Assembly: GCA_902786345.1 (NCBI GenBank)
Contig: CADACB010000002.1
Span: forward strand, 79,470-143,469
DNA: 64,000 nt
Source: an uncultured Ruminococcus sp.
Lineage (GTDB): Bacteria; Bacillota; Clostridia; Oscillospirales; Acutalibacteraceae
Direction: 5' to 3'
The translations under genes and the position numbers were made by a program. Below, in pieces: positions 1 through 64,000 of the stretch. Within the stretch, counting starts at the first letter, position 1, and each line of letters opens with the position of its first letter. The notes under the pieces were generated by a model. The model made no database searches, was not told the DNA's origin, and worked only from the letters and a program-made list of their open reading frames with translations.

Positions 1-199
1 CATGTACTGCCCCACCAAAATTAAATTTTTTGGGACTCTGAACTAAATAGTTGCAAGTCAGAGTAAGAGTAAGCGTAAGCAAAATCAAACACTAACACAA
101 GTGCGACAGTTTACCGCCGTGAAATATTTCTTATACTGTACAAAGAACGAATTTTGTATTATAATATACGTATACTTAAGGAAATAAGGACTGATACAA
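1..199. other. Non-coding left edge with a possible IS3-like end
   Basis: No open frame is supported here. Bases 3-12 (TGTACTGCCC) resemble the terminal TGTACTG of some IS3-family elements, but no matching inverted end or transposase is visible in the window. The mnmG promoter lies at its right end. mnmE, the usual upstream neighbour of mnmG, is not present. Confidence 0.3.
137..165 (+). promoter_or_regulatory. Promoter for mnmG
   Basis: A perfect TATAAT at 160-165 is preceded 17 bases upstream by TGTACA at 137-142 (4/6 match to TTGACA). It lies 35 bases before the mnmG start. This is a sigma-A type match made by eye. Confidence 0.5.
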
Positions 200-2098
200 A
201 TGAAATTTATGGCAGGAGAATTTGAGGTAGCTGTAATTGGTGCTGGTCACGCAGGGATAGAAGCAGGTCTTGCTGCTGCAAGACTTGGATGTAAAACCGC
301 AGTATTTACTATTAATATGGACGCCGTTGGTAACTGTCCGTGTAACCCTTCAATCGGTGGAACAGCAAAAGGACATCTTGTACGTGAGATAGATGCACTC
401 GGCGGTGAAATGGGCAAAGCTGCAGACGAATGTTTCTTGCAAATGAGAATGCTTAATCGTGGTAAAGGACCTGCAGTACATTCGTTAAGAGCACAAATTG
501 ACAGACGCGCATACAGTACAAGAATGAAACATACCCTTGAACTTCAAAAAAATTTAGAGCTTCATCAGGCAGAAATAACTGAGCTTGAAAGATCAGAGGA
601 TGAAAACTGGCTGCTTACAACAAGACTTGAGGCACAATATAAAGCAAAGGCTGTTATACTTGCAACTGGCACCTACCTCGGCGGAAAAATATATGTAGGT
701 GACATTTCTTATGAAAGCGGTCCTGATGGGATGTTTCCTTCAAAATTTCTTCCTGATTCACTTGAAAAACTGGGAATGTCTATACGAAGATTTAAAACAG
801 GCACGCCTGCAAGAGTTTTAAAGTCAAGTATAAATTTTGAAGGTCTTGAAGAACAATGTGGTGATGAACCTGTTATCCCTTTTTCATATGACACTGATAC
901 ACCAACGGGAAATAAAGTCAAATGCTATGTAAGCTGGACAAACGAAAATACCAAGCAGATAATACTTGATAATATCCACCGCTCACCTATGTACAGCGGA
1001 AAAATTGAGGGTATAGGTCCACGATACTGTCCGAGTATAGAAGATAAGATAGTACGATTTTCAGACAAAAAAAGACATCAGCTCTTCATAGAGCCATGCG
1101 GAATAGATACAGAAGAAATGTATCTTCAGGGTATGTCATCTTCCCTTCCTGAGGATGTTCAGATTAAATTCTATCATTCAATCAAAGGACTTGAAAATTG
1201 TGTTGTTATGCGTCCTGCATATGCTATAGAATATTTCTGTGCAGATCCTTTACAGATGAAAAGCACACTTGAATTTGCTGATTTTTCTGGACTTTACGGT
1301 GCAGGTCAGTTCAACGGAAGTTCCGGTTATGAAGAAGCAGCAGCTCAGGGACTTGTTGCAGGTGTTAATGCTGCATTGAAAATTCAAGGTAAAGAACCTA
1401 TGATACTGGATCGGGCAAGCTCATATATAGGAACACTGATAGATGATCTTGTAACCAAAGGCTGCAATGACCCATACAGGATGATGACATCTCGCAGTGA
1501 ATACAGACTTATTTTACGTCAGGATAATGCCGATACGCGTCTTACTCCTATTGGCAGAAGTATCGGACTTATAGACGATACCAGATGGAACAAATTCAAT
1601 CAAAAGCAAAAGCTTATCCAGGACGAGTTGGAACGTATAAGAAAAACAGTCATAGCCCCATCGGATAATCTTAATGAGATATTAAGAAATAACAATACCT
1701 CAGAGGTTAATACAGGAATCAGACTTATTGACCTTCTGAAACGTCCTGAACTTGATTACAATAAACTCTCTCCTATCGACACAGAACGCCCCCAGCTTGA
1801 AACAAACATATTTGAACAGGTGGAAGTTGAGATAAAATATGAAGGATATATAAAACGTCAGCTTGCAATTGTTGAACAGGTAAGAAAGCTTGAAAAAAAA
1901 CTTTTACCAAAGAATATTAACTATTCAACCATAGACGGTTTAAGACTCGAAGCCCGGGAAAAGCTCAATAAGATACGTCCGGAAAATATAGGGCAGGCAA
2001 GCAGAATATCCGGTGTAAGTCCTGCCGATATATCTGTACTTATAATCTATCTTGCATCATTGAAAAATAAAACGGAGGTAATTGCCGATGATAACTGA
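200..2098 (+). CDS. mnmG: tRNA U34 carboxymethylaminomethyl-modifying enzyme MnmG
   Basis: FAD-dependent partner of MnmE that installs the cmnm5 group at the wobble uridine of certain tRNAs. The N-terminal dinucleotide fold is visible as GAGHAG at residues 14-19. Both family signatures are present: the GPAVHSLRAQIDR block near residue 90, and the GYEEAAAQGL block near residue 380. The length of 632 residues is normal. The start at 200 is preceded by AAGGA at 186-190; a second ATG at 209 is possible. The stop overlaps the start of rsmG. mnmE is not next door, which is unusual. Confidence is high from the motifs and the neighbour. Confidence 0.96.
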   Translation: MKFMAGEFEVAVIGAGHAGIEAGLAAARLGCKTAVFTINMDAVGNCPCNPSIGGTAKGHLVREIDALGGEMGKAADECFLQMRMLNRGKGPAVHSLRAQIDRRAYSTRMKHTLELQKNLELHQAEITELERSEDENWLLTTRLEAQYKAKAVILATGTYLGGKIYVGDISYESGPDGMFPSKFLPDSLEKLGMSIRRFKTGTPARVLKSSINFEGLEEQCGDEPVIPFSYDTDTPTGNKVKCYVSWTNENTKQIILDNIHRSPMYSGKIEGIGPRYCPSIEDKIVRFSDKKRHQLFIEPCGIDTEEMYLQGMSSSLPEDVQIKFYHSIKGLENCVVMRPAYAIEYFCADPLQMKSTLEFADFSGLYGAGQFNGSSGYEEAAAQGLVAGVNAALKIQGKEPMILDRASSYIGTLIDDLVTKGCNDPYRMMTSRSEYRLILRQDNADTRLTPIGRSIGLIDDTRWNKFNQKQKLIQDELERIRKTVIAPSDNLNEILRNNNTSEVNTGIRLIDLLKRPELDYNKLSPIDTERPQLETNIFEQVEVEIKYEGYIKRQLAIVEQVRKLEKKLLPKNINYSTIDGLRLEAREKLNKIRPENIGQASRISGVSPADISVLIIYLASLKNKTEVIADDN

Positions 2099-2795
2099 AA
2101 TACTGATAAAATGGTGCAATGAGAATAATATTGATATAAACAGCGAACAGCTTTCGTCATTTAAAAAATATGCTGACCTTCTGATTTTATGGAATGAAAA
2201 AATGAACCTCACTGCAATTACAGAAAAAAAAGAAATTGCAATAAAGCATTTTATAGACAGCATATCTGTTCTCAAAAGCTGCAGCCCACCCAAAAATGCA
2301 AAGCTTATTGATATTGGTACAGGAGCAGGATTTCCCGGAATACCGCTGAAAATTATGCGTCCGGATATAAAGCTCTGCCTTCTTGACAGTCTTAACAAAA
2401 GACTTATATTTCTCGATGAGGTATGTAAGGAACTTGAAATAAAAGCAGAACTTATACACGCAAGAGCCGAAGAGTGCGGACAAAAATCTCAATACCGCGA
2501 ACAGTTTGATACAGTAATTTCAAGAGCCGTTGCAAATCTACCGTCACTTTGCGAATACTGCATACCCTACTTAAAAATGGGCGGCAGTTTTATTTCAATG
2601 AAAGGTCCTGACGGAGAAAATGAACTGGCTCTGGCTGAAAATGCAATAAAAATTTTAGGAGGAAAAACAAAAAAAATCGACAAACTTATACTTCCAGATA
2701 ACAGTATAAGAACAGTAATAGAAATAAAAAAGCTCTCCCCTACTCCCTCAAAATATCCACGCAGAGGAATAAAAATTTCTAAATCACCTTTATAA
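2088..2795 (+). CDS. rsmG: 16S rRNA (guanine-527-N7) methyltransferase RsmG
   Basis: SAM-dependent methyltransferase that modifies G527 of 16S rRNA. The SAM-binding loop reads DIGTGAGFPGIPL and sits in the usual place about one third into the protein. I chose ATG 2088 because GGAGG at 2074-2078 is then 9 bases away; a TTG at 2082 would be only 3 bases from it. The start overlaps the mnmG stop in the string ATGATAACTGA, so translational coupling is likely. At about 235 residues the length is normal. Confidence 0.95.
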   Translation: MITEILIKWCNENNIDINSEQLSSFKKYADLLILWNEKMNLTAITEKKEIAIKHFIDSISVLKSCSPPKNAKLIDIGTGAGFPGIPLKIMRPDIKLCLLDSLNKRLIFLDEVCKELEIKAELIHARAEECGQKSQYREQFDTVISRAVANLPSLCEYCIPYLKMGGSFISMKGPDGENELALAENAIKILGGKTKKIDKLILPDNSIRTVIEIKKLSPTPSKYPRRGIKISKSPL

Positions 2796-2897
2796 ACCAA
2801 TTATTTATTTATATATGATAATTATATAAAAATCAGTTCTCCCTATTTTCCACATTGTCTTCAAAAATGGTTGAAAAAATTTTCTTTCTCCAATAAA

Positions 2898-2925
2898 TTG
2901 ACAAAAGATTCACTTTTATTATGTT
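2898..2925 (+). promoter_or_regulatory. Promoter for the parB-like gene
   Basis: TTGACA at 2898-2903, then a 16-base spacer and TATGTT at 2920-2925 (4/6). The gap 2796-2959 also holds one TTTTCCACA (2846-2854), one mismatch from a consensus DnaA box. Confidence 0.4.
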
Positions 2926-2959
2926 AAAATAAAATTACAAAAAGAAAGGAGAGACTGAT

Positions 2960-3787
2960 ATGATATTAAGCTTAAGAAAAGACAGAAGAGTTATAGACAT
3001 TCCTATTGTACAAATCAGACCATGCAAAACACAGACCCGAAAAAAGTACAGCCACGAACAACTTATGGAACTTGCGTGGAGTATAAAAAATAACGGTATA
3101 ATACAGCCGCTGACAGTCAGGAAAGTAAGCTCCGTTGAGTATGAGCTTGTTGCAGGCGAACGAAGACTCAGAGCAGCTGCATTATGCGGTAAAACAAGAG
3201 TTCCATGTATTGTAATTACGTGTACAGACAGTCAGGCAGTAATATATTCTCTTGCAGAAAATTTACAGAGAACAGAGCTTAATATTTTTGAAGAAGCTCA
3301 GGGCATAACAGATATAATAAACTCCTGCAATATTTCTCGTCAAGAGGCTGCAAGACAACTTGGAAAACAGCAGGCAGTAATAGACTGTAAGCTTCGTATC
3401 TTAAAACTCAACAACGAAGAACGTGAAATTATTATTAAAGCTCATCTTAACGAAAAACACGCAAGAGCATTACTTAAGATACAGGATCCTGTTGAAAGAA
3501 GATTCGCACTCAGCGAGATAGTCGAAAAAAATATGAATGTATCACAAACAGAAAGCTATATCAATGAATGTCTTTGCAGAACCAAACAGGAAAAAAGACG
3601 CCATCAAAGGCGAAAGGCAGTTATAAAAGATATTCGTATTTTTGAAAATACAATAAATAATGCAGTTGAAACAATGAATTCATCAGGTATCAATGCAGAA
3701 GCTCACAAGTCCGAAAATGAAGATTACATTGAATATGTTGTTCGTATTCCAAAATCAAGATTATTCAATATAAATTTAACAGCATAA
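2960..3787 (+). CDS. ParB/Noc-family DNA-binding CTPase-like protein
   Basis: ParB/Noc proteins spread on DNA from a nucleation site and act in chromosome segregation or nucleoid occlusion. Residues 66-73 (GERRLRAA) match the ParB arginine motif and residues 100-108 (ENLQRTELN) match the next conserved box, together the CTP-binding N-terminal domain. A helix-turn-helix follows at about 126-147 and a charged C-terminal dimer region ends the protein. The length of 275 fits either Noc or ParB. No parA/soj is adjacent, and the position after rsmG is where B. subtilis carries noc, so a Noc role is somewhat favoured, but the sequence alone does not decide. RBS AAAGGAGAG lies upstream. Confidence 0.85.
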   Translation: MILSLRKDRRVIDIPIVQIRPCKTQTRKKYSHEQLMELAWSIKNNGIIQPLTVRKVSSVEYELVAGERRLRAAALCGKTRVPCIVITCTDSQAVIYSLAENLQRTELNIFEEAQGITDIINSCNISRQEAARQLGKQQAVIDCKLRILKLNNEEREIIIKAHLNEKHARALLKIQDPVERRFALSEIVEKNMNVSQTESYINECLCRTKQEKRRHQRRKAVIKDIRIFENTINNAVETMNSSGINAEAHKSENEDYIEYVVRIPKSRLFNINLTA

Positions 3788-3788
3788 A

Positions 3789-3817
3789 AAAGCGACCGAT
3801 CATTTATCGGTCGCTTT
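3789..3817. terminator. Bidirectional terminator between parB-like gene and jag
   Basis: A perfect 12-bp stem (3789-3800 with 3806-3817, AAAGCGACCGAT) with a 5-base loop and A/T tracts on both sides. It sits between two convergent genes and suits termination on both strands. Confidence 0.9.
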
Positions 3818-3852
3818 AAAATTTATGATTCAAACAACAAAACAACAAAGTG

Positions 3853-4749
3853 TTATTCAATGCCGTCATCTGATTTTTTTATTTCGATTTTTCCATACAA
3901 AGACATATCAGGACGCTCGTTTATGCTCTCTCTTACAATTGCAGAAGAGCTGTCATCTTCAAAGGAACTGAACATACTATCCTGAGGATGACTTTCATCT
4001 TCAGCATACTGTCTGCGCTGATAACCGCTTGAGCGAGGTCTTTTATTATATGAACCGTCCTTATTGAAATTACTTGTTCGTCCTCCTCTGCGATATTCTC
4101 CTTTATTATAGGAAGGCTTATAGTCAGGATCAGGACCAATTACAACGTGACGCTGCATATTCTCTCCCTCACTCCACGAGGAAGCACCTTTGATTTTCTG
4201 AACTGCCGTGTGAATAATTCTTCTTTCATATGGATTCATAGGTTCAAGTGAAGTTTTAACGCCTGTTTTAACTGCTTTGAAAGCAAGCTTTCTACCCAAT
4301 ATCTCAAGGGTTTTCTCTCTTTTTTCACGATAATTTCCTATATTGATTGAAATTCTGTAATAACCCTGATCTATGTGATTGGCAACAAGACCTGTAAGAT
4401 ATTGAAGAGAATCAAGAGTTTCACCTCTGTATCCGATAATAAAGCCTACATCTTCACCTTCAATATTTATAACAGCACCACCGTCAATCTCTTCTGATGT
4501 CATCTGAATGTCCTTTATTCCCATCTTTTGAAGTATATCCATAAGATAATTCTTTGCACTGTCAAGAGGAGTAACCTCAACATATGCTCTGACCCTTGCA
4601 GGACTTCCTCCAAAAAGACCAAATTTCTTTTTTTCCGGCTGCTGAAGGATCTCAAAGCTTGTCTTTTCAGGATCTGTGCCAAGTTCAGCACAAGCTTTTA
4701 TTTGTGCTTCTTCTATAGTATCGGCACTTGCAATAATTTCACGAATCAT
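3853..4749 (-). CDS. jag: KH-R3H RNA-binding protein Jag/KhpB
   Basis: RNA-binding protein linked to cell elongation and division control in Gram-positives, often as partner of KhpA. Seen in order: the Jag N-terminal domain (residues 1-50, ending in KKFGLFGG), a KH domain with the GYRGETLDSLQ loop near 128, and an R3H domain with NPYERRIIH near 170. Beyond the R3H domain is a tail of about 95 residues rich in Arg, Gly, Tyr and acidic residues, so the protein (298) is much longer than the roughly 208 residues of B. subtilis Jag. Last gene of the rpmH-rnpA-yidD-yidC-jag operon. The RBS is weak (AGGGGG). Confidence 0.93.
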   Translation of the reverse strand: MIREIIASADTIEEAQIKACAELGTDPEKTSFEILQQPEKKKFGLFGGSPARVRAYVEVTPLDSAKNYLMDILQKMGIKDIQMTSEEIDGGAVINIEGEDVGFIIGYRGETLDSLQYLTGLVANHIDQGYYRISINIGNYREKREKTLEILGRKLAFKAVKTGVKTSLEPMNPYERRIIHTAVQKIKGASSWSEGENMQRHVVIGPDPDYKPSYNKGEYRRGGRTSNFNKDGSYNKRPRSSGYQRRQYAEDESHPQDSMFSSFEDDSSSAIVRESINERPDMSLYGKIEIKKSDDGIE

Positions 4750-4772
4750 TTTTTTTCCCCCTGTTTTCCCTA

Positions 4773-5813
4773 CTATCTTCGGGATTTCTTAGATTTTGAA
4801 TTTTTCTTTTTATAATTTTTATTTTCTGCTTTTTCCTCTGATTTAGCCTTAGCAAGCTGTGAAGGAGGAATATAATCAGGAGCCTCAATATAAGCTACCT
4901 CTGCCTCCTGTTGTCTTCTCAGAACCACTCTGTGCGCTTCGTCGCGTGCTTCAATAATATTTGCATTATATAAAATATTCAATAAAAGCGACTGAACAAA
5001 GCCAAGAACAGTTGAAGATATCCAATAGAAACCAACCGCACCCGGAACACTATAAGCAATCCAAGCGGAGAAAAGCGGCATTATAAATACAAAAAGGAAC
5101 ATACAACCCTTCATTTCATTACCGTTCATTTTCTGAATTATCAGCATACTTGCAACTGAGGTAACAAAACAAAGCAGAGGAATAAGCCACATAAACGACA
5201 TAAATGAACTGTTATTCGGTGAAGCAAGAAGATCCCAGCCGAGGAAATTAAATCCGTTTGCAAATTCATTTATCCTTTCAGTTTCACTGCCATTAAAAAG
5301 CGGATTTCCGCTGCCATCCACAAGATAATTCTGAAGAGCGCCAAAATATTTAACAACATATATCTGACCGTAATTTCCGCCTACAGATGCAGTGCCCATT
5401 CCGGGAATAGCAGAAAGTGCATTAAGTGCTGTTGAAACCTTATCAGAAGCAATATGAAGAGTATTTGTCAGCGGATTAATAACAGAATAATACACACCAA
5501 GCATAACCAGCATAGGTGCTATCATAGGAAGACATCCGGCAGTTGCACTTACATTTTCCTTAGCCATAAGCTTCTGAACTTCCTGCTGTGCCTTTACCCT
5601 GTCATTCTTATATCTTTCCATTATCTCGCGCTGCTTCTTCTGAAACCTCGCATTTGCTGCCATAGATCGCTGCTGCTTTATAGAAAAAGGAAGCAATATC
5701 AACTTTACTGCAAGAGTAAATAAAATAATTGCTATTCCGAAATTTCTAACAACATAGAAAGCTCCCCAGAGAATATATCCAAAAAGACTTCCCACAAGAT
5801 TAAAAATATCCAT
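4773..5813 (-). CDS. yidC: Membrane protein insertase YidC/SpoIIIJ
   Basis: Inserts membrane proteins alone or with SecYEG. The conserved LILLPFSIKQQRSM segment follows the first membrane helix; Lys37 sits where the groove arginine of SpoIIIJ is expected. A cytoplasmic loop rich in Lys, Arg and Gln comes next, then four further hydrophobic segments, and a very basic tail (KKKNSKSKKSRR) that in the family can contact ribosomes. There is no lipobox, so it is unlike the lipoprotein form of B. subtilis. The length of 346 residues is somewhat long because of a periplasmic-side insert around 130-200. Confidence 0.94.
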   Translation of the reverse strand: MDIFNLVGSLFGYILWGAFYVVRNFGIAIILFTLAVKLILLPFSIKQQRSMAANARFQKKQREIMERYKNDRVKAQQEVQKLMAKENVSATAGCLPMIAPMLVMLGVYYSVINPLTNTLHIASDKVSTALNALSAIPGMGTASVGGNYGQIYVVKYFGALQNYLVDGSGNPLFNGSETERINEFANGFNFLGWDLLASPNNSSFMSFMWLIPLLCFVTSVASMLIIQKMNGNEMKGCMFLFVFIMPLFSAWIAYSVPGAVGFYWISSTVLGFVQSLLLNILYNANIIEARDEAHRVVLRRQQEAEVAYIEAPDYIPPSQLAKAKSEEKAENKNYKKKNSKSKKSRR

Positions 5814-5939
5814 CTGCTGAAAATCATTCCCTTCCTTTATCCGGAATACATTTTATAAAATATCCGATTACCATTATATATAACTTGTATTTTTAAATAC
5901 AAAAATCGTACTTCTTTTTAATAATACACGAGTGCAATA

Positions 5940-6215
5940 TCACTCATCATTCCTGTTCCTTTTATATTCTATTTTTTTCGGAGATTTTCCTTTTCTGATC
6001 TTTTTCTCAGGAACGGGATCATATCCTCCACTTGAAAATGGATTACATCTTAATATCCTCCATACAGTCATAAATGTTCCTTTAAATGCGCCAAAACGGC
6101 TTATTGCCTGAATACCATATACTGAGCATACAGGATAATATTTACAAGAAGGAGGAGTTCTTGAAGAAATATACTTTTGATAAAAGCGAATAAGCCAAAT
6201 AAGCGGATGCTTCAT
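5940..6215 (-). CDS. yidD: Membrane protein insertion efficiency factor YidD
   Basis: Small inner-face protein that helps YidC-dependent insertion. The family pattern is clear: a short N-terminal amphipathic helix ([11 protein letters not shown]), [18 protein letters not shown] with its conserved cysteines, and [17 protein letters not shown]. Its start overlaps the rnpA stop by four bases (ATGA). The length of 91 residues includes a basic tail. Its position between rnpA and yidC is standard. Confidence 0.95.
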
Positions 6216-6556
6216 TTTAAAACACCCGCATCTTTCAGCTCTTTTTTCATAGATTTCAGAACATCATAGCTCTTAACAAAGGGAGTTTTTCCTCTTGCAA
6301 CAAAAACCAGGTCATATCCGGGTTTTATTCTGTCAGAGAGATCTCTGTAAGCCTCCCTTATAATTCTGCGAGATCTGTTACGCAGAACGGCCTTGCCGAT
6401 TTTTTTGCCGGTTGTGATACCAATTCTTACACATTCACAGCGATTTTTCATTACATAGGTAACTAAAATCGCTGAAGGGTAAGATTTTCCTTTTGCATAA
6501 AGTCGGCGAAAATCCCTATTTTCCTTTAAAGTAACAATCTCACCCAAAACAATCAT
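6212..6556 (-). CDS. rnpA: Ribonuclease P protein component
   Basis: Protein subunit of RNase P, which matures tRNA 5' ends. The RNR signature is present as [16 protein letters not shown], after a typical N-terminal [14 protein letters not shown]. The start is uncertain. The ATG at 6556 has GGA only three bases away. A TTG three codons in would have GGAAG at 8-base spacing and give about 111 residues. Both are within the family range. Confidence 0.94.
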
Positions 6557-6611
6557 CTTCCAAAATAATCAAGTTAAAAAGACCGTCTGCAATCCGGTAA
6601 AACCGTAATGA

Positions 6612-6746
6612 TCAATAAGAAAGTCTTTTTCTGCCCTTAGCTCTTCTGCGAGCAAGAACCTTTCTGCCGTTTGATGTTGACATTCTCTTTCTGAAGCCGT
6701 GCTCCTTTTTTCTGTGGAGCTTCTTAGGCTGATATGTTCTCAGCAT
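6612..6746 (-). CDS. rpmH: 50S ribosomal protein L34
   Basis: A 44-residue, highly basic protein with the classic start [14 protein letters not shown] and an end rich in Arg and Lys. ATG 6746 is preceded by AAGGAGG. A longer frame reaching 6845 would start inside the promoter and is rejected. First gene of the yidC operon. Confidence 0.98.
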
Positions 6747-6815
6747 AGAAAATCCTCCTTTCGTCAGGCATCTGAGTGCCCGAAAAGTATCCAAGATATA
6801 ACCTTGCACTGTAGA

Positions 6816-6845
6816 ATTATAAACCAAAACCCATACTTCTGTCAA
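6816..6845 (-). promoter_or_regulatory. Promoter of the rpmH operon
   Basis: On the minus strand, TTGACA (6845-6840) and TATAAT (6821-6816) with an 18-base spacer, about 70 bases before rpmH. Both hexamers are perfect. Confidence 0.8.
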
Positions 6846-6912
6846 TAAAAAAATTAATAAAATCCAAATTATTCAATAAAATAATTAATAAAGAATGAAT
6901 TTAAACAGATTT

Positions 6913-8163
6913 CTATTTTATTTCAGTTCCACCCCATTCAACAACAGTAAATCCTGTTCTTTCAGGTGAAGTCAATTTCTGCTCATTAACGCTGACAGGT
7001 GAATCCAGTCCTTTGAATGTCATAAAAATTCTTATAACTGAATCCGGCTCAGGACTTATTTTAAATGGCATATTTTCATTTATTTCGTTCATATCAGAAA
7101 ATTTTATGTAATTGTATTTATTAGACTGCAATTTTGGGAGCCAATAAACTATAAATTCTTCTGCCTCTCTTTCTGTTAGTCCTAAGACAGATAATTTATC
7201 CTCAAGAAACTCAGCTGAATCCTCGCCCTTTACTACAAATCCATCTTTCTCTGTATTAAATTCTACAGAACTTTTGCATTCATAATAAAGAGAATATAGT
7301 TGCCTGCCGTTTTTGATATATCTAAGACTACCATCAGGCCTGGCAATAACATTCCATCCATCCTTATATTGAGGATAGGAACAAGTCAGATTTTCAGGTT
7401 TCAACAGTTTAACAGATATTTCTGTTTCCTGTGTAGGATACAAATATATTATCGGCTTATCAGCAATAATATTATGAGGATCGTATGTACTGCCATATTT
7501 TTTGAGATTATCAATTTCTGAATCATCATAGCATTCTCTGTATTCTATTTCAGTGCCAACAGGCTTATTGGTAGGAATAGCAATAAAATATCCGCTTCCG
7601 CTAGCCATTACTCCGTTTATACTTTCATCTCCGTATATTATTATATTATCCTCATCTTCTATAATATCCATCAGATCCATTTTACACCAACTATGTCCAT
7701 TTGCAAAACAGAGTATAATATAATTGCTGTCCTTATCATTATAATAGATGTCTTTCTTTTCATCAGAAATGAAATTTACAGAGCCTAAAATTTCCAGATA
7801 TTTTGAATATGAAACTACTTTAATAATGCTATCCATTTTTTTAAAAGTATAGAAGTTTTCCTGATGATAATTTCCATTCCATATATCCGAGCTTATTCTT
7901 TGGTAATAAGTATTACCTTCAATATGTATTTCCTTATAGCTATTCTTATTTACCGATACCTTATTTATTTCATTTTCATAACTATTTTTTTTACTGACAA
8001 CAGAGACTAATTGACTGTTCTGCTTATTGTCCTGAGAATTTTTTTGACTATTGTTAAACAATACAAAAAAAACAATTAATAAAGCAACAATAATTAAAAT
8101 TACAATCACAGAAATTAAGATAATTATAAATTTTTTTGATACCATTCTTTTATTTTCTTCCAC
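6913..8163 (-). CDS. Membrane-anchored extracytoplasmic protein of unknown function
   Basis: I do not recognise a named family. One membrane helix (residues 12-36) with a short basic N-terminus predicts an outside-facing domain. The C-terminal half begins with KPIIYLYPTQETEIS (236-250), followed by a YPQYKDGW...PDG pattern that I associate with a widespread uncharacterised Firmicute/Bacteroidetes family. GTG 8163 is chosen because GGAGGAG is 7 bases upstream; an ATG at 8145 lacks a site. It lies between rpmH and dnaA, which are normally adjacent, so it may be an insertion. A very high A/T third-position content is evident. Confidence 0.7.
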   Translation of the reverse strand: MEENKRMVSKKFIIILISVIVILIIVALLIVFFVLFNNSQKNSQDNKQNSQLVSVVSKKNSYENEINKVSVNKNSYKEIHIEGNTYYQRISSDIWNGNYHQENFYTFKKMDSIIKVVSYSKYLEILGSVNFISDEKKDIYYNDKDSNYIILCFANGHSWCKMDLMDIIEDEDNIIIYGDESINGVMASGSGYFIAIPTNKPVGTEIEYRECYDDSEIDNLKKYGSTYDPHNIIADKPIIYLYPTQETEISVKLLKPENLTCSYPQYKDGWNVIARPDGSLRYIKNGRQLYSLYYECKSSVEFNTEKDGFVVKGEDSAEFLEDKLSVLGLTEREAEEFIVYWLPKLQSNKYNYIKFSDMNEINENMPFKISPEPDSVIRIFMTFKGLDSPVSVNEQKLTSPERTGFTVVEWGGTEIK

Positions 8164-8444
8164 TTAACATCTCCTCCACATTTAAATTTATATATATTAT
8201 TATGAATATTATATAATAATGCTCATTACATAATTTTATTTTTCAGAAAATAACAATAAAAATTTCCGATAATGATTTTTTCACAGATCTCATTTTTTCA
8301 ACATTAAATATAAAGTAATGTTAAAAACTATTTGAAATATGAAAAGCTTTGTGTTATACTTAAATATGTATAAGTGTTTAATGAGGTAATTTACCGAAAT
8401 ATAAAAATACGAAGAAAAATAAAATCAGGGGGAAGTAAATATTT
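8164..8444. other. dnaA upstream region
   Basis: AT-rich spacer between divergent genes. It contains the dnaA promoter and one exact TTTTCAACA (8295-8303), the same motif that is repeated downstream of dnaA. No canonical TTATCCACA is present. Confidence 0.6.
8332..8360 (+). promoter_or_regulatory. Promoter for dnaA
   Basis: TTGAAA at 8332-8337, a 17-base spacer and TATACT at 8355-8360, with an extended TG one base before the -10. The transcript would start about 75 bases before dnaA. Confidence 0.7.
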
Positions 8445-9758
8445 ATGGATTCATTCAATGAAGCATGGGAAATAATCTGTGAATACTGTAAGCAGAACAT
8501 AACTGATGTTGCCTATAAAACGTGGATAAGTAAGATAGAACCCGTAAGTCTTGACTTTGCAGAAGGAAAGGCAACACTAATGGTTCCCGGAGATTTTCAC
8601 AGACAAACACTTGTAAGAGGATATATGCCGCTCTTAAATGAAGCTTTCACAAGCGTCTTTGGAGAAGGCATTCAGATATGCTTTATATTACCCGATGAGA
8701 CCGCATCAAATGAACAGGAAATTAATGAAGTAATAACTGATAATGACTATGAATTCACATTTGAAACATTTATAGTTGGTTCATCAAATAAATTTGCACA
8801 CGCAGCTTCACTTGCAGTTGCCACAAATCCTGGAAAAGCATATAATCCACTGTTTATATATGGTAATTCAGGTCTGGGTAAAACACACCTTCTATATGCA
8901 ATAAAAAATGAAATACTTAAAAATACACCTGAAAAAATAATAGTCTACGTAAAAGGCGACGATTTCACTAATGAACTTATTGAATCAATAAGAATGAATA
9001 CAACAAGTGAGTTCCGTCAGAAATACAGAAAATCGGATGTACTTCTCGTGGATGACATTCAGTTCATAGGCGGTAAGGAATCCACACAGGAGGAATTCTT
9101 CCATACCTTCAATACACTCTATGAAGCAAACCGCCAGATAGTATTAACATCAGACAGACCGCCAAGAGAAATAAAAACCTTGGAAGAAAGACTGCGCAGC
9201 CGATTTGAATGGGGTCTTATAGCAGATATTCAGCCGCCTGATTTCGAGACAAGAATAGCTATAATAAAAAGAAAGGCCGAACTTCTTGAGCTAAATCTTC
9301 CGGATGACGTAACCGAATATATAGCAACAAGACTTAAAACAAACATAAGACAGCTTGAGGGCGTTGTAAAAAAATTAAAAGCAAAAAATCAACTTTATGG
9401 AGAAAAAATAACCATTAACGTAGCTCAAAAAACAATATCAGACATAATAAATAATGATCAGCCACCTCCACTTACAGTAGAAAAGATCATTGATGAAGTT
9501 GCACACACCTTCGGAGTCACAAGCGAAGACATCCGCTCCTCAAAAAGAAACTCCAATATTTCTAATGCACGACAAATAGCAATATATGCCGTAAGAGAAA
9601 TAACAAATCTGTCAATGAAGGTTATAGGAGAGGAATTCGGAGGAAGAGATCACTCTACAATAGTATATGCAATAGGACAAATTGAAAAGAATATGAATAA
9701 GGATCCTAAGCTGAAATTTACTGTAGATGACATAATAAAGAACATAAGGGACAGGTAA
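8445..9758 (+). CDS. dnaA: Chromosomal replication initiator DnaA
   Basis: AAA+ ATPase that binds origin boxes and melts the origin. Domain I covers about 1-85, domain II is short, and domain III has Walker A GNSGLGKT (140-147) and Walker B LLVDDIQF (200-207). The domain IV recognition motif reads GGRDHSTIVYAI near the C-terminus; Ser replaces the more usual Thr after DH. The length of 437 is typical for Clostridia. The RBS AGGGGGAAG lies about 10 bases before ATG 8445. Neighbouring spacers lack consensus DnaA boxes but carry TTWTCAACA-like motifs. Confidence 0.98.
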   Translation: MDSFNEAWEIICEYCKQNITDVAYKTWISKIEPVSLDFAEGKATLMVPGDFHRQTLVRGYMPLLNEAFTSVFGEGIQICFILPDETASNEQEINEVITDNDYEFTFETFIVGSSNKFAHAASLAVATNPGKAYNPLFIYGNSGLGKTHLLYAIKNEILKNTPEKIIVYVKGDDFTNELIESIRMNTTSEFRQKYRKSDVLLVDDIQFIGGKESTQEEFFHTFNTLYEANRQIVLTSDRPPREIKTLEERLRSRFEWGLIADIQPPDFETRIAIIKRKAELLELNLPDDVTEYIATRLKTNIRQLEGVVKKLKAKNQLYGEKITINVAQKTISDIINNDQPPPLTVEKIIDEVAHTFGVTSEDIRSSKRNSNISNARQIAIYAVREITNLSMKVIGEEFGGRDHSTIVYAIGQIEKNMNKDPKLKFTVDDIIKNIRDR

Positions 9759-9786
9759 TTAAAAATTCAACATACGGTTAATACTC

Positions 9787-9892
9787 TTTCAACTTATTAA
9801 CAAAATCTGTTAATTTGAATTTTTAGACGCTATCAACACTTTCAACAAGTTTTCAACTATTAACCAACATAATTCAACTCTAAGGTTGAAAA
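9787..9892. repeat. Cluster of divergent DnaA-box-like repeats
   Basis: Copies seen: 9787-9793 TTTCAAC, 9830-9838 CTATCAACA, 9839-9847 CTTTCAACA, 9850-9858 TTTTCAACT, 9871-9879 AATTCAACT, and the inverse GGTTGAAAA at 9884-9892. Two more, AAATCAACA (9933-9941) and AAATCAACC (9995-10003), lie downstream. They differ from TTATCCACA chiefly by A in place of C at position 6. Three are spaced 9-11 bases apart. Confidence 0.55.
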
Positions 9893-10007
9893 CAAAAATA
9901 TAAAAAAAAATTACAAACATAAATCAAAACATAAATCAACATCCAAAAAATATCATAACTCCGGAAAAATAAAGAAAAATAACATACTTTTAACAAATCA
10001 ACCGTCC

Positions 10008-10022
10008 CTATTACTATTACTA
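10008..10022. repeat. DnaA-trio-like tract
   Basis: CTATTACTATTACTA: five triplets alternating CTA and TTA, that is 3'-GAT-AAT-GAT-AAT-GAT-5' on the other strand. It comes directly after a GC patch and a box-like AAATCAACC, and before the A/T-rich segment. This matches the trio element described for bacterial origin unwinding. Confidence 0.6.
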
Positions 10023-10072
10023 AAATAATTATATTATTATTATTTACTTTTAAGAAAAAAAGGACTGATATA

Positions 10073-11179
10073 ATGAAATTCGTCTGCAACAGACAAAAGC
10101 TGAATGAAGCAGTTACAAATGTTCAAAGAGCAGTATCTCCAAAATCAACAATGGCTGCACTTGAAGGAATACTTATAAAAACTACTAATGGAAAAATATC
10201 CCTTTGCGGATATGATCTTGAAATAGGAATAACAACATCAATAGATGCTGATATAAATAAAGAAGGATCAGTAGTTATAAATGCAAAGCTTCTGTCAGAT
10301 ATTATAAGAAGAATGCCTGAGGATAAAATCTCAATTGAAACTGATGAAAAACTTATTGTATATATATCAAGCGGTAAGGTTGATTACAAAATAATCGGTA
10401 TTGCTGCTAACGAATATCCCGAGCTTCCAACAGTAACCGAGAGCGACATAATAAACATAAACGGCGAATTGCTACAAAGTATGATAAGACAAACAATTTA
10501 TGCCGTATCTGACAAAGATATAAAACCTGCACATAAAGGATCTCTTTTTGAAATAGAAAAGAATACCATAAAAATGATCTCTGTAGACGGATACAGACTT
10601 GCTATAAGAAAAGAAATAATAGAATATAATGGTGAAAAAAGCTTTATAGTACCGGGAAAATCTCTTTCAGAAGTAGAGAAGCTTATCGACAGTGAATCAA
10701 ATAATGTAGAAATGATCGTCGGAGGTCGCCATATTATATTCAAAACAGGAGATTATAATATCATAACAAGGCTGATAGAAGGAGAATTTATGAATTATAA
10801 ATCTGCAATACCCTCAACCTTTTCTACAGAAATGAAAGTAAATACCAGAAAGTTCATAAATACAATTGACAGAATGTCACTTCTGCTTAATGAAAGAATG
10901 AAAAGTCCGATAAGATGTAAAGCCGAGGATGGAATGATAAAAACTTCATGTAATACATCTATGGGGCAGGCATACGATGAATTTGAAGTTGATATGCAGG
11001 GTGAAGATATAGAAATAGGCTTTGATAACAAATACATGTTGGACGCACTCAGATATTCAGAAACTGATGAAGTTAATATACATATGAACGGTCCATTAAG
11101 TCCTATAGTTATATTACCAAGCGAAGGTGACAGCTTTATATTTTTAGTTCTTCCCGTGAGGTTAAAAAATGAAAGATGA
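10073..11179 (+). CDS. dnaN: DNA polymerase III beta sliding clamp
   Basis: Ring-shaped processivity clamp for Pol III. The start KFVCNRQKLNEAV, the three repeated clamp-fold domains and the C-terminal LPVRL end are all characteristic. At 368 residues it has normal length. The RBS is AAAGGA, 8 bases before ATG 10073, in the same AAGGACTGATA context as at mnmG. Its last 11 bases overlap the yaaA start, so the dnaN-yaaA-recF-remB run is an operon. Confidence 0.97.
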   Translation: MKFVCNRQKLNEAVTNVQRAVSPKSTMAALEGILIKTTNGKISLCGYDLEIGITTSIDADINKEGSVVINAKLLSDIIRRMPEDKISIETDEKLIVYISSGKVDYKIIGIAANEYPELPTVTESDIININGELLQSMIRQTIYAVSDKDIKPAHKGSLFEIEKNTIKMISVDGYRLAIRKEIIEYNGEKSFIVPGKSLSEVEKLIDSESNNVEMIVGGRHIIFKTGDYNIITRLIEGEFMNYKSAIPSTFSTEMKVNTRKFINTIDRMSLLLNERMKSPIRCKAEDGMIKTSCNTSMGQAYDEFEVDMQGEDIEIGFDNKYMLDALRYSETDEVNIHMNGPLSPIVILPSEGDSFIFLVLPVRLKNER

Positions 11180-11387
11180 AAAAATAAAACTCAAAGAAGG
11201 CGAAGATTACATAAGACTTTGTGATCTTCTTAAGCTTACAGGTGAATTTGAAACCGGAGGTCAAGCAAAAATTGCTATACAAGAAGGAGAGGTAACAGTA
11301 AACGGAGAAATATGTACTATGAGAGGAAAAAAAATGAAAAAAGGCGACAAAGCCGGGTATAATAACTTAATTTTTGAGGTGTGCTAA
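11169..11387 (+). CDS. yaaA: S4-domain RNA-binding protein YaaA
   Basis: Small protein of 72 residues made almost entirely of one S4 fold. LCDLLKLTGEFETGGQAKIAIQ followed by GEVTVNGEICTMRGKKMKKGD is the standard S4 layout. The gene is almost always between dnaN and recF in Firmicutes. It overlaps dnaN by 11 bases. A role in ribosome maturation is proposed for the family; this is not shown by the sequence. Confidence 0.93.
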   Translation: MKDEKIKLKEGEDYIRLCDLLKLTGEFETGGQAKIAIQEGEVTVNGEICTMRGKKMKKGDKAGYNNLIFEVC

Positions 11388-11389
11388 AT

Positions 11390-12487
11390 TTGTTTATAAA
11401 AAGTATTTCCTTTGAAAATTACAGAAATCTTAAAACAGCAAAAATTTTTCCCTCAAAAGGTATAAATGTAATATGTGGTGACAATGCTCAAGGTAAGACA
11501 AATATAGTTGAGTGCCTGTGGCTATTCACCGGAGGAAGATCATTCCGAGGTTCAAAGGATAATGAACTCACTACCTTTGGCACCCAAAGTTCGAAAATAA
11601 AAATATCCTTTAATTCACGGGAAAGAGATCAGACATTAGAGATTCTTATAAAAAATAATAAAAGAACAGCTATTCTTAACGATGTACCTAAAAGCTATAT
11701 GTCACAGATAGTAGGAAGCTTTTGTGCAGTTGTGTTTTCACCTGATCATCTCACACTGATAAAAAATGGTCCTGACGAGAGAAGAAGTTTTATAGATGCA
11801 GCTTTATGCCAGATAAAACCATCATATACAACACATCTCGGAAGATATAAACGAATAATAAATGAAAGAAACTCACTGCTTAAGGATATACCGAAACACA
11901 GGGAGCTTGAAGATACTCTTGATATATGGAACGAAAGGCTTGCAAATGAGGGTGCTTTGATAGCAGCTGAAAGGCTTGAATATACGGAAAAGCTGAAAGA
12001 AAGCTCATTAAAATTCTATAAAGGAATTTCGGATGGTAAAGAAGAACTTGAGATAATATATAAATCAAGCTTTGGCGGAAAAAATGGTATGACAAAAGAG
12101 GAACTGAAAAGCAATATGCTGTCATCACTTTCAAAACGCCAGAGTGATGATATTTACTGCGGTTTTACATCAATAGGGATTCACCGTGATGACATTAGTA
12201 TAAAAATAAACAGCAGAGAAGCAAGAAGCTTTGGATCTCAGGGACAGCAAAGAAGTGCAGTATTGTCTATGAAACTTGCGGAAGCAGAAATTCTTGCAAA
12301 TGAAAAAGGAGAAGCTCCGGTAATACTGCTGGATGATGTACTCAGTGAGCTTGACTCATCAAGACAAAATTATCTGCTTAATAAGCTTGAAGGACTTCAG
12401 GTATTTATAACCTGCTGTGAAACAAATATAAAAAGTGAAAGTATTATTTCCATAAAAAACGGTGAAATAATATCGGAGGGAAAATAA
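11390..12487 (+). CDS. recF: DNA replication and repair protein RecF
   Basis: SMC-like ATPase that helps load RecA at gaps. Walker A reads GDNAQGKTN, the ABC signature region reads GSQGQQRSA, and Walker B with the D-loop reads ILLDDVLSELD. I prefer TTG 11390 to GTG 11381: GAGG at 11376-11379 is 10 bases from the TTG but only one from the GTG, and the family normally begins (M)xIKSIxFENYRN. The length is then 365, as expected. Confidence 0.95.
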   Translation: MFIKSISFENYRNLKTAKIFPSKGINVICGDNAQGKTNIVECLWLFTGGRSFRGSKDNELTTFGTQSSKIKISFNSRERDQTLEILIKNNKRTAILNDVPKSYMSQIVGSFCAVVFSPDHLTLIKNGPDERRSFIDAALCQIKPSYTTHLGRYKRIINERNSLLKDIPKHRELEDTLDIWNERLANEGALIAAERLEYTEKLKESSLKFYKGISDGKEELEIIYKSSFGGKNGMTKEELKSNMLSSLSKRQSDDIYCGFTSIGIHRDDISIKINSREARSFGSQGQQRSAVLSMKLAEAEILANEKGEAPVILLDDVLSELDSSRQNYLLNKLEGLQVFITCCETNIKSESIISIKNGEIISEGK

Positions 12488-12488
12488 A

Positions 12489-12755
12489 GTGTATCTTCAT
12501 CTCGGAAACAACACAATTATCAGAAAAGATGAGATAATAGGAATATTTGACCTTGACGCTTCAACGGTATCATATAAAACAAGGGATTTCTTATCAAATG
12601 CTGAAAAGAGCGGAAGAATTATAAACGTTTCATTTGAGCTTCCAAAATCATTTGTTGTATGTCGTGAAAATAATGAATATAAAATTTATATATGTCAGCT
12701 TTCACCGTCAACTCTTATAAAAAGAGCATCACAGATAAACAGCTTTGTTGATTAA
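12489..12755 (+). CDS. remB: RemB-like regulator (DUF370 family)
   Basis: Small DNA-binding-type regulator of the extracellular matrix regulatory family, YaaB/RemB branch. It begins MYLHLGNNTIIRKDEIIGIFDLD, as in family members next to recF. GTG 12489 has GGAGGG at 12475-12480, 8 bases away, while an ATG is lacking. It is 88 residues long, one base after the recF stop. Its role in biofilm regulation is known from Bacillus only. Confidence 0.9.
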   Translation: MYLHLGNNTIIRKDEIIGIFDLDASTVSYKTRDFLSNAEKSGRIINVSFELPKSFVVCRENNEYKIYICQLSPSTLIKRASQINSFVD

Positions 12756-12773
12756 AAAGAAAGGATTATAAAT

Positions 12774-13352
12774 ATGGCAAGATTATTACGACTTTCAAGA
12801 TGTCCATATTGTCACAAAAAAGTATCTTATCTTGGATCTATGTTTTTAAAAACAAAAGGAGAATATAATTGCAGTTCATGCAAATGCATATCAGATGTTG
12901 TAATAAGCAGAGCAGCATATGCTATAGCAAGCGGAGTATGTATACTTGCGCTGTTGATAGTGGTTTTATATTCAATATCAGGAGACAGAGGAAGCATATT
13001 GGGAATATTACTTGTTCTTGCTCCATTTCTTGTATTTTATCTGATAGTACCTTTTTTGGTAAGGCTTGCACCATGTAAGGACAGATCAGCAGTTGATAAG
13101 CTTATAGATAGCAGTGTTACCTCTATCCCGAGTGAGGCTGCTTTCCAGAGTGTACAGAATCAGCCTAAATCCAAGCCTGTAAAGCTTGATGTAGAAGAAG
13201 ATTTTTCTGCTAAGTTTATGAGAGCAAAAAAAAATGTTCAGTCCGATCATTCAGAAGAAAAGACTGAAATAATGACAGAACCTGAAGATATTTACAATAC
13301 AAAAACAGCTATAGATATTAGAAATGAAAATATTGATACTGATGATATGTAA
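12774..13352 (+). CDS. Zinc-ribbon membrane protein, unknown
   Basis: An N-terminal zinc ribbon (CPYC at 10-13 and CSSC near 33) is followed by two adjacent membrane helices (about 47-67 and 76-96) and a charged cytoplasmic-looking tail of about 90 residues rich in Glu, Asp and Lys. No enzyme motif is seen. RBS AAAGGA. Same strand and close spacing to remB and to the next gene, whose product has the same ribbon-plus-two-helices plan. Confidence 0.75.
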   Translation: MARLLRLSRCPYCHKKVSYLGSMFLKTKGEYNCSSCKCISDVVISRAAYAIASGVCILALLIVVLYSISGDRGSILGILLVLAPFLVFYLIVPFLVRLAPCKDRSAVDKLIDSSVTSIPSEAAFQSVQNQPKSKPVKLDVEEDFSAKFMRAKKNVQSDHSEEKTEIMTEPEDIYNTKTAIDIRNENIDTDDM

Positions 13353-13363
13353 AGGGGATTTTT

Positions 13364-13681
13364 ATGTCTGAAATTCATTTATGTCCGTATTGTAAAACAA
13401 TATACAGATATAAGGATATAATAAGGCTAAAGGGTAAAAGCAACAAATGTTATCATTGCGGAAAATTTTTTAAGGCAGACAAGCTGTTAACATTTATTCC
13501 GGTATTGATAACAAGTATAATTCTTATAATAATAAATACTATTATCATTCATAATTCAAAGGATTTGAGCACAGGTTCATTTATTACAATGGCTGTTACA
13601 GATGCCTTTTTTATATTGATTTCATTTGTAATATCGCCTTTTATGATCAGGTTTATAAAAGCTGAAAAATCTGGAAGATAA
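13364..13681 (+). CDS. Small zinc-ribbon membrane protein, paralogue of the preceding gene
   Basis: The 105 residues contain CPYC (7-10), CYHCGK (29-34) and two hydrophobic helices (about 44-64 and 73-96). It lacks the charged tail of its upstream paralogue. It begins 11 bases after that gene, with GGGG as a weak RBS. The pair looks like a tandem duplication, one copy of which gained or lost the tail. Function unknown. Confidence 0.75.
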   Translation: MSEIHLCPYCKTIYRYKDIIRLKGKSNKCYHCGKFFKADKLLTFIPVLITSIILIIINTIIIHNSKDLSTGSFITMAVTDAFFILISFVISPFMIRFIKAEKSGR

Positions 13682-13719
13682 AAATAAATTCAGTAGTTTA
13701 CCGCACAGGAGGTCATTAA

Positions 13720-15663
<1,944 letters not shown>

Positions 15664-15795
15664 CTTAATAATATATCAAGGATAAGTTAATATAGTTATT
15701 AAATAATATTTGTTTTGCCTGAAGTTACGCTATATGATGATGTATACAGGTAAAATCAGATAAAAAATTATTTTATTATAAAGGATGATGATGTT

Positions 15796-16455
15796 GTGAC
15801 AAGTGATAGTCAAGACGAGCAGTTGATAAAAGAAATATCTGAGGAATTGAAAAAATTAGAGAATGATAAAGATGACGATAATCCGGAATGGGACGGTTCT
15901 GAGGCGGAATTTGTGTCTGATGATGATGCCGAGGACTATGAGATTCCTGATACGGGAATAAAGCTCTCATATGTGCTGACTCGTGAAGAAATGTACAATT
16001 GTCTTTATCACAGCAGAATTTATAAAACCAAGGGTGCAAGAGCTGTTTTTCAGAGTATTGTTTTTGCACTTGCTTCTGTTGCGTTTTTTATGACTTACTT
16101 TTTTACTAAATCTGAATATAATAATTATAATTTGTTTTTCGGAATTTTATGTCTTGTAATGATAGCCGTAATATGGCTTGTTCCGTATATTCATTTAAAA
16201 AGTATGGCTAAGATGATGGCGGATGGTAAGAAAATAGAGGTAGAAATATATCCGGATCATCTTGATATAGGAAGAGATGACGGAGCGTGGAGTATAGATC
16301 TTGATGGAAATTCAGAAATTGCTGAATTTGATAATATATTTATGATATTTACACCAAAGGGACAAAGCTTTGCTATACCTGAAAGAATTATAGAGCCTGA
16401 GCTTTATAATGAAATAAAGGCAATACTTTTTTCAGGTACTAAACCGGAGAAATAA
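15796..16455 (+). CDS. YcxB-like membrane protein
   Basis: A strongly acidic N-terminus (about 55 residues with runs of Asp and Glu) precedes a conserved stretch, two membrane helices (about 85-103 and 112-132) and a C-terminal beta-rich domain. That domain has the YcxB pattern EIYPDHLDIGRDDGAWSID...FDNIFMIFTPKGQSFAIPER. GTG 15796 is supported by AAAGGA about 10 bases upstream; the ATGs just before it run into a stop. No function is established for this family. Confidence 0.75.
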   Translation: MTSDSQDEQLIKEISEELKKLENDKDDDNPEWDGSEAEFVSDDDAEDYEIPDTGIKLSYVLTREEMYNCLYHSRIYKTKGARAVFQSIVFALASVAFFMTYFFTKSEYNNYNLFFGILCLVMIAVIWLVPYIHLKSMAKMMADGKKIEVEIYPDHLDIGRDDGAWSIDLDGNSEIAEFDNIFMIFTPKGQSFAIPERIIEPELYNEIKAILFSGTKPEK

Positions 16456-16479
16456 AAAATTACTTAATAGGTGGATTTT

Positions 16480-16899
16480 ATGAAGTGTGAGGTACATATA
16501 AAAGCAAGATATGCCGAAACAGATCAGATGGGTATTATACATCATTCTGTATATCCTGTATGGTTTGAGGCTGCAAGAACTGAGTTTATAAAATCAGCGG
16601 GAATAACATATACACAGCTTGAGAAGAGCGGAGTTATGCTCCCTCTTTCTGAGATGAGCTGTAAATATATAAACCCTCTTCATTATGAAGATGATGTTAT
16701 AATAGAAGTAACAATAAAAAAAGTAAGCTATGCTAAAATTATATTCGGATACAGAGTATTTTTAGATGATAAGCTTATGGCAGAAGGTTCAACTACTCAC
16801 GGCTTTGTAAGTTCTGAAAGTTTTAAGCCTGTAAATATAAAAAAGATAATGCCGCAGTTTTATGAAAAACTCAAGGAATCTGAGTGTATAAATCAATGA
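16480..16899 (+). CDS. Acyl-CoA thioesterase, YbgC/4HBT family
   Basis: Hot-dog fold thioesterase. The 4HBT signature ARYAETDQMGIIHHSVYPVWFE includes the catalytic Asp in ETDQMG and the HHSVYPVWFE helix. About 139 residues, the usual size. ATG 16480 is preferred to GTG 16471, because AGGTGG at 16469-16474 is then the RBS. Substrate cannot be told from the sequence. It lies between the YcxB-like gene and gyrA on the same strand. Confidence 0.88.
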   Translation: MKCEVHIKARYAETDQMGIIHHSVYPVWFEAARTEFIKSAGITYTQLEKSGVMLPLSEMSCKYINPLHYEDDVIIEVTIKKVSYAKIIFGYRVFLDDKLMAEGSTTHGFVSSESFKPVNIKKIMPQFYEKLKESECINQ

Positions 16900-16934
16900 T
16901 ATATATATAATACTTTTGAAAGAGGTGTTCTAAA

Positions 16935-19406
16935 TTGGAAAATGAACAAAATATTCAATCCTCTAAAATAATAGATGTAGATATAGAAAGAGAAATGAAA
17001 AAATCATTTCTTGATTATTCAATGTCTGTTATCGTTTCACGTGCATTGCCGGATGTTCGTGACGGATTAAAGCCTGTTCACAGAAGAATATTATATTCAC
17101 AGTATGAGGATAATCTCACACCTGATAAGCCCTATAAAAAGTGTGCAACCACAGTAGGTAATGTGCTCGGTAGGTATCATCCTCACGGTGACAGCTCGGT
17201 ATATGACGCACTTGTAAGACTTGCACAGGATTTTTCAATGAGATATACTCTTGTTGACGGTCACGGAAATTTCGGATCGGTTGATGGAGATCCGCCTGCT
17301 GCATACAGATATACAGAGTCCAAGATGAGCAAGATAAGCGTAGAAATGCTTACAGATATAGACAAGGAAACAGTTGATTTCATTCCTAACTATGATGACA
17401 GCAGAAAAGAACCGTCTGTTCTTCCTTCACGTTTCCCTAATCTTCTTGTAAACGGATCAACAGGTATAGCTGTTGGTATGGCTACTAATATCCCCCCTCA
17501 TAATCTTGGTGAAGTAATAGACGCAGTTAATTATGTAATTGATAATCCAGATGCAACACTTGAAGGTATAATGCAATACATAAAAGGTCCCGACTTTCCA
17601 ACAGCCGGTATTATTATGGGACAAAGCGGTATTAAGGCTGCATATGCAACAGGCAGAGCAAAAATAACCGTAAGGGCAAGAGCTGAAATAGTAGAAGATA
17701 AAAACGGCAGGTTCAAGATAATAGTAACAGAGCTTCCATATCAGGTAAATAAAGCACGTCTTGTTGAAAGCATAGCCGATATGGTAAAGGATAAGAGAAT
17801 AGAGGGTATATCAAACATTGACGATCATTCAGACAGAAATGGTATGCATATTGAGATAACCCTTAAAAGAGAGGCTTCTCCTAATGTTGTACTAAATAGC
17901 CTTTACAGAAACTCTCAGATGCAGATAACATATGGAATCATAATGCTTGCAATTGTAAACGGAGTTCCTAAAATCCTTAATCTTAAGGAGATATTGCAGA
18001 ATTATATTGATTTCCAGGTTGACGTTATTACAAGAAGAACAATATATGATCTGAAAAAAGCAGAAGAGCGTGCTCATATACTTGAGGGTTTGAAGATTGC
18101 CATTGACTTTATTGACGAGGTAATAAGAATAATACGTTCTTCAAAGGATCAGCCTACTGCCAGACAAAATCTTTCCGAACGCTTTGGACTTGATGACGTA
18201 CAAACACAGGCAATTGTTGCAATGCGTTTAGGACAGCTTTCAGGTCTGGAAAGAGAAAAGATAGAAGAAGAGCTTGCAGGACTTATCGAAAAAATAGCTG
18301 ATTACAAAGATATTCTCAGCAATGGTGAAAGACTTCTCGGAATAATAAAAACAGAGCTTAACGCAATTCGGGCAAAGTTCAATGATGAAAGACGAACACA
18401 GATTGAATCCGTAAGCGGAGAGGTTGATATAGAAGATCTTATTCCGTATGAAGATTGTGTTGTAACAATGACTAATTTTGGTTATGTTAAGCGTCAGAAG
18501 GCTGATACCTACAGAACTCAGCGCAGAGGCGGCAGAGGTATTTCAGGAATGAACAGACGTGCCGAAGATGTTGCAACAGATATGTTTGTAAGTGGAACAC
18601 ATGATTATGTATTGTTTTTTACAAACCTCGGAAAGGTATATAAACTCAAGTGTTATATGATACCGGAAGGTTCAAGAACCTCAAAGGGTATGAATATAAA
18701 CAATCTTCTTCCGCTTTCTCCTGATGAAAAGGTAACGTCAATGATACGTATGCCTGAAGACGGCGATGACGGAATGTATCTTGTAATGATAACCAAAAAG
18801 GGTATTATTAAGAGAACTGCAACTAAGGAATTCCACTCAAACAGAAAGGGAGGCCTTATTGCTATAGATATTGATGAGGATGACGAGCTTGTATGGGTAC
18901 GTCTGACTGACGGAACATCACAGCTTCTTGTAGCAACACGGAACGGTATGGCTATACGCTTCAATGAAACAGATGTAAGATCAATGGGTAGAGGAGCAAG
19001 AGGTGTAAAAGCAATTACACTTAAAGAAGGCGACAGTGTTATTGGTATGTCGATCCTCAGAGAAGGCTCACTTATACTTACCGTATCTGAAACAGGCTTT
19101 GGACGTCTTTCACAGCAGAGTGATTACAGAATCCAGTCAAGAGGCGGTCACGGAATAATAAATTACCATACCAATAAATTCGGAAAGGTTGCCGCAATCA
19201 AGGCAGTTGATATTGATGATGATATAATACTTATCTCAGACAGCGGTATTATAATCAGGATAGAAGCGGCTTCCATAAGGATATGTTCACGTCCGAGCAA
19301 AGGTGTTATAGTAATGAAAATTGATGACAGCAGTAAAGTTGCCACAATATCAAGAGCACCTCATGAGGACGAAAATGATCAGAGTGAAGAAGATGATGAA
19401 ATTTAA
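16935..19406 (+). CDS. gyrA: DNA gyrase subunit A
   Basis: DNA breakage-reunion subunit. The catalytic tyrosine is Tyr126 in AAYRYTE. The quinolone region reads [11 protein letters not shown], so Ser87 and Asp91 are at the positions matching E. coli Ser83 and Asp87, with no classical resistance change. The GyrA box QRRGGRG is present in the C-terminal beta-pinwheel, so this is gyrase and not topoisomerase IV. Length is 823 with an acidic tail. TTG 16935 is used with AGAGGTG 7 bases upstream; the nearby ATG is out of frame. Confidence 0.98.
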
Positions 19407-19410
19407 TTAA

Positions 19411-19446
19411 AGAAAACACGGTAAGCCTATAAAATGGCTTATCGTG
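19411..19446 (+). terminator. Terminator of gyrA
   Basis: A 14-bp stem (19411-19424 with 19433-19446; one G-T pair) with an 8-base loop, followed by a T run. Confidence 0.9.
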
Positions 19447-19501
19447 TTTTTTATTGTTATATGTAATTTAGTATAAAATACTCTACTCTTCCGACTAAAG
19501 G

Positions 19502-19539
19502 AAAAAACGGCATCCGGCTGAATGCAGATGTCGTTTTTT
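19502..19539 (-). terminator. Terminator of the Tim44-like gene pair
   Basis: A 13-bp stem (19502-19514 with 19527-19539; one G-T pair) flanked by A and T runs. It lies just after the stop of the minus-strand gene and could also back up gyrA termination. Confidence 0.85.
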
Positions 19540-19541
19540 AG

Positions 19542-20471
19542 TTATTGGCTATCTTTGTCGTCGTGTTCCTCTATTGTCGTGGCATAATAACCTTGATAAT
19601 ATAGTCCTTTCTTACTTGTAAATACAATGCTGTCATCGTCCTCAATGATTAAGCCGCGGTTATCTGCCTTTTCAGTTGCTCCTAAAACATTTATGTTGCA
19701 CAATACCCATTCAAAATAACTTGAACGAATAATAGTCCGGCAATATTCGCACTTGCCTGAGTTATTTTGCGGCAGCGCAGCACCACAGTTTGGACATACC
19801 GAAAGTTTTTTTGGTAAGACTTCTTCATAACGCCTGTCTTTGTTTGAACGGATATAAGTAAGCAGATAATGCTTTGTCAGTAAATCTGTTTTCCCTTCGA
19901 TCAAAGCAAAACTGTTTTCGTCAACAATGTAATCCTTCAGATCGACAGAAAGATTTACGGTCAGATACTCATTGCTTTTGTCCCTTCGGTAAAAATGCAG
20001 ATACATAGCGATGACTCGCATATCAGAAAGTATTTTTATTCTGCCTGCACTTTTCATGTCATTGATCTCTGCCGTTTGTCTTTGATAAAGCTCATCTGTC
20101 AAAATGTTTTTTAAGCTTTCGGACTCTCTGTTTGAGATTGCTTTAATAATGGTACTCAGATCAGACCGTGCAAGCTTGAGAACGGATTCGGATTTGAATT
20201 CAGGATCCTTTCCCATGATCTCGTTTGTGATCAGCATCGTAAAATCTTTAGGAAATATAATACCGTTTTCTTCTTTCTTTGTTTTTTTAGCTCCGGATAA
20301 TTTATATATAATAATAAAGCCGACAGCAAAAACTGCAATTATTACGATTTTAAATATCAGATTCAGATATTCAATTACACATCCATCTATTGCCGATTTA
20401 ATAAAATAATATGTAAGCAATATTACAAATGATGTAAAAAAAATATAAAATATAGCCTTTTTATCCATCAT
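19542..20471 (-). CDS. Zinc-ribbon membrane protein with a Tim44-like domain
   Basis: Two membrane helices (about 5-24 and 38-59) are followed by a soluble domain that starts DPEFKSESVLKLARSDLSTIIKAISNRE and matches the Tim44-like pattern of a DPxF start and helical region. A zinc ribbon follows (CPNCGAAL...CEYC near 228-247) and then a conserved WVLCNINVLG strand. The Tim44-like fold is lipid- or protein-binding in mitochondria; the bacterial role is unknown. The start overlaps the upstream paralogue's stop by 11 bases, so the two are co-translated. Confidence 0.75.
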   Translation of the reverse strand: MMDKKAIFYIFFTSFVILLTYYFIKSAIDGCVIEYLNLIFKIVIIAVFAVGFIIIYKLSGAKKTKKEENGIIFPKDFTMLITNEIMGKDPEFKSESVLKLARSDLSTIIKAISNRESESLKNILTDELYQRQTAEINDMKSAGRIKILSDMRVIAMYLHFYRRDKSNEYLTVNLSVDLKDYIVDENSFALIEGKTDLLTKHYLLTYIRSNKDRRYEEVLPKKLSVCPNCGAALPQNNSGKCEYCRTIIRSSYFEWVLCNINVLGATEKADNRGLIIEDDDSIVFTSKKGLYYQGYYATTIEEHDDKDSQ

Positions 20472-21375
20472 AATTCTCCATATTCATAATCACAATACCT
20501 CTGCTATCTGCAAAACAATCATTTGACAATACTTTGATATCAGAGATTATCCAGTCTTTTTCGCTGTCTGCAAGAGATGAACCGCAGTAACTGCAGTTTA
20601 TGTCTGAAATATCAGCCAACGGCGCTCCGCAGGTTTTACAGATCATTGCTTGTATTCCGTTTATGATCTTAGTCTTTGAACCCATATTACGGCAAAATGT
20701 AACAAGATACTTAAAGTCCTGCAATTGAGTGTAATATCCCGGCAGCGGCTCTGCTTTCAAGGATTCTTCAGGATATGTCTGCATCTTTCCGGAAAAGTAC
20801 ACGGTAATAAATTCCTTATTTCCGTTTTGGACATAAAGATTAAGATAAGAACGGTTTATCATTATATTTTTATAGACTCTATACTGACCTTTTGAAACAA
20901 GATCGTTTATCTCTTTTTTTATATTATTGAGCATTTCTCCGGTAAGTAACATCCCGATTTTTGAGATATCTCTGTCTGTAATAGATCTTAGTATTCTTAT
21001 AAATACATTTTTGCTCCAGTCGCAGAATATAGCTCCGCTAAAATCGTGGTCATGCTTTCTGATTTCAGCATTTATCATTTCAGTATAGTTTACAGGTATA
21101 ATATCAGAAACAGGAAAGGTTATCAGTTCGGATTTGACTTTTTTTTCTTCTTTCTTAGTTGTTTGCATTTCATTATGCTTCGTTCTGAAATACACAAAAA
21201 CCCCTGCAGTTATTATCAGGATACCTATGATAAAGAATAATATGTAAACTGAGAATGGCGGGCCGTCTGTGGTATTGTCAGTATAGCTGTCTTTGACGGC
21301 AAAGACTGTTGTTGATGAAAGCGCAGCCACAAAAAAAGATGTAACAATTCCGATAAAAGCATTCACTTTATTCAT
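20461..21375 (-). CDS. Zinc-ribbon membrane protein with a Tim44-like domain, paralogue
   Basis: ATG 21375 is used because GGAGGGAAG lies upstream; a longer frame to 21426 has no RBS. A signal-peptide-like N-terminus (to about residue 26) precedes a membrane helix (about 43-63). The Tim44-like domain begins near HDHDFSGAIFCDWSKNVFIRILRSITDRD. The ribbon CKTCGAPL...CSYCGSSL is followed by the same WIISDIKVL strand as in the downstream gene. The two proteins share the full order membrane, Tim44-like, ribbon, strand, and form a two-gene operon. Confidence 0.75.
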   Translation of the reverse strand: MNKVNAFIGIVTSFFVAALSSTTVFAVKDSYTDNTTDGPPFSVYILFFIIGILIITAGVFVYFRTKHNEMQTTKKEEKKVKSELITFPVSDIIPVNYTEMINAEIRKHDHDFSGAIFCDWSKNVFIRILRSITDRDISKIGMLLTGEMLNNIKKEINDLVSKGQYRVYKNIMINRSYLNLYVQNGNKEFITVYFSGKMQTYPEESLKAEPLPGYYTQLQDFKYLVTFCRNMGSKTKIINGIQAMICKTCGAPLADISDINCSYCGSSLADSEKDWIISDIKVLSNDCFADSRGIVIMNMENYDG

Positions 21376-21494
21376 TGTTTCTCTTCCCTCCGAAAATAAG
21401 AAAAAATCATTTTCTATATTATACAAAATGAAATTCTTTAAGGGATAAAAGACTTCTGACTTTATTTATGAAAAAATAGTAAAATATTGATATG

Positions 21495-21746
21495 TCAGGC
21501 ATTTTTGTTTTCACTTTGGTCTCCATGCTTCCGCATGATGATCCGCTCAAGCTGTAGCTTTGAGAAGCGGTGCTTTTTCTTACGGAAATGGCAAACTGTT
21601 TCGGCATAGCCCTTTTCGGCGGTACCTGTGTCAGTAACATAATAGGTATGGAAGTCGGAAACCTCAAAGTTATAGACTATAACAGGTTCGTCAAGCTGCT
21701 CGCCGTATGTGCCGTAAGTAAAGGCATGAACTTTAATTACAATCAA
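21495..21746 (-). pseudogene. Remnant of a Hint (pretoxin/intein-like) domain
   Basis: The translation contains VHAFTYGTYGEQ, then PVIVYNFEVSDFHTYYVTDTG. VYNFEVxDFHTYYV is the penultimate block of Hint domains in polymorphic toxins and Rhs-type proteins. The expected final VHN is absent in all three forward frames after it, and the frame opens only with a TTG and no RBS. About 40 residues are recognisable. It lies directly after the stop of the lipoprotein gene at 21743. I read it as a leftover of a lost toxin gene. Confidence 0.6.
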
Positions 21747-22693
21747 AGGCTTGAAATTTTTGTTTGTAATGATTCTATAGAAATTATATCCGGATTTTTG
21801 TAATCTGGCAGGGTGAAAATATCAGATTTTTTGTTGTAACCAAGCTTTTTTACACATTCGCTGAATGGCTTATAAAAGCCTGAATATTCAAGAGCACCGC
21901 CTATTGTAGCTTTATTTGCAAGATCTTCACATTCAGATTTACTGCTGTCTGAATCCGGAAGCTCGTCTTTTGTATAAATACGGTTAAAATTATCTTTGTT
22001 TATCTTACCGTTTTTTATTCCTTCATAATATTTTTTTACAGCACTGTCTGTTTCCTTGGCAACATATATCATTGCATCACGTTCAATATCATCAAGATTT
22101 GCATATCTGAAAATATTTATTAAAGTCTGGTCAAAGTCTGTAATATTTATAAGATTGTCTGCTGACATCTCAGAGGATAAAAAAATATTTCCGTCACGAC
22201 TGCAGCAAAAATAAGGCAGACATCCATTATACATATCAAAATATTTCATATAACTCTTATTGTCATATCCGTAATATTCAAGAGCACCGCCTATTGTGCA
22301 ATAACCTGCTGCTTTTTTTCTTTCTGACGATAGCTCATTGGTAACAGGAAGCTTATCGTTTGAATACCTTGGTTTAAAATTATCTGAGGTTATTCTGCCG
22401 TTGACAACTCCTGTATAATACAGTTTCAGGATGTTTTCAAGCAGTTTTGCATATAAAGATTTATTTATGCTCATATGTTCAGGAAGACTGTCAAGCTTAT
22501 GTAATACTTCAAAATTTTCAGCAGTGATTATATTTTCAGCAGGCTCTGATGTATGATTTTCTGATTTTGATGTTTCAGACAGCTTTATTACCCTGTTATT
22601 ATTAATATCACTGTTTTTACAGGCTGTATATGATAAAAGTAAAATTGCAGAAAAAATAAAGGATAAAATTTTTACTGTTATCGTTTTTTTCAT
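21743..22693 (-). CDS. Lipoprotein with an internal tandem duplication, unknown
   Basis: Signal peptide with lipobox LSYTAC; Cys25 would be lipidated and the protein held on the outer face of the membrane. Residues 90-142 and 220-272 share the pattern YYxGxxNGxIxxDNFxxxY...DxLP...ATIGGALEYxG (first copy CTIGGALEY). The unit is therefore duplicated, with about 130 residues between repeats. I do not recognise it. RBS GGAGGACG. The C-terminal stop lies at the junction with the Hint remnant, so the natural end may have been altered. Confidence 0.7.
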   Translation of the reverse strand: MKKTITVKILSFIFSAILLLSYTACKNSDINNNRVIKLSETSKSENHTSEPAENIITAENFEVLHKLDSLPEHMSINKSLYAKLLENILKLYYTGVVNGRITSDNFKPRYSNDKLPVTNELSSERKKAAGYCTIGGALEYYGYDNKSYMKYFDMYNGCLPYFCCSRDGNIFLSSEMSADNLINITDFDQTLINIFRYANLDDIERDAMIYVAKETDSAVKKYYEGIKNGKINKDNFNRIYTKDELPDSDSSKSECEDLANKATIGGALEYSGFYKPFSECVKKLGYNKKSDIFTLPDYKNPDIISIESLQTKISSL

Positions 22694-22912
22694 TTTCGTC
22701 CTCCGTTCTCTTATGTTCAGATATTAATCAAGTCTTCATAAATTATAATAACATTTTGAAGATAAATGTCAAATTACATTTTTGTATCCGGAGGGTTGAT
22801 GAAGGTGAAATTTTGATGGAGTATCTCTGTTGTTAATTACAAAGCATTTTTTATACTCTCTTTGAGCAGTAAGTCTGTTTTTATTAGGCATCAGGAGTTT
22901 CTTTGGTAATTA

Positions 22913-22947
22913 TAAAAAAAAACAGCCTCTTACATAAAGAGACTGTT
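22913..22947 (-). terminator. Terminator of the binding-protein gene
   Basis: On the minus strand an 11-bp stem (22947-22937 with 22931-22921; one mismatch) followed by a run of T bases (22920-22913). Located just after the stop at 22956. Confidence 0.8.
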
Positions 22948-22955
22948 GTGAAGTT

Positions 22956-24308
22956 TTATTGTGCCGAAGGCTTAACGTTTTCCGAGAACAAAAGTTTAAG
23001 ATCATCTGTTGAAGCGTATCCGTCTTCTTCAAGATTGTTGGCTTTTTCAAATGCCTTGAATGCATCTGATGAAAGCTCTCCGAAATATCCTGTAGGATCA
23101 TCATCGAAGTAACCAAGATCCTTCAGACGCTGCTGTATTTTTGTAATATCACTTCCCTGCTCACCTAATCCATATGCAAGGTTTTCAGTAATTTCAAGAG
23201 AATTGTCAGCAGATACTTTTGAAGCTTCTGTAGAGCTTTCACTTGACTGCTGAGAGTTTTCGGTACTTGATGTTTCTTCTGATTGCTGAGAGTTTTCGGT
23301 ACTTGATGTTTCTTCTGACTGCTGAGAGTTTTCGATACTTGATGTTTCTTCTGATTGCTGGGAGCTTTCGGTATTTGATGCTTCAATATTGGATGATCCG
23401 TTGCTTTGCTGAACATCAGAAGATTTTTTTGTGTTTGAGAGTTCGGGATATACGGTTTCTATCATAAAAGAAATTACCTCAGTAAGACTGTTGCCCTGGC
23501 GTTCAATAAGAAGTGAATCTATTTCATATACATTTTTGTTTCTTATAGCTTTAAGATTTTTGAAATTACTGTCATCTGAAATTTTTTCTTTAAGACCCTG
23601 TGCACAGAAAATATAATCAGGATTTGAAAGCTTTATTTTGTTAAGTCCTTCATCAGATGTATTGCTTATGGCACAAACATTTGTTAAACCTGCATACGAT
23701 AGGAGTTTTCCGCTTAAGGTCTTTTCAGTTGCAGCATTACCGTTCAGATCATATATGTAGCATGCAGTAACAACGATGTCACTTTCAGGTACAATCCTTT
23801 GAAGATCACTCATTGTAAGGAGTATTGAATTTGATTTTTCAGAACCTTTTTCTCGTCCGCTTATATTTCCGTCTGCAACTGCACAAATATTTTCATAAAG
23901 TCTTGTAAGTTCTTCACCGTTTTCGGCAGGTACCATTGTAAGAACACTTACCCCGCCATTTTCAATTTTATCTTTTGTATCACTGTCTATAGTTTTATCT
24001 GCAAATACAATATCCGGATTGACGTCAAATATTTTTTGGCTGTTAGGCTTATCTTTAGAGCCTACTGATGGAATTCCCGAAATTTCTGATTGTGTACATT
24101 CATCTGAGCGTGCGGATATTCTGTCGGAATATCCACAGGCAATAAGTATATCTGCTACTGAATCACTCAGACAAACAATGGAATCGGGCTTTTCATTGAT
24201 GGTATATCCTGCAAGTTTTACAGGATATTCTCCACTGCTGTTTGAAGAGCAGGCAGTGCATCCTAAAATTATAAAAGCTGCAAGAAAAATTGAGTAAATT
24301 TTTTTCAT
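22956..24308 (-). CDS. Substrate-binding lipoprotein (Fe/cobalamin type) fused to a peptidoglycan-binding domain
   Basis: Lipobox ILGCTAC with Cys20. Residues from about 30 to 300 follow the helical-backbone metal receptor fold (IVCLSDSVADILIACGYSDRISARSDEC, later NPDIVFADKTI), as in BtuF/FepB-type proteins. A linker of 12-residue repeats (SQQSEETSSTEN) follows, then a PG_binding_1 domain (QGSDITKIQQRLKDLGYFDDDPTGYFG). ATG 24308 has AGGAGAAG upstream. No permease or ATPase gene is adjacent, so it is either an orphan receptor or not a transporter part. It lies 47 bases after the DUF815 gene and is probably co-transcribed with it. Confidence 0.85.
   Translation of the reverse strand: MKKIYSIFLAAFIILGCTACSSNSSGEYPVKLAGYTINEKPDSIVCLSDSVADILIACGYSDRISARSDECTQSEISGIPSVGSKDKPNSQKIFDVNPDIVFADKTIDSDTKDKIENGGVSVLTMVPAENGEELTRLYENICAVADGNISGREKGSEKSNSILLTMSDLQRIVPESDIVVTACYIYDLNGNAATEKTLSGKLLSYAGLTNVCAISNTSDEGLNKIKLSNPDYIFCAQGLKEKISDDSNFKNLKAIRNKNVYEIDSLLIERQGNSLTEVISFMIETVYPELSNTKKSSDVQQSNGSSNIEASNTESSQQSEETSSIENSQQSEETSSTENSQQSEETSSTENSQQSSESSTEASKVSADNSLEITENLAYGLGEQGSDITKIQQRLKDLGYFDDDPTGYFGELSSDAFKAFEKANNLEEDGYASTDDLKLLFSENVKPSAQ
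23245..23388 (-). repeat. 36-bp tandem repeat, 4 copies
   Basis: Units at 23245, 23281, 23317 and 23353; the first three are nearly identical and the fourth is degenerate. They encode the Ser/Glu/Gln-rich linker between the receptor and the peptidoglycan-binding domain. Confidence 0.9.
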
Positions 24309-24355
24309 AATACTTCTCCTAGGATAAAATTTTGTTTGGTCTTTGTCAGATAAAA

Positions 24356-25606
24356 TCATAAATTATCTGATTTGAATTCAGCTTCAATGGCTGAAATATA
24401 CTGTTTTGCACATCTTGGAGAACGTCCCCCTCTTTCAATAGCGTATTTCTCAGCACCTATTGTAAGCTCATCAATACTGATTTTGAGTTGTTTTTCCTTA
24501 GCAAGAGCAAAGACAATATCTAAATACTGTTTTTTATCAGGTTTTGTAAAGCTGACAGATAATCCAAAGCGATCTGAAAGAGAAAGACTTTCCTGAATAG
24601 TGTCGTTTCTGTGAAGATCATCCCCTTCTCTTTCCGAAAAGGTTTCTTTAATAATATGTCTTCGATTTGAGGTAGCATAGATAAGTGAATTATCCGGTCT
24701 TACGGCGAGTCCTCCTTCAAGTACAGCCTTAAGCTGTGCATAGCTGCTGTCATCGTTTGAAAATGACAGATCGTCTATAAAGATAATAAATTTCAAAGGA
24801 AGCTCTGCAATTCTTTCTGTAAGCAGAGGGAAATCTGCAAGACGATCCTTGGGAATTTCTATCATTCTGAGTCCGTCTTTATAATACTTATTAAGAATTG
24901 CTTTTACTGTAGACGATTTACCTGTACCTCTGTCGCCATAAAGCAGACAATTATTACTCTGAAATCCATTGATGAATGCTTCAGTATTATCAATCACAAG
25001 ATTTCTTGGTATATCATATCCCTTTAATCCGTTTATTGAAACAGGATCAGGATGAAGTACAGGCTGTATGCTTTTATTTCTCCATATAAATGCACGGTAT
25101 CTTGCAAACATACCGCAGCCGTTTCTTCTGTAAAAATCAGAAAGAGTATCTATTATAGAGTCTTCGTGAAGAAATTCTTTTACGGGTTTTCCTGTTCCCC
25201 ATCTTGGCAGACTGTTTGCAGCCGTACCAAGCTCGTCACGATATGTATAGTTATTAAGTATAGTTTCAGGTGAGAGCATACTTACTCTTCTTATTGCAGA
25301 AAGGTCACGTCTTATTGCACTGATAACTTGTGTGGGCAGATTTTTTTCTTTACTTGCAGATGCTGCACGCGAAAATATATTTTCATCAAAAAGTGCAGTT
25401 TCGGTTATACATTTTGAAAGTTCAGAGGCATAACCTTTCTCACATAACAGAGAGAAAAAATTTCCCCATGCAGACATAAAATCAAATACAGGTTTATTCA
25501 GAGAACAGAGAAGTTCATAATATGCCTTTGGCACACTTCTGTCTTTAATTCCTTTATATATTGAAAGTGACGACATAAGTAATGCCGCTTCTTTTGCAGG
25601 ATTCAT
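24356..25606 (-). CDS. DUF815-family AAA ATPase
   Basis: The length of 416 with the DUF815 layout: an N-terminal helical part, then PVSINGLKGYDIPRNLVIDNTEAF, Walker A GDRGTGKSS near residue 227, Walker B FIIFIDDLSF, and ATSNRRHI as the sensor-1 region. The family is widespread in Clostridia and its role is not established. RBS AAGGAG. Upstream neighbour and likely co-transcript of the binding lipoprotein. Confidence 0.85.
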   Translation of the reverse strand: MNPAKEAALLMSSLSIYKGIKDRSVPKAYYELLCSLNKPVFDFMSAWGNFFSLLCEKGYASELSKCITETALFDENIFSRAASASKEKNLPTQVISAIRRDLSAIRRVSMLSPETILNNYTYRDELGTAANSLPRWGTGKPVKEFLHEDSIIDTLSDFYRRNGCGMFARYRAFIWRNKSIQPVLHPDPVSINGLKGYDIPRNLVIDNTEAFINGFQSNNCLLYGDRGTGKSSTVKAILNKYYKDGLRMIEIPKDRLADFPLLTERIAELPLKFIIFIDDLSFSNDDSSYAQLKAVLEGGLAVRPDNSLIYATSNRRHIIKETFSEREGDDLHRNDTIQESLSLSDRFGLSVSFTKPDKKQYLDIVFALAKEKQLKISIDELTIGAEKYAIERGGRSPRCAKQYISAIEAEFKSDNL

Positions 25607-25780
25607 ATAGTTCAGCTCCTTATGGTAAATTTATAGGATACATTTTATATTTTACAATGAATTTACAAAACAGTCAATTTATTATTTGACGAAATATAGG
25701 AAAACATATAAATAAAATCAAATACAAATATGAGTAAAAATGATTTAATGAAATAAAATAATATATAACGGAGAGACTAT

Positions 25781-26266
25781 ATGGAAAATAAAGATCAGAA
25801 AAAAATAATTGGTAAGAATATTCTTTCGGAAAAAAGTGTTATTATATGGCAGATAAGAGTATCCATATATATGATTGTATATATGCTCATTTCAGGAATT
25901 TTCTTTGTTTTTGTGCCTTTAGCGGCAATCATAATGTGCATAATCGGATGTGCAGCTTATTTTTTTATTATAGTTTATTATTTTCCGAGGCTGTGCAGAT
26001 CAGTTTCATATTTATGTGAATCCGGCAGTCTTATAATAAAAAAGGGATTTTTTATCCGAAAGTATATAAGTATAAGTTTTTCTCAGATACAATATCTGGT
26101 GCTATCAGAAGGAATAATAGAAAGTAAATATGGATCGTGCAGTGTTTATGTTTTTATGGCAGGAGGAACTGAAATATTGTGGGAAGTATCAAAGGAGTAT
26201 GCATATGCTCTTAAAGAACTGACGGAAGATTACGGCATTCAAAAAGGGAGTAAGGAAAATGAATGA
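25781..26266 (+). CDS. Bacterial PH-domain membrane protein, YdbS-like
   Basis: Two close membrane helices (about 27-47 and 51-70) precede a PH-type domain of about 80 residues (SLIIKKGFFIRKYISISFSQIQYL...YGSCSVYVFMAG), the bPH_2 pattern. In B. subtilis, ydbS and ydbT are paired and linked to antimicrobial-peptide defence. Here the next gene is the YdbT-like partner, overlapping by 8 bases. RBS GGAGAG. Confidence 0.82.
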   Translation: MENKDQKKIIGKNILSEKSVIIWQIRVSIYMIVYMLISGIFFVFVPLAAIIMCIIGCAAYFFIIVYYFPRLCRSVSYLCESGSLIIKKGFFIRKYISISFSQIQYLVLSEGIIESKYGSCSVYVFMAGGTEILWEVSKEYAYALKELTEDYGIQKGSKENE

Positions 26267-27659
26267 AGATTATATATATAAAAAAACACATCCTTATGCA
26301 ATACTTACACATATGAAATTATATGTAATATTTATTGTTTTATCTGTTTTACAGCAAATATTCTTAAAACCTCAGGGAATTATTGAAATAATAGGTTCTC
26401 TGGGAATAAATGCGCTTTATGTTTTTTCGATATTGTTTTATACAATATATTTATACAGAGGTTTTACCTATAGGATTGATGAAAGAGGCATAAGCGTAAA
26501 AAGTTCTGTTCTTATAAAAAAATATTTTACATTGCCTTATGATAAAATACAGACAGTTACAATAAGAAGGGACATTATATCAGCAATATTCGGAGCAGTA
26601 AAAATATCGGCAGATACTGCGGCAGGATCGGGAAAAAAATATGATGCAGAAGGATTTTTTTCAAAAAAAAGAGCAAAGAATATGCTTAACATAATCAGTA
26701 AGAATAATGAAGAAAAAAATATTTACAGGTCAAATATAGTAAATATAATTCTTATGTCTGTATTTCGCTCAAATCCTATAACAGGACTTTTGTTCATTAT
26801 ACCGGTTATATATCAGACGGGAAAAATTATAGGAAGTGAAATGACAGAAAGAATAGTCAAAGGCTCTCTTGATATTAGAAACAGTTTATTTACAGTATAT
26901 TTTTCTCCGGCTGTTTCTGCGCTTATTGCTGTGATTATGATGTGCTGGATGCTGTCTGTGCTTGTATTTTTTTTAAGATATGCACGTTTCAGATCATGCA
27001 GAATAGGAGATTTTATAAAGGCTTCAAGAGGTATTCTGAACAAAAGCATTATATTTACAAAGATAAGCGGCATATCGGCAATAACTATAGACAGAACTTT
27101 TCTTATGAGTATACTGGGAATATACAGTTCAGGATTTTATGTTATAGGATCAGAAAAATTAAAGGGAGATAAAAGTATACTTATAGCTCCGGAAAAGGAA
27201 GATAAAATAAAAAACAATATATTTTTGCTGACCGATATAAATACAGATGAGATAAGGAGTGTATATACTGAAAAAAATACCCTGTGGTCATATATTTATC
27301 TTCCGTTTGGAAAAGCCGGAGAAATATTGAGAGTTGCTATGATATTGTGCATAATATTGTTCATATGGTGGACGGTATTCCGAATTTTTGCTCATAAAAA
27401 TTCACATATAGGCTTATGCAATAATAGCTTTTCTATATGCTGTTACAAAAGACTTACGCTCAAAAAATATATAATTCCTTATGATAAAATACAATATATT
27501 GGGATGACTCAGAATATATTTCAGAGAAGAAAAGGAACCTGTAATATTAAAGTATATATGTATTCTGAAAAAAAGTCGGTTCACATTGCAAGGCACATAA
27601 ATAAATCAGCGGCGGAAAAACTGTTATCAGATGTTATAAGACTTGAATATAAAATGTGA
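26259..27659 (+). CDS. Bacterial PH-domain membrane protein, YdbT-like
   Basis: The 466-residue protein has three PH-like segments. The first is near 70-130 (YRIDERGISVKSSVLIKKYFTLPYDKIQTV), the second near 240-300, and the last at the C-terminus (LKKYIIPYDKIQYIGMTQNIFQRRKGTC). Pairs of membrane helices separate them. The repeated PYDKIQ motif in the first and last copies is clear. The start overlaps the YdbS-like stop, so the products are probably made together and form a membrane complex. Confidence 0.82.
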   Translation: MNEDYIYKKTHPYAILTHMKLYVIFIVLSVLQQIFLKPQGIIEIIGSLGINALYVFSILFYTIYLYRGFTYRIDERGISVKSSVLIKKYFTLPYDKIQTVTIRRDIISAIFGAVKISADTAAGSGKKYDAEGFFSKKRAKNMLNIISKNNEEKNIYRSNIVNIILMSVFRSNPITGLLFIIPVIYQTGKIIGSEMTERIVKGSLDIRNSLFTVYFSPAVSALIAVIMMCWMLSVLVFFLRYARFRSCRIGDFIKASRGILNKSIIFTKISGISAITIDRTFLMSILGIYSSGFYVIGSEKLKGDKSILIAPEKEDKIKNNIFLLTDINTDEIRSVYTEKNTLWSYIYLPFGKAGEILRVAMILCIILFIWWTVFRIFAHKNSHIGLCNNSFSICCYKRLTLKKYIIPYDKIQYIGMTQNIFQRRKGTCNIKVYMYSEKKSVHIARHINKSAAEKLLSDVIRLEYKM

Positions 27660-27697
27660 TGATTGACAGATGTTGGTCTTATAATTAAATATAATTG

Positions 27698-27725
27698 TTG
27701 ACTTTCAGCATAATAAAATTATAAT
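27698..27725 (+). promoter_or_regulatory. Promoter for the LRR lipoprotein pseudogene
   Basis: TTGACT at 27698-27703, a 16-base spacer and TATAAT at 27720-27725, 38 bases before the ATG. Confidence 0.6.
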
Positions 27726-27763
27726 AAAAATTAAGGCTATATTATTCCGGAGATGATTTATTT

Positions 27764-28646
27764 ATGTTTAAAAAAATAATAGTTTTTTTAATAAGTTTGG
27801 AGTAATTGCAGTTTTTTCTTTTCTGCTTATTACCCTTTTTTCTGTTGGCTGTTCAGATAATGAAAATCAGGATATGAGCCTGAAATCTGAAATCAATACT
27901 TCTGAGAATAAGAATGGTGATAGTGTTGAGGAAGAAGATTCAATGGGTTATATAGACAGCGGAAAATGCGGTGACAATGCTGAATATACGATTTATAATG
28001 ACGGAGTTCTGACAATAAGCGGAAAGGGTGATATGTGGGACTTTAAGTATTTTTATTCAAATAATAAAGAGTATCCTTGGAATCCCGATATGATTAATTC
28101 TGTTGTTATCAAGGATGGGATAACCTCAATCGGTGAGCATTCATTCAATTCAAGCATATTATCTTCTGTTACTATTCCCGGCAGCGTAAAAAAATAGGAA
28201 AATCAGCCTTCTGGAACTGCAAAAATCTTGAATCTGTTAAAATACCTGACGGAGTAAGTGAAATATATGAATGTGCTTTTCAGAATTGTACTGCACTCAG
28301 ACATATCACCTTGCCTGACAGTATAAAGCTGATAGGTAAGGAAGCATTCAGCAAATGTACGGTTCTGGAAAATATTGATATACCTGCCGGTGTAACAGAA
28401 ATAACCGAACGTTTATTTGAAGGCTGTGAAAGTCTGACAAGCATAACTATTCCTGACGGAGTTAAAGTTGTAGGTTGGAGGGCATTCTGTAATTGTAAAT
28501 TACTTGAAAATACAGCTATACCTGAAAGTGTGACAAATATAGGGATTGATGTTTTCAAAAACGACAATAATGTTATGCTGCTTGTAAAGAAAGGTTCATA
28601 TGCAGAAAATTATGCAAAGGAAAATAATATATCATTTACAGCCTGA
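27764..28646 (+). pseudogene. Frameshifted BspA-like leucine-rich-repeat lipoprotein
   Basis: Three frames join into one protein. ATG 27764 gives MFKKIIVF and shifts at a run of seven T (27783-27789). The next frame continues the signal peptide to lipobox LFSVGC, then an LRR_5-type region, and stops after a run of seven A (28188-28194). The third frame continues with four LRR_5 units (IGKSAFWNC, EAFSKC, RLFEGCESL, RAFCNC) to 28646. One extra base in each run restores a single frame of about 294 residues. This is a real double mutation, slippage-based switching, or base-calling error. RBS CCGGAG. Confidence 0.8.
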
Positions 28647-28987
28647 TCAGATTATTTAATATAATACATTATTTATTAAATATTTTATTGTGAGTTTTGA
28701 TATAAATTTAATATAAAATAATATTTTTTTATTCATATTTACAAATTAATAAAAAAACAGAACAAATGATAATTTTAATTCATCTTAATATCAGAATGGT
28801 AAAAATTTCATATAAATTTAAATAAGGAGGTATATTTAAAATGGAAATAAATATACATAAAGATATTATTCACCATTTTATTATTAAGAGGGAATAGTTT
28901 TTGACATAGAATCAGAATTACTGAAAAATATTATCATAAAACTAATAAAATTAAATTTATTATCAAGATGCAATGGAGGAAATTAAA
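28647..28987. other. AT-rich spacer with a possible broken small ORF
   Basis: Mostly A/T sequence with no clear structure. From 28841 a reading frame of 18 codons (stop 28895-28897) has a strong AAGGAGG 10 bases upstream. A single-base insertion near 28895 would extend it to 28986. No similarity is recognised. Confidence 0.35.
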
Positions 28988-29359
28988 ATGAATAATGTCA
29001 AGACTTCAAAAAAATCTATTTCTGTTAAAGCAGCAGCATTAGTGCTTGCATTGATTTTCAGTACCATCATGTTATGTTCAGGATGCGGAAAACAGGATCC
29101 TATGGAAACATATTCGGGAACATGGGTAGGAAGTGCCGGAACAACATTTTTACTCAGATCAAACGGTACTGTAAGAGCAACACAGCCTAAATGGAAAAGT
29201 GCAGCGTCAGGTACATGGAGCATAGACGGAGATCGCTTGAATATAGAAGGAGTTTATAAATATCCTATTTATGCAAGTATAGCTGATTCTAAGGATACAT
29301 TGATTTTTGAGGCTAACAATTCAAAATGGAATGTTGAAACATTTACAAGATCAGAATAA
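28988..29359 (+). CDS. Small lipoprotein with a lipocalin-like domain
   Basis: Signal peptide with lipobox MLCSGC. The roughly 95 remaining residues have the pattern GTWVGSAGTTFLLRSNGTVRAT...GTWSIDGDRLNIEG, typical of small extracytoplasmic beta-barrel domains. ATG 28988 is preceded by GGAGG; the in-frame ATG at 28973 overlaps that site and is rejected. About 123 residues. Convergent with the sigma-LRR gene. Confidence 0.7.
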   Translation: MNNVKTSKKSISVKAAALVLALIFSTIMLCSGCGKQDPMETYSGTWVGSAGTTFLLRSNGTVRATQPKWKSAASGTWSIDGDRLNIEGVYKYPIYASIADSKDTLIFEANNSKWNVETFTRSE

Positions 29360-29374
29360 TAACCGGATATTGTA

Positions 29375-29414
29375 ACAGGCAGGTATACACAATACCCCAT
29401 GTATACCTGCCTGT
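29375..29414. terminator. Hairpin terminator between convergent genes
   Basis: A perfect 14-bp stem (29375-29388 with 29401-29414) and a 12-base loop. T tracts are weak on both sides, so termination strength is uncertain. Confidence 0.6.
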
Positions 29415-29450
29415 AGTATAATTTATTATGTTTTGTGATCAAGTTGTATA

Positions 29451-31814
29451 TTAATCTGTAACATCTATGACTTCATAGATATTGCCTTCATCGTCAATTT
29501 CATAGATAATATTATCGTCATCATAGACGGGATCATCTATTATAACTTCTTCATCAGTGAGATCTTCTTCGGGAACTTCTTCCGGAGGAATATATCCTTC
29601 ATCAGGAAATATTGCTTCAGGATCGGTGAAATAAACATAATTTTCGTCCTCGTGATCAAATATAAACTGACTGCTTTTCAGTATTGATTTTTTAAGTTTA
29701 TCTGTTGTTTTTGTATCTTTGCTGTTTTTAGGAAGCAGAATATTTTTGATTATATGTCTTACTGTTGTGAATGCATCGGGCTCTATTTCAGTAACAGTAT
29801 CGGAAATATATAAATTCTTTATTTTACCGTAATAATCGTTATCATCATCATCAACAAAGATCTCAAACTCGTTTGTCCTTAGCTTTTTCATTCCATCAGG
29901 AATATGAAAATTTTCTGCAAAGGTACCTATTATTATATGTGATAATCCATTAATAACCATACCGTTAGGAATAGTTGTATCATCAAAAACGGCATTCTTA
30001 TTTTCAAGTTCAACATATAGCTCAGGTATATTTGCGATCAGAGAATCTGACCAACTGTTATAATGGGCATTGTTGATGACATCGCCCTGAATTATGAGAT
30101 GTACAGTATTTGCAGGTGGAATAGAAAAATCAATATCTGTTATTGCTGAAAGCTCATCAAGCTCTACACCTGAAAATGCATAGGGGTCCAGTCTCATTAT
30201 GCCATCGGGCAGGACAAGTTTCTTTATTGGACAGTCACGAAAAGCAAGATCGCCTATTTCTATTACGTTTGGAAACAGCTCTCTCATATTAAGTTCTTTT
30301 ATTTTGCATCCGCCAAAGGCCCTATCCCCTATACGAGTTATATTTTTTCCACCGGTTACAGTTTCTATATCCGTATCCTCAAAGCATCCGTTGGGAATAT
30401 ATTCAAGCATTTCAGGAAGCTGAACAGATTTTATATGACTATTGGCTGTTGTCGAAAGAAAGTTATACATAATTCTTGTAACAGGAATTCTGTTTCCTTC
30501 ATATTCTATATAAGATGGAAGAACAATATCAGATGGAAAATCAGAAATTTCCGGATAACCAAAATAATTAGTCAGCATTGCTTCGTTATTTTCAGTATAT
30601 ATTCTGAATCTCATACTTTGGTCATCCGAATAAATGTCAATATATTTATCATAGCGACGCGGTTTTGATTTAGCTGTTTCAGTTATGTACACTATGCTTG
30701 GTTCGGCTTCACGAACCACTTCTCTGTCACGGTAAACAACACTTGTATTGCCGTCACGATAAACAATGCTCGTTTCACCGTCACGATAAACAATGCTTGG
30801 ATCTCTGTCACGATAAATGATACTTGGTTCCGAATCCCTGTAAACATATACAATACTAGGTTCGTTATTGGTTATTATTGAGTTATCAGATGTTTGTATA
30901 TCGGTTTTATCACTGCTTTCCGGTTCAGCAGCTTCGGCAACTGATGAAGACTGCTCATTGTCCGGCGGCAGACTTATAGGACTGAAATTTGATGAAGTGA
31001 CGCTTACACATACTGCAATAGAGGCGGCAGCGGCAGCCACAGAAATCTTGGTTGCTGAGGAATTGGATATGGTAGTGCTGAAAGCAGCAGAAACTCCTGT
31101 TGACATTGAATTTACGGCTGTGGGGACAGCTGATGTTACACTTTTTTCAAATGTAGCTGATTGAGAAAGAAGTTGACGAATTACTTTGCTGAGATTGTTG
31201 AGAATATTGTTGGTATGAAGGTTGGTTCCGCTTTTCTTTTCATATGCTATTATTTCCTTACGGAGTTTATTTTTTGCGGTAAATAAGCGGCTCTTTACTG
31301 TTCCTACATTTATTCCGAGTGAATCCGCAATTTCATTATAGGACATTTCTGCGTAAAAATACATAATTAGTAACTGAGAATATTTTTCGGGAAGATTTTC
31401 TATAATTGAATATAAAAGTCTGTTATTTTCAATATGATCTAATTTTTGGTGAGGTATATCGTTTATGTTTTCGGAATTACATTTTCTGAGTAAAGCTTCA
31501 AGTTTTTCATCCTCATCATAGGGTATTGCAGTGTTTTTATTTTTTCGGAACAGCATTTTACACTCGTTTACTGTTATGATACGAAGCCATGATGAAAATG
31601 AGTCGGTGTTTTTGAGATTGTGAATATTTTTGAATAATTTAATAAAAACCTCCTGAGTAACATCCTCGGCGTCCTGTTCATTATTCAATATAAATTTTGC
31701 AGCATTATAAACTTCAGCTCTATGACGTGAGATGATAGCTTCAAGTGCATCCTGATCTCCGCTTTTAGCCAATTCAACTAATTCGTTAGTTGTTGGCTCT
31801 TTAGTATTATCCAT
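29451..31814 (-). CDS. ECF sigma factor fused to a membrane segment and an LRR domain
   Basis: One 787-residue frame. Residues about 25-90 are sigma-70 region 2 (DAEDVTQEVFIKLFKNIHN, DSFSSWLRIITVNECK). Residues about 135-185 are region 4 (LPEKYSQLLIMYFYAEMSYNEIADSLGINVGTVKSRL). A membrane helix lies at 256-273, then a Ser/Glu linker and five repeats of the type (E/D)xSIVYRD (319-376). From 440 to about 710 is a BspA-like LRR_5 region, and the last 50 residues are very acidic. If the helix spans the membrane, the sigma part is inside and the LRR part outside. Known ECF factors are usually soluble and held by a separate anti-sigma protein. RBS AGAGGTGG. Target genes unknown. Confidence 0.88.
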   Translation of the reverse strand: MDNTKEPTTNELVELAKSGDQDALEAIISRHRAEVYNAAKFILNNEQDAEDVTQEVFIKLFKNIHNLKNTDSFSSWLRIITVNECKMLFRKNKNTAIPYDEDEKLEALLRKCNSENINDIPHQKLDHIENNRLLYSIIENLPEKYSQLLIMYFYAEMSYNEIADSLGINVGTVKSRLFTAKNKLRKEIIAYEKKSGTNLHTNNILNNLSKVIRQLLSQSATFEKSVTSAVPTAVNSMSTGVSAAFSTTISNSSATKISVAAAAASIAVCVSVTSSNFSPISLPPDNEQSSSVAEAAEPESSDKTDIQTSDNSIITNNEPSIVYVYRDSEPSIIYRDRDPSIVYRDGETSIVYRDGNTSVVYRDREVVREAEPSIVYITETAKSKPRRYDKYIDIYSDDQSMRFRIYTENNEAMLTNYFGYPEISDFPSDIVLPSYIEYEGNRIPVTRIMYNFLSTTANSHIKSVQLPEMLEYIPNGCFEDTDIETVTGGKNITRIGDRAFGGCKIKELNMRELFPNVIEIGDLAFRDCPIKKLVLPDGIMRLDPYAFSGVELDELSAITDIDFSIPPANTVHLIIQGDVINNAHYNSWSDSLIANIPELYVELENKNAVFDDTTIPNGMVINGLSHIIIGTFAENFHIPDGMKKLRTNEFEIFVDDDDNDYYGKIKNLYISDTVTEIEPDAFTTVRHIIKNILLPKNSKDTKTTDKLKKSILKSSQFIFDHEDENYVYFTDPEAIFPDEGYIPPEEVPEEDLTDEEVIIDDPVYDDDNIIYEIDDEGNIYEVIDVTD
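30687..30860 (-). repeat. Coding repeat (E/D)xSIVYRD, five or six copies
   Basis: Degenerate units of about 9-10 codons encode EPSIVYVYRD, EPSIIYRDRD, PSIVYRDGE, TSIVYRDGN, TSVVYRDRE and EPSIVYI. They lie between the membrane segment and the LRR domain and probably form a stalk. Confidence 0.8.
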
Positions 31815-31846
31815 ACCATACCACCTCTTTTAATACTACCTGAAAA

Positions 31847-31874
31847 ATTATATCATATTTTGTCAGAAATTCAA
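31847..31874 (-). promoter_or_regulatory. Promoter for the sigma-LRR gene
   Basis: On the minus strand TTGAAT (31874-31869), a 16-base spacer and TATAAT (31852-31847), with an extended TG before the -10. This looks like a housekeeping promoter. Confidence 0.6.
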
Positions 31875-31918
31875 ATATTATCTTCATCTCAAACCATACC
31901 ATAATTATTTTACACTAC

Positions 31919-31934
31919 TTCAGATAGATCTGAA
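31919..31934. promoter_or_regulatory. Inverted repeat upstream of the sigma-LRR promoter
   Basis: TTCAGAT AG ATCTGAA: 7-bp arms separated by 2 bases, about 45 bases upstream of the -35 element. Its size fits a binding site for a dimeric regulator. No regulator is assigned. Confidence 0.4.
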
Positions 31935-31983
31935 ATTATGGGAAAAAATGATATTTGTTTAAGATCCTGATTCTGAATATATA

Positions 31984-32028
31984 AAGGCAAAAGTGATCAG
32001 AAACATAGCTTCTGTTTACTTTTGCCTT
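31984..32028 (-). terminator. Terminator of the tautomerase gene
   Basis: An 11-bp stem (31984-31994 with 32018-32028) with an internal 5-bp CAGAA/TTCTG hairpin, just after the stop at 32044. The T tract on the minus strand is short. Confidence 0.6.
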
Positions 32029-32043
32029 AAGTAATGATCAATT

Positions 32044-32382
32044 TTAAAAGTTACTTCCGGAATAGCCCCAGGTTGAGATTTCATCATATTTAACATATAT
32101 ACGTGATGGGGATATAGAAAGGGTATCTGAAATAATTTCCGTGATCTTGGCTGTGAGTGCGTCATAAGCACTCCGGTCTGCCTTTCCGTAAAGCATAACC
32201 TCGCTGACAGCACACGGCTCATCACTTCCCTTGAAATACATTCTGCAATTATCTTCAACTTTCACCATAAGCCACGCTTCACTCTTTCTTATAAGAGTAA
32301 TTGCTTGTCCAAGCTCTGATTTGATTTTTACCTCTTCTTCCCTTGTGATTGGTGTGCTTGATTGAATTCTGATAAACGGCAT
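32044..32382 (-). CDS. Tautomerase of the MIF family
   Basis: About 112 residues with MPFIRIQSS at the start, so Pro becomes the N-terminal catalytic residue after Met removal. Later it has the family pattern SEAWLMVKVEDN and SRIYVKYDEI. ATG 32382 has GAGG 8 bases upstream; starting at the GTG at 32391 would bury the proline. Substrate (such as phenylpyruvate) is inferred only from family. It follows the ABC pair on the same strand. Confidence 0.85.
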   Translation of the reverse strand: MPFIRIQSSTPITREEEVKIKSELGQAITLIRKSEAWLMVKVEDNCRMYFKGSDEPCAVSEVMLYGKADRSAYDALTAKITEIISDTLSISPSRIYVKYDEISTWGYSGSNF

Positions 32383-32422
32383 AAATTTCACCTCATAAAT
32401 TAATTTTTATACAGAAGGCTGT

Positions 32423-34084
32423 TTATATTGACAGCTTATCTATATTTGACACAGCTTTGAATCGGCAAAGCAGATAGCTTCCTGCTGTGAGCATCATAAG
32501 AAAAATGAATAATATAATAATTATTATAAGAGAACCGATGTCTGTAAATTTGAAGGCAAGATATGCACCTGCACATGTTATTGCTTCAAGAAGTATGGCT
32601 GTTGCCATATTGAAAAATATATTGTAATTTCCTCTGAGTGCGTTAAGTTCACTGTCCCATATCAGTTTAGGGTTCACAGAGTCCATAAAAATTCCGAAAT
32701 AAGATACAAAGGTGACTGAAATCAGGCTGATAATACAGCAGAATATCATAAGTTTAATGCCTATATTCAGGTAGAGTGATGCAGCAATAACATATATAAT
32801 CATACCTGTTCCGCTTATTATTATACTGATCAGAGCTTTTATATTTATTTGTGATATATAGGATAAAGGAATATATTTTACAAATGCAAAATGATTTCCT
32901 TCTCTTGTGAAGGAGGATGAAGCAATGCTGTTTGCTGCGGTAACCAGTACTGAAACGGCTGAAACGCCAAGTATGAATATCAGTACATTTTCTTCGTTAC
33001 CATTATGTATACCGTAAATAAAACTGTCAAGAAAGTTAGTTTTTCCCTGAAGTACATATATAAGGTATAGAAACAGCGGCCAGATCAGATTTATCAATAT
33101 GCAGTTCATAAAATATGCCGGAGTTCTGAAAAGTATGCGAAATTCTTTTTTCAGATATGATACACACGGATTGTGTCCTTTAACAGATGATACGCTTTTT
33201 TGAAGACTTTTGGTTTTGGAGACTAAGCTTTTTGAAACCCCTGCTGCGGTATCAAAATATATTGCCTGTGCAATTATCATAAATATAGCAATGGCGAGTG
33301 CATTTATACCAATATAGTATAAAAGGTTTATGGCTGTGTTGCTTATCATTGAATTTACAATAAAATGAATATGAGGAAATATCAGATTTAGTATACTTAA
33401 CAGAAGATTATTCGGGTCAGCAAGAGCTGTTACAAGATGGTCGGTATCAATACCGCCGCTCCTTGATACGATAAGAGCAAGTCCGAGGATAATAATGAAT
33501 GTCAGGAACCCGGTTATTTTGTTGACAGTATCCTTGTTTTTTATAAAGCTTGTGACAAGCATAACAAGCATACAGATAACAGCACAGTATGAAAGTGGCA
33601 ATATCGGCAGGGTAATCATGCCAAAAACTGCGATTAACCATGTATAAAACGGCAGTCCTGCGGCAATTATATAACCTGCAAAAACAGCAATGATTATAAT
33701 AAATTCCATAATACTTTCGCTTATAAGTGCAGCAGTGAATTTAGATCCTATGATCTGATATGGTTTCAGAGGCAAAGGAAGCAGATTTTCAATGTCACCT
33801 GAAAAATAGAAGATATTGAAAATAACATTCAGACCGAATACAAATGAAAATACAGACACTATCTGCAAAAACATTTCTGCTGCATTCTGACCTGAGCCTA
33901 TCTTGAGAAGCTGTGTTGTCAATACATATATGATTATACCCACAAGGAATGCCATTGGAAGCATTATACCGAAAACAGCTATTATACCCATTATACGGTA
34001 AAATATTTTTTTGTATTTCTTTTCTTCAGATGTTGGCTCAACCGATGCGATAAGTGCTTTTACAAGTTTAAAATATATACTCAT
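32423..34084 (-). CDS. ABC-2 type exporter permease
   Basis: The 553-residue integral membrane protein has roughly 12 hydrophobic segments and no nucleotide-binding motif. The 4-base overlap with the upstream ATPase gene shows that it is the membrane partner. A central cytoplasmic stretch (VSKTKSLQKSVSSVKGHNPCVSYLKKEFRIL) splits two halves of similar plan. The transported substrate is not evident. Confidence 0.82.
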   Translation of the reverse strand: MSIYFKLVKALIASVEPTSEEKKYKKIFYRIMGIIAVFGIMLPMAFLVGIIIYVLTTQLLKIGSGQNAAEMFLQIVSVFSFVFGLNVIFNIFYFSGDIENLLPLPLKPYQIIGSKFTAALISESIMEFIIIIAVFAGYIIAAGLPFYTWLIAVFGMITLPILPLSYCAVICMLVMLVTSFIKNKDTVNKITGFLTFIIILGLALIVSRSGGIDTDHLVTALADPNNLLLSILNLIFPHIHFIVNSMISNTAINLLYYIGINALAIAIFMIIAQAIYFDTAAGVSKSLVSKTKSLQKSVSSVKGHNPCVSYLKKEFRILFRTPAYFMNCILINLIWPLFLYLIYVLQGKTNFLDSFIYGIHNGNEENVLIFILGVSAVSVLVTAANSIASSSFTREGNHFAFVKYIPLSYISQINIKALISIIISGTGMIIYVIAASLYLNIGIKLMIFCCIISLISVTFVSYFGIFMDSVNPKLIWDSELNALRGNYNIFFNMATAILLEAITCAGAYLAFKFTDIGSLIIIIILFIFLMMLTAGSYLLCRFKAVSNIDKLSI

Positions 34085-34800
34085 TTTTCAGTCAGCTCCA
34101 AAAAGATTTCTTCAAGAGATCCGTTTTTATTTTCAGATTCAAGTTTTTCAAGAGTTCCGTCAAACAGCAAATGGCCTTTTTTTATGATTATTACACGGTC
34201 GCAAAGTTTTTCGGCAACCTCAAGTACGTGTGTTGAAAAGAAAACGGCATTTCCTTCATTTGCGTGTTCCCTCATCATCTGTTTCAGCTCATATGCAGAT
34301 TTAGGATCAAGCCCCACCATAGGCTCATCAAGAATCCATACAGGCGGATTGTGAAGCAAAGCAGCAATAACCATAATTTTTTGACGCATACCATGTGAAT
34401 AACTCATTATGGGGGCAGAAAGAGAATCGTTCAGATCAAAGCGTGAAGCAAATTTTTCTATACGTTCACGTCTTTTCTCTGTAGGAACGTGATATATATC
34501 CCCTATCAGATCAAGGAATTCAATACCCTTGAGGCGGAGAAACATATCAGGACTGTCTGCAATATATCCTATGGATTCTTTTGCCTTAATGGGATTTCTT
34601 CTTATGTTGAAGCCGTTAACGGTTATTTTTCCGACATCGGCTTTTATAATGCCTGTAAGAAGCTTCATAGTTGTGGTTTTGCCTGAGCCGTTAGGTCCGA
34701 TAAAGCCTACTATTTCTCCGCCTTTGACATTAAAGCTTATGTCGTCTATAGCACGAACGGTTTTATTATATACTTTAGTAACATTTTCAAATTTTATCAT
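34081..34800 (-). CDS. ABC transporter ATP-binding protein
   Basis: Walker A GPNGSGKTT (35-43), signature YSHGMRQK, Walker B and D-loop VWILDEPMVGLDPKS, and the switch histidine in FFSTHVLE. The length of 239 is standard for ABC-2 exporters. It overlaps the permease by ATGA. RBS AAGGTG. Confidence 0.93.
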   Translation of the reverse strand: MIKFENVTKVYNKTVRAIDDISFNVKGGEIVGFIGPNGSGKTTTMKLLTGIIKADVGKITVNGFNIRRNPIKAKESIGYIADSPDMFLRLKGIEFLDLIGDIYHVPTEKRRERIEKFASRFDLNDSLSAPIMSYSHGMRQKIMVIAALLHNPPVWILDEPMVGLDPKSAYELKQMMREHANEGNAVFFSTHVLEVAEKLCDRVIIIKKGHLLFDGTLEKLESENKNGSLEEIFLELTEK

Positions 34801-34835
34801 ACTTTGATAACACCTTCTGCATATGTTTATATGTT

Positions 34836-34864
34836 ATTTTATCATAATTCACATAAATTTACAA
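34836..34864 (-). promoter_or_regulatory. Promoter of the ABC pair
   Basis: On the minus strand TTGTAA (34864-34859), a 17-base spacer and TAAAAT (34841-34836) with an extended TGA before it. Confidence 0.55.
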
Positions 34865-35139
34865 TAGCTGATGTGAATTATGTAAATATTATTATAAATA
34901 TTTAATATTTAATCAGATATGAATTAGTGGCATATACCGGTTAAATAAACCGTAAAACCAATAAATATAAAAGTTTGAAAAATGTAGTGAGTAAAATTTT
35001 GATCATAGGCTGACAGTAAAGTTCTGATATGAAATAATAATACCTGAAAATTATTAAAGTGCTGATAATAGGAAAAATATGTATAAGAAATGAACAAACT
35101 TATTTATGTATTTTTGTTTAAAAAAAGAAGAAAAAACTC
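34865..35139. other. Spacer between ABC pair and pilin operon
   Basis: About 275 bases of AT-rich sequence between divergent transcription units. I see no gene or strong structure. The pilin promoter starts at 35140. Confidence 0.6.
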
Positions 35140-35168
35140 TTGAATTGGAATTTATTTATTAGTATAAT
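35140..35168 (+). promoter_or_regulatory. Promoter of the pilin operon
   Basis: TTGAAT at 35140-35145, a 17-base spacer and a perfect TATAAT at 35163-35168. The -10 is preceded by TTAG, as in the promoter at 62841-62869. Confidence 0.65.
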
Positions 35169-35192
35169 GTAATTGTATAAATATAAGTGGGA

Positions 35193-35221
35193 GAATGCTT
35201 TAATGCGGACTAAAAGCATTC
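35193..35221 (+). promoter_or_regulatory. 5'-leader hairpin of the pilin operon
   Basis: A 9-bp perfect stem (GAATGCTTT 35193-35201 with AAAGCATTC 35213-35221) ends four bases before the AGGAGGAG ribosome site. It may affect translation or mRNA stability; no ligand is suggested. Confidence 0.5.
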
Positions 35222-35238
35222 AAAAGGAGGAGTTAACA

Positions 35239-35763
35239 ATGAGTAAACGTCTGAGGAAAAATATTCCTAAGCTCAAATCCAAAAAAGGTCTTACTCTTGT
35301 CGAGATTCTTGTGGGCGTAACTATTATTGTAATAGTTTTCGGTGCTACTCTCGGTGCAATGACGCAAGGCTATACCAACACTCTTTACAATGCTGATGAA
35401 AACAAATCAGCTGCTTTGAGTAAGTCAATCAACGACTCTATTATGGAAGCGGTTGTAAGACAGGGCTTTAAAAGTCAGACAGAATGTGAGAATTATTTCT
35501 TTGGCGGAGGAAAAAGCCCTAATTCAGATTCTTCAAATGCAGTTCATTCAGCAGCGGTTGCTATTGACAGCTCTGTTGAATATGTACCTTATGCATCGTT
35601 TCCGGATAACAGCAAGGACTGTCAGTATACAATAAAAACAGACAGTATCAGCACTGTAGAAGGAACAGGAAGCAATGTTAGTATGGGATATGTTCTGATA
35701 CAGACAGCAACTAAATCAGCAAAGGGTATGCATATAAATACAAGCTATGTTCCCTATTATTAA
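35239..35763 (+). CDS. Type IV prepilin-like protein 1
   Basis: A basic leader KLKSKKG is followed by LTLVEILVGVTIIVIVFG, the type IV prepilin cleavage site and transmembrane helix, with cleavage expected between Gly17 and Leu18 and Glu at mature position 5. The rest of the protein has a small number of Cys and an SYVPYY end. ATG 35239 has GGAGGAG 8 bases upstream. First gene of a three-pilin operon. No prepilin peptidase, assembly ATPase or platform protein is in this window. Confidence 0.85.
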   Translation: MSKRLRKNIPKLKSKKGLTLVEILVGVTIIVIVFGATLGAMTQGYTNTLYNADENKSAALSKSINDSIMEAVVRQGFKSQTECENYFFGGGKSPNSDSSNAVHSAAVAIDSSVEYVPYASFPDNSKDCQYTIKTDSISTVEGTGSNVSMGYVLIQTATKSAKGMHINTSYVPYY

Positions 35764-35776
35764 CAGGAGGTCGCAT

Positions 35777-36412
35777 ATGAAAAAGAAAATAATCTCCAGA
35801 AAAGGCTTTACGCTTGTTGAACTGGTAGTTACGATTGCGATTCTCGGAATGGTAAGTATGATGGGAATCGGAATAGTTGCTAATTCTATAAAAAACTATT
35901 CTACAGCATCCGTAACATCAGGAGAACAGGATACGGCACTTGCAATAGAAAATTTTATTGTTTCAGCTGCTAAAAAGGCAACTTCATTCAAACAGGTAAA
36001 CCCTTCCGATGTTCCTGAGGGAAATAATATCAAGGCGTGGTATATAGCTTCTGATAACGGAGTTATAAAAACCGTTTCAAATATTGTTGATAATTCCGGA
36101 GATGCTCCTGTTGTTACAACAAGGGAATTCAAGGGAGTAAACAATATTGAATTTACACTCAGAAAACAAAAAAAATCAAAGACTGATTCTGTTAACAACG
36201 CATATGTGTGTCTTGATTATGTAATTACAATGACAGAAGGATATGTGATTAGGGGTTCTGTTGTTGTAAGCGGTATACCATCAAATTATGATATGACCGG
36301 TATAGACAGTAATTCATTCTCTGATACAAACGATCCTATAATTATAAGCACTAACAGTTCGGCTGCAGTTGCTCTTTATGGAAAAGTGTTTGGCGTTCAA
36401 TCGTCAAGCTAA
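35777..36412 (+). CDS. Type IV prepilin-like protein 2
   Basis: Starts MKKKIISRKGFTLVELVVTIAILGMVSMMG, with cleavage between Gly10 and Phe11 and Glu15 as mature residue 5. The rest is a soluble domain of about 175 residues. AGGAGG upstream supports ATG 35777; an earlier frame start lies inside the preceding gene. It begins 13 bases after that gene. Confidence 0.87.
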   Translation: MKKKIISRKGFTLVELVVTIAILGMVSMMGIGIVANSIKNYSTASVTSGEQDTALAIENFIVSAAKKATSFKQVNPSDVPEGNNIKAWYIASDNGVIKTVSNIVDNSGDAPVVTTREFKGVNNIEFTLRKQKKSKTDSVNNAYVCLDYVITMTEGYVIRGSVVVSGIPSNYDMTGIDSNSFSDTNDPIIISTNSSAAVALYGKVFGVQSSS

Positions 36413-36447
36413 AATGAATCTTTATTAAGAAAGGAGAAATTGTAAAG

Positions 36448-39400
36448 ATGAAGCAAACAACGGTAAACAAGAGCAAAAAAGGCTTTTCGCTGCCTTTGGC
36501 AATTGCAATAAGTGCTTTTATGATTCTTATATCGTCATCTCTTATATTTATAGCAATGAACAGCTTGTCTACAACAAGTTCAGATGTAAGCGGCAGACAG
36601 GCGTATATGAATGCAAAAAGTGCACTTGAATATGCAAGAGTTTATTATGAAAAGAACGGAAATTATTCAAGCATTGGTACGCAGTATCTTATTATGAAGG
36701 ACAGCGGCGGCTCAATTTCACAAGGCGCAAGAATAGATACAAACGATAATGCAACAAAAAATGCAACAACTTATGTTATAGCTGAATATAAATCTGCAGA
36801 AGGAAACGGTTTTGCAACGCTTAAGCTCCGTGCTTTTTCTAAGTATTCAGATGCATTCGGCAATAAAGCAAAAACAGCTTCGGTTTCAGGTACATTTATA
36901 ATAGGAGGAACAAGGCCCCGCAGACTGACTGTTATTGCACGTGATCAGAATCCGAGAACTTCTCAGATTTCTGATAAGATTACGTTGAATGTAAAACAGC
37001 CAAAGGATATGAACTACCAGCTTTCTTATTATGTATGGACATATAAGGATCCTGAGCGCGCATATCAGAATTATAAAGAATCAAACGGCGACAACAGCTT
37101 TGAGTATGACTATCATGTAAATGTTGATAAGCTCAACGCTGCAACAATGAAAAATAATATAGTAATGCCTAACGGTGTATGGGCAGCCGGCGGAGACGGT
37201 AAGCAGGGACCTCCGGCTATAATGTCAAAAACAAGTTCAAATAACTCATGGATCAGCGGTGACTATGTAATCAGAAAGAACCGTGTGCCGTGGTTCAATA
37301 TTATCTTCGCTCAGAAGGGTTCTGTTCTCGGTAATTCAGTTTCAAATATCTATAATTCACAGACTAATGAGATGTTCCATCTTTGGTATCTTGATCCTGA
37401 TGATAAGAACATTTATTTTGAGTTTACAGGCAAGCTGCACAGTTCCGGCGGTGTAAACTATTATACAAAATATTACACAGGTAAGAACTGGAACGGCAAA
37501 GACGGTCTTGAAGATACGGTTCTTGTTTATGTAAAGAATATGAAGACCGCAGTGCATTTCAAAGAATATGGTGTTGATAACAAGAAAACAGGTGAACCAT
37601 CTGTTCCGGCTTCTCAGCGTCCTGTGATCTCCAGTGTTGTAAATCACGACGGATCAACAATAAATACAGGCTCAAAGAGTTATATATATTCAGGTCAGAA
37701 TAAGAAAAATAATAATATTAAGATGGAATATGAAGGCTGCGGCTGGTATGTTGCGAATGTTGAAACAAATAAAACGTTTGATCTCGCAATACGTTATAAG
37801 AACCAGAATTATTATACACCAAACGGTGTATCACCCAGCACACAGGACGATACCTGGATTGTTTTAAGAGACGGTTCTCTGAATGTTTATGCAACAGAGA
37901 AAAGTGCGATTGAAAATGGTTTGAAAGCATATACCGAAGAAGATAAAAATAATAATCTTGGAGTAGACGTTAACGATTATGTTACAGTACACGCAAAGGT
38001 TGCAGATTATTCAAAGGGTGCAAATCCGAAGCTTTCCTACTCAAGCGAATCATGGAACTCTTCAGCAGGTATGATTAGACTTCGTAATAAAATAGTTGAA
38101 GTTTCTGATGTTAATGAGGCGGATTTTACACCGGAATCTTATCAGAATTTCAAGACAGCTGTTGACGAAGGAATTACAATTCTTAACACAGAGAACTTTA
38201 TAGTAAATCAGACGGGTTCAGATTATGAAGAGAAGATGAAGAATGCCAATAAAGCATATGATGAGGCTGTAGACAAGATCGTTAGAGCATTCGAAAAACT
38301 AGACCCAGTCGATGCAAGCCCTGAAGTTGTTGGTGTACTTGACGAGCTTGTAAGGAAGGGTAATGACGTTGTTGCTGAGCAGGAAGAAAAAGGTACCTAT
38401 GATTATACAGTATATGTAAGCTTCATTGCTAACAGCTCACCTTATAAAGTAGCTAAAAATGCCCTTGAAAATAATAGTGATTTAACTGCATCAGAAGTAA
38501 CAACAATGACTGAAAATCTCAGAAGCTCTCTTGATAATATTTATGCTAATACACTTAACAGACTGGTGCTTGGCGGTTATATTACAAAAGCAGAGTCTAT
38601 GGTAAATGACAGCAAATATAAGCAGGCTGCAAGAACTACACTTTCTTCAAAGCTTAACAATGCAAAGAATGTGTATAATCAGCTTAATATTTCCCAGTCA
38701 ACTATCAATGATGCAGCAGATGAACTTCTTACACAGATCAATCAGACAGAAGCTGCACTTGAAAATCCGCTTAACCTTGATGTGCTCAATGAGCTTCGTA
38801 CACAAGCACAGGAAAAGCTTAGCGGAGAAAAAATTAATTGCACTGATCAGACATATAACGCTCTTCAGACTGCATACAACAATTCAAGTAATGCAAGCAG
38901 TGCACAGAATCAGCAGAAAATTGATGAATATGTAAACGACCTCAGCGATAAGCTTGATAAGTTTACTGTAACAAAACCGGAAACATCTAATGATTATCTT
39001 GCACAGCAGAACAAGATCAAGGTTTGGATAGTTAATAAATCCGGACTTGCTTATGATTTTTATAAATATGCTAACAGTGATGATGAGCAGCCTAATGTAG
39101 AAACCTCTATTGATATGATGACGGCAGCAGGCTACAACTATTCTGAGCTTGATAAAAACCTTTATACACTTGTTGCTATCAAACTGACAAAGGCAGACGG
39201 TTCAACTGTACTTTCAGATCCTTTCTATTTCAGCGATTCAGCTGACGGTAACCTTGTTATAGTGATTGATGAGGAAGGCAATGTTACAAAGAGCACATTT
39301 ACAACAGTCTTCTTCCCTGCAATTCAGGGCGGTATAACAGCTTCTCTCAACAACGGAGGAACTCCTGTTGAACCGGTTTATGAGGCTCCTTATTATGTAT

Positions 39401-42400
39401 TCAGATACCTTACAACAAATAATGACTTTAAGGTAAATGTAAAATGGACAGATGCATCGGGAACAACTCATGATGACAGCTATCCAATGGGTAAGCTCAC
39501 AGCAGGCGAATTTGTTGCAGTTCCCGGAAATCCAAATACAAACACACCTTCTGTAAACGTTGCATCTGTATATCCGAAATATAACAATTCTAACCCTGAA
39601 TCTCCTGCGCCGGGCGGAATTGTTTATAATGGTGATGATTATCAGATAGTTGACGTGGCAACATCATATGCAAATTATGTTCCTGGCGTTACAGTAGGTG
39701 AAAATCAGACTTGTGTAATTCTTGACTCATCAGGTTCAGCTTCGGGTATTCTCAGTGAAGGTTATCCCAGAATCTATGCGTGGGATCACAGTGGTAAGCC
39801 AATGGTAGGCAATAACTGGGACGCAAGACCTGAAATGAAAAAGTCAAGCAATCCTCAGTATTATTACTATGTATTCAATAATAATTTCAAGGGCTTGAAG
39901 GTAACAAAGAAATATAATGATTTCTCTGCTCAGGATATAATTGTAAGAGCTAACAGTTATGATCAGACTTATAAATATGTTCTTCTTACCTCAAAAGCAA
40001 CACCGGGTTATTTTGATGTCTGGAAAGAAATTTCGACCAGCACAAGTGATGACAGTTCTATAGACACAAGCCAGAATCTTACAACAGTATTTGGTGATAT
40101 TGTGCTGGGAGCTAATCAGTCGGTTATCATAGTACATTGTGTAAGTGAGGCTGCAGGTCTTACTAATGCAGGGCAGGCACCGAAGATCTATTGCTGGGGT
40201 GGCGCTGCCGGTGGTACGCTGGGTGCAGGTTGGCCCGGACAGAGTATGATTAAATATAAGAACACTAACTACTACTATCACGTTGTAAGCTCTGAAGTCA
40301 TAGGTTGCAAAGTTAACTACCAGAGCGGAGCACATTATTCAGGCGATGGTGAAAGTAATAACATTAACCTCAGAGCTTCAAGCGAAGATCATTATAAGTA
40401 TTATCTTCTTGAGCCTACAGGCAGCGGACATAAGTTCAATGTAAATAAACGATCATATGACAATGCTCCTGTAATTGATGATACACCTGAGGATCTTGCT
40501 CCCGAAGATATGGACGGTACAGAGCTTTCGCTTCGTTACGTTGGCGGCACTAAAGTTCGTATCCAGAATATGGGTTATTATAAGATATTTGGTTCAGGTA
40601 AAAAGACCAACCACTTTGGCTGGCCAATGAACAATAAGGCTCTTTCAGGAACTGACTCAAGGTATTATGATAATAGAATGGATAGCGAAGGCGGCCCCGG
40701 CGGATATATGTTTGGTGGAGATCAAGGAAACGCTTGTTCTGATGGTCGTATAGGTGCATCCGAGCTTTCAGCATACTATGATTGGTATGAATATAAGATA
40801 CCTGTAGCTAAGGAAACAGATTACACATTTGAGCTTACAGGTATGAATGCTAATGATCCGAACAGAAAGACAGTTCAGATCAAGGACGCATATGGAGACA
40901 TATGGATTTCACAGCTTGATAATTCTACAAAGTCAGGCGGCAGATATTCCAACATAGAGCTTCTTACTTTTGATCCGGAAGATGATACAAAACCGGCTAT
41001 TACTGAAAAGCTTGCTGTTTACTTCAGAATGCCTGAAGGATGGTCAAATCTTGTTATTGAAGCACACGGTACAGGCGGCAATGATACAAGAACATTGACT
41101 GAAAGTAATCGTCTTACAAGATCCGGTAACCAGAATATCTATGCTATTACAAATATTTCAAAGAATACACCGTTTATTACCTTCAGAGTAAAGGACGCAA
41201 GCGGTAAGGATCAGGTATATAAAACATCGCTTCGCGGCGGCTACTTTACCAAGTTTGATCCTATGGCTAATGGCGGAAATGGTGATTGGGTTGAATTCCA
41301 GTCAGACCAGGATGCTCTTCAGGAAGCACTTAAGACTGTAATGGGTATGTATTATGGTGATGTTATAATCTCACAGTATGATGAAAACGGTGAGGTTGTT
41401 GATCGCGGTGAGGACTCATATTTCTATTCAGATCAGCTCAGACAAAGCTTCATAAGTTATGCAAACAAAATAAACAGTAATGGCGTTGAATTTTATCAGC
41501 TTAAATCTGTTGAGGGTGAATCTGAAGTCAGTGCTTATAATGCTGCAACAAACATTAACAGGATAATTAATGAGTACAAAGATTTGTTCAAGGCAATGGG
41601 CGATGCAAGAGGATTTATCAGTTCACCGATTGTAAACGGAAAACACCCTGCATATACAAACAGCAAATATCCTGAATATCTGTCTATGAATACAGCAAAG
41701 AGCTATACAACTGCTTCTATGACAACTCTTAAACATCGTTTAGAAGATGCTGAAAATGCTTATATATCCGGCGATGAAAGTACTGTAGTGGCTGCTACTA
41801 AAAAACTCAGACGTGCAATAAGCGAAATGTCAGTTGAAGATGTCGGCGAAATAGCAGTAGTTCTTTATGATGCACAGGAGAAGGTATCAAAGGGCACAAG
41901 TTTCAAGATCAGATATAAGGATTCTCCAACAGGAAGTTATATAACTGTTCCTGTAACAGATAAGAATCCGGAAAAATTCCCGATCATATTTATAAAGACC
42001 ACTGCATCTGAAAATGCTATTTATGATGTTCAATTCCTGCAAGGATCGGATAACGTACCTCTTGGTTCACCTAAGGATAAGATAACCAAAGACGATGAAG
42101 CTATGGTATTTGTTGATACACAGGAAAATCCTTATTGGATAGTTAACTCTGCAGAGGATTACAGAGATATACATGCAACTGAAATTGAGCAGGAAAGCAG
42201 TTCTGATACCATGGTTTACAAAATGAAAACTGTAGCAGGTTCGCTTAAGACAATGATTCTTAATTTCCATTATGATGTAGAGGTTACACGAATCAATGGA
42301 ACAAGCTATGTGATAAAAGCAGGTGAGTACTCTTTTGAAAACGGAGACTCAGGTCCGATGTCATCAGGTTCATTAGATCTGTTCAGCAGTGCTGCGGAAG

Positions 42401-43050
42401 CATATTTCACAAATAGTAAAAACTACGGTTATTATACAGAAAATGTTACTACAGCACAGAATATGAAGTGGTATTATGATTATGAAACCGTTCCTGATAA
42501 TCAGGATCCCGGATTTAAGAACGGTTCAAACAGAACGGCTGTCAGAAACGTTAACTTTGAAACATTTGATGATATGGCTGCAATAACCAAGAGCTATCCA
42601 TACGAATACAGTACAACTCAGGGTCTGAACTTCAGATGGAGTGCTCAGGAAGAGTTAAAGGCTACTTCAAAGGTAACACTTACAGCAGAGTCTATCAAAT
42701 TTGGTGTTAACGGTGGTATAGTGAATGGTGTAGTCGGTAAGGGAACAAACAGGTCTTCGGGTAAGAATATGTTCCTCTTTAACAAGATTGGTTCTGATAC
42801 AATGGATATTGAGTTCCTTACTGATGTAACTGTTGTATATTGGGAAAATGGTGAAGAAGTTACATTCCCGATTTATGCCGGCGAATATACCATTGAAAAG
42901 GAAGATCCGAATCAGGATTACATTGCTAATCTCTTTGATAAACATTATTGGAAGAGTATGGAGCATGTATTCCCAAAAAATAACTCTAATGGTAACATCG
43001 GTCATTCAACAGGCAAGTCAAATCTTGTAAATCCGACCTACGATGACTAA
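36448..43050 (+). CDS. Giant pseudopilin-adhesin
   Basis: 2200 residues. The start SKKGFSLPLAIAISAFMILISS is a prepilin signal with cleavage after Gly12, but mature position 5 is not Glu, as in GspK/PilX-type tip pilins. Behind it are a beta-rich region, an alpha-helical region of FIVAR-like repeats (about 555-850), two tandem CBM26-like modules (about 1090-1180 and 1225-1325: YPRIYAWDHSG and APKIYCWGG...WPGQSM), another helical region (about 1625-1800), and two related modules near the C-terminus (FHYDVEVTRINGTSYVIKAGEYSFE and FLTDVTVVYWENGEEV...AGEYTIE). I infer a pilus-tip carbohydrate-binding adhesin. RBS AAAGGAG. Third gene of the operon. Confidence 0.8.
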   Translation: MKQTTVNKSKKGFSLPLAIAISAFMILISSSLIFIAMNSLSTTSSDVSGRQAYMNAKSALEYARVYYEKNGNYSSIGTQYLIMKDSGGSISQGARIDTNDNATKNATTYVIAEYKSAEGNGFATLKLRAFSKYSDAFGNKAKTASVSGTFIIGGTRPRRLTVIARDQNPRTSQISDKITLNVKQPKDMNYQLSYYVWTYKDPERAYQNYKESNGDNSFEYDYHVNVDKLNAATMKNNIVMPNGVWAAGGDGKQGPPAIMSKTSSNNSWISGDYVIRKNRVPWFNIIFAQKGSVLGNSVSNIYNSQTNEMFHLWYLDPDDKNIYFEFTGKLHSSGGVNYYTKYYTGKNWNGKDGLEDTVLVYVKNMKTAVHFKEYGVDNKKTGEPSVPASQRPVISSVVNHDGSTINTGSKSYIYSGQNKKNNNIKMEYEGCGWYVANVETNKTFDLAIRYKNQNYYTPNGVSPSTQDDTWIVLRDGSLNVYATEKSAIENGLKAYTEEDKNNNLGVDVNDYVTVHAKVADYSKGANPKLSYSSESWNSSAGMIRLRNKIVEVSDVNEADFTPESYQNFKTAVDEGITILNTENFIVNQTGSDYEEKMKNANKAYDEAVDKIVRAFEKLDPVDASPEVVGVLDELVRKGNDVVAEQEEKGTYDYTVYVSFIANSSPYKVAKNALENNSDLTASEVTTMTENLRSSLDNIYANTLNRLVLGGYITKAESMVNDSKYKQAARTTLSSKLNNAKNVYNQLNISQSTINDAADELLTQINQTEAALENPLNLDVLNELRTQAQEKLSGEKINCTDQTYNALQTAYNNSSNASSAQNQQKIDEYVNDLSDKLDKFTVTKPETSNDYLAQQNKIKVWIVNKSGLAYDFYKYANSDDEQPNVETSIDMMTAAGYNYSELDKNLYTLVAIKLTKADGSTVLSDPFYFSDSADGNLVIVIDEEGNVTKSTFTTVFFPAIQGGITASLNNGGTPVEPVYEAPYYVFRYLTTNNDFKVNVKWTDASGTTHDDSYPMGKLTAGEFVAVPGNPNTNTPSVNVASVYPKYNNSNPESPAPGGIVYNGDDYQIVDVATSYANYVPGVTVGENQTCVILDSSGSASGILSEGYPRIYAWDHSGKPMVGNNWDARPEMKKSSNPQYYYYVFNNNFKGLKVTKKYNDFSAQDIIVRANSYDQTYKYVLLTSKATPGYFDVWKEISTSTSDDSSIDTSQNLTTVFGDIVLGANQSVIIVHCVSEAAGLTNAGQAPKIYCWGGAAGGTLGAGWPGQSMIKYKNTNYYYHVVSSEVIGCKVNYQSGAHYSGDGESNNINLRASSEDHYKYYLLEPTGSGHKFNVNKRSYDNAPVIDDTPEDLAPEDMDGTELSLRYVGGTKVRIQNMGYYKIFGSGKKTNHFGWPMNNKALSGTDSRYYDNRMDSEGGPGGYMFGGDQGNACSDGRIGASELSAYYDWYEYKIPVAKETDYTFELTGMNANDPNRKTVQIKDAYGDIWISQLDNSTKSGGRYSNIELLTFDPEDDTKPAITEKLAVYFRMPEGWSNLVIEAHGTGGNDTRTLTESNRLTRSGNQNIYAITNISKNTPFITFRVKDASGKDQVYKTSLRGGYFTKFDPMANGGNGDWVEFQSDQDALQEALKTVMGMYYGDVIISQYDENGEVVDRGEDSYFYSDQLRQSFISYANKINSNGVEFYQLKSVEGESEVSAYNAATNINRIINEYKDLFKAMGDARGFISSPIVNGKHPAYTNSKYPEYLSMNTAKSYTTASMTTLKHRLEDAENAYISGDESTVVAATKKLRRAISEMSVEDVGEIAVVLYDAQEKVSKGTSFKIRYKDSPTGSYITVPVTDKNPEKFPIIFIKTTASENAIYDVQFLQGSDNVPLGSPKDKITKDDEAMVFVDTQENPYWIVNSAEDYRDIHATEIEQESSSDTMVYKMKTVAGSLKTMILNFHYDVEVTRINGTSYVIKAGEYSFENGDSGPMSSGSLDLFSSAAEAYFTNSKNYGYYTENVTTAQNMKWYYDYETVPDNQDPGFKNGSNRTAVRNVNFETFDDMAAITKSYPYEYSTTQGLNFRWSAQEELKATSKVTLTAESIKFGVNGGIVNGVVGKGTNRSSGKNMFLFNKIGSDTMDIEFLTDVTVVYWENGEEVTFPIYAGEYTIEKEDPNQDYIANLFDKHYWKSMEHVFPKNNSNGNIGHSTGKSNLVNPTYDD

Positions 43051-43062
43051 TTATAGCATCAG

Positions 43063-43090
43063 AAAAACCGACACTTTTGTGTCGGTTTTT
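43063..43090 (+). terminator. Terminator of the pilin operon
   Basis: A perfect 12-bp stem (43063-43074 with 43079-43090), TTTT loop and a following T-rich tract. Confidence 0.92.
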
Positions 43091-43099
43091 CTTTTTAAA

Positions 43100-43128
43100 T
43101 GAACATTTAAGCTTCTTCTACATATAAT
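43100..43128 (+). promoter_or_regulatory. Promoter for the cysteine-rich protein gene
   Basis: TGAACA at 43100-43105, a 17-base spacer and TATAAT at 43123-43128, right after the preceding terminator. Confidence 0.45.
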
Positions 43129-43159
43129 GTTGTATAGGAAAACATAAGGAGGAAGCATA

Positions 43160-43990
43160 ATGTCAGAAAATATTATTTGTAATGGCTGCGAAGATTGCTA
43201 TCCGAGCGATAAAATAAAAGAAGCCGTGTGCATTAATGCATCGCGTATTTATGATTCGTGTTCGGATAAGGACTGTCTTGAGGATCTGAATGTACTTTTG
43301 ACAAAGCCGGGTCAGTGTATGATTGATAAGGCTGCAAATGTACGTTTGAATGATGTGAATGTATGTAATGTGGCAATTGGTTTGCAGTCTGTTCCGTTTC
43401 ATAAGGGCTTCTATTCGGTAGATATGACTTTTTATTTTGATGTAAGTCTTGATGTGTTTATGGCACCGAATGCATTGCCAATGCCGGTTAAGGGACTTGC
43501 AGTGTTTTCTAAAAGAGCTGTATTGTTTGGCAGCGAAGGCAGCGTAAAAATATTCAGCTCAGACTGTGGAACTGAGATGTCTGACGGAATAAACTCCCCT
43601 ACACGTAATTGTCCAAAGGCTGTGGTCCAGGTTGCAGAGCCTATTCCATTGTCTGCAAAGCTTGTTGAAAGAAGAAATCCGCCGCCAATGCCGCCCTGTA
43701 GAATTCCTGAAAGTATTATCAGAAGATACGGCGGAGAGTTTGCACCTGCCGAAGCTGATAAGCAGGTTCTCGTTTCCATAGGTATGTTCACAATCGTACA
43801 GCTTGAAAGAAATGTACAAATGCTTATTCCTGCTTATGATTTCTGCATTCCTCATAAGGAATGTGTTTCAAGCTCTGAAGATCCGTGTGAGCTGTTCAGC
43901 AGCATTGATTTTCCTACAAATGAGTTCTTTCCGGCAAATCTGCCAATCGACCAGAAACCGCCTTGTGGATGCGGTTCGGATGATAAGTAA
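43160..43990 (+). CDS. Cysteine-rich conserved Clostridial protein
   Basis: The 276-residue protein has no signal peptide or membrane helix. The N-terminal half contains many Cys, with the string ICNGCEDCYPSDKIKEAVCI and RIYDSCSDKDCLEDL, which I recall as a conserved uncharacterised pattern of spore-forming Clostridia. A central beta-rich domain (YSVDMTFYFDVSLDVF) follows, then a Pro/Cys-rich end (KPPCGCGSDDK). A spore or envelope role is a guess. RBS AAGGAGG. Related in style to the gene at 62334. Confidence 0.65.
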   Translation: MSENIICNGCEDCYPSDKIKEAVCINASRIYDSCSDKDCLEDLNVLLTKPGQCMIDKAANVRLNDVNVCNVAIGLQSVPFHKGFYSVDMTFYFDVSLDVFMAPNALPMPVKGLAVFSKRAVLFGSEGSVKIFSSDCGTEMSDGINSPTRNCPKAVVQVAEPIPLSAKLVERRNPPPMPPCRIPESIIRRYGGEFAPAEADKQVLVSIGMFTIVQLERNVQMLIPAYDFCIPHKECVSSSEDPCELFSSIDFPTNEFFPANLPIDQKPPCGCGSDDK

Positions 43991-44292
43991 TTCCAATCTG
44001 AAAACAGGACAGAGTTTTCCACCATTTCCTACAAGACTGTTAAAAACTGCAGGGCTTTCAATACCCTGCATTCTACATATCTCATTATGAAGAACTTCCG
44101 CATAATTTGTGAAGTTTTCTTTGAAATATATATCTCTTAATTAAAAAACAATAATATTGAAATACAATAAGCCGATGAAACTTTGAATTTCATCGGCTTT
44201 TAAATAATCAACTGTAATATTTTTATTTGTATCTCAAGCTGATTTTAAGCTTTTGATATGAAAGCATATTGTTTATTGACAATCAGTTCATA
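43991..44292. other. Spacer between convergent genes
   Basis: Contains a 7-bp hairpin (TGCAGGG 44048-44054 with CCCTGCA 44064-44070) and the terminator at 44169-44199. No coding frame is supported. Confidence 0.6.
44169..44199. terminator. Bidirectional terminator
   Basis: A 12-bp stem (44169-44180 with 44188-44199, AAGCCGATGAAA) with a 7-base loop, A/T-flanked, between convergent genes. Confidence 0.85.
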
Positions 44293-46263
44293 CTAAAATC
44301 TTAAACCTGTTCCAGATGCACTTGCTGCACTGAAAACATTTTTAAAGCTGTTTTCAATCTGATCACGGCTTGCCTTGAGAATATCGTTTTCAGAAGAAAT
44401 CTCTGTAATTTCAGCAGTGTTTGAAATAGTGTATTCTATAGACATACCATCTGAATTATTTTTTGGAATAAGAGTAAACACTACAGAGTTACCGTCTCTT
44501 TTAATTGTACCGGTAAAGTCTGACAGGTTGCCGGATACGCTTGGAATTGCAAAGTTGTTTCCTGTTTTCTGAATCTCAACATCACTACCGGATGTGGACA
44601 AGTTAGCTAATTGCGCATTGCCGGCCGATGAACCAAAAGGACTGGTTACAGTTGAGTTAACATTAAATTCGCCCGTTGATTTATTTCTTGTAAATGTAAC
44701 ATCACCTACAAGTGCAAGACCACTGAAATTAATGTTGTATTTATCCTGAGATGAATCGCTCTGACGTTCAATGGTTATGATTTCTCCAATACCCATTGCA
44801 GTAGCTTCAAAGGTAATCTTGTTGCTTGTTGATGGATCTACACCAAATGTTGCAGAAAGTACTACTGTTTTGCCTTCAGCTGTTACAGAGATTTCTACTT
44901 TCATTATTTTGGAAGTATCTTTATTGATAAAATGATGGATCACGACATCAAAGTTTGATGAACCAAGATATGATTTGAATTTCATCGGATCAATCTCTTG
45001 AAAAGCCTTTTGAACAGCAGAGTTGATTTCAGCGTTGATATTGATGTTGTTATTTGCCCAGTCCTTAAGATCTACATAAAGTGCATCTACAATACTTGTA
45101 TCTTTAAAGGTGTGAGTGATTACGATACTGTCTGTATTCTGACCAAATATGTCGGCCTTATCTTCCTTGACTTCAACGTTGCCGCATTTGTCAACATCTG
45201 CACAAATTTTTTCACCAAGAGTCTTAAGTCCGAATGTATCGTCTCCGTCTTTGGAGAGGTTATTATATACATACTCATAAACATCCGTAAATGTATCATA
45301 TGTTTTCTGATCAACACCAAAGCCATTAGGATTATTAGGGCCAAAAGCAGAGCTTGCAGCATTTGTTTTCAGATCCTTGGAATCCAAATAAAAATCAAGA
45401 GAGTTTGCACCGTTAGAAGCTTTCAATACGTGACGATCAAGATTTGAATAAAATTCAGCATTTATATTGCCTGATTTTGAAGCTACGTCCAATTTAGCAT
45501 AAGCTTTTTTGTTGTCAGCGTCAATGGCATATGTCATTGTTTCTGAGCCTTGACTGCCCATATTAATGGTTGTTTTAAAGGTTTGTTGTTTTGATTTGCC
45601 TGCAACAATACTCAATATCTCGTCCTGAGAGCAGATTGCTTCTGTTGTAGACTGATATGCAGTTGTAAGAAAGGCTGTTGGCTGCTCCTTGATTTTGCTT
45701 ATGGTCATAGATCTTTTTATAAATTTGAAAATAAAGAAACCTGCAACTGCAAGCAATATAGCAACGGTTATGGATATAAGAATGATGATCAGTTTCTTAT
45801 GGCTTTTCTTTTGTGCTACCACATCACCCATATTATATTCCTGATAGCGTGAAGACTCAACCTCTGCTCCGATACCGGGCTGGGCATTATAAACTGCCGG
45901 TTGAGGCTGCTGATTAAAGCCCACTTGCTGAGGCTGCTGATTAAAGCCTACTTGCTGTGGCTGCTGATTAAAGCCCACTTGCTGTGGCTGCTGATTAAAG
46001 CCCACTTGCTGTGGCTGCTGATTAAAGCCCACTTGCTGTGGCTGCTGATTAAAGCCTACTTGCTGAGGCTGCTGATTAAAGCCTACTTGTTGAGGCTGCT
46101 GATTAAAGTCCATCTGCTGGTTATTGTAGCTCATTGGCTGGTCAGATACATTATTTTGCTGTACGCCGAAATTATCTGCCGGAACATCTTGGAAAGAGTT
46201 GCCGCAGTTTTCGCAGAATTGAGCGAATGGACTGTTTTCTTTTCCACAATTAGGGCAAAACAT
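44293..46263 (-). CDS. Zinc-ribbon membrane protein with a Gln/Pro repeat region
   Basis: An N-terminal zinc ribbon (CPNCGKEN at 3-10, CENCGNSF at 17-24) precedes eight copies of a 9-residue unit (VGFNQQPQQ), then a membrane helix (KLIIILISITVAILLAVAGFFIF) and an exported-type domain of about 470 residues without a recognised motif. The plan is ribbon inside, membrane, and a large outer domain. ATG 46263 has AAAGGAGAG upstream; an ORF start farther upstream is rejected. Function unknown. Confidence 0.75.
   Translation of the reverse strand: MFCPNCGKENSPFAQFCENCGNSFQDVPADNFGVQQNNVSDQPMSYNNQQMDFNQQPQQVGFNQQPQQVGFNQQPQQVGFNQQPQQVGFNQQPQQVGFNQQPQQVGFNQQPQQVGFNQQPQPAVYNAQPGIGAEVESSRYQEYNMGDVVAQKKSHKKLIIILISITVAILLAVAGFFIFKFIKRSMTISKIKEQPTAFLTTAYQSTTEAICSQDEILSIVAGKSKQQTFKTTINMGSQGSETMTYAIDADNKKAYAKLDVASKSGNINAEFYSNLDRHVLKASNGANSLDFYLDSKDLKTNAASSAFGPNNPNGFGVDQKTYDTFTDVYEYVYNNLSKDGDDTFGLKTLGEKICADVDKCGNVEVKEDKADIFGQNTDSIVITHTFKDTSIVDALYVDLKDWANNNININAEINSAVQKAFQEIDPMKFKSYLGSSNFDVVIHHFINKDTSKIMKVEISVTAEGKTVVLSATFGVDPSTSNKITFEATAMGIGEIITIERQSDSSQDKYNINFSGLALVGDVTFTRNKSTGEFNVNSTVTSPFGSSAGNAQLANLSTSGSDVEIQKTGNNFAIPSVSGNLSDFTGTIKRDGNSVVFTLIPKNNSDGMSIEYTISNTAEITEISSENDILKASRDQIENSFKNVFSAASASGTGLRF
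45905..46120 (-). repeat. 27-bp tandem repeat, 8 copies
   Basis: Units begin every 27 bases from 45905 and differ at only a few positions. They encode the Gln/Pro/Asn-rich linker of the zinc-ribbon protein. They are in phase with the reading frame, so copy-number change would not break it. Confidence 0.92.
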
Positions 46264-46536
46264 AATTATCTCTCCTTTGTAATTTTTTCGGACAAAATGC
46301 CGCACATAAGTCCTTATATAATTATATTTTAAACAATTATATCTTTAAAGTAAAGGGTAAAAAGTAAAAAAAATCTGACTTTTTATCATTTTTACTTGTA
46401 TATCATTGACTTTGATACAAAATAATATTACAATAAGCACTGTCGGTGACAGATGTAAGGATTGTTACACATTGAAATAAGTACAGACACCGCATCGCAA
46501 TAGCACGCATATTAATTGTGTACTGGAGGAATACAT
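46264..46536. other. Spacer with divergent promoters
   Basis: AT-rich region between the zinc-ribbon gene (-) and ymdB (+). It holds the ymdB promoter at 46406-46434 and no gene. Confidence 0.5.
46406..46434 (+). promoter_or_regulatory. Promoter for ymdB
   Basis: TTGACT at 46406-46411, a 17-base spacer and TACAAT at 46429-46434. The leader to ymdB would be about 95 bases. Confidence 0.55.
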
Positions 46537-47307
46537 GTGAATGTCCTGGCAATAGGTGATATAGTTGGTTCAGTAGGATGTAAATTTCTGAGGAAAAAGC
46601 TTCCTCTTATCAAAAAAAATGAAAAGATAGATCTTGTTATTGCAAACGGCGAAAATTCTGCGGATGGTAATGGAATTACACCATCATCGGCTGATTTTAT
46701 ATTCAGCAGTGGTGTTGATGTGATAACGGCAGGTAATCATACATTCAGACGCCGTGAGTGCTATGATACTTTTGATACAAATCCGTTTCTTATTCGACCT
46801 GCAAATTATCCTGATGCTACGACACCGGGCAGGGGCTATACGATTTTTGACTTCGGAAGAACGCAGGCAGCAGTTATCAATCTGATGGGCTGTATGTATA
46901 TGGAGCCTCTGGATGACCCATATACAACTGTAGATAAAATACTCAAAAAGCTTGAAACCAAAATAGTTATTCTCGATTTTCACGCAGAAGCTACCGCTGA
47001 AAAGCTTGCCCTTGCATATTATCTTGACGGAAAAATATCTGCGATGTTTGGCACACACACTCACGTTCAGACCTCTGATGAGCGTATACTTCCAAATGGA
47101 ACAGGTTATATAACCGATGTTGGTATGACCGGACCTTATGAATCAGTTCTGGGTGTGAAGCCTGAGCTTGCCATAAAAAAGTTCAAGGAAAAAATGCCCG
47201 TTCGATTTGAGATTTCTGACGGCAAATGCAGACTTGATTGTATAAAATTTACCATTGATGACAAAACAGGAAAAACTACTGAATTGAAAAGAATGGAGTT
47301 TTTATAA
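46537..47307 (+). CDS. ymdB: YmdB-type metallophosphodiesterase
   Basis: Cyclic-nucleotide phosphodiesterase of the TIGR00282 family. Metal-site residues are visible: GDIVGSVG (Asp), NGENSADGNGIT (Asn/Glu), TAGNHTFRRRE (Asn-His), LDFHAEAT (Asp-His), and GTHTHVQTSD (His-x-His). About 256 residues. GTG 46537 is used with GGAGGA 6 bases away; the ATG at 46535 is out of frame. In Bacillus ymdB adjoins rny and spoVS; here spoVS follows but rny is 4 kb away on the other strand. Confidence 0.92.
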   Translation: MNVLAIGDIVGSVGCKFLRKKLPLIKKNEKIDLVIANGENSADGNGITPSSADFIFSSGVDVITAGNHTFRRRECYDTFDTNPFLIRPANYPDATTPGRGYTIFDFGRTQAAVINLMGCMYMEPLDDPYTTVDKILKKLETKIVILDFHAEATAEKLALAYYLDGKISAMFGTHTHVQTSDERILPNGTGYITDVGMTGPYESVLGVKPELAIKKFKEKMPVRFEISDGKCRLDCIKFTIDDKTGKTTELKRMEFL

Positions 47308-47356
47308 TATTCAAAAATAATTCATAAATTACTAACAAATATTTTATACAAAATAC

Positions 47357-47385
47357 TTGTTTAATATAAATTTTGCATATATTAT
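47357..47385 (+). promoter_or_regulatory. Possible promoter for spoVS
   Basis: TTGTTT at 47357-47362, a 17-base spacer and TATTAT at 47380-47385. No match to a sigma-H consensus was recognised. Confidence 0.35.
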
Positions 47386-47444
47386 AGTAATATATGTGTT
47401 TTTATATATTTATAAGGTAAATTATATTGGGAGGATCATTTGAA

Positions 47445-47705
47445 ATGGAAGTATTAAAGGTTTCATCAAAGTCAGCACCGAATTCTGTAGCAGGAGCAAT
47501 AGCAGGTGTGGTAAGAGATTATGGTTGTGTAGAGGTTCAGGCTGTTGGAGCAGGAGCTACAAATCAGGCACTTAAATCTGTTGCCGTTGCAAGAGGCTAT
47601 CTTGCCCCGATGGGAATAGATCTTGTATGTATTCCTGCATTCACAAGTATTGAAATTGACGGTATTGAGCGTACCGCAATGAAGCTTATTGTTGAAATTA
47701 GATAA
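47445..47705 (+). CDS. spoVS: Stage V sporulation protein S
   Basis: Nucleic-acid-binding regulator of the Alba-like SpoVS family. The full 86 residues match the family, with MEVLKVSSKSxPNSVAGAIAG and VGAGATNQALKSVAVARGYLAPxGIDLVCIPAF. ATG 47445 has GGGAGG about 10 bases upstream. It supports a spore-forming lineage, though spoVS also occurs in some non-spore-formers. Confidence 0.96.
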   Translation: MEVLKVSSKSAPNSVAGAIAGVVRDYGCVEVQAVGAGATNQALKSVAVARGYLAPMGIDLVCIPAFTSIEIDGIERTAMKLIVEIR

Positions 47706-47759
47706 TATTATTGTTATAATATATCTATTAATATTGCTTTTAAAAGGAAGTGCGATCAA

Positions 47760-49451
47760 ATGATAAACGGTTCTTACTACAAAAATGCGTTAATATCCGG
47801 TGCAAATAATATCATAAAGCAGAAGGATGAGATAAATTCGCTGAATATTTTCCCTGTTCCTGATGGTGATACAGGTACTAATATGTCTATGACGATCGAG
47901 GCGGCAGCAAATGCCCTTAAAGACAGCACAGCTCTCAGGATTGATGAGATTGCTTCAGAGGCAGCTTCTGCTATGCTCAGATCTGCAAGAGGAAATTCAG
48001 GTGTTATACTCTCCCTTCTTTTCAGGGGTATTGCAAACGGGCTTAAGGGAAAGGGTGAGATTGACGGCAAGGATTTTGTAAACGCTTTGAAGCTTGGTGT
48101 TGAGACTGCGTATAAGGCTGTTATGAACCCAACCGAAGGCACTATACTAACGGTAGCAAGAATGGCATATGAGGCAGGAAAAGTTGCAGCTGAGGTTGAA
48201 AGTGACCCGGTTATTGTTTTCAGTTCTGTTTGTGCTTCTGCAAGAGATGCATTAAGACGTACTCCTGAAATGCTGCCCGTGCTTAAAAAGGCCGGCGTTG
48301 TTGATGCAGGCGGTAAAGGACTTTGTGTTATATTTGACGGTATGCTTTCACTGCTTCGTGACGGTGTTATGGTGGAGCTTGAAAAACAGACTGTTACCGC
48401 TGCCGAAGCAGAGGATAAATCGGCGGAGTTTTTCAGAAATGCGGCTGCTGAGTTTGATTCAATAATCAATTTTACATACTGTACAGAATTTATCATAGGA
48501 AGAGATGCAAGCATTGAAAAGGAACCGTCTGAATTACGTACATTCCTTGAAGGAATAGGAGATTGTGTTGTTGTTGCGGAGGATGACGATATAATCAAGG
48601 TGCATGTTCATACGGAAAATCCCGGAAAGGCTATTGAAGAAGCACTTACATTCGGACAGCTTCTTAAGGTAAAAATAGAAAATATGAAGGAGCAGCACAG
48701 AAAGGCTGCTGAGGAATATCAAAAGGAAAAGGCAAGAAGTGAAGCTGAAGCAAAGAAACGTGAGTCACTTAAGCCTGTTTCGCCTGTTGATGAGGTCGGC
48801 TTTGTTACAGTTGCAAGCGGTGACGGTCTGGAAACGGTATTCAAGGATCTTGGCTGTCATCACATTGTCAGCGGCGGTCAGAGTATGAATCCAAGCACGG
48901 ATGATATATGTCAGGCTGTTATGGCAACTCCTGCGAAGACTGTATTTGTTCTTCCGAATAATAAGAATATAATTCTTGCCGCAGAGCAGGTTGTACCGCT
49001 TGTAAATGACAGAAATGTTATCATTATTCCTACAAAGACCATTCCTCAGGGACTTGTTGCAATGCTTGCATATTCGCCTGATGCGACTCCTGAACTCAAC
49101 AGTGAATATATGCTTACGGCAGCAAAGCACGTCTCAACAGGTAAGATAACATATGCTGCAAGAAATTCTGAGTTTGGCAGCACTAAAATAAAAGAGGGCG
49201 ACATTATAGCACTTAATAACGGTAAGCTTACACATAAGGATAAGGATCCGGTTCATGCAGTTGTCAAGCTTGCAAAAGAAATGATAACAAAAGAAACCTC
49301 TTATGTTACGGTTATTTACGGTAATGGTATTACCGAAGCACAGGCTAATACCGCACTTGAGGCAATTCAGGCAAAAGCCGGAAATGATGTTGAGGTATCA
49401 CTCCTTGACGGAGGTCAGCCTATATATTACTTTATGCTTTCTGTAGAATAA
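47760..49451 (+). CDS. fakA: Fatty acid kinase FakA (DAK2/DegV-type)
   Basis: The kinase subunit that phosphorylates fatty acids bound to a FakB protein. The DhaL/DAK2 ATP-binding signature is at residues 32-45 (PVPDGDTGTNMSMT) with Asp35 and Asp37. A middle region and a C-terminal DegV-like fold (VSGGQSMNPSTDDI...) complete the protein at 563 residues, as expected for YloV. The usual upstream Asp23-like gene is absent. RBS AAGGAAG. Confidence 0.93.
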   Translation: MINGSYYKNALISGANNIIKQKDEINSLNIFPVPDGDTGTNMSMTIEAAANALKDSTALRIDEIASEAASAMLRSARGNSGVILSLLFRGIANGLKGKGEIDGKDFVNALKLGVETAYKAVMNPTEGTILTVARMAYEAGKVAAEVESDPVIVFSSVCASARDALRRTPEMLPVLKKAGVVDAGGKGLCVIFDGMLSLLRDGVMVELEKQTVTAAEAEDKSAEFFRNAAAEFDSIINFTYCTEFIIGRDASIEKEPSELRTFLEGIGDCVVVAEDDDIIKVHVHTENPGKAIEEALTFGQLLKVKIENMKEQHRKAAEEYQKEKARSEAEAKKRESLKPVSPVDEVGFVTVASGDGLETVFKDLGCHHIVSGGQSMNPSTDDICQAVMATPAKTVFVLPNNKNIILAAEQVVPLVNDRNVIIIPTKTIPQGLVAMLAYSPDATPELNSEYMLTAAKHVSTGKITYAARNSEFGSTKIKEGDIIALNNGKLTHKDKDPVHAVVKLAKEMITKETSYVTVIYGNGITEAQANTALEAIQAKAGNDVEVSLLDGGQPIYYFMLSVE

Positions 49452-49469
49452 GTATAACTTCATAAAGCC

Positions 49470-49512
49470 GCAGGCACTGTTTCTTCGGAAAATGTGCCTG
49501 CTTATTTGTTTT
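49470..49512 (+). terminator. Terminator of fakA
   Basis: An 8-bp stem (49470-49477 with 49494-49501), an internal 2x2 loop, a TTTC/GAAA stem and a TTCG tetraloop, then TTATTTGTTTT. Confidence 0.85.
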
Positions 49513-49544
49513 ATGATTGTCATAATATATACGGAGATGATGAA

Positions 49545-51575
49545 ATGCCATCACTTTATAAGATACCCATACAGACGCTTAACAAGGTAGGACCAAAAAA
49601 AGCTGAGCTTTTTAGAAAGCTCGGTGCTGAAAGTGTTGGTGATCTGTTAAGAATATACCCGAGAACATATGAGGACTGGAGCAATCCACTAACTATAGAG
49701 GAGGCTGTACAGTCTGATGTTTGTTGTGTTAGGGCAAGAATTGAAAAGATTTGTCCACCTGCGCGAATAAGAGGCAATATGATAATATATAAAGTCATTG
49801 CTGCTGATGAATATGACCATATGAACGTCACCTTTTTTAATCAGAAATATACTTATGAAAAGCTCAGGAGCGGCGGTGAGTTTCTTTTTTACGGTTGTGT
49901 GAGAAATAATTTTGGCAGCTATGAAATGACTTCGCCTGCTGTTTCTGATACAGTCAGCAGTGTTATACACCCGATCTATCCTCAGGTAGGTACGCTTACA
50001 AGCAAGCAAATAGAGAATGCAATGCAGCAGGCAATAAAAATGCTTCCGGAAAAAACAAATGATCCTATTCCAAGAGATCTGAGAGAAAAATATGGTATAT
50101 GCAATCTTGATTTTGCTATCAGAAATATACATTTTCCTGTAAATAATGATGCAGCTGTCAGGTCAAAAAAAAGATTTGTCTTTGAAGAGCTTCTTATATT
50201 ACAGCTTGGTATCGCTATGCTGAACAGAGGCAGAATATGTGCTGTATCACATAAAATAGAACGTGATTATACAGATGAATTCCTTAAGCTTTTAAGCTTT
50301 GTTCCGACAAATGCACAATTGCGTTCTATCAGGGAATGTATTGATGATATGCTTAAGCTTGAGCATCCGATGAACAGACTGATTCAGGGCGATGTAGGCA
50401 GTGGAAAAACAGCAGTTGCGGCTGCGGTTTGCTATACTGCCGTAAAAAACGGTTTGCAATGTGCGTTTATGGCACCTACAGAAATACTTGCACAACAGCA
50501 TTATGAATCCCTGACTCAGCTTTTTAAAGCTTCTGATGTTCATATAGCTCTTCTTACCGGTTCAACCACAGCGGCAGAAAAACGCAGGATAAATGATCTT
50601 CTTATAACGGGCAGCATTGATATAATCATCGGAACTCACGCACTGATTTCCGATGATGTGAGCTTCAATCGACTTGGACTTGTTGTTACTGATGAGCAGC
50701 ACAGATTCGGAGTAAGGCAAAGATCAATGCTGATCTCAAAGGGCGACAGTCCCCATATTATGGTTATGTCAGCAACACCTATCCCAAGAACACTTGCACT
50801 TATGATTTTCGGTGATCTTGATTTATCTGTGCTTGATGAGCTTCCTCCGGGCAGACAGAAAACCGACACATATCTTGTTGACGGAAGCAAAAGGCACAGG
50901 ATATACGGTTTTATAAAAAAGCATATAGAAAACGGTAATCAGTGTTATATTGTATGTCCTCTTGTAGAAAAAGGCGACAGTCCTCTTGTTTCGGCTGAGG
51001 AATATGCAGAAAGCCTTAAGAAAACGGTGCTTTCAGGATTCAGAACAGAAATTTTACACGGCAAGATGAAAAGCAGAGAAAAGGACCGTATAATGAATGA
51101 ATTTGCATCAGGAAATATTGATATACTTGTATCTACGACTGTAATTGAGGTAGGAATAAATGTACCTAATGCAACTATTATGCTTATTGAAAATGCAGAA
51201 AGATTCGGATTATCTCAGCTTCATCAGCTAAGAGGCCGTGTAGGCAGAGGTAAAGACAAAGCATATTGCATCCTTATTTCAGATATACAAAAAGAGAGCA
51301 GCCTTGAGAGATTACAGGTTATGTGCAAAACAAATGACGGCTTTAAAATAGCAGATGAGGATCTTCGTTTAAGAGGTCCCGGCGACTTTTTTGGTACACG
51401 TCAGCATGGTTTACCGGAACTGAAAACAGCACGTTTAACAGATATGATGTCACTTGAGGCAGCCGGAAAAGCCGCAGCAGAGATACTTTCTTCAGATCCG
51501 GAACTTGAGGATAAGCGACATCGTGCTCTTAAATTTGAAGTACAACGTTTATTTTCTTTTGAAACAATCAACTAA
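49545..51575 (+). CDS. recG: ATP-dependent DNA helicase RecG
   Basis: Fork-reversal helicase. It has an N-terminal wedge/OB part (YKIPIQTLNKVGPKKAELF), Walker A GDVGSGKTAVAAA, the DEQH box (DEQHRFGVRQR), ATPIPRTLAL, STTVIEVGINVPNA and QLRGRVGRG. The length is 676 with ATG 49545, which has ACGGAG about 9 bases upstream; an in-frame start at 49494 overlaps the terminator and is rejected. Confidence 0.96.
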   Translation: MPSLYKIPIQTLNKVGPKKAELFRKLGAESVGDLLRIYPRTYEDWSNPLTIEEAVQSDVCCVRARIEKICPPARIRGNMIIYKVIAADEYDHMNVTFFNQKYTYEKLRSGGEFLFYGCVRNNFGSYEMTSPAVSDTVSSVIHPIYPQVGTLTSKQIENAMQQAIKMLPEKTNDPIPRDLREKYGICNLDFAIRNIHFPVNNDAAVRSKKRFVFEELLILQLGIAMLNRGRICAVSHKIERDYTDEFLKLLSFVPTNAQLRSIRECIDDMLKLEHPMNRLIQGDVGSGKTAVAAAVCYTAVKNGLQCAFMAPTEILAQQHYESLTQLFKASDVHIALLTGSTTAAEKRRINDLLITGSIDIIIGTHALISDDVSFNRLGLVVTDEQHRFGVRQRSMLISKGDSPHIMVMSATPIPRTLALMIFGDLDLSVLDELPPGRQKTDTYLVDGSKRHRIYGFIKKHIENGNQCYIVCPLVEKGDSPLVSAEEYAESLKKTVLSGFRTEILHGKMKSREKDRIMNEFASGNIDILVSTTVIEVGINVPNATIMLIENAERFGLSQLHQLRGRVGRGKDKAYCILISDIQKESSLERLQVMCKTNDGFKIADEDLRLRGPGDFFGTRQHGLPELKTARLTDMMSLEAAGKAAAEILSSDPELEDKRHRALKFEVQRLFSFETIN

Positions 51576-51652
51576 GTTGTCGTTTATAAACATACAATAT
51601 GCCATTTTCTGAAATGGGATAAGATTTTTCATTATGTAATTTCAGAAAAAAT

Positions 51653-51692
51653 CAGCAGGTAGAATAACTCTTACAGAGTATTCTACCTGCTG
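51653..51692 (+). terminator. Terminator of recG
   Basis: An 18-bp stem with one bulged A (51653-51671 with 51675-51692), a 3-base loop and a T-rich end. Confidence 0.88.
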
Positions 51693-51813
51693 TTTCATTT
51701 ATATATTGCCAAAATGCTTTGAATAACCGTGATGACAAAAGCTTAAAATCAGAATAAAGCAGAAATATAATCAATGCTGTTGTTACTGAATATTGTTCAA
51801 TTGTCAATTAAAA

Positions 51814-53367
51814 TTATCGGGCATATTCAATAGCACGGCTTTCACGAATAATATTAACCTTGATCTGACCGGGATATTCAAGCTCATCCTCAATCTTTTT
51901 ACATATATCTCTTGCAAGAAGAACCATTTGTTCATCCTTGACAACATCAGGTTTAACAATAATGCGTACCTCTCTGCCTGCTTGAATTGCAAAGCTTCTT
52001 TCAACACCTTCAAAGGATGAAGCGACCTCTTCAAGCTTTTCAAGACGTTTTATGTAGTTTTCAAGGTTTTCACGTCTTGCACCGGGTCTTGCGGCTGATA
52101 TTGCGTCAGCAGCCTGAACAAGACATGCAATTATTGTTTTTGCCTCAACATCGCCGTGATGAGCCTGTATTGCGTGAACAACAAGCTCGCTTTCTTTATA
52201 CTTGCGTGCAACGTCAACGCCTATTTCAACATGTGAGCCTTCAATTTCGTGATCAAGAGCTTTTCCTATGTCGTGTAAGAGTCCTGCTCTTCTTGCCATT
52301 GTAGGTTCAAGTCCAAGCTCTGATGCCATAATGCCTGCAAGGTATGCTACCTCCAGAGAATGATCAAGAACATTCTGACCATAGCTTGTGCGGAAATGAA
52401 GTCTTCCAAGCAGCTTTACAAGTTCAGGATGCATATTGTTTACACCGGCTTCTATTATCGCACGCTCACCCTCTGATTTTATCATAAATTCAACCTCACG
52501 GCGAGCCTTTTCATACATTTCCTCAATACGTGCAGGGTGTATTCTTCCGTCGGATATAAGCTTTTCAAGAGTAACCCTTGCAATTTCTCTTTTGACAGGC
52601 TCAAAGCACGAGAGTGTGATAGCTTCAGGTGTGTCATCAATGATCAGATCAACGCCTGTAAGTGTCTCAATTGCTCTAATGTTTCTGCCCTCTCTGCCGA
52701 TTATTCTGCCCTTCATCTCATCGCTTGGCAGCGGTACTACCGAAACGGTGGATTCACTTACGTGATCGGCAGCAACACGCTGTATTGCAAGTGATATGAT
52801 CTCTCTTGCGGTTTTTTCTGACTGTTCTTTAGTTCTCTGTTCAAATTCCATTATCTTGACAGCTTTTTCGTGTGTAAGTTCATTGTCAAGATTATTCAAA
52901 ATGTATGTTTTTGCCTGTTCCTGAGTAAGACCTGAAATTTTCTCAAGCATTTCAAACTGGCTTTGTTTGATCTTTTCAGCTTCCTCAAGACGCTGATCTG
53001 CAGCTTTAAGCTTCTGGTTTATGCTGTCTTCCTTTTTTTCAAGGTTTTCAAGCTTTCTTTCAACAGACTCTTCCTTTTGTTGAATACGTCTTTCTTGTCG
53101 CTGCATATCCTTTCTGCGGTCTGTTATTTCGTGTTCAGCATCTGAAAGAAGCTTGTGAGCCTCATCTTTGCCTGCAATAACAGCTTCCTTTTTGGTTGAT
53201 TCAGCTTCACGCTGTGCTTCTTCAACTATTCGTCTAGCTTCTTCTTCCGCAGAGCCTATCTTGTTTTCGCCGACCTTTTTTCTGTATTGGATACCTATGA
53301 AAAAAGCGGCAACGCCGACAATGATCGAAACAGCAATAACTATGATGATCGTCCATATTGGTTCCAT
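51814..53367 (-). CDS. rny: Ribonuclease Y
   Basis: Membrane-anchored endoribonuclease that begins mRNA decay. A membrane helix (about 5-25) leads into a long coiled coil (about 35-190). A KH domain follows ([17 protein letters not shown]) and then an HD domain ([12 protein letters not shown]). The length of 517 is normal. RBS AGGAGGTG. Unlike Bacillus, it is not beside ymdB. Its 5' leader may be about 360 bases long. Confidence 0.96.
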
Positions 53368-53499
53368 TTTGAATTGACACCTCCTAAATTGATTTTTTAA
53401 ATTTCATTTTATACTGCCGTTTCCGGCAAAAATCAGCTCAAGAGTGCCGTATTAAATTTATTATGTTTTACTTTTTAACTCTTCAAGATCTCCTTCTGC

Positions 53500-53567
53500 A
53501 CCGATAATTTATCCGTCAGACCAGCCAGGACTGAGTGATCGGTATTAGTACAAATTTTGTCGGATAA
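53500..53567 (-). promoter_or_regulatory. Candidate structured RNA in the rny leader
   Basis: Pairings visible: 53500-53505 with 53538-53543 (6 bp); 53516-53522 with 53528-53534 (6 bp with one A-A mismatch, 5-base loop); and 53509-53515 with 53561-53567 (7 bp). The first and third pairings interlock, so they would form a pseudoknot or exclude each other. No known riboswitch class is recognised. Confidence 0.45.
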
Positions 53568-53735
53568 TAATTTTATGACCCGATTTTAAATAAGTAACAG
53601 ATCAATATAATTGATTGAATATCTCAAAAAACAAAAGATATATAAATAAATCTCAACGGCATCATTGAGATGAAAAAGGTAAATAAGGAAAACCCCCATT
53701 ACAAGCAAAATTAAACGATTCTGCCTATAACATAT

Positions 53736-53763
53736 TTTATACCGAATACTGTCATATTGTCAA
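53736..53763 (-). promoter_or_regulatory. Promoter for rny
   Basis: On the minus strand TTGACA (53763-53758), a 16-base spacer and TATAAA (53741-53736). Confidence 0.6.
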
Positions 53764-53918
53764 GAATTTTATGAAATTTACCATAATTATATTAACGGTT
53801 TACCAAAGAAAAGAAGCAGGATTATCAAAACACAGAAAGCAATATATCAGACTTGAGTTTGTTATGATAATATGTAGCCGCCAAGCCGGATTGGTGAGCT
53901 TAGCGGAGAAAATTAATT

Positions 53919-54923
53919 TTATACGGTAATTTTTAATATGTGGCCGGCATATATAAGATCGGGGTTTTGTATATGATTTTCCTCGACTATTTTTCTGACA
54001 GTTGTGTGATACCTTGCTGCTATAGCGGTCAGTGTATCTCCGGGACGGATAATATACTGATAGGTTTTTTCTTTACGTGAAGAGTGTTTATCATCAGAGC
54101 TAATAACCTCAAGATATTTTTTGTTTATGGGAGCAGTGACCTGACCGTCAATACCTATAACAACTCTGTCGCGTACTACCTCTATTACAGAATAAACTGC
54201 ATTTTCATAAATCGTGAATTTTTCTCCGGTATCATAATTTATAGGATCAAGCACACGAACAATATCCCCCACCTTTATGTTCCTGTCATCTTTGTGTTCG
54301 TCTTTATGTTTGTCTTTATCTTCATCTTCGTGCCTGATGTCAGTGTACATATAATCAAGGTCCACTTCTCCGTCTATTCCTCTTATTGAGCCGCTTCTTC
54401 CGACCTTGTACTGCCATATTGAGCATTTATATGCAGGCTTTGAAGAACCCCATTGTGCAAGCCAAAGCTCATACTTTCCTATAAGTTCATTTTTATACAG
54501 GTAGTTTTCAAGCCAGTTTGGATTACTGTAAAGTCCGGTGTTATACCCCTCTTTTTTCATATGGTCACAAAAAGCTTTTGCAATATCCGTACACGTACGC
54601 CTTCCGAGCCGTGCAATACTGTTGTCCTCAAGATCATAGAAAACAGGTAACTCAAGCTTATGCCCTTTTATGCAGGATATACAGTATTCAGCTTCTTTTA
54701 CAGCGTCCTCTTTGCTTTGTGCGTATGAATAGTGATAAGCTCCGCACGGTATCCCAAGCTCATGAAAGCCCTTTATATTTCTGTCGAACTTGCTGTCTTT
54801 TTGTCCGTTTTCCCATCCGTAGCTGCTGCGTATGATGGCAAAGCTAACTTCGTTTTTGTCAATTCTTCCAAAGTCAATGTTTCCTTGTGCATAGGAAACA
54901 TCAATGCCTCTCTTCTCAGCCAT
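53919..54923 (-). CDS. GH25 lysozyme with SH3-like linker region and LysM domain
   Basis: Cleaves peptidoglycan glycan chains. The GH25 domain (about 1-200) starts GIDVSYAQGNIDF, with FYDLED and the GEVDLDYMY end. A charged Asp/Lys/His linker is followed by a beta-rich, SH3-like segment, and a C-terminal LysM (YIIRPGDTLTAIAARYHTTV). ATG 54923 has GGAGG upstream. There is no signal peptide, so export must be by other means or by lysis, as with phage endolysins. No phage genes surround it. Confidence 0.9.
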   Translation of the reverse strand: MAEKRGIDVSYAQGNIDFGRIDKNEVSFAIIRSSYGWENGQKDSKFDRNIKGFHELGIPCGAYHYSYAQSKEDAVKEAEYCISCIKGHKLELPVFYDLEDNSIARLGRRTCTDIAKAFCDHMKKEGYNTGLYSNPNWLENYLYKNELIGKYELWLAQWGSSKPAYKCSIWQYKVGRSGSIRGIDGEVDLDYMYTDIRHEDEDKDKHKDEHKDDRNIKVGDIVRVLDPINYDTGEKFTIYENAVYSVIEVVRDRVVIGIDGQVTAPINKKYLEVISSDDKHSSRKEKTYQYIIRPGDTLTAIAARYHTTVRKIVEENHIQNPDLIYAGHILKITV

Positions 54924-55306
54924 TATATAACCTCCATAAGAAAGTGGGGTAAAAAATCCATCAACTATAAAGGAGCTTTTTGGACATATCACTTAATTTT
55001 TGTCAATAAAAATGAGTAAATAATCTCCTTTACCCCATATCATATATATGATAGACATTTTAGTATCAATACAGTTTTTATTATTATATTTGATATTTTT
55101 TTTGTTTTGAGTTAAAATTATATGGCAGATGAAAATGCGTATTCTTAAGGCTCTTGTTCATATGATTTTACTATTATGCTTCCGGACGGCTGCAAATGCA
55201 GCTGAGGCAGAAATGAGTTAACTGTTTTTTAATATTATAAAATTGGTTTAAAATATTTATATCAACAATGAAAATAATATATTAACAATGAGAGGTTGAA
55301 TAAGCT
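54924..55306. other. Spacer between lysozyme and pcrA
   Basis: A 14-bp palindrome (ATCATATATATGAT, 55039-55052) may be an operator. A 28-codon frame at 55135-55221 (MRILKALVHMILLLCF...) resembles a short signal peptide but has no good RBS. No other gene is supported. Confidence 0.4.
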
Positions 55307-57673
55307 TTGAATGAAATACAAAAGGAAGAATTGCTGCAGCTGAGAAGAACTATTATCGAAAATGAATTTTCTGCACTTAATGATATGCAGAGAAAAGCGG
55401 TTCTTGCTGTTAACGGACCGTTGCTTGTGCTTGCAGGTGCAGGAAGCGGAAAAACTACGGTTCTTGTAAACCGTATTGCAAATATTTTAAGATGGGGCGA
55501 GTCTTATGAAAGCAATACGCTCTATGGAGATTACAGTGAAAGTGAGCTTGAGGAAATAAAAAATGCTGCTGCAGCTTCATCGGATCTTTCCGAAGAGCTT
55601 GCACAAAGACTTTCAGTATCAAGAGTATATCCGTGGAGAATACTTGCAATTACCTTTACCAATAAGGCTGCAAACGAGCTTAAAGAGAGAATATGCCGCA
55701 GGGTTGGAGAAAAGGGTAATGACATTTGGGCGTCTACGTTCCATTCATGCTGTACAAGAATACTGCGAAGATTTGGCGATCGACTTGGATATACCGGTCA
55801 CTTTACAATATATGACACCGATGATCAGAAGCGTCTGCTTAAAGACTGCATAAAGGCTCTTGGAATAGATGAAAAGCTCGTACCGGCAAAGAGTATTATG
55901 TATGAAATTTCAAATGCCAAGAACTCTATGATAAGCACAGCTGAGTTCAAGAAAAATGCGGGCAGCGATAACAGACTCATTACAATTTCAAGGGTATATA
56001 ATCTTTATCAGAAACGACTTCTTGAAAGTGATGCAATGGATTTTGACGACATAATTTTCAATACAGTTGATCTCTTTATGAAATTTCCGGATATACTTGA
56101 GAAATATCAGGATCAGTTTATGTATATAATGGTAGATGAATATCAGGATACTAATACAATACAGTATAAGCTTGTAAAAATGCTGTCGGATAAGAATAAG
56201 AATTTATGTGTTGTGGGCGATGATGATCAGAGTATATATAAATTCCGAGGTGCAACCGTAAGGAATATACTTGAATTTGAAAATGATTATGAAGCAGCAC
56301 GTGTGATAAAGCTTGAACAGAATTACCGTTCCACAAAAAATATTCTGATGGCAGCTAACCGTGTTATCAAAAACAACTATGAGCGTAAGGAAAAAAGTCT
56401 GTGGACAAAAAATGAGAACGGCGGAAAGATCATTTGGTACACGGCATATGATGAGCGTGAGGAAAGTGAGTTTATTGTCAGGACAATAAAAGATGGTGTT
56501 GAGAATGGAAAGAAATATTCCGATTATGCTATACTTTACAGAATGAATTCGCAGTCACAGTCTATAGAGCGTGCGTTTGTAAGAGGAGGGGTTCCATACA
56601 AGATAATAGGAGGCCGCAGGTTCTATGAACGTCGTGAAATAAGAGATATGATGGCTTATCTTAGTGTAATAAGCAACCATGATGATAACATAAGATTAAA
56701 GAGAATAATCAATATCCCCAAGAGAGGTATTGGAGATAAAACAATAAACAGTCTTGAAGAAATAAGCGACACACTCGGACAGAGTATGTTTGAAACAATG
56801 CGTCAGTCAGATCAGTTTGAGGCACTTGCAAAAAGCAGTGAAAAGCTTATTGCATTCTGTGATATGATAGATCGTTATACAAATGTGCTTGAAGATTCTT
56901 CTGTTTCCGAAATGTATGAAAAGCTCATAGAAGAGCTTGACTATGAAAGCTTTATTGTAAAGGTGAGTGATCACGGGGATACAGCGGTAGAAAATATACA
57001 CGAGTTAACATCCAGTATTTCTCAGTATGAGGAGGAACAGGGTGATGATGCTTCTTTGCAGGGCTTTCTTGAAGAAACTGCTCTTATGACGGATATAGAT
57101 TCATATGCCGGTGATGAGGATAAAACTGTAATGATGACACTTCATTCGGCAAAGGGACTTGAATTTCCTGAGGTATTCATACCGGGTATGGAAGAAAACA
57201 TTTTCCCCGGTTTTCAGTCAACCTTGTCGGCTGAGGATATGCAGGAGGAAAGACGACTTGCATATGTTGGCATAACCAGAGCAAAAAAAATGCTTTATGT
57301 AATTAATGCCGAGAATCGTATGATATTCGGACACAGCAACAGAAACCGTCCGTCAAGATTTCTTAATGAAATGCCTGATGAGATAGTGGAAAAAAAGAAA
57401 CGTGAATATAAGCCGAATCCGAACATAGAGATACCTCAGCCAAGAGCGGCCCGCAGAGCAGATATAGCAAAAAGTCGCGTTATATCAGCAGCTTTGCAGC
57501 ACCAGTCAAGGACTGAATACACAGTAGGAATGAGAGTGCGTCATAAGGCGTTTGGTGAGGGTATTATAATTTCCGTAAAGGCTATGGCGTCTGATGTTTT
57601 ACTTGAAATAGCCTTTGATACTGTTGGTACGAAAAAGTTGATGGCTTCATTTGCAAAGCTTACTCAATTGTAA
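55307..57673 (+). CDS. pcrA: ATP-dependent DNA helicase PcrA/UvrD
   Basis: 3'-5' superfamily 1 helicase. It has LAGAGSGKTTVLVNRIA, the VDEYQDTN box, GDDDQSIYKFRGA, and TLHSAKGLEFPEVFIPGMEENIFP. The C-terminal PcrA-type RNAP-binding Tudor-like domain (VGMRVRHKAFGEGIIISV) is present. An acidic insert of about 45 residues follows the first motif. TTG 55307 has AGAGG upstream; the ATG at 55311 is out of frame. Confidence 0.96.
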   Translation: MNEIQKEELLQLRRTIIENEFSALNDMQRKAVLAVNGPLLVLAGAGSGKTTVLVNRIANILRWGESYESNTLYGDYSESELEEIKNAAAASSDLSEELAQRLSVSRVYPWRILAITFTNKAANELKERICRRVGEKGNDIWASTFHSCCTRILRRFGDRLGYTGHFTIYDTDDQKRLLKDCIKALGIDEKLVPAKSIMYEISNAKNSMISTAEFKKNAGSDNRLITISRVYNLYQKRLLESDAMDFDDIIFNTVDLFMKFPDILEKYQDQFMYIMVDEYQDTNTIQYKLVKMLSDKNKNLCVVGDDDQSIYKFRGATVRNILEFENDYEAARVIKLEQNYRSTKNILMAANRVIKNNYERKEKSLWTKNENGGKIIWYTAYDEREESEFIVRTIKDGVENGKKYSDYAILYRMNSQSQSIERAFVRGGVPYKIIGGRRFYERREIRDMMAYLSVISNHDDNIRLKRIINIPKRGIGDKTINSLEEISDTLGQSMFETMRQSDQFEALAKSSEKLIAFCDMIDRYTNVLEDSSVSEMYEKLIEELDYESFIVKVSDHGDTAVENIHELTSSISQYEEEQGDDASLQGFLEETALMTDIDSYAGDEDKTVMMTLHSAKGLEFPEVFIPGMEENIFPGFQSTLSAEDMQEERRLAYVGITRAKKMLYVINAENRMIFGHSNRNRPSRFLNEMPDEIVEKKKREYKPNPNIEIPQPRAARRADIAKSRVISAALQHQSRTEYTVGMRVRHKAFGEGIIISVKAMASDVLLEIAFDTVGTKKLMASFAKLTQL

Positions 57674-57737
57674 AGTAATTCTAATATTGGAACACAATTG
57701 TTTAATAGAGGTTTTATGAAGAGGTGATCGTAAGTAA

Positions 57738-58634
57738 ATGCCTGCTGTTATTTCTCATTGTATTCTGGCGGAAAGAGTAAAAGAAGGGCTGGAGGATATA
57801 AGACCGCAGCTTAAGATAAACCGGAATGCTTTTTTGTGGGGGGCATCGGGACCGGATCCGTTTTTTTGTCACAGACTTATGCCTTGGTGCAGACAAAGAA
57901 GCCTGAGCCGTTATGGAAGTCTTATCCACAATGATCCGGCTTATAAGATCCTGAATTTTCTTGCTGATTATGCAAGGTTTAATAACGACGACATAGCAAT
58001 GAGCTATGCCCTTGGATTCGTTACACATTATGCCTTCGATTCAATAGCTCATCCTTTTGTACTGTATTTTTCTGACAAGATGGCTTACAAGAATAAAGGC
58101 AAGCATCAGTCTGTATGTCATAATGAAATAGAGGCGGCTCTTGATTCTCTCTTTCTCAGATATGAAAAGAACGTCAAAATATCCGGCATAAAACTACAAA
58201 AAGCAGCCCCGATGGATAAAAAAGTCAACCGCTCAATAGCGGCTGTGCTTTGTAAGTATCTGAGGACTGCATATAAAGTAAATGTAAATGCTTCAGAGCT
58301 TATGGTTGTTCAGCGTGACTGGCACAATTCACTTGCACTGCTAAATGATAAAACTTATATTAAAAGAACAGCTGTCATACAAGCGGAAAAGGCAATAGGA
58401 CTTAAGCCAATGTTGTCGCCTATGTTCAGAGAGGATCATCCGCGTCTTATGCCGGATTATGCAAATCTGAGCCATAGCCTTTGGTTCTCACAAACTGAAC
58501 AGAAGGAGCATAATGAAAGTTTTTTTGAGCTTGCTGATATAGCTGAGGAGTTTTCTATAAAGCTGATCGCTTGCATTGTTTCAGGAAGAAGACTTACAGC
58601 CGATCAGTGCTCTGCAACATTTTCGGGGCATTGA
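57738..58634 (+). CDS. Zinc-dependent phospholipase C-like protein
   Basis: Begins MPAVISHCILAERV, followed by WGASGPDPFFCHRL and THYAFDSIAHPF. The Asp/His pattern of these motifs matches the zinc-dependent phospholipase C / S1-P1 nuclease-like fold found in Clostridia. No signal peptide is seen, so the substrate may be internal. RBS GAGGTGA upstream of ATG 57738. It starts 64 bases after pcrA. Confidence 0.75.
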   Translation: MPAVISHCILAERVKEGLEDIRPQLKINRNAFLWGASGPDPFFCHRLMPWCRQRSLSRYGSLIHNDPAYKILNFLADYARFNNDDIAMSYALGFVTHYAFDSIAHPFVLYFSDKMAYKNKGKHQSVCHNEIEAALDSLFLRYEKNVKISGIKLQKAAPMDKKVNRSIAAVLCKYLRTAYKVNVNASELMVVQRDWHNSLALLNDKTYIKRTAVIQAEKAIGLKPMLSPMFREDHPRLMPDYANLSHSLWFSQTEQKEHNESFFELADIAEEFSIKLIACIVSGRRLTADQCSATFSGH

Positions 58635-59044
58635 GCTTTGACGTAATATTAAAAATGAAGACCAAAACAACACATGAAAACAAGGTGATCAGCTGCAGAG
58701 CATCATATTATTATAATAAATTGTTCCATAAAAGCCAAGTGAGCAGATAACTTGTATCTGCTCACATTGGGGGGTTCTATAGACAAATTATAACTTATAA
58801 CCGTAAAATTTTATATTTTAAAGAATTATTATTCAAAACATTACAAAAAACAATTTTATCTAAGTACATTATAATATAATTGTGCTGAATTTTGTAAATT
58901 GTTGACGGCAAGTCATTGACGAACTGTCAACATTTGTCCAATTATATACCCATATTACTTGTTTAATGTGGTAGAAGATCGGACGATAAGTAAAAAAATA
59001 ATTTTAGTATTATAATAATTTATAAAAGGTGTGGACAATAGCTT
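58635..59044. other. Spacer with a hairpin, upstream of a regulator gene
   Basis: An 11-bp hairpin (58739-58749 with 58755-58765, GTGAGCAGATA) without a T tract. An inverted pair TTGACG/TGTCAAC lies near 58901-58930. No gene is seen. Confidence 0.5.
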
Positions 59045-60766
59045 ATGGAAATTTCCGAACAGATAAATACACTGCTCGAAAAATATGATTGTACGGCGAA
59101 AGAACTTGCGGATGCATCAGGAATGTCAGTTTCGGTAATCAGCAGATACCGCAGCGGAACACGTCATCCGTCATCAGAACAGATGAGCAAGCTTGCTGAG
59201 GGGTTTGCTGCTCTTTTACACGAAAAAGGAAATGATGTTGCTCCCGAAACCTTGTTTAACATATTGAAAGAAGATAAGCCTGATGAGGAACTGCTTGTAA
59301 GAAAATTTAATATACTTACGGCCATTCTTGATATGAATATGAGTGAATTTGCACGTTTTTGTAGCTATGATCCTTCGCTTATATCGAGGGTAAAAAGCAG
59401 ACAAAGGGGAATTTCAGATCCCAATGGTTTTGCAAGAAATATAGCCAGTTTTTTGTATCAGAAGTATCACAGTAGGGAATATGACAAAATAGTTGCTGAT
59501 TTTATTGGTACGGCACAGTTACCGGAGGACAGGGAAGAATATATAACATTAGTAAAAAACTGGATGTGTTCGGGAAGCCTGAACAGCAAAAAAATTATAC
59601 TCCCATTTGCTGAGACTCTTAAGGAAATTGATTCTGATGACTATTTGAGAAAAACACATTTTCAACAATCGGGGTCACACTATTTGTCATTTGCAGCCAG
59701 CACCGGAATATATAGAGGCATAGATGAGATGCGACGAGGTGAGCTAGACTTTTTCAGATTTGTTCTGAATTCAGACGCTAAGGAATTGTATATGTTCAGT
59801 GAAATGCCGTATAATATATTGGCTCAAAATGACACATATACAGAAGAGTGGCTCTATATGTTGTCTTGTATAGCACAGAAGGGTATAAATATAAATTTGG
59901 TACATAATATTGATAAACCATTTGAAGATTTGCTTATGGGGCTGCGGCGTCTTTTGCCGATTTATATGACAGGAAGGCTGATGTCGTATTATATACCGGG
60001 CGTAAAAAATAATATGTATTATCATTTGTGTTATTTTATTGACGGTACAGTAATGTTGGGACACGGTATATATGGTGCTGCGGAAAATATAATGTGCCGT
60101 ATCAGCTGCGAAAAGAGTGATGTAGAACACTATAAAAATAATGTCCGGCTGATGATGAAAAAAACAAGACCGCTTATGAATATGTATAAAAAGGAAAGCG
60201 AAAATGTATTCAGACGTTTTCTTTATGCGGATTCAAATACTTACGGAGAAAGATATGGAGTGTTCGCCGGTGCCAGTTTATGCTTTATGAGCAGGGAGCT
60301 TTTAGAGTCTGTGTTTAGTCATAACGATTTGACAGAAGAGGAACGTATTACTGTTCTTGAACTGTATGAAGAGGGAAAACGCGGTATGGAAACTTTAGTT
60401 GAAACAGGCTCAAAAATACACGAGGATATTTTTACAGTGTCTGAGGAGCAATTTAAGAAAGCTCCAAAACGGCTGATGATACTTAACGGTTCGTTTGACA
60501 GGGATATTTATTATAATTATGATGAATATCTTGAGCATAATCGTCAGGTTATGGAGTTTGCGAAAAAAAATAAAAATTATTCGGTTACCTTCAAGCGACA
60601 CGAAATGATGAAGGATATAAATTTTATGATAAACAAGGGTAGATGGGTCACGATTTCCCACACAAAAGCACCTGTTATTAACTTCGTAATAAGACAGCCG
60701 GACATTAGATATGCTATGGAAAATATAGCGCTTATGCTTTCTGAGCTTGGCAGAACGGTTGAATAA
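59045..60766 (+). CDS. Large double-HTH (XRE-type) regulator, unknown effector domain
   Basis: Two helix-turn-helix segments: residues about 15-52 (CTAKELADASGMSVSVISRYRSG) and about 95-130 (NMSEFARFCSYDPSLISRVKSR). About 430 further residues form an undefined domain of helical and beta parts with no membrane helix. The size is well above ordinary XRE regulators, and I recall similar proteins as a Clostridia-specific family of unknown signal. RBS AAAAGGTG. Confidence 0.75.
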   Translation: MEISEQINTLLEKYDCTAKELADASGMSVSVISRYRSGTRHPSSEQMSKLAEGFAALLHEKGNDVAPETLFNILKEDKPDEELLVRKFNILTAILDMNMSEFARFCSYDPSLISRVKSRQRGISDPNGFARNIASFLYQKYHSREYDKIVADFIGTAQLPEDREEYITLVKNWMCSGSLNSKKIILPFAETLKEIDSDDYLRKTHFQQSGSHYLSFAASTGIYRGIDEMRRGELDFFRFVLNSDAKELYMFSEMPYNILAQNDTYTEEWLYMLSCIAQKGININLVHNIDKPFEDLLMGLRRLLPIYMTGRLMSYYIPGVKNNMYYHLCYFIDGTVMLGHGIYGAAENIMCRISCEKSDVEHYKNNVRLMMKKTRPLMNMYKKESENVFRRFLYADSNTYGERYGVFAGASLCFMSRELLESVFSHNDLTEEERITVLELYEEGKRGMETLVETGSKIHEDIFTVSEEQFKKAPKRLMILNGSFDRDIYYNYDEYLEHNRQVMEFAKKNKNYSVTFKRHEMMKDINFMINKGRWVTISHTKAPVINFVIRQPDIRYAMENIALMLSELGRTVE

Positions 60767-60835
60767 CGTTTGTCTTAGAAATTGTTGATCCCGGTAAAAT
60801 TCAATTTAAAACAAGCTTTATACGGGATATTTGAT

Positions 60836-60912
60836 ACAGCAAACAGAAGTTTTTTGAGCCTGACTTGGCAGGCCGTCTGTAATTTGTGAAACTTCTGTTT
60901 GCTGTTTTTTAT
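60836..60912 (+). terminator. Long-stem terminator after the regulator gene
   Basis: A perfect 17-bp stem (60836-60852 with 60889-60905) and 36-base loop holding a small hairpin (GCCTG/CAGGC), followed by a T run. Confidence 0.85.
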
Positions 60913-60943
60913 GTTTTTCGACGGCTTTGCTTTTATAATATGC

Positions 60944-60972
60944 TTGAAAACATACAATACCTATGTTATAAT
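60944..60972 (+). promoter_or_regulatory. Promoter for the Rrf2-family gene
   Basis: TTGAAA at 60944-60949, a 17-base spacer and TATAAT at 60967-60972 with an extended TG before it. The leader to the gene is about 160 bases, and I see no clear structure in it. Confidence 0.7.
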
Positions 60973-61137
60973 AGGTTAAAGATTAATATGCACGTGATTG
61001 CTGCACTTTGTAATGGAATGGTTAAGCCCCGGGATATGCCGGAGTTTTTGATTGTTTTCAGCGGAAAAATGAGCCGGATGACAACAGAGTGCATTGAATG
61101 GATTCAGATTTCGGATAATGTGCGGACGGGAGGAACC

Positions 61138-61575
61138 ATGAAGATTTCTACAAAGGGAAGATATGCATTGAGGATGCTGATAGATCTTGCTTTGCATAAA
61201 AATGACGGCTATGTTGCATTGAAGGATATTGCAAACAGACAGGATATTTCAAAGAAGTATCTTGAACAGATAGTGCCGCTGCTGAGCAAAACAGGACTGT
61301 TAAGGGCAAACAGAGGCTATCAGGGAGGATATATGCTGGCAAAGACTCCTGATAAATATACAGTCGGAGAAATACTCAGAATAACCGAGGGCAGTATTGC
61401 ACCTGTTGCATGTCTTGAACAGGATGTGAACGATTGCGCCCGGGCGGCAGACTGTGTGACACTGCCTGTCTGGGAGGGACTGTATAAAGTTATAACTGAT
61501 TATCTTGACGGTATAACTTTGCAGGAGCTTATTGATAAAAGTCCTTCTGCTAACGGAAATGACTATTGCATATAA
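61138..61575 (+). CDS. Rrf2-family transcriptional regulator (IscR-like)
   Basis: The 145-residue protein starts MKISTKGRYALRMLIDLA, the Rrf2 winged-helix start, and carries Cys92, Cys100 and Cys106, matching the Fe-S ligands of IscR (92, 98, 104) in order and spacing to within 2 residues. A Fe-S or redox sensor is inferred. ATG 61138 has GGGAGG upstream. No isc or suf genes are next door. The following gene is 14 bases away. Confidence 0.88.
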   Translation: MKISTKGRYALRMLIDLALHKNDGYVALKDIANRQDISKKYLEQIVPLLSKTGLLRANRGYQGGYMLAKTPDKYTVGEILRITEGSIAPVACLEQDVNDCARAADCVTLPVWEGLYKVITDYLDGITLQELIDKSPSANGNDYCI

Positions 61576-61589
61576 CAAAAGGAGTTTAA

Positions 61590-62219
61590 ATGAAAAGAAT
61601 AATATGCTTCGGAGATTCCAATACGTTTGGCTACATTCCGGGTGAGGGCGGAAGATATGACGAGAATATAAGATGGACGTCACGTCTTGGAAATATGCTG
61701 CCCGCATATGAGATCGTTGAGTGCGGTTTGAATGGAAGGACAACTGTTTTTGATGACGAAAAATCTCCGCTGCGAAACGGAAGTAAGGCTCTGGGAGAAA
61801 TTCTTAGGCAGTATGATCCTGCTGATATGTTTATAATAATGCTTGGTACAAATGACTGTAAGAAAAAATTTGCCGCCAATGAGGATATGATAACCGGAGG
61901 ACTTGACATTATAATTTCTCAGATAAGGCTTTATAACAGTGACACCTATATTTTGATTATTGCCCCGCCGTTTATTTCCGAAAGCGTCAGTAAAGGAAAT
62001 ATGTCGTGCGAATTTGATGCCGGAAGTGCTGCAGTTTCCCGGCTTCTGAGGGACAAATACAAAATGCTTGCAGAAAAAACCGGATGTGGATTTATTTCGA
62101 TGTGTGATTACGTAAACGCCGACGAGACAGACGGTGTGCATATGAATGAAAGCAGTCACGAGAGATTTGCGGATATTGTTTTTGAATATATTTCAAAGAA
62201 TGGATTTTCTGATGTATAG
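61590..62219 (+). CDS. SGNH/GDSL-family esterase
   Basis: Block I CFGDSNTFG (Ser10), block II GLNGR, block III GTND, and block V DGVHM are all present in order, so the Ser-Gly-Asn-His catalytic set is complete. About 209 residues, no signal peptide. RBS AAAGGAG. It follows the Rrf2-type gene by 14 bases and is probably co-transcribed. Confidence 0.9.
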   Translation: MKRIICFGDSNTFGYIPGEGGRYDENIRWTSRLGNMLPAYEIVECGLNGRTTVFDDEKSPLRNGSKALGEILRQYDPADMFIIMLGTNDCKKKFAANEDMITGGLDIIISQIRLYNSDTYILIIAPPFISESVSKGNMSCEFDAGSAAVSRLLRDKYKMLAEKTGCGFISMCDYVNADETDGVHMNESSHERFADIVFEYISKNGFSDV

Positions 62220-62230
62220 CTTCGAAATAA

Positions 62231-62257
62231 CACAGATATAATTCTGTGACGCTTTTT
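62231..62257 (+). terminator. Terminator of the esterase gene
   Basis: A 6-bp stem (CACAGA 62231-62236 with TCTGTG 62243-62248) followed by ACGC and a T run. Short stem, moderate confidence. Confidence 0.5.
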
Positions 62258-62333
62258 TGTTTTAATCATATTATATTAATGCAGGGGGAAAATTCCTGCG
62301 GTAAAATGATATAATAAAAAAGCGGTGAAAAAT

Positions 62334-62636
62334 ATGAAGAATATGTATGAACAGTATCCTGAATGCCCTGAGGAATTCAAGGGCAATGAAAGCAAGAAAA
62401 CGGTAAAGCATTATGTGGATATAAATATACCCGTTGATGTAATGCCGAAGGCAAACGTTGGCAGGATAGAGACCGAATGCTGCGGTGAACCGGTAGTTGT
62501 ATGTGCAGACGGCGGCAAGCCGGATACGTGCCATCTTATATTGATACAGAAGGTGTGTATAAGAATACCTGTGAAATACAGCTTTGATTCAAATGTTGGC
62601 AAGGGTATGGTAGAATGCTGTAAGGGCAGCGAATAA
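62334..62636 (+). CDS. Small cysteine-rich conserved Clostridial protein
   Basis: The 100-residue protein has no signal peptide. CCGEPVVV, DTCHLILIQKVCIRIPVKYSFD and VECCKGSE give paired-cysteine and beta-strand patterns, typical of uncharacterised Clostridial proteins such as those near spore-coat genes. I recognise the pattern but not a function. ATG 62334 with GGTGA upstream is preferred to GTG 62325. Confidence 0.65.
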   Translation: MKNMYEQYPECPEEFKGNESKKTVKHYVDINIPVDVMPKANVGRIETECCGEPVVVCADGGKPDTCHLILIQKVCIRIPVKYSFDSNVGKGMVECCKGSE

Positions 62637-62641
62637 TATTA

Positions 62642-62677
62642 AAAACACGGCAGATAACTCGGCGTCTGCCGTGTTTT
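62642..62677 (+). terminator. Terminator of the small cysteine-rich protein gene
   Basis: A perfect 13-bp stem (62642-62654 with 62665-62677, AAAACACGGCAGA) with a 10-base loop. Confidence 0.9.
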
Positions 62678-62840
62678 GTTATCAAAATGGCTGGTGCATA
62701 ATATATCGTATAAGCCTATCATAAGAATGAGATAAGGTGTATTAACGGAAGTAAGCTGTAAAAAGATCTTTGATTGTTAAAGTAGCTAAAAAAACATTTT
62801 AAAATTCGTGCACTATTTTTATAAAAATCGCAAAAAATTA

Positions 62841-62869
62841 TTGAATTTAACCGGGTAATTTAGTATAAT
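62841..62869 (+). promoter_or_regulatory. Promoter-like element 1
   Basis: TTGAAT at 62841-62846, a 17-base spacer and TATAAT at 62864-62869, preceded by TTTAG. Confidence 0.6.
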
Positions 62870-63044
62870 ATTTATGTAAATACTCTCGTGAACCTATGTT
62901 TTACGAAGCGTTTAAGGTGTTTTTTTGAAAAACGGAGGAGTCTGTTTTTTAAAAAACATCTTATTTTTGACTATACTTTTAGGAAATTGGTTTATGCATA
63001 ATTGTTAACAATTGGTTAAATGTTAAAAAATTTAGTGTAAACTA

Positions 63045-63073
63045 TTGAAAGTTTTTTTAAAATTTAGTATAGT
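63045..63073 (+). promoter_or_regulatory. Promoter-like element 3
   Basis: TTGAAA at 63045-63050, a 17-base spacer and TATAGT at 63068-63073, again preceded by TTTAG. A weaker copy (TTGGTT 63013-63018 and TGTAAA 63036-63041) lies between. This one is nearest to the last gene. Confidence 0.55.
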
Positions 63074-63161
63074 TAAATAGTAATATGACAAAGAGAGGAT
63101 ATTTATTTGATCATGATTTATTCATTGACATGTGAGATCCAACAAAAGGCGGTGATATACA

Positions 63162-64000
63162 ATGCAGTGTAAAAAGTGCGGCAGTGAGTGGAAAACAAAT
63201 GCCCGTGCCAGCCTTATAATACGTTGCCCTTTCTGCGGAGCGGAGCTTGAAGAAGAAAAAGAAGACAAGCTTACGTTTCAGGATGCCAAAGAAGCATTGC
63301 GGTATATCGTTAAGACCTACGGAGTGGATGTGATGATCGACGGCCTCCAGCTCAGAGCGCTGCTTGATGAGTTTATTCCGGATCTTAAACAGGAGAGAAA
63401 GGTTTTTCTTGATGCGTATGAACAGGGTGTATGTAATGCCCTGTATCTTGCACATGATGAACCAGAGATCGACAAATGTATTGCGATACTTCAATCTATA
63501 AAGGTACTTACAACAGACGCTTGTATGGCTGAAAAATGGGCGTGCTATGTTGTTGAAAGCTTTGTTTATGCACTTGACTGGAATGTTCCTATGTTTGGTA
63601 TTACTCCGAACATACATATGCACCAGATGCCGGAAAATATCAATGATAATGCCGGTCCTAAGCTTATTGGATCGGGAAGCCCGGAGGGTGCATGGGATGA
63701 TACGGAGGATGATTCCTCTGGCAATCTTGTATTTACCGGTTCTTCGGAAACACCGAATCCCGACAGAGCGCCTGTGTTTGACTTCTTCAGCGGAAATGAC
63801 GAGGAAAAACAGGATGACGGTAATGTACTTGATGCCGATGCAGAGCCGGTTGTTACACTGGATGAAAAAGCAGAGGAAAGTAATAAGAAAGATGAATCAG
63901 AAGAAGAAAAACCGAAGTCTCCTGTGATAGACTTTACGGACGAGACAGAAGAAGAAAAACCGAAGTCTCCTGTAATAGACTTTACGGATGAAACAGAAGA
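63162..64000 (+). CDS. Zinc-ribbon protein with helical domain and acidic repeats (cut by window)
   Basis: The frame runs off the right edge. A zinc ribbon opens the protein (CKKCGSEW, then CPFCGAEL). A helical domain follows (ALRYIVKTYGVDVMIDGLQLRALLDEFIPDLK...). Then comes a low-complexity acidic region with a 16-residue unit (EEKPKSPVIDFTDETE) repeated at least twice at the end. I do not recognise a function. RBS AAGGCGGTG. Many zinc-ribbon proteins of this genome share the ribbon start. Confidence 0.75.
   Translation, partial: MQCKKCGSEWKTNARASLIIRCPFCGAELEEEKEDKLTFQDAKEALRYIVKTYGVDVMIDGLQLRALLDEFIPDLKQERKVFLDAYEQGVCNALYLAHDEPEIDKCIAILQSIKVLTTDACMAEKWACYVVESFVYALDWNVPMFGITPNIHMHQMPENINDNAGPKLIGSGSPEGAWDDTEDDSSGNLVFTGSSETPNPDRAPVFDFFSGNDEEKQDDGNVLDADAEPVVTLDEKAEESNKKDESEEEKPKSPVIDFTDETEEEKPKSPVIDFTDETE
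63903..63998 (+). repeat. 48-bp tandem repeat, at least two copies
   Basis: Units at 63903-63950 and 63951-63998 are nearly identical and continue past the right edge. They encode the acidic Pro/Lys/Asp repeat of the last gene. Confidence 0.85.

Follow-up and report, generated by a model that had tools for sequence, protein, structure and literature searches.

A single gene of an uncultured Ruminococcus sp. encodes a 787-residue protein in which an ECF sigma factor is followed by a predicted transmembrane (TM) segment, a stalk and a BspA-type leucine-rich repeat (LRR) domain. We propose that this protein is probably a surface receptor and transcription switch in one piece, whose sigma part would be freed by proteolysis to act on GAAC-N17-CRTCTTWA promoters. 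The gene lies in a 64,000-nucleotide stretch of contig CADACB010000002.1, referred to here as the window (Table 1). The original prediction placed the sigma factor, the hydrophobic segment and the LRR domain in one frame, and all three lie in a single uninterrupted ORF that occupies exactly the interval given in Table 1, starts with ATG and is preceded by a good ribosome-binding site. From its N terminus the protein comprises sigma region 2, sigma region 4, a linker rich in Ala, Ser and Thr, the hydrophobic segment, an acidic stalk, the LRR domain and an acidic tail.

Table 1. Features of the fusion gene and its surroundings, in window coordinates.
Feature	Position	Strand	Basis
ECF sigma - TM - stalk - LRR fusion gene (787 aa)	29451..31814	-	ORF, Pfam, orthologs
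Sigma region 2 (aa 28-94)	31533..31733	-	Pfam PF04542; AF2 block pLDDT 86-96
Sigma region 4 (aa 133-184), recognition helix GTVKSRL	31263..31418	-	Pfam PF08281; AF2 block pLDDT 81-92; alignment
Linker (aa 197-256): post-sigma4 segment, then low-charge Ala/Ser/Thr-rich stretch	31047..31226	-	Pattern count; aa 208-285 pLDDT <50
Predicted transmembrane segment (aa 257-275)	30990..31046	-	Hydropathy; family charge bias
27-bp tandem repeat, YRD stalk repeats (~4 copies)	30721..30827	-	TRF
BspA-type LRR_5 domain (aa 458-550)	30165..30443	-	Pfam PF13306, 2.7e-17; PDB sequence match 4fs7
Acidic C-terminal tail, last ~50 residues	29454..29612	-	Sequence
Sigma-A-like promoter of fusion gene, TTGAAT-16-TATAAT	31847..31874	-	Read by eye
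Predicted target promoter GAAC-N17-CATCTTAA	28760..28788	+	One of two host-genome sites; aligns with G007 and G008 partner-operon promoters
Small lipoprotein, predicted target, ~200 bp past the site	28988..29359	+	32% identity, 1.6e-13; lipobox-like LCSGCG by eye
LRR lipoprotein gene, convergent neighbour, disrupted in assembly	27764..28646	+	Pfam, motif search

The sigma part has the two-region composition of an ECF factor. It matched the Pfam families Sigma70_r2 (whole-protein E 3.5e-16) and Sigma70_r4_2 (E 3.1e-14), with the region 3 family absent among the matches, and scored 109.7 bits against the general model TIGR02937 (cut-off 42.9). In a sequence search of the PDB, the sigma part was matched best by SigW and the LRR by 4fs7. 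That this is a surface protein with a captured, no longer active sigma domain seems improbable in the extreme: its sigma sequence is divergent, only the general TIGR02937 reaching its cut-off among the best 25 of 110 NCBIfam models matched, but regions 2 and 4 are complete, conserved across the clade described below and well modelled, and promoters with ECF-like spacing precede both paralogs and partner genes. On the other side of the hydrophobic segment, the YRD repeats recognized in the original prediction are present within the acidic stalk and correspond to a 27-bp tandem repeat at the DNA level. The BspA-like LRR domain is likewise present (PF13306, 63.3 bits against a curated cut-off of 27.7), but the description of it as long did not hold, the best Pfam stretch covering only 93 residues; residues 551-787 matched no Pfam family. 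Acidic tails also occur in three relatives (L055, L056 and L057). The PF13306 repeats are common to this protein and the BspA-type LRR surface proteins, for which solved structures such as 4fs7 exist; those proteins are secreted or surface-located and are not known to carry a transcription domain.

The hydrophobic segment had been expected at residues 256-273 and was computed at nearly the same place. Its 19 residues are Ala-rich and of moderate hydrophobicity (Kyte-Doolittle mean 1.81). Among 49 fused proteins, the 15 residues preceding the segment contain on average 2.0 K/R and 0.1 D/E, and the 15 residues following it 0.7 K/R and 2.0 D/E; net charge falls across the segment in 48 of the 49 and is equal on the two sides in one. 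This bias fits an N-inside/C-outside orientation and a single membrane span is probable, which bears out the earlier view of a sigma factor, one probable span and an outside LRR domain in one polypeptide. By hydropathy and charge bias, a single TM segment is thus predicted between the sigma and outside domains, as in IutY. An AlphaFold model of residues 1-300, built from ten aligned sequences, was confident for the sigma region 2 and 4 block (pLDDT 81-96); the linker, which is rich in Ala, Ser, Thr and Val and has little charge, fell below 50, and the hydrophobic segment was likewise modelled without confidence. A single-sequence model of the ectodomain was unusable (mean pLDDT 38.8). The Ala-rich composition, modest hydropathy and lack of a confident model would also suit a hydrophobic stretch that does not span the membrane, leaving a wholly cytoplasmic protein whose LRR binds an intracellular partner. 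We regard this as highly unlikely, given that the segment and its charge asymmetry are kept in 48 of 49 divergent members, with hydropathy reaching 2.9 in some, and that the LRR proteins of the partner operons described below start with lipobox-like signal sequences (by eye).

The original prediction further held that no separate anti-sigma factor would be needed, and scans of the protein and of eight neighbouring ORFs revealed no anti-sigma domain. In Pfam searches with E up to 0.1, the fusion protein had no match to a zinc-finger anti-sigma domain, and neither it nor the eight neighbours matched a FecR-like anti-sigma domain or a TonB-dependent receptor; a built-in anti-sigma factor of the zinc-finger or FecR type was therefore rejected. 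Nor was an anti-sigma fold that could hold the tethered sigma off visible in the linker of the AlphaFold model with its ten aligned sequences. Any anti-sigma role must be played by the short linker or by the tether.

One refutation envisaged beforehand was that a sequencing error had joined two genes. This is very unlikely, because orthologs in G007, G008 and G039 and many paralogs encode the same fusion, and we rejected a sequencing artefact or chance joining on these grounds. The orthologs, found among 61 genus genomes searched, are almost full length, stop-free and 49%, 51% and 48% identical to the window protein, respectively; beyond them the genus contains dozens of long, stop-free paralogs with the same plan. 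The belief that such fusions are uncommon was too strong, as the architecture is frequent in the genus and present in several copies in some genomes. The host genome itself has nine Sigma70_r2 matches, of which only the window gene has a long extension (open frame of 792 aa), the next longest frame being 384 aa. In a sample of the family, 30 of 200 genomes gave a match at E <= 1e-17, and all 34 matches listed lie in open frames of 327-1303 aa; these are partly classified, with L160 soluble and L161, L162 and L163 unclassified. A class-wide sample of 391 genomes yielded, among the matches listed, mostly soluble factors of ~200 aa, together with at least seven long frames from other families (L148-L154) that were classed as TM fusions. 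Fused genes also form tandem arrays in several relatives, with for example three consecutive in L074 and two in each of L072, L073 and L078. When the ectodomains of 40 of the 72 fused relatives in our tree were scanned with Pfam, LRR_5 exceeded its cut-off in 26, or 27 of 41 with the window protein included; the other 14 outside parts, among them L082 with a weak match, had no LRR_5 above cut-off.

The fusion probably arose once, since all fused sigma domains fall within one clade. The tree was calculated from 119 sigma domains, 72 fused and 47 soluble, where "fused" denotes an extension of at least 150 aa containing a segment with hydropathy >1.5; nine unclassified ORFs were dropped beforehand, including three (L144, L145 and L146) of more than 1000 aa in which the stretch tested showed no clear TM. 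A quick maximum-likelihood tree placed 72 of 72 fused rows inside a clade of 74 with moderate support (SH-aLRT 89). The two rows labelled soluble within this clade are L067_S_221 and L023, the latter from a gene copy interrupted by an in-frame stop. The fused/soluble label required 3 changes on the tree, versus 37.4 in shuffles; the soluble rows were gathered by similarity and thus constitute a sample. Immediately after region 4, a segment of roughly E-K-K-x-G-x-K-L-Y-S followed by hydrophobic residues is present in 62 of the 72 fused proteins versus 3 of the 47 soluble ones, as counted with a regular expression composed with the fused alignment already in view.

The operons adjoining the G007 and G008 orthologs, convergent with the sigma gene, point to possible targets of the window's group. 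They encode an LRR lipoprotein, a membrane protein of 310-315 aa and another of ~150 aa, with a small lipoprotein in addition in G007, and both start with GCGAACAAAAC-...-CTGCATCTT. The pattern GAAC-N17-CRTCT also precedes 6 of the 72 fused genes, where 0.37 would be expected, and spacers of 13-16 and 18-21 together gave one site; the motif was suggested by eye from four of these six sites, those of L151 and L157 being new. Promoters of the AAC/CGT ECF type, anticipated in the original prediction, were thus found before partner genes and before several of the paralogs themselves. The window gene itself has no such site and is probably transcribed from a sigma-A promoter, a similar TTGAAT...TATAAT being present upstream of the G008 ortholog; autoregulation from an ECF promoter was accordingly rejected for this gene.

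GAAC-N17-CRTCT has two matches in the 64-kb window, at 28760 and at 41863 (-); the latter lies inside a long ORF of the other strand and is probably there by chance. The site at 28760 precedes a small lipoprotein gene that adjoins the window sigma gene and whose product is homologous to the lipoprotein encoded next to the G007 ortholog. In the 2.35-Mb host genome the longer pattern, GAAC-N17-CRTCTTWA, has two sites (five in a backward control). The second, on contig C41, precedes a pair of genes whose products share 83% and 94% identity with the two membrane proteins encoded by the G008 operon. The host partner genes thus lie at two places, each with a GAAC-N17 promoter. The window site had already been picked up with the shorter motif when the longer pattern was settled on, whereas the one on contig C41 was new. 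Neither site is more than about 235 bp upstream of its partner gene, and under random placement the chance of both falling <300 bp before such genes is ~1.6e-8, with the 300-bp limit set afterwards. Several observations count against the regulon. The distances to the partner genes are ~200 and ~230 bp in the host versus ~50 bp in relatives, and the disrupted LRR lipoprotein gene of the window has no GAAC-N17 site, whereas its counterparts beside the G007 and G008 orthologs are intact and have one. Across six genomes, 13 sites were found versus 21 in the backward control, a count without excess in which placement alone is striking: six lie at partner operons or fused genes, six inside ORFs, and one is unexplained. 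The motif site in G039 has no evident target gene.

A search of 64 genus genomes found the 312-aa partner in three, namely G000, G007 and G008, all of which encode the window-type sigma (p ~1e-4, the sigma search covering 61 of the 64, with G643-G645 outside). A fourth genome, G039, encodes this sigma as well; no partner was found in it, its assembly being 74% complete and its contig ending beside the sigma gene. From linkage, co-occurrence and the promoters before paralogs, we infer that the window sigma reads GAAC-N17-CRTCTTWA promoters, and a small number of genes for surface and membrane proteins seem to be switched on by it. Since GAAC serves ECF factors in general as a -35 element, these promoters could also be read by another ECF factor of the same cell. 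A real fusion with other targets, alongside a separate soluble ECF that reads GAAC-N17-CRTCTTWA, would be compatible with the other Sigma70_r2 matches in the host genome, with the sigma-A-like promoter of the fusion gene and with motif counts at or below control. We think this rather unlikely, because G000, G007 and G008 combine the motif, the partners and the window-type sigma, with the partner not found in the other 61 genomes, and because the GAAC-N17 motif stands before fused paralogs themselves.

A second paralog group also argues against a separate reader. Simple dyad counting on upstream regions returned mostly A/T-rich pairs; upstream of fused genes in G001, G020, G023 and G026 we found TRTCC, 15 or 16 bases, and CGTMTATATT. 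With a spacer of 16 and at most one mismatch, 64 genomes contained 39 sites (8 exact, 31 with one mismatch) versus 15 for a backward control, and a spacing one base longer gave 15 one-mismatch matches and no exact one genus-wide. Of the 36 sites examined (G023:C12, G029:C259 and G020:C1 being left out), 12 lie in front of a gene that is either fused or encodes a secreted-looking protein. These comprise 7 of the 8 exact sites (four fused, three secreted LRR) and 5 of the 28 one-mismatch sites (one fused, two secreted LRR, two related secreted proteins). The remaining 24 consist of 21 inside ORFs of at least 150 aa and three with nothing suggestive downstream. Signal sequences were recognized by eye, as were the LRRs except in L263, where Pfam found LRR_5 with Big_2; a C39-like peptidase domain is present in L257. 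The motif was derived from the four exact fused-gene sites, of which the secreted-protein sites are independent. All 12 gene-facing sites occur in G001, G020, G023 and G042, each of which has the fused subclade with the TRTCC motif; G026 also holds this subclade, and its exact site is inside an ORF. A different subclade has the spacer-15 variant upstream of fused genes in G020, G023 and G026. In the window genome, the full CGTMTATATT-type pattern was absent and a looser one gave a single match, equal to the control, and the motif seems inapplicable there. The recognition helix GTVKSRL goes with GAAC and TTVKYYL with TRTCC, as though helix type followed promoter type, but this is only suggestive because a third type, GAVKNRL, also goes with TATCC.

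Membrane-fused ECF factors as such are known, from one Pseudomonas protein, actinobacterial groups and ECF36 (PMC8999054), the last with N-terminal TM forms (PMC8999054; PMC8103513; PMC10766802). The Pseudomonas putida protein IutY (ECF243) is described as released by Prc and RseP; it has a periplasmic anti-sigma domain and, in a Gram-negative cell, the TonB-dependent receptor IutA as partner (PMC5411451; PMC8999054). According to the review, it alone among membrane-fused ECFs has a characterized proteolytic activation (PMC8999054). Both IutY and the window protein are TM-tethered, but the outside part of the latter is a stalk and LRR in which no anti-sigma domain was found. The actinobacterial ECF52 (SCO4117), ECF53 and ECF48 have a C-terminal extension with one or more transmembrane segments and a zinc-finger domain, and ECF52 adds a proline-rich stretch and an outside carbohydrate-binding domain (PMC5826349; PMC8999054). 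Excision by proteolysis has been proposed for SCO4117, and ECF52 is described from Actinobacteria only (PMC5826349). The fusion protein resembles these groups in its C-terminal TM extension, and ECF52 also in having an outside binding domain, to which its LRR side would correspond; it differs in that neither their zinc finger nor a carbohydrate-binding domain was found in it by Pfam, LRR_5 being present instead. By analogy, it may work like IutY and ECF52 without their defining domains. The SigI/RsgI systems of Clostridium thermocellum comprise paralogous sets with divergent outside sensors, a trans-wall region and RseP cleavage (PMC12203970). There, sigma and sensor are separate proteins, whereas the window gene joins both. 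SigI, moreover, is not known as an ECF factor.

No clostridial ECF-TM-LRR family was described in the open-licence literature searched. In the portions covered, PMC8999054, PMC8103513 and PMC10766802 name no clostridial or LRR form of ECF-TM fusion, and the words Firmicutes, Clostridi-, leucine-rich and LRR are absent from those of the first, a review. As far as these searches go, the kind of protein is known and the LRR architecture, the family and the candidate regulon are new; an ECF group number for the family may already exist in the 2021 classification.

These comparisons lead to a model in which membrane insertion, sigma activity, the ligand and proteolysis are all inferred. The ECF sigma would lie in the cytoplasm, tethered to the membrane by a single helix, with the stalk and LRR extending at least into the cell wall. 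Ligand binding by the LRR, or a cut in the stalk, would lead to successive proteolysis by an outside protease and then by a site-2 protease in the membrane; this would free the sigma part, which could direct RNA polymerase to GAAC-N17-CRTCTTWA promoters. The predicted host targets are the small lipoprotein beside the sigma gene and the 312-aa and 149-aa membrane proteins elsewhere; in G007 and G008 the LRR lipoprotein would be a further one. Release by intramembrane proteolysis appears the likeliest mode of activation in view of the IutY, SCO4117 and RsgI precedents and of three M50 (site-2 protease) matches over cut-off in the host genome, the best at 205 bits. ToxR and CadC act from the membrane, and a sigma factor that is never released might do the same without proteolysis, the LRR modulating it through dimerization or conformation. 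The lack of a recognizable anti-sigma fold would suit such tethered action, as would the linker, which was modelled as if disordered and whose length would allow the sigma to reach RNA polymerase. A sigma factor must, however, remain with the polymerase until promoter escape, and the genome has M50 protease genes. The nearest characterized analogue, IutY, is moreover activated through RseP cleavage (PMC5411451), and we consider action from the membrane unlikely.

More broadly, and as a tentative proposal with slightly less than even odds, the clostridial proteins could constitute a family of sigma-receptors that stems from one fusion, has expanded in tandem with exchangeable ectodomains, and uses subfamily promoter codes to switch on secreted or lipid-anchored LRR proteins that share the fold of its sensors, by direct sigma release without a separate anti-sigma factor. 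The clostridial branch brings a predicted promoter and target genes to the membrane-fused ECFs. It bears on whether tethering alone silences a sigma factor, and on the stimuli of some of the BspA-type LRR surface proteins that are numerous in these bacteria. If the model is correct, a cell-surface receptor and a transcription switch would be one molecule, and the receptors of the wider proposal, if it is true, would remodel the cell surface through direct sigma release.

The stalk of the fused sigma factor contains YRD units; by eye, we counted five of them for the window protein, against four for its full-length ortholog from the related genome G007 and one for that from G008. Because the number of these units varies among orthologs, the length of the stalk seems, from the sequences compared, to be evolving rapidly.

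The genes surrounding the sigma gene include an LRR lipoprotein gene whose start, lipobox reading, and LRR part each lie in different frames, the frame breaks falling near T and A homopolymer runs. Its counterparts in G007 and G008 are intact. The disruption may reflect real decay, phase variation, or an assembly error. A sigma-A-like promoter was located in the gap between the sigma gene and the gene for a MIF-like tautomerase. Farther away, a 2200-aa ORF directly follows a pair of proteins that carry N-terminal methylation motifs (35173-36412), a pilin-like cluster.

Features in the window, with coordinates
Feature	Position	Strand	Remark
LRR lipoprotein gene	27764-28646	+	Disrupted in assembly; adjoins sigma gene
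YRD stalk repeat stretch of sigma gene	30721-30827		Compared with fused genes of loci L055 and L056
MIF-like tautomerase gene	32044-32391	-	Same strand as sigma gene, just upstream
2200-aa ORF	36448-43050	+	No Pfam match at 1e-3

In other families of the class, the sigma ORFs of loci L144, L145, and L146 run to 1049-1078 aa, each having a long C-terminal extension. No clear transmembrane segment was found in the tested stretch of these ORFs, which are possibly a different kind of fusion.

Among relatives, paralogous ECF-TM-ectodomain genes occur in tandem, three in locus L074 and two each in L072, L073, and L078; their outside parts vary, and the arrangement resembles receptor arrays. Loci L257 and L261 encode related, secreted-looking proteins behind the paralog-group promoter, and a C39-like peptidase domain was found in the L257 protein. 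These proteins may supply the circuit with a protease or be among its targets.
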